Source of the DNA: Pseudomonadota bacterium
Lineage (GTDB): Bacteria; SAR324; XYD2-FULL-50-16; JAHJRI01
Length of the DNA: 22,216 nt
Assembly: GCA_022360105.1 (NCBI GenBank)
Contig: JAKSDL010000129.1
Coordinates: 1-22,216, forward strand
Reading direction: 5' to 3'
Shown: piece after piece, positions 1-22,216 of the stretch
How positions within the stretch are numbered: the stretch's first letter is position 1
Layout: each line of letters starts with the position of its first letter
Made by a program: the position numbers and the translations under genes
The notes under the pieces: model-generated
What the model saw: the letters and a program-made list of their open reading frames with translations, nothing else
What the model was told of the DNA's origin: nothing
Databases searched by the model: none

Positions 1-29
1 CCATCCTGCATTTCCTGGAGATCGTTACT

Positions 30-1670
30 CTAAATCGCCGCACTCAGTTCTTTGATTTCGTGATTCAACACCCTGTCATTTTCTGAATAATCGATGGGAA
101 GATCGATTAAGTGAATTCCCGGTGATTTGATACAGGATTTCAATATCGGTTCGTATTCATCAACAGAATTTACACGATAACCCTTGGCCCCATAACTTTC
201 TGCATATTTTACAAAATCGGGATTTCCGAAAGTCAACCCATAGTCTTCCAATCCCATACTTTTTTGTTTCCACCTGATCATCCCGTAAGCATCGTCCCTC
301 AGAATCAGTACAGTAAGATCCAGATTAAGTCGCACAGCGGTTTCGATCTCCTGGGAGTTCATCATGAACCCCCCATCTCCACAAACAGCCATAATAGGTC
401 GATCAGGATAAACCAGTCGTGCGGCAATCGCAGAAGGCAAACCTGCCCCCATGGTAGCCAGGGCATTGTCCAGTAAAACAGTGTTTGGTTGATGGGCTTT
501 GTAATTTCTGGCGAACCAGATTTTATACATGCCGTTATCAAGAGTGATGATTCCTTCGGATGGCATCACTTTTCTAGTCTCATATACCATTCTCTGGGGC
601 AACATGGGAAAGGAAGGATCATCGATTTTCTGCTTTTGATGAGCTTCCTTATGTTCCCTGACTTTCATAAAATATGAAAAATCCCAGTTGGAAGAAGGGA
701 TCAAGGCTTCCTTAATCTGCCAGATGCTGTTGGCAATATCTCCAATAACCTCGACTTGCGGGAAATAAACCGGATCGACCATGGCCGAGAAAAAGTTCAC
801 ATGGATAACGTTCAGGCTTTTGTCATGCATGAAAAACGGCGGCTTCTCAACCACATCATGACCGACATTGATAATTAAATCGGAATGAGCCACTGCCCGG
901 TGCAAAAAATCATTATCGGAAAGAGCGGCATTGCCGATGAACAGGGGATGTCTCTCGTCAAGTACGCCTTTACCCATTTGGGTATCAAAAAAAGGAATCC
1001 CGGTATAATCGATAAATTCCCGCAGTATTTTTGAGGTCATTTTGCGATTGGCTCCGGCACCAACAAGAATTAACGGATGCTTTGCCTGGGCAAGCATTTT
1101 GACTGCCTGGTCAATTGACTTCTTCTCAGCAACAGGTCTCCGGGCCTTGCTGGCTTTGATTACGGATTCGCTGGTCTCTTCCTGGGCAATGTCTTCCGGA
1201 AATTCCAGGTGGGTAGCTCCGGGACGCTCCTCCTCAGCCGTTCTGATAGCTTCACGGACACATGCGGCTACCATATCTCCACTAAAAATCTGACGGGAAA
1301 ACTTGGTGATAGGATGCATCATATCCACGACTTCAAGGATTTGAAAATGACCTTGTTTACTGGTTTTAATTGGCTTCTGACCCGTAATCATCATCATGGG
1401 CATGGCACCCAGTTGTGCATAAGCTGCAGCCGTGACAAGGTTAGTCGCTCCCGGTCCCAGGGTAGAAAGACAGACACCGGTTTTCCCAGTCAGACGTCCA
1501 TATACAGAGGCCATAAATCCTGCTGCCTGTTCATGCCGGGTCAAGATCAGCTTGATCTTGGACTTCCGCAATGATTCCAGCAGATCCAGATTCTCTTCAC
1601 CGGGGATACCGAAAACAAATTCAACCCCTTGTGCCTCGAGTGATTGGACAAACAGATCCGAAGCCTTCAT
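30..1670 (-). CDS. ThDP-dependent acetolactate synthase-like enzyme (large-subunit type)
   Basis: A 546-residue thiamine-diphosphate enzyme with the acetolactate synthase fold. Visible in sequence: the N-terminal ThDP (PYR) domain with FGIPGEENLD at residues 20-29 and the activating glutamate E47 in TRHEQAAGF; GPGATNLVTA a little further on; a central domain with the VGAGANRK stretch; and a C-terminal PP domain with GDGGFMMNSQEIETA and LRDDAYGMIRWKQ. The family condenses two pyruvates, or pyruvate with 2-ketobutyrate, to acetohydroxy acids in the cytoplasm. No small regulatory subunit (IlvN/IlvH) or other ilv gene is adjacent, so a stand-alone catabolic or fermentative role is at least as likely as branched-chain amino acid synthesis; this is inference. 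The ATG start is preceded by a strong AAGGAGGAGTC ribosome binding site. The gene lies downstream of xth, with a hairpin between them, so it may have its own promoter. Other ThDP carboligases of the family remain possible. Confidence 0.88.
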   Translation of the reverse strand: MKASDLFVQSLEAQGVEFVFGIPGEENLDLLESLRKSKIKLILTRHEQAAGFMASVYGRLTGKTGVCLSTLGPGATNLVTAAAYAQLGAMPMMMITGQKPIKTSKQGHFQILEVVDMMHPITKFSRQIFSGDMVAACVREAIRTAEEERPGATHLEFPEDIAQEETSESVIKASKARRPVAEKKSIDQAVKMLAQAKHPLILVGAGANRKMTSKILREFIDYTGIPFFDTQMGKGVLDERHPLFIGNAALSDNDFLHRAVAHSDLIINVGHDVVEKPPFFMHDKSLNVIHVNFFSAMVDPVYFPQVEVIGDIANSIWQIKEALIPSSNWDFSYFMKVREHKEAHQKQKIDDPSFPMLPQRMVYETRKVMPSEGIITLDNGMYKIWFARNYKAHQPNTVLLDNALATMGAGLPSAIAARLVYPDRPIMAVCGDGGFMMNSQEIETAVRLNLDLTVLILRDDAYGMIRWKQKSMGLEDYGLTFGNPDFVKYAESYGAKGYRVNSVDEYEPILKSCIKSPGIHLIDLPIDYSENDRVLNHEIKELSAAI

Positions 1671-1695
1671 GACTCCTCCTTTACTTCATTAATAA

Positions 1696-1718
1696 AACCG
1701 GGTTGTCTGGGCCCGGTT
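1696..1718 (-). terminator. Candidate intrinsic terminator downstream of xth
   Basis: On the minus strand AACCGGG and CCCGGTT form a perfect 7-bp stem around a 9-nt loop, followed directly by a short T-rich run (TTTATT). It starts 60 nt after the exonuclease III stop codon and ends about 25 nt before the acetolactate synthase-like start. It could terminate xth transcription or attenuate read-through into the next gene. The U-tract is short, so strength is uncertain. Confidence 0.5.
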
Positions 1719-1777
1719 AAGTTATAGGCTTTACCTTGACCCAAATCCGTGCACGAGCACGGTAAGGGATTAATCAG

Positions 1778-2566
1778 TTAGCTAATAGTCAGATCCAGAC
1801 CCACCGGACAGTGATCTGAACCAAAAATATCGTTATCGATAAACGCATCCTCTAGCCATTTTTTATCGATCACACTCTGGCTCACGAAAAAATAGTCGAT
1901 TCTCCATCCCGTGTTGTTTTTCCTGGCATTCATACGATAGGACCACCAGGAGTATTTTATCGTGTCAGGATACAGATGACGAAAGGTATCCACGTATCCC
2001 ATTTCTATTATCTTATCCAGCCAGTCGCGCTCGATACGAAGAAATCCGGAACGTTTTGAATTGGGTTTGGGATGCCTTAAATCGATTTCATTGTGTGCCG
2101 TATTGTAATCACCGGTAATGACCAGCGGAACACCCTGTTTTTTCAATGGTTCCAGGTAGTCGAAAAAAGCCTGGTAGAAATTCAGTTTATATTTCAGCCG
2201 ATCATCGTCTTTTTGGCCGTTGGGGAAATAGACACTGTAGAGCCTGAAGCTGTCATAGACAATTTCCAGGATACGCCCTTCATTGTCATATTCAGGGATG
2301 CCTATACCATAGTTTACTTCTACAGGTTTTAAGCGTGTGTACACTGCCACGCCGCTATATCCTTTTTTGACGGTTGAATCCGACCAAAATGATTCATATC
2401 CTTTAACATCCGTCATTTCAGCTGTACGTTGGTCTTCACTTATTTTTGTCTCCTGTAGACAAACAATGTCAGCGTTCATTTTCTTCAGTGATGCCATGAA
2501 ATCTTTTTTCATGGCAGCCCTGATACCATTCACATTCCAAGAGACCAGTTTCAGTTTTTTGGGCAT
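1778..2566 (-). CDS. xth: Exodeoxyribonuclease III / AP endonuclease (ExoIII-APE1 family)
   Basis: A 262-residue Mg-dependent nuclease of the exonuclease-endonuclease-phosphatase superfamily, which incises DNA at abasic sites and trims 3' blocked ends in base-excision repair. The ordered active-site motifs are all present: SWNVNGIRA with N11, LQET with E39, YFPNG near 114, TGDYNTAHNEIDL with D153 and N155, WRIDYF near 221, and GSDHCP with D251 and H252. The length is typical for the family. The sequence looks closer to the ExoA/APE1 branch than to E. coli XthA (my impression only). The ATG follows the rubredoxin stop by 31 nt but has no clear Shine-Dalgarno sequence, so translation may depend on the upstream gene. 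Its neighbours are redox proteins, which fits a general oxidative damage theme. Confidence 0.95.
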   Translation of the reverse strand: MPKKLKLVSWNVNGIRAAMKKDFMASLKKMNADIVCLQETKISEDQRTAEMTDVKGYESFWSDSTVKKGYSGVAVYTRLKPVEVNYGIGIPEYDNEGRILEIVYDSFRLYSVYFPNGQKDDDRLKYKLNFYQAFFDYLEPLKKQGVPLVITGDYNTAHNEIDLRHPKPNSKRSGFLRIERDWLDKIIEMGYVDTFRHLYPDTIKYSWWSYRMNARKNNTGWRIDYFFVSQSVIDKKWLEDAFIDNDIFGSDHCPVGLDLTIS

Positions 2567-2597
2567 ATCAAGTGATTAACTAGTTAGGGTTGCAGGG

Positions 2598-2762
2598 CTA
2601 TTCCCTGTATTCCCTGAAGGAGTCTTTACCCAGACCGCATTCCGGGCAAATCCAATCATCAGGAAGGTCAGCGAAAGAAGTGCCTGGTTCTATGCCGTGA
2701 TCGGGAATGCCTGAATCAGGATCGTAGGTATAGTAACAGCCACTGCAAATGTATCTGGTCAT
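2598..2762 (-). CDS. Rubredoxin
   Basis: A 54-residue one-iron electron carrier. The Fe(Cys)4 site is complete: CSGC at residues 6-9 and CPEC at 39-42, with the typical [16 protein letters not shown] and FADLPDDW segments between them. In anaerobes rubredoxins pass electrons to rubrerythrins, superoxide reductases and flavodiiron proteins. I chose the ATG at 2762 because it gives the standard family length. However, the frame stays open upstream to a GTG at 2936 that is preceded by AAAGGGGGAAA, which would add 58 residues including a hydrophobic run (about residues 19-31). The ATG itself has no clear Shine-Dalgarno sequence. xth follows 31 nt downstream, so the two are probably cotranscribed. 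The product is secure; the start is less certain. Confidence 0.9.
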
Positions 2763-3004
2763 GATAGTTTTTGAATTATCGATGGAGAAATTATCGTATT
2801 TGATTTCATTTCTCAGGTTAAAAAACAAAGGTGAATTCTCTGCAAGAATCCATCCTATTGAGGAAATTATTGAAAGCAAAAATCTGTTTATCTTGGGGGT
2901 TACGATCGCAAGCTCGGTTATCCCAGGCTGTAACACTTTCCCCCTTTAAAACTTAGCCGCTATAGAAACACCATAGTTCGATTAATTCTATTAACGGATG
3001 GTAA

Positions 3005-3024
3005 GGCGGCCCTACGTGGCCGCC
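3005..3024. repeat. GC-rich inverted repeat in the korB-rubredoxin gap
   Basis: GGCGGCC and GGCCGCC form a perfect 7-bp stem around CTACGT. A second GC-rich, partly self-complementary stretch follows to about 3065. This block is markedly richer in GC than the surrounding AT-rich DNA, like a dispersed intergenic repeat. The rest of the gap (2763-3143) holds only the open upstream extension of the rubredoxin frame and a weak hairpin (GAAGG/CCTTC near 3094-3110) downstream of korB. I see no further gene in it. Confidence 0.5.
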
Positions 3025-3143
3025 AAGGGACTTGCCTGTCGGCGGGGCCGTAGCCCTGCCCAACCGTTTGACCTGCATTTCAAATAAGCAATATTGAAGG
3101 CTCATGCCCTTCCAGAATACTTCAATGAACTTTTCATCAAAAC

Positions 3144-3998
3144 CTACAAAGCCTCAATTGCCTGACGTATTCTGTTTGCATCGTATCGGGCTGCAATCAA
3201 AGGCTCTTTGTCGAGGTTTTTTATTTTGCTGACAAAATCCGGTTTCTCCTTTTTATAAAGAATCCCGATAGGAATCCGGTCACCCCATTTTTTGGCAAGT
3301 CTCACGGCCGCATCAAAATCACCTGGGTCATGGGGTTCTTCATATAGATCATAGACGCGTTTTTTGTAAAACCCATGTGTATTGACCCGATTATAAGCAA
3401 CACAGGGCTGCAGAATATCTATCATTGAGAATCCCTTGTATTGCATGGCATCCTGAATGATGCGGCCCAGATGTTTTCTGTCGTTGGAAAAAGCCCTGCC
3501 GACAAAACCTGCTCCCAGTTCCAAGGCCATGGTCAACGGATGAAAGGGCTCTGCAATCACCCCATCGGCTTGGATCGAGGTGACAAATCCCATTTCAGCC
3601 GTGGGGGAAGCCTGACCTTTGGTTAAGCCATACACTCCGTTATTATGGACCAACAAGGTAATATCCACATTTCTGCGAATGACATTCATAAAATGGTTGC
3701 CACCTTCCCCGTAAATATCTCCGTCACCTCCGTTGACTACAATTGTAAGATCATGATTTGCCATCTTGGCACCTGTGGCTATAGGTAACGAGCGCCCATG
3801 CAAGGTGTGAAAGAAATTGCACTTCAAAAATTGAGGAGTTTTTGCAGCTTGACCAATGCCGGAGATCATAAGCAATTGGTGGGGGGCAATATTCTGCGCT
3901 GCCAGGGCGTTTTTCAATGCGTCCAGAATCCCGAAATTGCCGCATCCCGGACACCATTTGTTTTCTAAATCATTGTGAAAATCTTCAACTTTGACCAT
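3144..3998 (-). CDS. korB: 2-oxoacid:ferredoxin oxidoreductase, beta subunit
   Basis: A 284-residue ThDP-binding beta subunit of the 2-oxoglutarate/2-oxoacid:ferredoxin oxidoreductase family. Visible: WCPGCGNFGIL with C16 and C19, the ThDP motif GGDGDIYGEGG at residues 90-100 closing with HNNGVYGLTKGQASPT near 118-133, and C199 in ILQPCVAYNR. In many relatives a further cluster cysteine sits in SGIGC. Here that position is glutamine (SGIGQ, residue 50), and a cysteine occurs ten residues on (C60 in FLKCNFFHTLHGR), so the [4Fe-4S] ligation may use C60. The complex oxidatively decarboxylates a 2-oxoacid with CoA and reduces ferredoxin; 2-oxoglutarate is the most likely substrate but is not proven. 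The start ATG lies 3 nt after the korA stop, and its Shine-Dalgarno GGAG overlaps the last korA codons, indicating translational coupling. Confidence 0.92.
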   Translation of the reverse strand: MVKVEDFHNDLENKWCPGCGNFGILDALKNALAAQNIAPHQLLMISGIGQAAKTPQFLKCNFFHTLHGRSLPIATGAKMANHDLTIVVNGGDGDIYGEGGNHFMNVIRRNVDITLLVHNNGVYGLTKGQASPTAEMGFVTSIQADGVIAEPFHPLTMALELGAGFVGRAFSNDRKHLGRIIQDAMQYKGFSMIDILQPCVAYNRVNTHGFYKKRVYDLYEEPHDPGDFDAAVRLAKKWGDRIPIGILYKKEKPDFVSKIKNLDKEPLIAARYDANRIRQAIEAL

Positions 3999-4001
3999 CG
4001 A

Positions 4002-5699
4002 TTACTCCATTATTTTTTTTACGTCTTCTACAATTTCAATAGGAAAAAAAGGTCTGCCGTCGTATTTCAGAACAGTTCTGAAATGAGAAAGACCGGTTTG
4101 CATACGTATAAGCTTTCCCAACTGTGCAGTGGAATTTTGTTCAACGCAAATGAACCTTTTGTTGTCCTTCAACAAGTTCTGGACTTTTTCTGTGGGAAAT
4201 GGCCAAAGGTCTGTAAAATGGAGATAGCCGACATCGTAGTTCTCATTTCTTAATAGTTCCAGGGCCTCCCTGATGGCCCCCTTTGTAGAGCCAAAACCGA
4301 CCAGTAAGATCGAGGCATCGGGATAGTATGCTTCTGGTGCCTGCATTTCAGCTATCATGGCAGGAAGTTTTGCCGCTCTTTTTTCAACCATGATTTTCCG
4401 GTTATGCGGATCTTCGCTCAAATGTCCGTCCGGGGTGTGCTCATTGCCGGAGGCCATAACCAATGCCTTGCCCTGGCAGGGAAGTGCCCTGGGGGATATT
4501 CCGGTTTCAGTTACAGCATATCTCTCGTAGTTTTCAGGGTCCGCTATGTCTTTGTCGGCAACAGTAAAACGATCGATGGTTTCGGATACCTCAAAAGGTT
4601 TTTCTGCAATAAAAATAGAGTCATTAAAGTATTCATCGGTCAACACAATAGCAGGAACCTGGTACTTTTCTGAAAGGTGGAAAGCAAGACGGGTTTTTTC
4701 AAAGGCTTCTTCCGGGGTTCCGGGAGCAAAAACGAAACGGGGAAATTCATCCTGGGAAGCAAAGATAACAAACATCAGATCTGCCTGGGCTGTGCGAGTC
4801 GGCAACCCGGTTGCGGGTCCCGGGCGCTGGCTGTTTACAATCACCAATGGTGTCTCTGTTATCCCGGAAAGACCAAGTCCTTCGACCATTAAACAGAATC
4901 CTCCTCCGGAAGTCGCTGTGATGGCTCTTACACCGGTGTAAGATGCTCCCAAAACCATGTTTACGGCAGCCAACTCGTCTTCGACCTGCTCGACAACCAA
5001 TGGAAAATTTTTTGTGTAGGGAATCAAGCTGGACATGATATCGGTGGCCGGAGACATGGGATAAAATGCTGCAAGTCGGCAATCACCGGCTAAGGCTCCC
5101 AAAGCAACTGATTTCGATCCGTTGATGAGTGGTCTTTTTTCGCTTGACTGATTCCAGTCAAAGGCGTGTTTGAAAGTTTTTCCTGCCACTGCCTGAAATC
5201 CCGCTTCGGCGGCTTTGAGGTTGTTGTCTACTACGGACTGTCCTTTTTTGAGAAAGCGTTTCTCAAGGATAGATTTAAAACTCTCAAAAGCAGCACCTGC
5301 TAATCCCAGAATAGCTCCTGCAGCCACGGTATTTGCCATGACCCGTCCACCGGCCTGACTGGCAAGTTCCGTTACAGGAACATTGATGATATCTGCACCC
5401 GATTCCTCACCGGAATCGTTGATGGCCAGTCCACCTTCAACCAGCTGCTGGTGATGTAAGTCGTAAGTTACTTTGTCAAGTGATACCAGCAAATGAACCC
5501 GGTGATGAGGTGCCATAACCGGTTGATCACTAATTCGAATCTGAAAAAAACTGTGTCCGCCACGAATTCGTGATTCGAAATCGTTCATGGCCATTATATA
5601 AAGTCCTGAATTTCTGGCGACTTCAGCCAGCAGATCCCCCACCGTTTGGATCCCCTGACCGGCAGCACCGCCAATTTTTATAGAAACATCAATTCCCAT
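4002..5699 (-). CDS. korA: 2-oxoacid:ferredoxin oxidoreductase, fused gamma-alpha subunit
   Basis: A 565-residue fusion of the gamma domain (about 1-190, starting with KIGGAAGQGIQTVG and the RGGHSFFQIRIS segment) to the alpha domain (about 200-565, with FYPMSPATDIMSSL, the EDELAAVNMVLGAS stretch and a TSGGGFCLM loop). This arrangement is usual for KorA-type enzymes. The alpha domain supplies the pyrimidine-side ThDP contacts, and with KorB it forms the ferredoxin-reducing oxidoreductase. No PorD-like 2[4Fe-4S] subunit is encoded beside it, so electrons probably go to a free ferredoxin. The ATG at 5699 is preceded by AGGGAGTGACGA, a good ribosome binding site. It is the first gene of the korA-korB operon. 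The distribution of the enzyme fits a reductive or anaerobically operating TCA cycle, but the operating direction cannot be read from sequence. Confidence 0.92.
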   Translation of the reverse strand: MGIDVSIKIGGAAGQGIQTVGDLLAEVARNSGLYIMAMNDFESRIRGGHSFFQIRISDQPVMAPHHRVHLLVSLDKVTYDLHHQQLVEGGLAINDSGEESGADIINVPVTELASQAGGRVMANTVAAGAILGLAGAAFESFKSILEKRFLKKGQSVVDNNLKAAEAGFQAVAGKTFKHAFDWNQSSEKRPLINGSKSVALGALAGDCRLAAFYPMSPATDIMSSLIPYTKNFPLVVEQVEDELAAVNMVLGASYTGVRAITATSGGGFCLMVEGLGLSGITETPLVIVNSQRPGPATGLPTRTAQADLMFVIFASQDEFPRFVFAPGTPEEAFEKTRLAFHLSEKYQVPAIVLTDEYFNDSIFIAEKPFEVSETIDRFTVADKDIADPENYERYAVTETGISPRALPCQGKALVMASGNEHTPDGHLSEDPHNRKIMVEKRAAKLPAMIAEMQAPEAYYPDASILLVGFGSTKGAIREALELLRNENYDVGYLHFTDLWPFPTEKVQNLLKDNKRFICVEQNSTAQLGKLIRMQTGLSHFRTVLKYDGRPFFPIEIVEDVKKIME

Positions 5700-5892
5700 T
5701 CGTCACTCCCTGGGTAGTTTGAAAAATGTGAGATAATTTTGGAATGTTGACAAAATAGCAACCTATCTCAAGTTCTATGCCTTTTTTGTGACTATAACAA
5801 AAATTATTTGTTAAGTTAAGAAAAGATCTGATTATGGTGCCAATAATTAGGATATCTTGAAGGAAATCGGGAAAGATGGCGAGTAGTTGTAG

Positions 5893-5917
5893 GATGGGTC
5901 GGCGAAGCCTGCCCATC
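5893..5917. repeat. REP-like hairpin repeat, copy 1
   Basis: A 25-nt hairpin: GATGGG pairs with CCCATC, and CGGC/GCC around a GAA loop extends the stem through a wobble and one mismatch. It is 24/25 identical to the copy at 10165. It lies upstream of korA. The remainder of the gap between korA and the MITE-like element (5700-5983) is AT-rich; I see no gene in it, and the short open frame across it is produced partly by this repeat. Confidence 0.65.
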
Positions 5918-5983
5918 ACAGGGCTTTTCGTTAACAATTCATTATTAAAAGAACGCTAATCGAATGGTCAATTATTAATTAAT

Positions 5984-6112
5984 GTCATTAACTTAAGAAA
6001 GGTTGGCCAAGATGTCATTCTGAACGAAAGTGAAGAATCTCTCGGAGGCTCTGACAGATTCTTCACTATCGTTCAGGATGACATGCAATCGCAGTCCCCT
6101 TAAGTTAATGAC
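5984..6112. mobile_element. MITE-like element with nested inverted repeats
   Basis: The outer arms are perfect 14-bp inverted repeats, GTCATTAACTTAAG at 5984-5997 and its complement at 6099-6112. Nested inside are two 29-nt arms (6012-6040 and 6056-6084), complementary at 27 of 29 positions with a 15-nt loop, beginning ATGTCATTCTGAACGAAAG. There is no coding capacity. Short elements with terminal inverted repeats and strong secondary structure are typical of MITEs mobilised in trans. I could not identify a clear target-site duplication. It lies 16 nt past the stop codon of the Hrb gene, so the hairpin may also stabilise or end that transcript. Confidence 0.65.
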
Positions 6113-6127
6113 TGATAATCAGCGGGA

Positions 6128-6817
6128 TTAAACCGGATCAAACTTATCCTTGGTTGCGCCACAGATCGGGCATACCCAGGAATCGTGAAGATCAGCAAAG
6201 GTTGTACCGGCTTCTATCCCGTGATCCGGATCACCTTTTTCCGGGTCGTAGATATAGCCGCAAATCTGGCATTTATATTTTTCACCAACTGCCGATTCTG
6301 TTTCCTCTTCAAGCCCAGCCTGGTATGTAGGAGCGTTCTTTGGAGATTTGCCCCCTTTGACCCAGTGATAGTAGGCGTATGTCATGGGCTCAGACTGGTT
6401 CAGCACATCAGCATCGACGACTTTACCAACCATAATCGTGTGAGTTCCCACATCCATTGTGTTTACCAATTCCGCCTCCAGGAAGGAAATGGTGTGGTCT
6501 AAGATAATGGGAGCTCCTGTTTGACCCAGCCTGTATTCAATGTTTGTAAATTTGTTAACATCCCTGCCGGTTTTAAAACCAAACTGACCAATCAATGACA
6601 TGGGAGCTTCCTGCGAAAGGATAGACGCCGAAAATACTTTGCTTTCCAAGATGTAATCATGGGTCAGGTTTTCCTTGTTTATTGCAATAGCTATCTGTTC
6701 GGGGGTTGCCGTAACCTGGTTGACCGTGTTTGCTATCTGTCCGTTAAACTTATCACCGGATTTGGAACTGATAATATAAAGTCCGTAACTAATTTTATAT
6801 AGTGCAACTGGATTCAT
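6128..6817 (-). CDS. hrb: High-molecular-weight rubredoxin (flavin reductase-like domain plus rubredoxin)
   Basis: A 229-residue two-domain redox protein. Residues 1-165 match the FMN-binding split-barrel flavin reductase family ([63 protein letters not shown]). After an acidic linker, residues 180-229 form a rubredoxin with C183/C186 and C216/C219. This is the domain order of Moorella Hrb, the NAD(P)H-dependent electron donor to flavodiiron proteins that reduce O2 or NO; the assignment rests on that architecture. No flavodiiron gene is in the window. The ATG has an AGGGAGAG ribosome binding site. The selenocysteine ArsC gene ends 83 nt upstream on the same strand, so the two may share a transcript. 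The rubredoxin part resembles the free rubredoxin encoded at 2598. Confidence 0.88.
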
Positions 6818-6900
6818 TTTCTCTCCCTGAATGGATTAGACGGGTGAAGAGTCCTTTTCCCGTTTGGTTATAACCATTGATCAGATCATTATCTGACCGA

Positions 6901-7257
6901 TCAATTCAATATGCCTAAAATATTTTCGGGTGGTCTGCCCATGGCAAATCTGCCTTTATATTCGACGATCGGGCGTTCCATTAATGCCGGATTTTCCGAG
7001 ATCAGTTTAAGCCACTCATTACGGGATCTATCATCGTTTTTGCTTAACCGCAACTCCTTGAACAATTTGTCCTTGGTACGGATCAACTCTACGGGCTCCA
7101 GATTCAAACCTTTACAGATCTGGTCGAGCTTGTCGGTGTCAAGTGGCGCTTTGAGATATTCCACGATCTCAAACGGAACGGAACTGTTTTTTAGCACATC
7201 CAGTGTTTGTCGGCTTTTGCTTCATCTGGAATTGTGATAGATAATTGCGTTTGCCAT
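6901..7257 (-). CDS. arsC: ArsC-family reductase, predicted selenoprotein (UGA = Sec at codon 12)
   Basis: A 118-residue protein when the in-frame TGA at 7224-7222 is read as selenocysteine. The start is MANAIIYHNSR, then U12, then SKSRQTLDVLKNSS. In E. coli ArsC the nucleophile is Cys12, inside the same HN-x-x-C motif, and the substrate-binding arginines are R60, R94 and R107. Here UGA falls exactly at position 12, and R60 (LIRTKD), R95 (ERPIVEYKG) and R108 (GRPPENIL) are all present, so the fold and active site are intact on both sides of the UGA. The ATG at 7257 has the ribosome binding site AGAGGAA at 7269-7263. The family length (about 115-120) is matched. The terminal stop codon is also TGA. 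A caller that treats the first UGA as a stop yields a 98-residue remnant from the GTG at 7197. Arsenate or another thioredoxin-fold redox substrate is possible; Spx/YffB-like roles cannot be excluded. A nonsense mutation at exactly this codon is the alternative. Confidence 0.85.
7195..7221 (-). promoter_or_regulatory. Candidate bacterial SECIS region just after the Sec codon
   Basis: The 27 nt after the UGA contain a short hairpin: CAC (7205-7203) pairs with GTG (7197-7195) around the loop TGGAT. The apical GG is 20 nt after the UGA, within the range expected for bacterial SECIS elements, and a guanosine is among the first loop bases. The stem is only 3 bp before mismatches, so this is suggestive rather than convincing. 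A proper fold calculation is needed. Confidence 0.35.
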
Positions 7258-7294
7258 GTGTATTCCTCTGTTTTTATAGCTGTTGTCTGTATCA

Positions 7295-7329
7295 TTGTCT
7301 CAGCTGTCTCTAGGTGTCATGTGAGACAA
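7295..7329. promoter_or_regulatory. Inverted repeat operator candidate upstream of Sec-arsC
   Basis: TTGTCTCA (7295-7302) and TGAGACAA (7322-7329) are perfect 8-bp inverted arms with a 19-nt spacer. They lie 38-72 bp upstream of the ArsC start. The same half-site occurs again at 7595-7602, and a near-identical pair occurs at 12567-12592 upstream of the rhodanese-ferritin gene. In both places the minus strand reads TGAGACAA, then 15-17 nt, then AGCTATA. A shared regulator is plausible; I do not recognise it. Confidence 0.45.
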
Positions 7330-7365
7330 CGGATAGCAAGGGTTTAACCGCTATTTGGTCAAATG

Positions 7366-7395
7366 TTGATCTTCATAAATGACTGCTAAGATCAA
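7366..7395. promoter_or_regulatory. Inverted repeat in the arsC-lon divergent region
   Basis: TTGATCTT (7366-7373) and AAGATCAA (7388-7395) are perfect 8-bp arms separated by 14 nt, about midway between the divergent arsC and lon genes. It could be an operator for either gene. The spacing is too wide for a standard FNR site. The rest of this 418-nt gap holds the other two palindromes listed here and no gene that I can see. Confidence 0.3.
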
Positions 7396-7585
7396 TGTTT
7401 ACTGTGTCTGGATTAGTACTTTACCTCAATCGAATTATTTTGGTATATAAATTTCAATGGATATGATTAATCACAGCGGGTTGGAGGGGATCAAATGCAC
7501 AGGAAAACACGATAGCTGAATCCTTTCTTAAAGCGTTCTGTGAAAATATTGCCTTTGGCAAATGATACCTGTTTATTGCAATAAT

Positions 7586-7610
7586 CCGTATGGATGAGAC
7601 AACCATACGG
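7586..7610. promoter_or_regulatory. Inverted repeat in the lon leader
   Basis: CCGTATGG (7586-7593) and CCATACGG (7603-7610) are perfect 8-bp arms around ATGAGACAA, about 66 nt before the lon ATG. The spacer contains the TGAGACAA half-site seen upstream of arsC. It may act as a DNA operator or as a stem-loop in the lon mRNA leader. No classical heat-shock promoter was recognised. Confidence 0.35.
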
Positions 7611-7675
7611 CGGTTAATGAATCGATATCACTCAGACTAGACAATTCATAACATTCTAAACCAAGGAGATCGAAG

Positions 7676-10147
7676 ATGGCAGATGACGTAAAGATCATTG
7701 AAGACGTAGAAGTCGAAACAGATGATGAGGAATCTTCGAAGAAAAAGGACGATGCAGGTCCGGCAGAGATAGTCGTTGCGGATACGCTTCTACCCGACGT
7801 TTTACCTCTTGTACCTTTGTTCGATAGACCGTTGTTTCCTAAAATGATGGCGCCCGTTGTGGTTGGTAAAAACGAGCAATCAAAAGCATTGATCAAAGCT
7901 GTTGAGTCAGCCTCCAACTACGTCGGTTTAATTCTGGTAAAATCGGAAATGGGAGCTGCACCGCCTCAACCTGGGGAAAACCTGCCCCTGCCTGAATCAG
8001 TCGATGATCTGCATAAAATCGGAGTAGTGGCTAAGGTACTCCAGGTTTCCGGAACAAAAGACGGACACTATGTTCATCTAATGGCGCAGATTGTTGAGCG
8101 GTTTGAAATCAAGGATCTGATGTCTACCAGTCCCTTTTTACGGGGCCGAGTCGAATACAAGTACGAACAAAAATCCAAGTCGGATGAAGAAACAAAGGCG
8201 TATGCTGTTTCCGTTATCAACGTTATCAAGGAATTGGTAAGCTTGAATCCTTTGTTCAAAGAGCAACTGGGTTTTTTGATGGGACAGGTTAATGTCAATC
8301 AGCCCGGCATGCTGGCAGATCTTTCCGCATCGATGACCACCAGTTCAGGAGAAGAATTACAAAAGATCCTTGAAATCCTGGATGTGAGGGAACGAATCGA
8401 ACAAGTGCTGGTTTTATTGAAAAAGGAGATGGAAATCTCAAAGCTGCAATCAAAAATCGACAAACGTATCGAGGAACGATTATCTACCCAGCAAAGAGAA
8501 TTCTTTCTCAAACAACAATTGACCGAGATAAAGAAAGAACTCGGTTTATCAAAAGGTGACCAGGAAACGGAATTGGAGAAATTTCAAAAACGTCTGGAAG
8601 CCCTTAAACTACCGACAGAGGAAGTAAAGAACAGGATCGAAGAGGAAATGAACAAGTTGAAAGTCCTTGAGCCTTCTTCTGCAGAATTCAATGTTACCAG
8701 AAACTACCTGGATTGGTTGACGATACTTCCCTGGGGAGTCACCACCAAAGATAATAAGGATTTGAAAAAAGCAGCCAGAATACTGGATCGCGATCATTAC
8801 GGACTGGATGATGTCAAGGAGCGTATCCTGGAAACCATTTCTGTCGGTGTTCTTAAAGGTGATCTTTCCGGTTCCATCATTTTGCTGGTTGGTGCACCCG
8901 GTGTGGGTAAAACATCGATCGGCCATTCGGTTGCCAGGGCGTTAAATCGTGAGTTTTATCGATTTTCCCTTGGCGGTATGAGGGATGAAGCGGAAATTAA
9001 AGGACATCGCCGGACCTATATCGGTGCTATGCCCGGCAAATTCATTCAAGCCATGAAAACTTGTAAAACCTCCAACCCGGTTATTATGCTGGACGAAATT
9101 GATAAAATTGGTGCCAGTTTCCAGGGAGACCCGGCTTCAGCCCTGCTTGAAGTTTTAGATCCGGAACAGAACAAGGATTTTTTGGATCACTATCTGGATG
9201 TTCGATTTGATTTGTCCAATGTGCTTTTCATTTGCACGGCTAATCAATTGGAAACCATTCCCGGTCCGTTGTTAGACAGGATGGAGACTATTCGGTTATC
9301 AGGTTATGTTTTGGAAGAAAAACTGGAAATTGCCCGCAGATACTTAGTTCCAAAGCAATTGAAAGCCCATGGTTTAAAAAAGGAGCAGATCAAACTGCCA
9401 AAAAATGTGCTCAAGAATATCATCGATGGATATGCCAGAGAGGCTGGTGTTCGGAATTTGGAGAACAACATCAAAAAAATCTTCAGAAAAGCCACCAAAC
9501 AAATCGTTCAAAACGATGTGAAGCAGGTGGATGTAAAAAAAGGAGATCTTTCCGATCTGTTGGGCAGAAGAATGTTCAGCGAGGAGAAAATCTACAAGTC
9601 TCCCAAGGTTGGTGTGGTGATGGGGCTGGCATACACCAGCATGGGTGGCGCGACCCTTTTTATTGAGGCAACCAGGGTTGCTTCCAAAGGACCCGGGTTC
9701 AAACAAACAGGTCAATTAGGGAAGGTTATGGTGGAATCCTCGGAAATCGCTTATACCTATGTACGTTCTTTATTGACGACCAAAAAGGAAGCGGAGTTCT
9801 TTACCTCCAACGCGATCCATCTTCACGTACCCGCTGGTGCAACACCAAAAGACGGACCGTCAGCCGGAATCACCATGGCTTGTGCTCTTTATTCTCTGGT
9901 TAAAAACAAGCCAATCATCAAAGATGTTGCCATGACGGGTGAAATATCGTTGACCGGTCTGGTCATGCCTATTGGTGGGCTCAAAGAAAAAGTGATTGCA
10001 GCAAAACGTGCCAAGGTGTCCACCCTGGTGTTCCCTGCCGAAAACAAAGATGACTGGGAAGATCTGGATGATCACATCAAAGAGGGATTGACGCCTCATT
10101 TCGTCAGCAAGTTTTCGGAAGTACTAAAGATTTGTTTCCCCAAGTAA
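7676..10147 (+). CDS. lon: ATP-dependent protease Lon
   Basis: An 823-residue cytoplasmic AAA+ serine protease that degrades misfolded and regulatory proteins. In order: an acidic, low-complexity N-terminal extension (about residues 1-35); a LON substrate-binding domain (from about 40 to 245, starting LPLVPLFDRPLFPKM); a helical/coiled-coil region; the AAA+ module with Walker A GAPGVGKTS from residue 406 and Walker B IMLDEIDKIG near 470; and the protease domain with S729 in PKDGPSAG and K772 in GGLKEKV forming the catalytic dyad. The length is ordinary for LonA. The ATG has AAGGAGATCGAAG in front. It is a single-gene unit, divergent from arsC, convergent with the ferritin-like gene, and followed 17 nt after the stop by a REP-like hairpin. 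The only oddity is the acidic N-terminus. Confidence 0.97.
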   Translation: MADDVKIIEDVEVETDDEESSKKKDDAGPAEIVVADTLLPDVLPLVPLFDRPLFPKMMAPVVVGKNEQSKALIKAVESASNYVGLILVKSEMGAAPPQPGENLPLPESVDDLHKIGVVAKVLQVSGTKDGHYVHLMAQIVERFEIKDLMSTSPFLRGRVEYKYEQKSKSDEETKAYAVSVINVIKELVSLNPLFKEQLGFLMGQVNVNQPGMLADLSASMTTSSGEELQKILEILDVRERIEQVLVLLKKEMEISKLQSKIDKRIEERLSTQQREFFLKQQLTEIKKELGLSKGDQETELEKFQKRLEALKLPTEEVKNRIEEEMNKLKVLEPSSAEFNVTRNYLDWLTILPWGVTTKDNKDLKKAARILDRDHYGLDDVKERILETISVGVLKGDLSGSIILLVGAPGVGKTSIGHSVARALNREFYRFSLGGMRDEAEIKGHRRTYIGAMPGKFIQAMKTCKTSNPVIMLDEIDKIGASFQGDPASALLEVLDPEQNKDFLDHYLDVRFDLSNVLFICTANQLETIPGPLLDRMETIRLSGYVLEEKLEIARRYLVPKQLKAHGLKKEQIKLPKNVLKNIIDGYAREAGVRNLENNIKKIFRKATKQIVQNDVKQVDVKKGDLSDLLGRRMFSEEKIYKSPKVGVVMGLAYTSMGGATLFIEATRVASKGPGFKQTGQLGKVMVESSEIAYTYVRSLLTTKKEAEFFTSNAIHLHVPAGATPKDGPSAGITMACALYSLVKNKPIIKDVAMTGEISLTGLVMPIGGLKEKVIAAKRAKVSTLVFPAENKDDWEDLDDHIKEGLTPHFVSKFSEVLKICFPK

Positions 10148-10164
10148 AGTCAATATTCCCGCAG

Positions 10165-10189
10165 GATGGGCCGGCGAAGCCTGCCCATC
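10165..10189. repeat. REP-like hairpin repeat, copy 2 (just after lon)
   Basis: A 25-nt hairpin with GATGGGC pairing GCCCATC and GGC pairing GCC around a GAA loop, differing by one base from the copy at 5893. It starts 17 nt after the lon stop, so it may protect or end the lon transcript, though there is no T-run for a standard intrinsic terminator. Confidence 0.65.
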
Positions 10190-10391
10190 TTAGGAGTAAC
10201 AATTGCTAATCAATGATTGTTGTGACACAGTCTGATCGCTTTATTCACCTTACATTTCCGCTAACAATTATCAATTGATTATTGAATATTCAACAAAGCT
10301 GCGTCCGGGCATTCCCCTGTTAGAGCTTTAAATATAGGGTGGATTAAGGAGTGCAACGACAACCCCACCAACTATTGCAATAGTCGGCGTT

Positions 10392-10413
10392 GATGGGCAA
10401 CGAGTTGCCCATC
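10392..10413. repeat. REP-like hairpin repeat, copy 3 (variant core)
   Basis: GATGGGCAAC and GTTGCCCATC form a perfect 10-bp stem with a 2-nt centre. The outer arm matches the other copies but the core differs, and the flanking CCTACAA is the complement of the TTGTAGG that precedes copy 1, so it lies in the opposite orientation. Between copies 2 and 3, positions 10265-10284 hold a near-perfect palindrome (9 of 10 pairs) centred on AATT. I see no gene in the 458-nt gap between lon and the ferritin-like gene. Confidence 0.6.
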
Positions 10414-10437
10414 CTACAAACATTATGGGTAGCGCGG

Positions 10438-10462
10438 GACGGGCCGGCTCAGCCTGCCCAAT
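10438..10462. repeat. REP-like hairpin repeat, copy 4 (degenerate)
   Basis: It aligns over 25 positions with copy 2. It keeps the GGGCCGGC / GCCTGCCC core around a TCA loop but has lost pairing in the outer bases. With copies 2 and 3 it makes a cluster of three in the convergent lon/ferritin-like gap. Confidence 0.5.
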
Positions 10463-10544
10463 GGATTAATAGCCGACTAATTTCTGATGGATCTTTTTTG
10501 AATGATCCATACTGCAGCTCTTGAGGTTTTATGATATCGGCGAA

Positions 10545-10561
10545 AACCTGCAATGCAGGTT
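10545..10561 (-). terminator. Candidate terminator of the ferritin-like gene
   Basis: AACCTGCA and TGCAGGTT are perfect arms around one central base, giving a stem of at least 6 bp, about 44 nt after the stop codon of the ferritin-like gene on the minus strand. The stem is followed by TTCG, so the U-tract is weak. It could equally be a protein-binding palindrome. Confidence 0.35.
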
Positions 10562-10605
10562 GAAGTGAAGTTGTGTAATCGGACTATTCGGCCCGATTCA
10601 GTCGA

Positions 10606-11115
10606 CTATGCGGATTCCAGATCAAATTCCTCGAAGTCAAACCAGTAGCCCAATCCCCTTGCATTGTCGATTTCTGCGCTGACAATAGCTTCATGTCCTT
10701 CTTCGATTTCAATAAATCTTTCGAAAAGTTCCTTTTCACCAGCCGGTAGTTCATTGACCAGTTTTTTGTAAAAATTTGAGGTTTTGATCTCCATATCCAG
10801 GGCTTTTTGGAAATACTCAATCTCGTTATCCACACCATCTTGTTTGGCAACTTTCTTCAGTTTTTTAACGTTTTTCTGGATAACGTCTTTGTCCGGTACT
10901 ACAGTTTTCAAGGTATCTATTGTTACTTTGCCGGTTTTCTGCCATTCTTCCAGTTTAGCTTCCAGGTATGCCACATGATCGTCTTCTTCCTTGCCCAGTG
11001 TTTCAAAAATCTTCCGTCCAACTTCTGATGTGAATTTTTCTGCATATTTGTTATACACATCAGTAACTTCATTTTCGTATTCCAATGCTGTTTTGATAGC
11101 TTCTTCAAGGTTCAT
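10606..11115 (-). CDS. Ferritin-like diiron protein (rubrerythrin-type, no rubredoxin domain)
   Basis: A 169-residue four-helix-bundle protein. The repeated metal-binding pattern of rubrerythrin-like ferritins is visible: glutamates in helix 1 (EYENEVTDVY, around E12-E16), E44xxH47 in KEEDDHVAYLE, E109 in LDMEIKTSNFY, and E138xxH141 in IEEGHEAIVS. There is no rubredoxin tail, and the C-terminus is acidic/aromatic (GYWFDFEEFDLESA). The likely role is peroxide or O2 detoxification or iron handling in the cytoplasm. I chose the ATG at 11115 because GAGGAGAAGACT precedes it. The frame stays open upstream to 11187, but the added residues (many Arg) lack a ribosome binding site and are unlike the family. 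It is probably monocistronic; lon converges on it. Substrate unknown. Confidence 0.85.
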   Translation of the reverse strand: MNLEEAIKTALEYENEVTDVYNKYAEKFTSEVGRKIFETLGKEEDDHVAYLEAKLEEWQKTGKVTIDTLKTVVPDKDVIQKNVKKLKKVAKQDGVDNEIEYFQKALDMEIKTSNFYKKLVNELPAGEKELFERFIEIEEGHEAIVSAEIDNARGLGYWFDFEEFDLESA

Positions 11116-11441
11116 AGTCTTCTCCTCAACATACGGGGTTATTAAAAAAAGCATTCTTAAAACCAGGCGCCTCCGAGGCTGTAACATTCATGCTTTTGTT
11201 TGCAATTGGTTATAGCACATCAGGATTGGAATTTACACGATAGATTATCATTTTCTCCCTCCCGGTTTAAAGTAAGATGCTCGGTAAACTGCAAAAGCTT
11301 TGCCGTTTGGAGCGATATCGATGAATCAAGGCAAATAAAAAAGGCTTGATTTCCTGCCATTGCTAATTGACAAGGAATTCAAACCTTTTAAGTTTTTTAG
11401 AAATAAACAGATCGCCAAGTATCAATCGGAGTTAGGCAATT
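11116..11441. other. Intergenic region between two ferritin-like genes
   Basis: A 326-nt gap holding the 5' region of the ferritin-like gene and the 3' flank of the rhodanese-ferritin gene. A small palindrome GCCTC-C-GAGGC sits at 11169-11179, about 54 nt upstream of the ferritin-like start. I see no gene, no convincing promoter and no terminator in it. Confidence 0.5.
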
Positions 11442-12284
11442 CTAAAGGTTATTCTCAAGATAGTCATCCAGTTTTTTTGAGACATATGCCAGATGAACCC
11501 GCTCTGAATCGGCCATTTCTTCAAAGAAGTGTTTTACTTCAGTGTTTTCTGCTTGCATGGAAAGTCGATAGTAAAAATCGAGGGCCTGTGTCTCAAAAGC
11601 GAGGGAAAGGCTATACACTTTTGATATGTTATTCATATGCACCAACGATCGAATAAGAGACATATTCAGAAATCCGCCTCCTTCCGTCAATTGGCCCTGA
11701 AAGCGATTTTCTGCCTTTTGAATCGGCGTATGGCCCAGTTCAATATGATACTTTCTTGCCAGTTTCTGCATGTGCAGAACCTCGTATTGAGCAAGTTCCC
11801 GGTAAAGATCCTTATAAAGTTCATCATCCGTTTCTTTAGCCAACTGGATGTAAAACTGTCTCAATCCTTCTTCCATGGCATAAGCCAAGGTCACGGCATC
11901 AGGGAAATCAGCTTCCGGGAGCAGCAAGTTTAAATTCAAGTCAAAGTGGCCGAAAGCTTTTAACCCGGTCCAGGTCTCGATACCACCCCGGATTACAGCG
12001 ACATCTTCAAAATTGTGACTATGCAGCCAACGGGCGGCCATCAAAGCCCGATTGCCGGTCTGGCTGTATAATAATATTGGTTTTTGCTTATTCAGGTGCG
12101 CTCTACCGTCGGTTAAGGTGACCAAGGGAAGCGGTATTGCGCCTGGAAGATGGTTTATATTGTATTCTTTGATCTGTCGGACATCGACCAGTTGTATGCC
12201 AGAGCTGTTTACGGTGTGAAGAGTTGCCTTAGCTTCATCGGCCGTGATTATCTTAATATCCGGTATGATCTGATCCCATTTCAT
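11442..12284 (-). CDS. Rhodanese-like domain fused to ferritin-like domain; rhodanese nucleophile is Ser
   Basis: A 280-residue fusion. Residues 10-112 form a single rhodanese domain (ITADEAKATL, LVDVRQIKEYNINHLPGAIPLP, RGGIETW). The active-site loop, normally C-x-x-G-[NH]-R, reads S74-QTGNR, and the whole protein has no cysteine, so it should lack sulfurtransferase activity by the usual persulfide route. Residues 128-275 form a rubrerythrin-like ferritin domain with the diiron ligands apparently complete: E138/E139, E168xxH171 in QYEVLHMQKL, E231 and E261xxH264 in DSERVHLAYV. Rhodanese-ferritin fusions are a known architecture in anaerobes and metal reducers. The ATG has AAGGAATGAACCA before it. 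A long upstream region carries a TTGTCTCA...TGAGACA repeat. A binding or scaffolding role for the rhodanese domain is inference. Confidence 0.85.
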   Translation of the reverse strand: MKWDQIIPDIKIITADEAKATLHTVNSSGIQLVDVRQIKEYNINHLPGAIPLPLVTLTDGRAHLNKQKPILLYSQTGNRALMAARWLHSHNFEDVAVIRGGIETWTGLKAFGHFDLNLNLLLPEADFPDAVTLAYAMEEGLRQFYIQLAKETDDELYKDLYRELAQYEVLHMQKLARKYHIELGHTPIQKAENRFQGQLTEGGGFLNMSLIRSLVHMNNISKVYSLSLAFETQALDFYYRLSMQAENTEVKHFFEEMADSERVHLAYVSKKLDDYLENNL

Positions 12285-12566
12285 TGGTTCATTCCTTTAA
12301 TTCAGGGAAGTGAATATGTCGAATTGAAAAATTAGCCTTTGCAGGAATGAATCCCAGTTTTATAGGGAAGGTGATTTTAACCGGTTTAATTACCTGCAAA
12401 ATTGTTTTATATCATCAAGCAAAGAAAATGAAACCGAAACGGAACATGATCGCTGTGGGTCGTTAAATGGGTAAGTAAACAAATTTAGATGGGAGTACCG
12501 AGAGTTACCGGTGATTTTTGGTCTTAACAGTCAAAAATGCCTTATATAGCTAATCGATCGGGTTGT

Positions 12567-12592
12567 TTGTCTCAGAAAGGTTTTGTGAGACA
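12567..12592. promoter_or_regulatory. Second TTGTCTCA/TGAGACA inverted repeat
   Basis: TTGTCTCA (12567-12574) and TGAGACA (12586-12592) are inverted arms with an 11-nt spacer, in the 460-nt gap between the NapH-like and rhodanese-ferritin genes. Reading the minus strand, TGAGACAA is followed 17 nt later by AGCTATATAAGG, matching the layout upstream of arsC. A transcript starting here would have a leader of about 260 nt before the rhodanese-ferritin ATG. I found no credible small gene inside that leader or elsewhere in the gap. Confidence 0.45.
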
Positions 12593-12744
12593 GGAATGTA
12601 TTAAATTTATGATTGCTGATGTTAGGTTTTGGATTTATTTACGAAATTTAGATTTTAAATGTTATACTTGGGTTTGTTCTGATAAGAATCTCCCTATTAG
12701 CTAGTCGCTGAATGCTGACAGCTGTAGAAAACCGATAACCGTCG

Positions 12745-13782
12745 TTAAAATGTTGGATGAGTCAACAGGGGAGACTCAATCATTTGCAGGAGCCTTCGGA
12801 ATTCTTGCTCCGAAAGGTGTGTGTCCCAGTAGCCGAAGTATATGGCCAGGGTTATTGTTGTAACAAAACTGACGGAGATTACAATACCCAGGGATCGGCT
12901 TGACCAGTCTTTGAATTTGCCTGAGATTCCGGTTCGCAACGCCATGGTCTTTTCAACCGGGCAACTGTCCACGCAGTCCATGCACCCCGAGCATTCAGGG
13001 GTGTATACGGCACTTTGTTCATGCACCCTGATATAATGAGGGCAAACCTCAGTACATTTTTTACAGTGGATGCAGCTTTCATCGTTTCTCACGATCCGTG
13101 TAGGCCCGACCGCCCCCAAAAGACCGGTCAATGCACCATACGGACACAAATATCGACACCAGAAGTTTTTAATAAAGAACGAACCTAAAGTGAGAATTGT
13201 CAATACAATAGCAGTCGTAGTCGACATGTGGGTGAAAAACCTGAGCATTTTAACATCGGAAACCTTATAATATGCTCCTTCGATGAACATGGAGATGGCT
13301 CCAACCGACATGCTGCCGATCACCCAGAGAAAGAAGCCAAGTAAAAGATACTTCAAGGTGCGAAGCGCGCGATCCAACCAGAGAGGCAAACTGAATGTCC
13401 GGCCGAACAAACGTTTTCCGAATTTCCATACCCATTCCGAAAGAGTACCAATCGGGCAGAGCCAGGAGCAGAATGCTTTACGAAACACCAGGGATAAGGA
13501 CATGGCAAATCCAAATATCACCATGGCAGCCGGATGAATAAAATCCCATTGGCCGGAGACAAAAAACCGCTTCCAGGCAAGCAATGCACCGATGGGCAGA
13601 AATCCTTCCACCCCGGCGGGTCTGGATATTGTGATCGGACCTGTGCCGGCAGCCTGCTGGACGTACAGATAAAATCGTGCCCCCAGTGATAATGTCACTA
13701 TGAAAAGAATGGCCTGTATAAAATGCCTGGTTTTCGGCCGGATATTTGTTTTGGTAGTGGCGTGCAGCGGATTGGTACTCAT
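12745..13782 (-). CDS. NapH/NosR-type membrane 4Fe-4S polyferredoxin
   Basis: A 345-residue membrane electron-transfer protein. Hydrophobic segments lie near residues 21-40, 84-100, 145-166, 190-206 and 298-316. Two C-x3-CP motifs typical of the NapH/NosR/CcoG-related family are present (C105/C109 and C209/C213), followed by two bacterial ferredoxin clusters: C237xxC240xxC243xxxC247P and C264xxC267xxC270xxxC274P. Such proteins pass electrons between the quinone pool or cytoplasm and a periplasmic oxidoreductase or maturation step. No cognate reductase is encoded nearby, so the partner is unknown. The ATG has a weak AAGGATAAATAAAACC ribosome binding site. A perfect TTGACTTAAGTCAA palindrome lies 166 bp upstream, suggesting control by a CRP/FNR-family regulator responsive to anaerobiosis or NO. 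It is divergent from the hemerythrin-PAS gene. Confidence 0.87.
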   Translation of the reverse strand: MSTNPLHATTKTNIRPKTRHFIQAILFIVTLSLGARFYLYVQQAAGTGPITISRPAGVEGFLPIGALLAWKRFFVSGQWDFIHPAAMVIFGFAMSLSLVFRKAFCSWLCPIGTLSEWVWKFGKRLFGRTFSLPLWLDRALRTLKYLLLGFFLWVIGSMSVGAISMFIEGAYYKVSDVKMLRFFTHMSTTTAIVLTILTLGSFFIKNFWCRYLCPYGALTGLLGAVGPTRIVRNDESCIHCKKCTEVCPHYIRVHEQSAVYTPECSGCMDCVDSCPVEKTMALRTGISGKFKDWSSRSLGIVISVSFVTTITLAIYFGYWDTHLSEQEFRRLLQMIESPLLTHPTF

Positions 13783-13947
13783 GGTTTTATTTATCCTTGG
13801 GGTTTTGCTTCAGGTCGGGTGATTAGTTATGACTTCAAGTTTTTGCTTATGCAGCTTAGATTCACACAGATAACGTTTTCGAGCATGAGAAAAATCGTTA
13901 TTCTTCGATATATATGTCTATTAAGCCACTCTCTGCGGGAACTTGGA

Positions 13948-13961
13948 TTGACTTAAGTCAA
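13948..13961. promoter_or_regulatory. CRP/FNR-family operator candidate
   Basis: TTGACTTAAGTCAA is a perfect 14-bp palindrome with the TTGAC-N4-GTCAA form used by several CRP/FNR-family regulators, such as the NO-responsive DNR/NNR/HcpR groups. It lies between divergent genes for an iron-sulfur membrane protein and a hemerythrin-PAS protein, 166 and 209 bp from their starts. Which regulator binds is inference. The rest of this 388-nt gap shows no gene that I can support. Confidence 0.5.
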
Positions 13962-14100
13962 AAACAAAAACCAGGGAATGACGTTTAATATAATCCATGG
14001 ATTAGGAAAGAAAAATTGCAATGCAGGTTTTATCAAGCTAGTATGATTTTTAAATTTCCTTGTATTCGGGGCATTCGCACACTTTCCTTTTAGCACCACC

Positions 14101-14125
14101 ATTTTGATTGTAGATATATCAAAAT
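14101..14125. promoter_or_regulatory. Inverted repeat upstream of the hemerythrin-PAS gene
   Basis: ATTTTGAT (14101-14108) and ATCAAAAT (14118-14125) are perfect 8-bp arms with a 9-nt spacer, ending 45 bp before the start codon, where an operator would be expected. The regulator is not recognised. Confidence 0.35.
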
Positions 14126-14170
14126 CGTTACATGGCTTATTAAAAAAGCAACAATCTAATCCGGAGAATA

Positions 14171-15127
14171 ATGATGGCAAATATGCAATGGGATGAGTTT
14201 CTGGTTAATGAACACGAAATGATAGAAAGGGCAATGGATGTATTGAAGAAGGAATTAAAAAAAGTCACTAAAGGAGAGCACGACTCATTTAGTTTAAAAC
14301 GCTCACTGGATTTTCTGATGGAGTTTGGAGATAAGATTCACAATAAAAAGGAAGAGGATTATTTATTTCCATTGATGATTGAGAGAGGCATCCCGAAAGA
14401 TGGTCCCATTCGGGTTATGCTTATGGAACACGATGCCGAGAGGGAATTGCTTGAGAAGATGAGTCAGGAAGTGGAGGCTTTGCAAAATGCATCCTCCGAG
14501 GAGAAAAATCAATTCAAGAAAAAAGGGCTGGATTACCTGACAATACGTGCCGAGCATATTTGGAAAGAAAATGATGTGTTGTATAAAATGGGTGCCAAGG
14601 TTCTGACGGATGAAGATAAAAAAGGATTGTTAGTCTCTTTCCAAAAAGTCAACGTAGAGCACTACGGAGAAGATGCGACAGAGAAGTTTGCAAACATGCT
14701 CGAAGAGGTGGAGAAAGGTGGCAAGGGCAGAACAAGTCTGGTGAACAATCTCAGCTATGAGCAAATCGATGCCATCATGGAGACGTTGCCGGTTGAAGTT
14801 ACTTTTGTAGATGCGGATGATGTGGTGGCTTATTTCAACAGGTTGGACAAGGAAAAAATATTTGTTCGTACCCGCTCTGTCATTGGCCGGAGAGTCGAGA
14901 AGTGCCACCCTGCCAAGAGTGTGCACATGGTGGAGCAGATTGTCCAGGGATTTAAGGATGGCACGAGAGACAAAGCTGACTTTTGGATCGATTTCAAAGA
15001 CGATAAGATCTTAATCCGCTATTTCCCGGTTCGAAATGAAAAGGGTGATTATATGGGCGTATTGGAAGTAACCCAGGAAGTAGGTTGGATTCAAAAGCTG
15101 GAAGGTCAGAAAAGGCTGTTGGATTGA
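14171..15127 (+). CDS. Hemerythrin-like plus PAS domain protein (DUF438-type)
   Basis: A 318-residue cytoplasmic protein. Residues 5-160 form a hemerythrin (HHE) domain with candidate diiron ligands H15, H57-x3-E61, H87 and H129-x3-E133. Residues 195-312 form a PAS domain (TFVDADDVVAYFN near 211-223, KCHPAKSVHMVEQI near 244-257, YFPVRNEKGDYMGVLEVTQ). The order HHE then PAS, with the CHP motif, matches the DUF438 family, which is often found with anaerobic and nitrosative-stress genes. The diiron site probably senses or binds O2 or NO, and the PAS domain probably binds a cofactor or partner; both are inference, and no output domain follows. Two ATGs are possible (14171 and 14174); GGAG at 14163 is better spaced for the second. 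It is divergent from the NapH-like gene with shared control sites, and a hairpin follows the stop. Confidence 0.88.
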   Translation: MMANMQWDEFLVNEHEMIERAMDVLKKELKKVTKGEHDSFSLKRSLDFLMEFGDKIHNKKEEDYLFPLMIERGIPKDGPIRVMLMEHDAERELLEKMSQEVEALQNASSEEKNQFKKKGLDYLTIRAEHIWKENDVLYKMGAKVLTDEDKKGLLVSFQKVNVEHYGEDATEKFANMLEEVEKGGKGRTSLVNNLSYEQIDAIMETLPVEVTFVDADDVVAYFNRLDKEKIFVRTRSVIGRRVEKCHPAKSVHMVEQIVQGFKDGTRDKADFWIDFKDDKILIRYFPVRNEKGDYMGVLEVTQEVGWIQKLEGQKRLLD

Positions 15128-15131
15128 CCAG

Positions 15132-15168
15132 GGTGAAGAAGCGACTGTTGTTTTTCTCGCTTCTCACC
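15132..15168. terminator. Hairpin between convergent genes
   Basis: The left arm 15132-15144 and right arm 15157-15168 form a 12-bp stem with a single bulged A, around a loop rich in T. It sits in the 55-nt gap between the convergent hemerythrin-PAS and metallo-hydrolase genes, so it could end both transcripts. Neither side has a clear trailing U-tract. Confidence 0.5.
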
Positions 15169-15182
15169 AGCGGTGCAGAACC

Positions 15183-16028
15183 TCAATTAAATTCCACTTC
15201 CCGATCAAATTGAATCCATCTTGGACCTTCCTTAACTGTTGCTGCAGTGATGTTTGGGTCATGTTCAAAAAACAGAATCCAGTTTTCACGTACGGCTTTG
15301 CGCAGAAAATAGTCTTTTTCAGGAAACAGATCCAGCGGTTTGTTATCATAGGCCATATGCCAGTTGACAGGGATGTGAGCCGAGGTAGGTACCAGGTCTG
15401 CACAGAAAAACAGGGATTGGTCCTGTCCTTTCACCACAACGTGCTGTTGCGCGATGGTGTGACCATAAGAGGCCATTAACTCGATCCCTTCAAACAACGT
15501 AATGGAGCCGTCAATCAACTGAAGTTGATTGTGGGAGCCGAGGGGCATGTAGTCATCCGTAATATAACTGGCCACATCTCGCTCATGAGGGTTACAGGCT
15601 TGTTCCCATTGTTCAGTTTGCACGTAATACTGGGCGTTGGGGAAAGTAGGTTCCACTTTATCTCCAATCTTAACAGTGGAACCGCCTGTGTGATCCAGAT
15701 GAAGATGAGTTAAAATGACATCGGTAATGTGATGCACATCCAATTCGAATCCGCTCAGAATCAAATTCATATCGATTGGGTTGTTCTCAATTCCATAATA
15801 GAACATTAACTCCTGGGACAGCTTATTGCCGAAGCCTGTGTCAACAATAATGTTTCTGTCATTACCCTGGATTAGCAGGGAGCGTGTCTTGAGTCGAACC
15901 CGGTTCGAATCGTCAACGACCATTTGTGATTGCCATTCCAGCTTGGGTATAATACCAAACATGGCGCCACCATCCACCCAGAATTCTCCTAAATCCAGGG
16001 CATGGCATTCATAATCTCCGAATATCAT
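15183..16028 (-). CDS. Metallo-beta-lactamase-fold hydrolase
   Basis: A 281-residue dizinc hydrolase. The motif HLHLDHTGG gives H108, H110, D112 and H113; G-H190-T, D211 in FFCADLVP and H256 in FFEHD complete the usual metal ligand set. The size and the VDTGFGNKL and ILTHLHLDHTGG contexts resemble the lactonase-like (quorum-quenching) and general MBL-hydrolase branch rather than true beta-lactamases; the substrate cannot be read from sequence. No signal peptide is seen, so it is probably cytoplasmic. The ATG is preceded by GGAGAATAACTGA. An unrecognised gene on the same strand ends 67 nt upstream, suggesting cotranscription. The hemerythrin-PAS gene converges from the other side. Confidence 0.88.
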   Translation of the reverse strand: MIFGDYECHALDLGEFWVDGGAMFGIIPKLEWQSQMVVDDSNRVRLKTRSLLIQGNDRNIIVDTGFGNKLSQELMFYYGIENNPIDMNLILSGFELDVHHITDVILTHLHLDHTGGSTVKIGDKVEPTFPNAQYYVQTEQWEQACNPHERDVASYITDDYMPLGSHNQLQLIDGSITLFEGIELMASYGHTIAQQHVVVKGQDQSLFFCADLVPTSAHIPVNWHMAYDNKPLDLFPEKDYFLRKAVRENWILFFEHDPNITAATVKEGPRWIQFDREVEFN

Positions 16029-16095
16029 TCAGTTATTCTCCGTTAAATATAAACATTCCCTGCTTTCCCATGAGGACAGAGGGGGTGAGTTTCAA

Positions 16096-16842
16096 CTAAT
16101 CATGTCTGTAGTTTCTGTATTCATCTAATTTAATGGGAGTTGCCCGGTGTTTGCCACGACGATCCAGAATATCTATGGAAAGTTGATCCGGTGTCAATCC
16201 GTCATTTCTTAGTTCTTGAATGATTCTGTCTCTCAAATCATAAAAACCGGCCGGACCTCTTCTGATTGAACACCGCTTTAAAATTGGAATTACCAGCTTA
16301 AAAAAAGTATTAATATCAACCGGGGGAAATTTGGTTTCCAAGTAATGGTTTTTCATTGTTTTGAAAGTTGAGAATAGCTCCTCCGGATTTCTACCTTTAT
16401 TGAGCTCGATACCCAATTTAATCAATTCCAAGGCGTTGCTGAAATGTCCCTTTAACTTCCGGTTGATCTGGTTTGCTCTTAGGAGCACATAATCATTGAT
16501 CATCTTGTCGGGAAATGGTGTTTCCAGGAAATTATCCAACAACCTGTCAGATTTAGAAAACACCAAACGAGAGAGCCGTTCCAATGATTTGGAATTTACC
16601 CCTTCGGCATGAGTTGCAATATATTTCTTGTTATCAATTTCCAGCTTGCTAAAAATGAGTCTGGTAGATTCTCTGCCCGGTTTTATCGAATACCTGTGTT
16701 CAAGAAATGCCAGATATTCAACCAGATAGTCCACAGGAAGACTGCTGATGGTTTTTAAGATCTCCCGGGGACCTGGCTTTTGGTTGCGCTGCTCCCTGAT
16801 GACAGCATTAAAATCTCTGGCAGCATCATTGTCGGCTCCCAC
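16096..16842 (-). CDS. Hypothetical protein, unrecognised
   Basis: A 248-residue soluble, charged protein that I do not recognise. It is predominantly helical by eye, with no signal peptide, membrane segment, metal-binding cluster or nucleotide-binding motif. There is a single cysteine (in LKRCSIRRGPAG). The N-terminal part is KPGPREILKTISSLPVDYLVEYLAFLEHR-like and amphipathic (not catalytic-looking), and the C-terminus is basic and tyrosine-rich (DEYRNYRHD). The start is GTG at 16842, supported by the ribosome binding site AGGAG seven nucleotides before it. It lies between a chemotaxis transducer and a metallo-hydrolase, all on the minus strand, which leaves signalling or a housekeeping role open. 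The frame is long, has a good start and no overlap, so it is very likely a real gene. Confidence 0.75.
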   Translation of the reverse strand: MGADNDAARDFNAVIREQRNQKPGPREILKTISSLPVDYLVEYLAFLEHRYSIKPGRESTRLIFSKLEIDNKKYIATHAEGVNSKSLERLSRLVFSKSDRLLDNFLETPFPDKMINDYVLLRANQINRKLKGHFSNALELIKLGIELNKGRNPEELFSTFKTMKNHYLETKFPPVDINTFFKLVIPILKRCSIRRGPAGFYDLRDRIIQELRNDGLTPDQLSIDILDRRGKHRATPIKLDEYRNYRHD

Positions 16843-16939
16843 GGTTATCTCCTGAAGAGTCTTCCCACTTTTTTTGCAAAGCTGCAGGATGATTAGTAAT
16901 AACCAAGAAACATCGGAAAACCAAGCCCTGTGAAATCGG

Positions 16940-16982
16940 TTTGCTAAGACAGCAAATCAAGCTCGAATCGGTAATTCGAGCT
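16940..16982 (-). terminator. Paired hairpins downstream of the chemotaxis transducer gene
   Basis: AGCTCGAAT (16960-16968) and ATTCGAGCT (16974-16982) make a perfect 9-bp stem with a 5-nt loop. Immediately beyond it, TTTGCT (16940-16945) and AGCAAA (16951-16956) make a 6-bp stem. They start about 30 nt after the stop codon on the minus strand. No long U-tract follows, so termination is plausible but not certain. Confidence 0.4.
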
Positions 16983-17012
16983 AAAGATACCAATAACCGT
17001 TAGGTGGAAATA

Positions 17013-18743
17013 TCAATATTTCCCGAATTCGTCATCGTCAAGAACGATTTTATTTGATTTGGCAGCCGGTTTCGGCTTTTCCGGTTTAGTTGGTGTCACT
17101 GGTTTTACCGGTTTGTCTTCTTTCCTGTCAAATTGAGGAACCGGCGGTTGTTGAGAGCTATTACTGCGTGGCTTGTGAATTTTGCGGAGAATCGGTTTTG
17201 CGGGAACTTGTGTATGTTGTGAACCTTTGAATTTAAAGACTGACAGCAGATCTTTTAAAACGTTGGATTGATTAGTCAACTCCAGGGAGGCGGAGGAAGT
17301 CTCTTCCGAAACTGATGAGTTTTGCTGAACTACGCCATTCACGTGCTCCAGGCCTTTGTTGATTTCCGAAATTCCGTTTTTCTGATCTTGTGAACCGGAA
17401 GCGATTTCAGCCACCAGGTCATTTACTTTTTTAATGCTATCGCTGATTTGGGAAAACACCTCGGCGGTATGACCGGCTTTTTCTACTCCTTTTTCCACTT
17501 CTTTAGTGGATGCTTCGATCAGTTCAGTGGTGTCTTTAGCTGCTTCTGCACTGCGGCTGGCCAGACTTCTCACTTCATCAGCGACAACTGCGAAACCTTT
17601 TCCGTATTTACCGGCACGTGCCGCTTCAACTGCCGCGTTTAAAGCCAGCAGGTTGGTTTGAAAGGCAATCTCATCAATGACTTTAATCACTTTGGAAACA
17701 TTGGCACTGGTGTCGTTAATCTGTTTAATAGATTCCAGCATCTCTTCCATTTGGGCATTACCCTTTTCAACTATATCAAGAGTGTGATCGGCCAGTTGTC
17801 TGGATTGGGAGGCATTGTCCGTGTTGGTTTTAATTTGACCTTCAATTTCCCCCATGGAGGAAGAGATCTCTTCCACACTGGCAGCTTGCTTGGTGTTTCC
17901 TGTAGCAAGAGTTTGGACGGCCGTTGAGAGCTCCTCTGCGTTACTGTGGATAGCTACCCCAACCTGCGAGACCTTGGACAAGGTATTTCCAAGCAATTCC
18001 ATGGTTTGGTTGACGGAAGTTTTCAGTTCGGCCAGATCACCTTCAAATTCCGAGCTGATTTGATTGGAAAGGTCAGACTTTGCGGCTGCTGACATTACCA
18101 GCTTTACCTCAGCTAAAACTCTCTGAATCTCTTGGTCTTTCCTGTCCGACAGCTTTTTATTTTCGATAAAATTATTAAAGTTCTGATGGCTGATCGATTC
18201 ATTAATTCCAGTCAGGATGGTTCCAACGAGAGTCACTACAAAGTATGCGATATAAACGCTGACCTCATCGGATGTCAGTGGTCTATCAATTCCAAAGCCG
18301 CTCAGCCTCGCTGAAAGCTGGACCAACACAATTCCTGTCGCAGCTAAACCCCAAAGAACTCCCATTCTGGGACCGGTTAAAGTAAAGCCTAAAATCACAA
18401 CCAGAAACATATTTACCAGGTTCGGACTGGTTGCCGCGTTATCATCAATTTGCACAATAACAACCAGAAGCAGAAACAGAAGCCCCAGCATACTGTTGGC
18501 AGAAAGCGCAAGTGACCCGGTGTATTTTAGCAATAATACGGAACCAACCATCAACAGGCTGACGAAAACGACAATCAAAGTTTCAATATATTCCGCTTGA
18601 GACAAGGAACGGAAGCAATTCAAAAAGACGGCTATCGCGACAAACATACCAATACCGACTATTTTCTTGGCCCTGGTATACAGTATCGGGTCTTTTTTGA
18701 GTTTTTCAGGAATGAACCAGTTAAGCTTTGCCACCATGCTCAT
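17013..18743 (-). CDS. Methyl-accepting chemotaxis protein with six-TM sensor domain
   Basis: A 576-residue transducer. Six hydrophobic segments lie near residues 28-44, 52-72, 83-99, 107-123, 127-145 and 161-180, with no large periplasmic domain, so this is a MASE-like membrane sensor and not a classic ligand-binding pocket. A HAMP-like linker follows (about 200-255), then the cytoplasmic signalling domain with the conserved hairpin tip [21 protein letters not shown] and [13 protein letters not shown] (about 358-395). The C-terminus is unusual: a Lys/Pro/Gln-rich linker of about 60 residues ends in LDDDEFGKY, an arrangement that resembles a flexible tether with a terminal docking peptide for CheR/CheB-type enzymes; that reading is inference. 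The ATG has GGAGATGTTTT in front. There are no other che genes in the window. It is divergent from the histidine kinase gene. Confidence 0.92.
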
Positions 18744-19061
18744 AAAACATCTCCGAGGCGTTTATTTGACTTGGATTTCGTATTAAATACGTTATGTTAA
18801 TGAATAATGAACTCTTAATTATCTGTGTACTGCTAATGTTCGATTAATCGCCGGTCTACTAAATAATTCTCAATTTATGACTTTTATAAATAAGCTGTCA
18901 AAGAAAAGTTTAGTAGTTCTATGGTAACATATCGTTGAATCCCAACGCAAAAGTTTCCAAACGATACGCAGAACCACCTGATAATCCCTTTGGGCTGCTG
19001 CGCGTTCCACAAAATCTTACAAACCTACATTTTCTTGTAGTCAACTTATCAATAAAGAAAA

Positions 19062-19091
19062 ATGACAAGGTTTGAAAATTTTGTTTATAAT
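19062..19091 (+). promoter_or_regulatory. Candidate sigma-70-type promoter for the histidine kinase
   Basis: ATGACA and a perfect TATAAT are separated by 18 nt, about 60 nt before the histidine kinase ATG. This is the best promoter-like pair in the 406-nt divergent gap 18744-19149, which is otherwise AT-rich and holds a CGATTAATCG palindrome near 18840 but no gene that I can see. Confidence 0.35.
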
Positions 19092-19149
19092 TGTTCATTG
19101 TGTTAAGTCCCAGTTTTAGTTATGCCAATGTTGATGCTGTTCCGCTGCC

Positions 19150-21405
19150 ATGTTGCCTAAATTCATTATTACGGTTTTTCTGTGCTTGGTGTTGCTGTTG
19201 ACAGGGTGCGTTGATCCCGGGAGCGGCAAGAGAACGCCCCGGGTGGAAAATGGATTGTTGGATCTGTCCGGGTGGGACTTTTCAAATTCGGGTGTTATCT
19301 CACCCAGGGGACAGTGGGCATTCTATAAAAATAGGTATATGGCCCTGGCTGGAGAAAAAGCCAGGACGGCCATACCGGTAGATGCTTTTATAAACGTCCC
19401 CGGCAGGTGGAGTAACTACAAAGATCTAAATGGAGATGCCATCTCGCCTTATGGGTTTGCAACCTATCATCTTAAAATAATCAACTCAAGTCCACTTCCC
19501 GATTCTACCGATCTTGTCATCTACCTGCCCCATGTGAGGGCTGCTTCCGAGCTGTATATCAAGACTGAAAACCAGGCTATCCGTCTTACATCAAAAAACG
19601 GACAAACAGGTACCAGCAAAGAGACTTATAGGCCCTGGTACGGGGGGCTGAACGGAAAAATAGATCCCCGGGGGGTGACAGATGTATTTCTCCAGATCAG
19701 CAATTTTGATGATGCTGCAGTACAAGGGGTGGACGAACAATTTTATATCGGTACCAGCAAACAAATTGCGAAATTGAAAAATTCCCGTCGCCATAGGGAT
19801 TTTATTATGCTGGGGATGATCATCTTTGCCGGGGCTTTTATGCTGGTGTTTTTTCCCCTGCGAAGGTCAGAACTGGCCCCGCTCTGGCTAGGATTGTTTA
19901 GCCTGTCATTTGCCTTGAGAATCTATGTTTTAAGATTATACGCATTTGAATACCTGGCGAATACTGCTTGCTATGAAGTTCTTTTTCGAGCCAATTATTT
20001 CACCGTTTACATGCTTACAATCACCTATATTGCTTTCTTGCGTTCTGTTTTCCCCAACCAGTTTGCCAGGTCAATAGCTGTTATATGTTATACTATCGCT
20101 CTGTTATTCGGTCTTATTGTGCATTTGGCGCCACCGGCAGTCATCTCAAGTCTGCTGGATCCTTATACTGTCTTTTTGGTTTTGTGTTTTATCTGGGTTG
20201 GATACGGACAGTTAAAAACCATTATCATCAGGACTGATATCCTGTCCGTCATGACTCTTGTTGGTTCGTCCATCATTATTATCACCACCGGATATGATAT
20301 TATTACTAATTTATTGGGCTATGAACTTCAAAATATCATGCAATTTGGCATTACCCTTAACATTCTATGCATGTCTATTGTCGTTTCTGTGCACAATGCC
20401 AGGGAAAGAAACCGGGTTGAGCGACTGACGGCGGAACTGAGCCAGGAGGTGGAAATAAGGAAAAATGCGGAGAAAGAGATCAGCATGCTGTATCGTCAAC
20501 TGGCTGATCGTGCCATAAGCACTGACGTTAAACTTCAAATGACTGAAAAGGAACTGCTTAAATCGGAACATAAAACGGAAATTGCTGATCTTACCACCGG
20601 TACCTTGCACAATGTTAAAAACGTCTTAACCAGTGTTAAAACATCAGCAGAACTGTTAAGGAATGCCATGAAGGGGCAGTTCGTTGAAGGCTATGTAAAA
20701 GCAGTCGATATGCTGAAAACAAAGATGGCAGGATTGATTGAACATACCAAGGAAGATCCCAAAGCCAAATTATTGTTTGAATATTTTGTAAAACTGGAAT
20801 CAGTGTTAGAAAGCGAGGAAAGGATCAACAACGACCATGTGGCAAGGATATTGGAGAAAATTAGGGCCATCGAAGAGATTATTAACTCCCAACAGCGATA
20901 TGGCGGAACCGAAAAAAACGAACCGATCGATCCGGTACTAGTGCTGGATGATGCCTTAAATATGCAGCTGGGAACCATGTCCAAGCGTCAGATCCGAATT
21001 AATCGGAAAATTGATCCTTTACCTCACATCAAGGTCGAGAAGGTTAAATTGTTGCATGTACTTATCAATCTGATCAAAAACGCCATAGAAGCCATGATTA
21101 ACACCCCGGAACAGCAAAAAATCATGACTGTGGAGACACACAATCAACATGAAAAAGTGCAAATTGTGGTCAGAGATAACGGACATGGCATTGCACCGCA
21201 CAACCTGGACAAGATTTTTTCACGGGGGTTTACAACAAAAAAGGAAGGTCATGGGTTTGGATTAAACAGTTCGTTTAATTATATAAATGAAATGGGTGGC
21301 ACTATAGCATGCAAAAGTGAAGGAGTGAACAAGGGTGCAACTTTCATTTTGGAGTTTGAACTGACTGACAAAAAAGGTAAAGAGCATGAAACAATTGATA
21401 AATGA
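19150..21405 (+). CDS. Sensor histidine kinase with 7TMR-DISM-type sensor
   Basis: A 751-residue membrane kinase. The N-terminus is a signal peptide ending in LLTGC (C20), a lipoprotein-type lipobox. Residues about 35-210 form an extracytoplasmic beta-rich domain like 7TMR-DISMED2 (GYWxF-like motif ISPRGQWAFYKN, VPGRWSNY, GFATYHLKI). Seven hydrophobic segments follow from about 215 to 420, then a coiled coil (RNRVERLTAELSQEVEIRKNAEKE-type heptads, about 418-475). The phosphoacceptor is H487 in TLHNVKNVLTSV, and the ATPase domain has NLIKNAIEAM (N box), DNGHGI (G1, near 676) and GHGFGLN (G2, near 700). The input ligand is unknown. The start is the first ATG after a stop in this frame and gives a good signal peptide, but the ribosome binding site is weak. 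No response regulator is adjacent. The 3' end overlaps the next gene by 20 nt. Confidence 0.92.
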   Translation: MLPKFIITVFLCLVLLLTGCVDPGSGKRTPRVENGLLDLSGWDFSNSGVISPRGQWAFYKNRYMALAGEKARTAIPVDAFINVPGRWSNYKDLNGDAISPYGFATYHLKIINSSPLPDSTDLVIYLPHVRAASELYIKTENQAIRLTSKNGQTGTSKETYRPWYGGLNGKIDPRGVTDVFLQISNFDDAAVQGVDEQFYIGTSKQIAKLKNSRRHRDFIMLGMIIFAGAFMLVFFPLRRSELAPLWLGLFSLSFALRIYVLRLYAFEYLANTACYEVLFRANYFTVYMLTITYIAFLRSVFPNQFARSIAVICYTIALLFGLIVHLAPPAVISSLLDPYTVFLVLCFIWVGYGQLKTIIIRTDILSVMTLVGSSIIIITTGYDIITNLLGYELQNIMQFGITLNILCMSIVVSVHNARERNRVERLTAELSQEVEIRKNAEKEISMLYRQLADRAISTDVKLQMTEKELLKSEHKTEIADLTTGTLHNVKNVLTSVKTSAELLRNAMKGQFVEGYVKAVDMLKTKMAGLIEHTKEDPKAKLLFEYFVKLESVLESEERINNDHVARILEKIRAIEEIINSQQRYGGTEKNEPIDPVLVLDDALNMQLGTMSKRQIRINRKIDPLPHIKVEKVKLLHVLINLIKNAIEAMINTPEQQKIMTVETHNQHEKVQIVVRDNGHGIAPHNLDKIFSRGFTTKKEGHGFGLNSSFNYINEMGGTIACKSEGVNKGATFILEFELTDKKGKEHETIDK

Positions 21406-21964
21406 ACCCCCTAGAATCCCCTTTTTGCTGCGAATTGGAATCTGGATCTCGGAAAAAATAGCCGGAAAACGAATGATTCCGGCCCGATTGCTTGCGTGGT
21501 CACCCAGATTGGCCCTGGGTGCTGCTTTTTTTGAATCGTTAGTGGTTCAAAAAGATCCCACTCTTTCCTCAAGACTGTTAAAGCTGGTACGAATGCAGGT
21601 TTCACTAAATGTTTCCTGCCCGTTTTGTATCGATATGAATTCCGCAAACAAGGAAGACTATAATATTACCTGGCAAGAAATTAAGACGATGCAGGGCGAC
21701 ATCCAAAATCATAATGTAGAATCTCTAAGCTCAAAGGAAAGGCTGGCAATGGAATTGGCCAATAGAGTGTCTCAAACGCCTCCCACGGTGGACGATAACT
21801 TCTCACAACGTCTGAAGACCTTGTTCTCCGAAAGGGAGATTTTGGTTTTACTGGCTACCGCAGCCCAGGTCAACTATTGGGCTCGACTTATTCAAACCAT
21901 GGGAATTGCCCCGGTCGGTTATTCGGATGATCCCAAAATCAGCATTCTGCAAAAACTGATGTAG
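21386..21964 (+). CDS. Carboxymuconolactone decarboxylase / AhpD-like family protein
   Basis: A 192-residue all-helical protein with the AhpD-like redox motif C78-PF-C81 in SLNVSCPFCIDMNSANKED. In AhpD the motif continues to a histidine (CxxCxxxH). Here the equivalent position is N85, so peroxidase-type chemistry may be altered. Family members range from decarboxylases to thiol-dependent hydroperoxide reductases; the CxxC favours a thiol redox role, and the substrate is unknown. The ATG at 21386 lies within the last codons of the histidine kinase gene, overlapping by 20 nt, with GGTAAAGAGC in front. This indicates translational coupling and a functional link between the membrane sensor and this redox protein. 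No signal peptide is obvious. Confidence 0.85.
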   Translation: MKQLINEPPRIPFLLRIGIWISEKIAGKRMIPARLLAWSPRLALGAAFFESLVVQKDPTLSSRLLKLVRMQVSLNVSCPFCIDMNSANKEDYNITWQEIKTMQGDIQNHNVESLSSKERLAMELANRVSQTPPTVDDNFSQRLKTLFSEREILVLLATAAQVNYWARLIQTMGIAPVGYSDDPKISILQKLM

Positions 21965-22050
21965 ACAATCTACATGTTTAATCCTTGTTGGGTTCTATCT
22001 TCCCGAACAATTTAAAAGTTCATGCCTGGTTGTCCGGTTGTCCGTTATCT

Positions 22051-22067
22051 AATGTCATTAACTCAAG
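22051..22067. repeat. Partial match to the terminus of the MITE-like element
   Basis: AATGTCATTAACTCAAG matches the left end of the element at 5981-5997 with one mismatch over 17 nt. No matching right arm is found before the window ends, so it could be a decayed end or the start of a second copy that runs past the window. Just upstream, GGTTGTCC is repeated in tandem (22028-22043). I see no gene in 21965-22216. Confidence 0.4.
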
Positions 22068-22216
22068 GTTCGCACCTGTTTTTGCAGGAGATGATTTATA
22101 TGCTGTAAAACCACCATCAGCTATTCAGTGAAAAGCATTTGGCTATTAGCGATCAGCTGCCAGCTTTGATACGACTCGCTTCGCTCCATTATTTTGAGTA
22201 TTCATGTAAACGTACC

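Follow-up and report, generated by a model that had tools for sequence, protein, structure and literature searches.

The window, by which we mean the whole 22,216-nucleotide stretch of DNA analyzed here, comes from a bacterium that is close to the SAR324 group of marine bacteria and contains an ArsC-family (TIGR00014) gene whose UGA at codon 12 very probably encodes selenocysteine (Sec). This reading follows from the occurrence of TGA at the same codon in relatives, the presence of Cys there otherwise, the lack of other stops, and the Sec machinery found in the family. The features of the gene are:

6901..7257, minus strand: putative Sec-containing ArsC-family gene of 118 codons and a stop, with UGA as codon 12.
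7222..7224, minus strand: proposed Sec codon, a TGA in frame at the position of the catalytic Cys, from codon reading and homologue comparison.
6901..6903, minus strand: natural stop, TGA as well, from frame reading and the window gene list.

The minus-strand frame starts at an ATG (7257-7255) with AGAGGA a few bases 5' of it, bearing out the start codon and ribosome binding site proposed in a first-pass annotation of this DNA, and reads MANAIIYHNSR-TGA-SKSRQTL... with a single internal TGA. The full-length frame of 118 residues is intact on both sides of the UGA, as had been claimed, and the placement of this UGA (TGA at 7224-7222) at the catalytic Cys position is confirmed by the Cys of aligned homologues. 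The active-site residues of the window protein are U12, R60, R95, and R108, with roles that we assume from E. coli ArsC, and its motif is U-S-K-S (UxxS); all three arginines lie where the annotation had located them. The read-through protein matches PF03960 ArsC (Pfam) with 65.6 bits against a cut-off of 24 and, with Cys written for Sec, passes TIGR00014 arsC (NCBIfam) by a narrow margin (110 bits versus a cut-off of 106.05).

The nearest locus among named genome contigs, L001, belongs to a SAR324 cluster metagenome bin and carries an orthologue that is 75% identical and has TGA at the same codon. Among the 65 rows of a tblastn search, codon 12 was TGA in seven rows representing six loci (the window; L001 and L054, which are one locus; L055, L056, L057, and L106) and TGT or TGC in 57, of which L002 and L058 are one locus; the site was uncovered in the remaining row (L109). 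Random stops and frame decay in close relatives had been named in the annotation as signs that would speak against its reading, and no other stop was present within the match in any of the 65 printed rows. The gene could in principle be a pseudogene, or its TGA a sequencing error of TGC or TGT, either of which is one base away, and L106 (genome G033), a lone TGA copy among Cys-encoding kin, could be such a case. For the window we regard this as very improbable, since TGA recurs at codon 12 in six loci with an otherwise uninterrupted match, the relatives carry Sec machinery, and dN/dS between the window gene and L001 is 0.185, which shows that the gene is under purifying selection.

A protein search returned 581 homologues, and residues at the site were counted in the best 120 of these. 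Cys was found in 112, seven started after the site, and one, P0002, had Trp. P0002 is 97% identical to the window protein and carries Trp at two places, codon 12 and the natural stop; these residues probably reflect TGA codons called as Trp, which would produce this pattern. Taken at face value, P0002 would favor a code in which UGA means tryptophan in the organism of the window. We consider this reading next to impossible, given that Trp also replaces the natural stop of P0002, that this entry is the only one with Trp among the best 120 homologues, and that five of the 17 listed window genes, the ArsC gene among them, use TGA as terminator, with TGG used in 16 of 17 and an in-frame TGA in the ArsC gene alone.

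It is also highly unlikely that the UGA is a true stop followed by a downstream start, which would yield a shorter protein of 87 or 98 residues. The frame does provide a GTG, and the mechanical ORF list offers a GTG-start remnant of 98 residues (6901-7197), the same remnant that, according to the annotation, standard callers leave when they miss the gene. Likewise, the database entry for the window's product is an 87-residue fragment (P0004), which together with L001's own P0007 is among the seven of the best 120 homologues that begin past the site. However, codons 1-11 stay similar throughout the TGA orthologues, and the 112 homologues with Cys span the site. A fragment from a downstream start would presumably be without the first strand and the catalytic loop of the ArsC fold.

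In the family around G001, the genome of L001, ArsC matches were present in six of 10 genomes: G001, G004, G005, and G006 have the TGA form, G003 has the Cys form, and G007 has a partial Cys match. In the phylum-level group around G001, 19 of 52 genomes had an ArsC match, five of these with TGA. We calculated a tree from 81 rows after masking the active-site residue; it is based on few columns, leaves 32 of 77 inner branches open, and labels L109 as Cys although its site is uncovered. The window falls into a set of 14 rows (SH-aLRT 95) made up of five TGA rows, five fragments, the Trp-written copy, and three Cys rows, the latter being two distinct sequences (P0003 and L058/L002). At least four switches between Sec and Cys are required on this tree. 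Within it, the Sec label compared with the fragments behaved no better than shuffled labels (392/500).

L106 lies outside the window's tree set, where it is the lone TGA copy among Cys orthologues, and has a UxxC form. Its TGA could reflect a sequencing error or a separate acquisition of Sec. The hairpin scan of L106 gave only a 4-bp hairpin elsewhere and none at the usual place; its genome, G033, has SelA. Similar genes, which we take to resemble cobalamin genes, surround both L106 and a Cys relative of it (L114, L115).

The sel genes, which the annotation had proposed to look for, were searched in relatives of the window's organism, with the family defined as the 10 genomes around G001. Because control genomes match several sel families below cut-off, we relied on the cut-offs. 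All four components were present: tRNA-Sec (selC) and SelB in 10 of 10 family genomes, and SelA and SelD in nine of 10 each. ARAGORN names a tRNA-SeC in L046 too. The complete set, i.e., tRNA-Sec, SelA, SelB, and SelD all above cut-off, occurs in the TGA-form genomes G001, G004, G005, and G006, and SelA is above cut-off in 43 of the 52 phylum-level genomes. The lineage thus uses Sec widely. In G003, which has a Cys ArsC in the same neighborhood, tRNA-Sec and SelB are retained and no SelA or SelD match was found; these missing matches are weak evidence of absence (the completeness of the bin is not given). Altogether, TGA orthologues, Cys homologues, purifying selection, and the sel genes of relatives support the ArsC-family selenoprotein proposed in the annotation. 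As a separate observation, SelD above cut-off carries a TGA of its own in eight of 10 family genomes (loci L087-L096); in G001, SelD is in pieces and the TGA sits on a separate piece below cut-off.

A plausible candidate for a bacterial SECIS element lies just 3' of the UGA:

7191..7208, minus strand: candidate bacterial SECIS hairpin, +17 to +34 relative to the U of the UGA codon; the loop is UGGAU (+23 to +27).

A SECIS search in this region had been proposed in the annotation. Around the UGG at +23 to +25, hairpins with 5- to 7-bp stems and GG in or at the loop can be drawn in L001, L055, and L057; L056 has a weak hairpin that needs another register, and the window copy is poor, with only 3 bp plus a mismatch. 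The fold z-score against shuffled sequence was +0.41 for the window, i.e., no better than shuffled, and -1.21 for L001. Covariation among the five sequences was not significant (151/500 shuffles reach it), and the automatic consensus fold picked a structure other than the candidate hairpin. When Sec and Cys copies were compared (6 versus 54), we obtained p = 0.053 for stem length and p = 0.080 for folding energy. In the hairpins of SelD, loop Gs were located at +24 to +26 in six of the seven SelD loci read (L093, L095, and L096 were left out of this reading); L089 differs, and the loop Gs of L092 come from the second-ranked fold. The loop Gs of the ArsC hairpin candidates, at +24/+25, are near these places. 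Since folding, scan, pairing, consensus, and the Sec/Cys tests give weak support, the selenoprotein claim is not based on the hairpin. Nor do we count an excess of nucleotide conservation 3' of the UGA as evidence: codon shuffling showed the 30-nt stretch of identity with L001 to be unexceptional (1441/10000).

We propose the following mechanism for the window protein. SelB and tRNA-Sec would decode the UGA at codon 12 as Sec, with the short hairpin just 3' of it serving as SECIS. Sec12 would then act as the nucleophile in the setting H8-x3-U12-x2-S15 together with R60, R95, and R108. A conserved second Cys is absent from the ArsC alignment, and the TGA relative L057 is without any Cys, which suggests that an external thiol partner is needed; the adduct on Sec12 might be resolved by, e.g., glutathione/glutaredoxin. 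We are less sure of this chemistry than of the selenoprotein itself. Cys48 was considered as a resolving thiol and set aside, as it is missing in L056, L057, and L058.

Nearly the entire window protein can be aligned with the Cys-type ArsC structures 3rdw, 3f0i, and 1i9d. The site YHN-x-[K/R]-[U/C]-SKSR is common to the window protein and the two structures shown, where Cys takes the place of Sec. Spx and the arsC-related regulators are a related family with weaker matches that stay below the NCBIfam cut-offs.

In the window, the ArsC gene is surrounded by the following genes:

6128..6817, minus strand: flavin reductase-rubredoxin protein (Pfam), next gene downstream of ArsC.
4002..5699, minus strand: 2-oxoacid:acceptor oxidoreductase alpha subunit (NCBIfam), follows ArsC in L110-L113.
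3144..3998, minus strand: 2-oxoacid:acceptor oxidoreductase beta subunit (NCBIfam and neighborhood comparison).
10606..11187, minus strand: rubrerythrin/ferritin-like diiron protein (Pfam), homologue near ArsC in L110-L113.
11442..12284, minus strand: rhodanese-rubrerythrin fusion (Pfam), homologue near ArsC in L110, L111, L112, and L002.
7676-10147, plus strand: Lon protease gene, splits the window neighborhood.

Comparison of loci revealed a conserved neighborhood of 2-oxoacid:acceptor oxidoreductase and diiron genes that is common to the TGA and Cys forms. In L110, L111, and L112, which have TGA, and in L113/L002, which has Cys, the alpha and beta genes of the oxidoreductase come after ArsC on the same strand. 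All four loci (L110-L113) have a homologue of the window diiron gene upstream of ArsC, and Pfam confirmed a ferritin gene in both loci scanned, L110 and L113. The rhodanese-rubrerythrin homologue is likewise present in four of four loci; for G003 the evidence comes from L002, because L113 begins too late to include it. Conservation is lower for the flavin reductase-rubredoxin gene, which adjoins ArsC in the window, where it lies between ArsC and the oxidoreductase genes, and in L001, is found nearby on the opposite strand in L111, and was not found near ArsC in L110, L112, and L113/L002. L001 shares with the window both this gene (88% identical protein) and the Lon gene (97%) as flanks of ArsC, and its contig ends before the oxidoreductase position. 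The rubredoxin and diiron neighbors named in the annotation are borne out by Pfam matches. Among more distantly related ArsC loci (L003-L045; 43 in all, several of them on short contigs), searches with five neighbor proteins gave no match at E 1e-20. We also observed that Lon parts the ArsC and 2-oxoacid oxidoreductase genes of the window from its diiron genes, and that these groups are together in relatives.

Regarding the function of the protein, assignment to the ArsC family stands (TIGR00014), whereas we doubt that "arsenate reductase" describes its physiological role, in view of the redox neighborhood and the separate ACR3 loci. Judging from gene context, we suggest that the Sec protein acts in its redox neighborhood as a thiol-linked reductase; arsenate reduction by it is possible. 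Our tentative proposal, which we put forward with less than even confidence, is that Sec ArsC in the SAR324-like lineage is a dedicated part of oxygen and redox defense and not of arsenic resistance, arsenate being dealt with by a distinct ars locus that has an ArsC of its own. Its partners would be diiron and rubredoxin-type proteins, and it might protect or regulate the oxygen-sensitive 2-oxoacid:acceptor oxidoreductase, e.g., by reducing an oxidized thiol, a persulfide, or another oxyanion.

The protein could instead be a selenoprotein and still serve ordinary arsenate detoxification, with Sec12 reducing arsenate and arsenite leaving the cell via ACR3. The passing of TIGR00014, the three active-site arginines, and ACR3 above cut-off in all 10 genomes of the family are in line with this explanation. 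However, ACR3 (above cut-off) and the ArsC gene are on different contigs in G001 and G003-G006, no arsenic-resistance gene was recognized among the part of the neighbors that was scanned in the window and L110-L113, and the conserved neighbors are the 2-oxoacid oxidoreductase and diiron proteins. Moreover, in three of the five ACR3 neighborhoods listed (L116, L118, and L119, all from TGA-form genomes), ACR3 is adjoined by another, phosphatase-type ArsC-like gene, which in NCBIfam matches arsC_pI258_fam best and stays below the cut-off of that family. L117 (G003) has no ArsC-like gene beside ACR3, and the gene calls of the fifth neighborhood, L120, are unreliable. The redox neighborhood, and the separate ACR3 with a different ArsC-like gene in three TGA-form genomes, make detoxification doubtful as the main role of Sec ArsC, and we rate it as a possible but rather unlikely explanation.

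A Sec-containing ArsC of the UxxS type is a kind of protein already known from 2005 and 2008, and the annotation was right in recalling published ArsC-like selenoproteins. The Sargasso Sea study reported 14 Sec-containing arsenate reductases with UXXS (PMC1088965), and the GOS study listed 77 UxxS sequences as "ArsC 1" (PMC2398784). A 2022 review includes the Sec-containing arsenate reductase family (PMC9312934), and a 2026 review lists it and calls the functions of the selenoprotein group largely uncharacterised (PMC13188914). The published UxxS Sec arsenate reductase (COG1393/TIGR00014) is like the window protein in family, motif, and the use of Sec for Cys. Compared with what these sources say of the UxxS set, the host group, the gene neighborhood, and the occurrence of Sec and Cys forms in one neighborhood are visible here. 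The UxxC-type Sec arsenate reductase-like protein (NF041106, PMC13188914; "Arsenate reductase 2" in GOS) is likewise an ArsC-like Sec protein; in contrast, the window protein has UxxS, and NF041106 is absent among its NCBIfam matches at E 0.001. We did not find a conserved neighborhood of Sec ArsC described in the part of the open-licence PMC literature that our searches covered, and the sole paper found that combines SAR324 with selenoproteins lists two single cells of SAR324 in one of its tables (PMC5029168).

A published selenoprotein family of putative function thus gains a host lineage, a conserved neighborhood, and natural TGA and Cys versions. As these versions occur in comparable settings, the benefit of Sec in the ArsC fold becomes testable. 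The example also illustrates how gene callers hide such genes, with the window's own product entered as an 87-residue fragment and its 97%-identical copy P0002 written with Trp.

Two further features were seen outside the ArsC gene. The window encodes at 21386-21964 a protein with the motif CPFCIDM that had no Pfam match at E 0.001 and that, judging by this motif, we presume to resemble a relative of AhpD/carboxymuconolactone decarboxylase. L001 contains at 1-330 and 4580-4621 repeated short palindromes of the type gatgggtaac...gttacccatc around genes, and these stretches are possibly a dispersed repeat.
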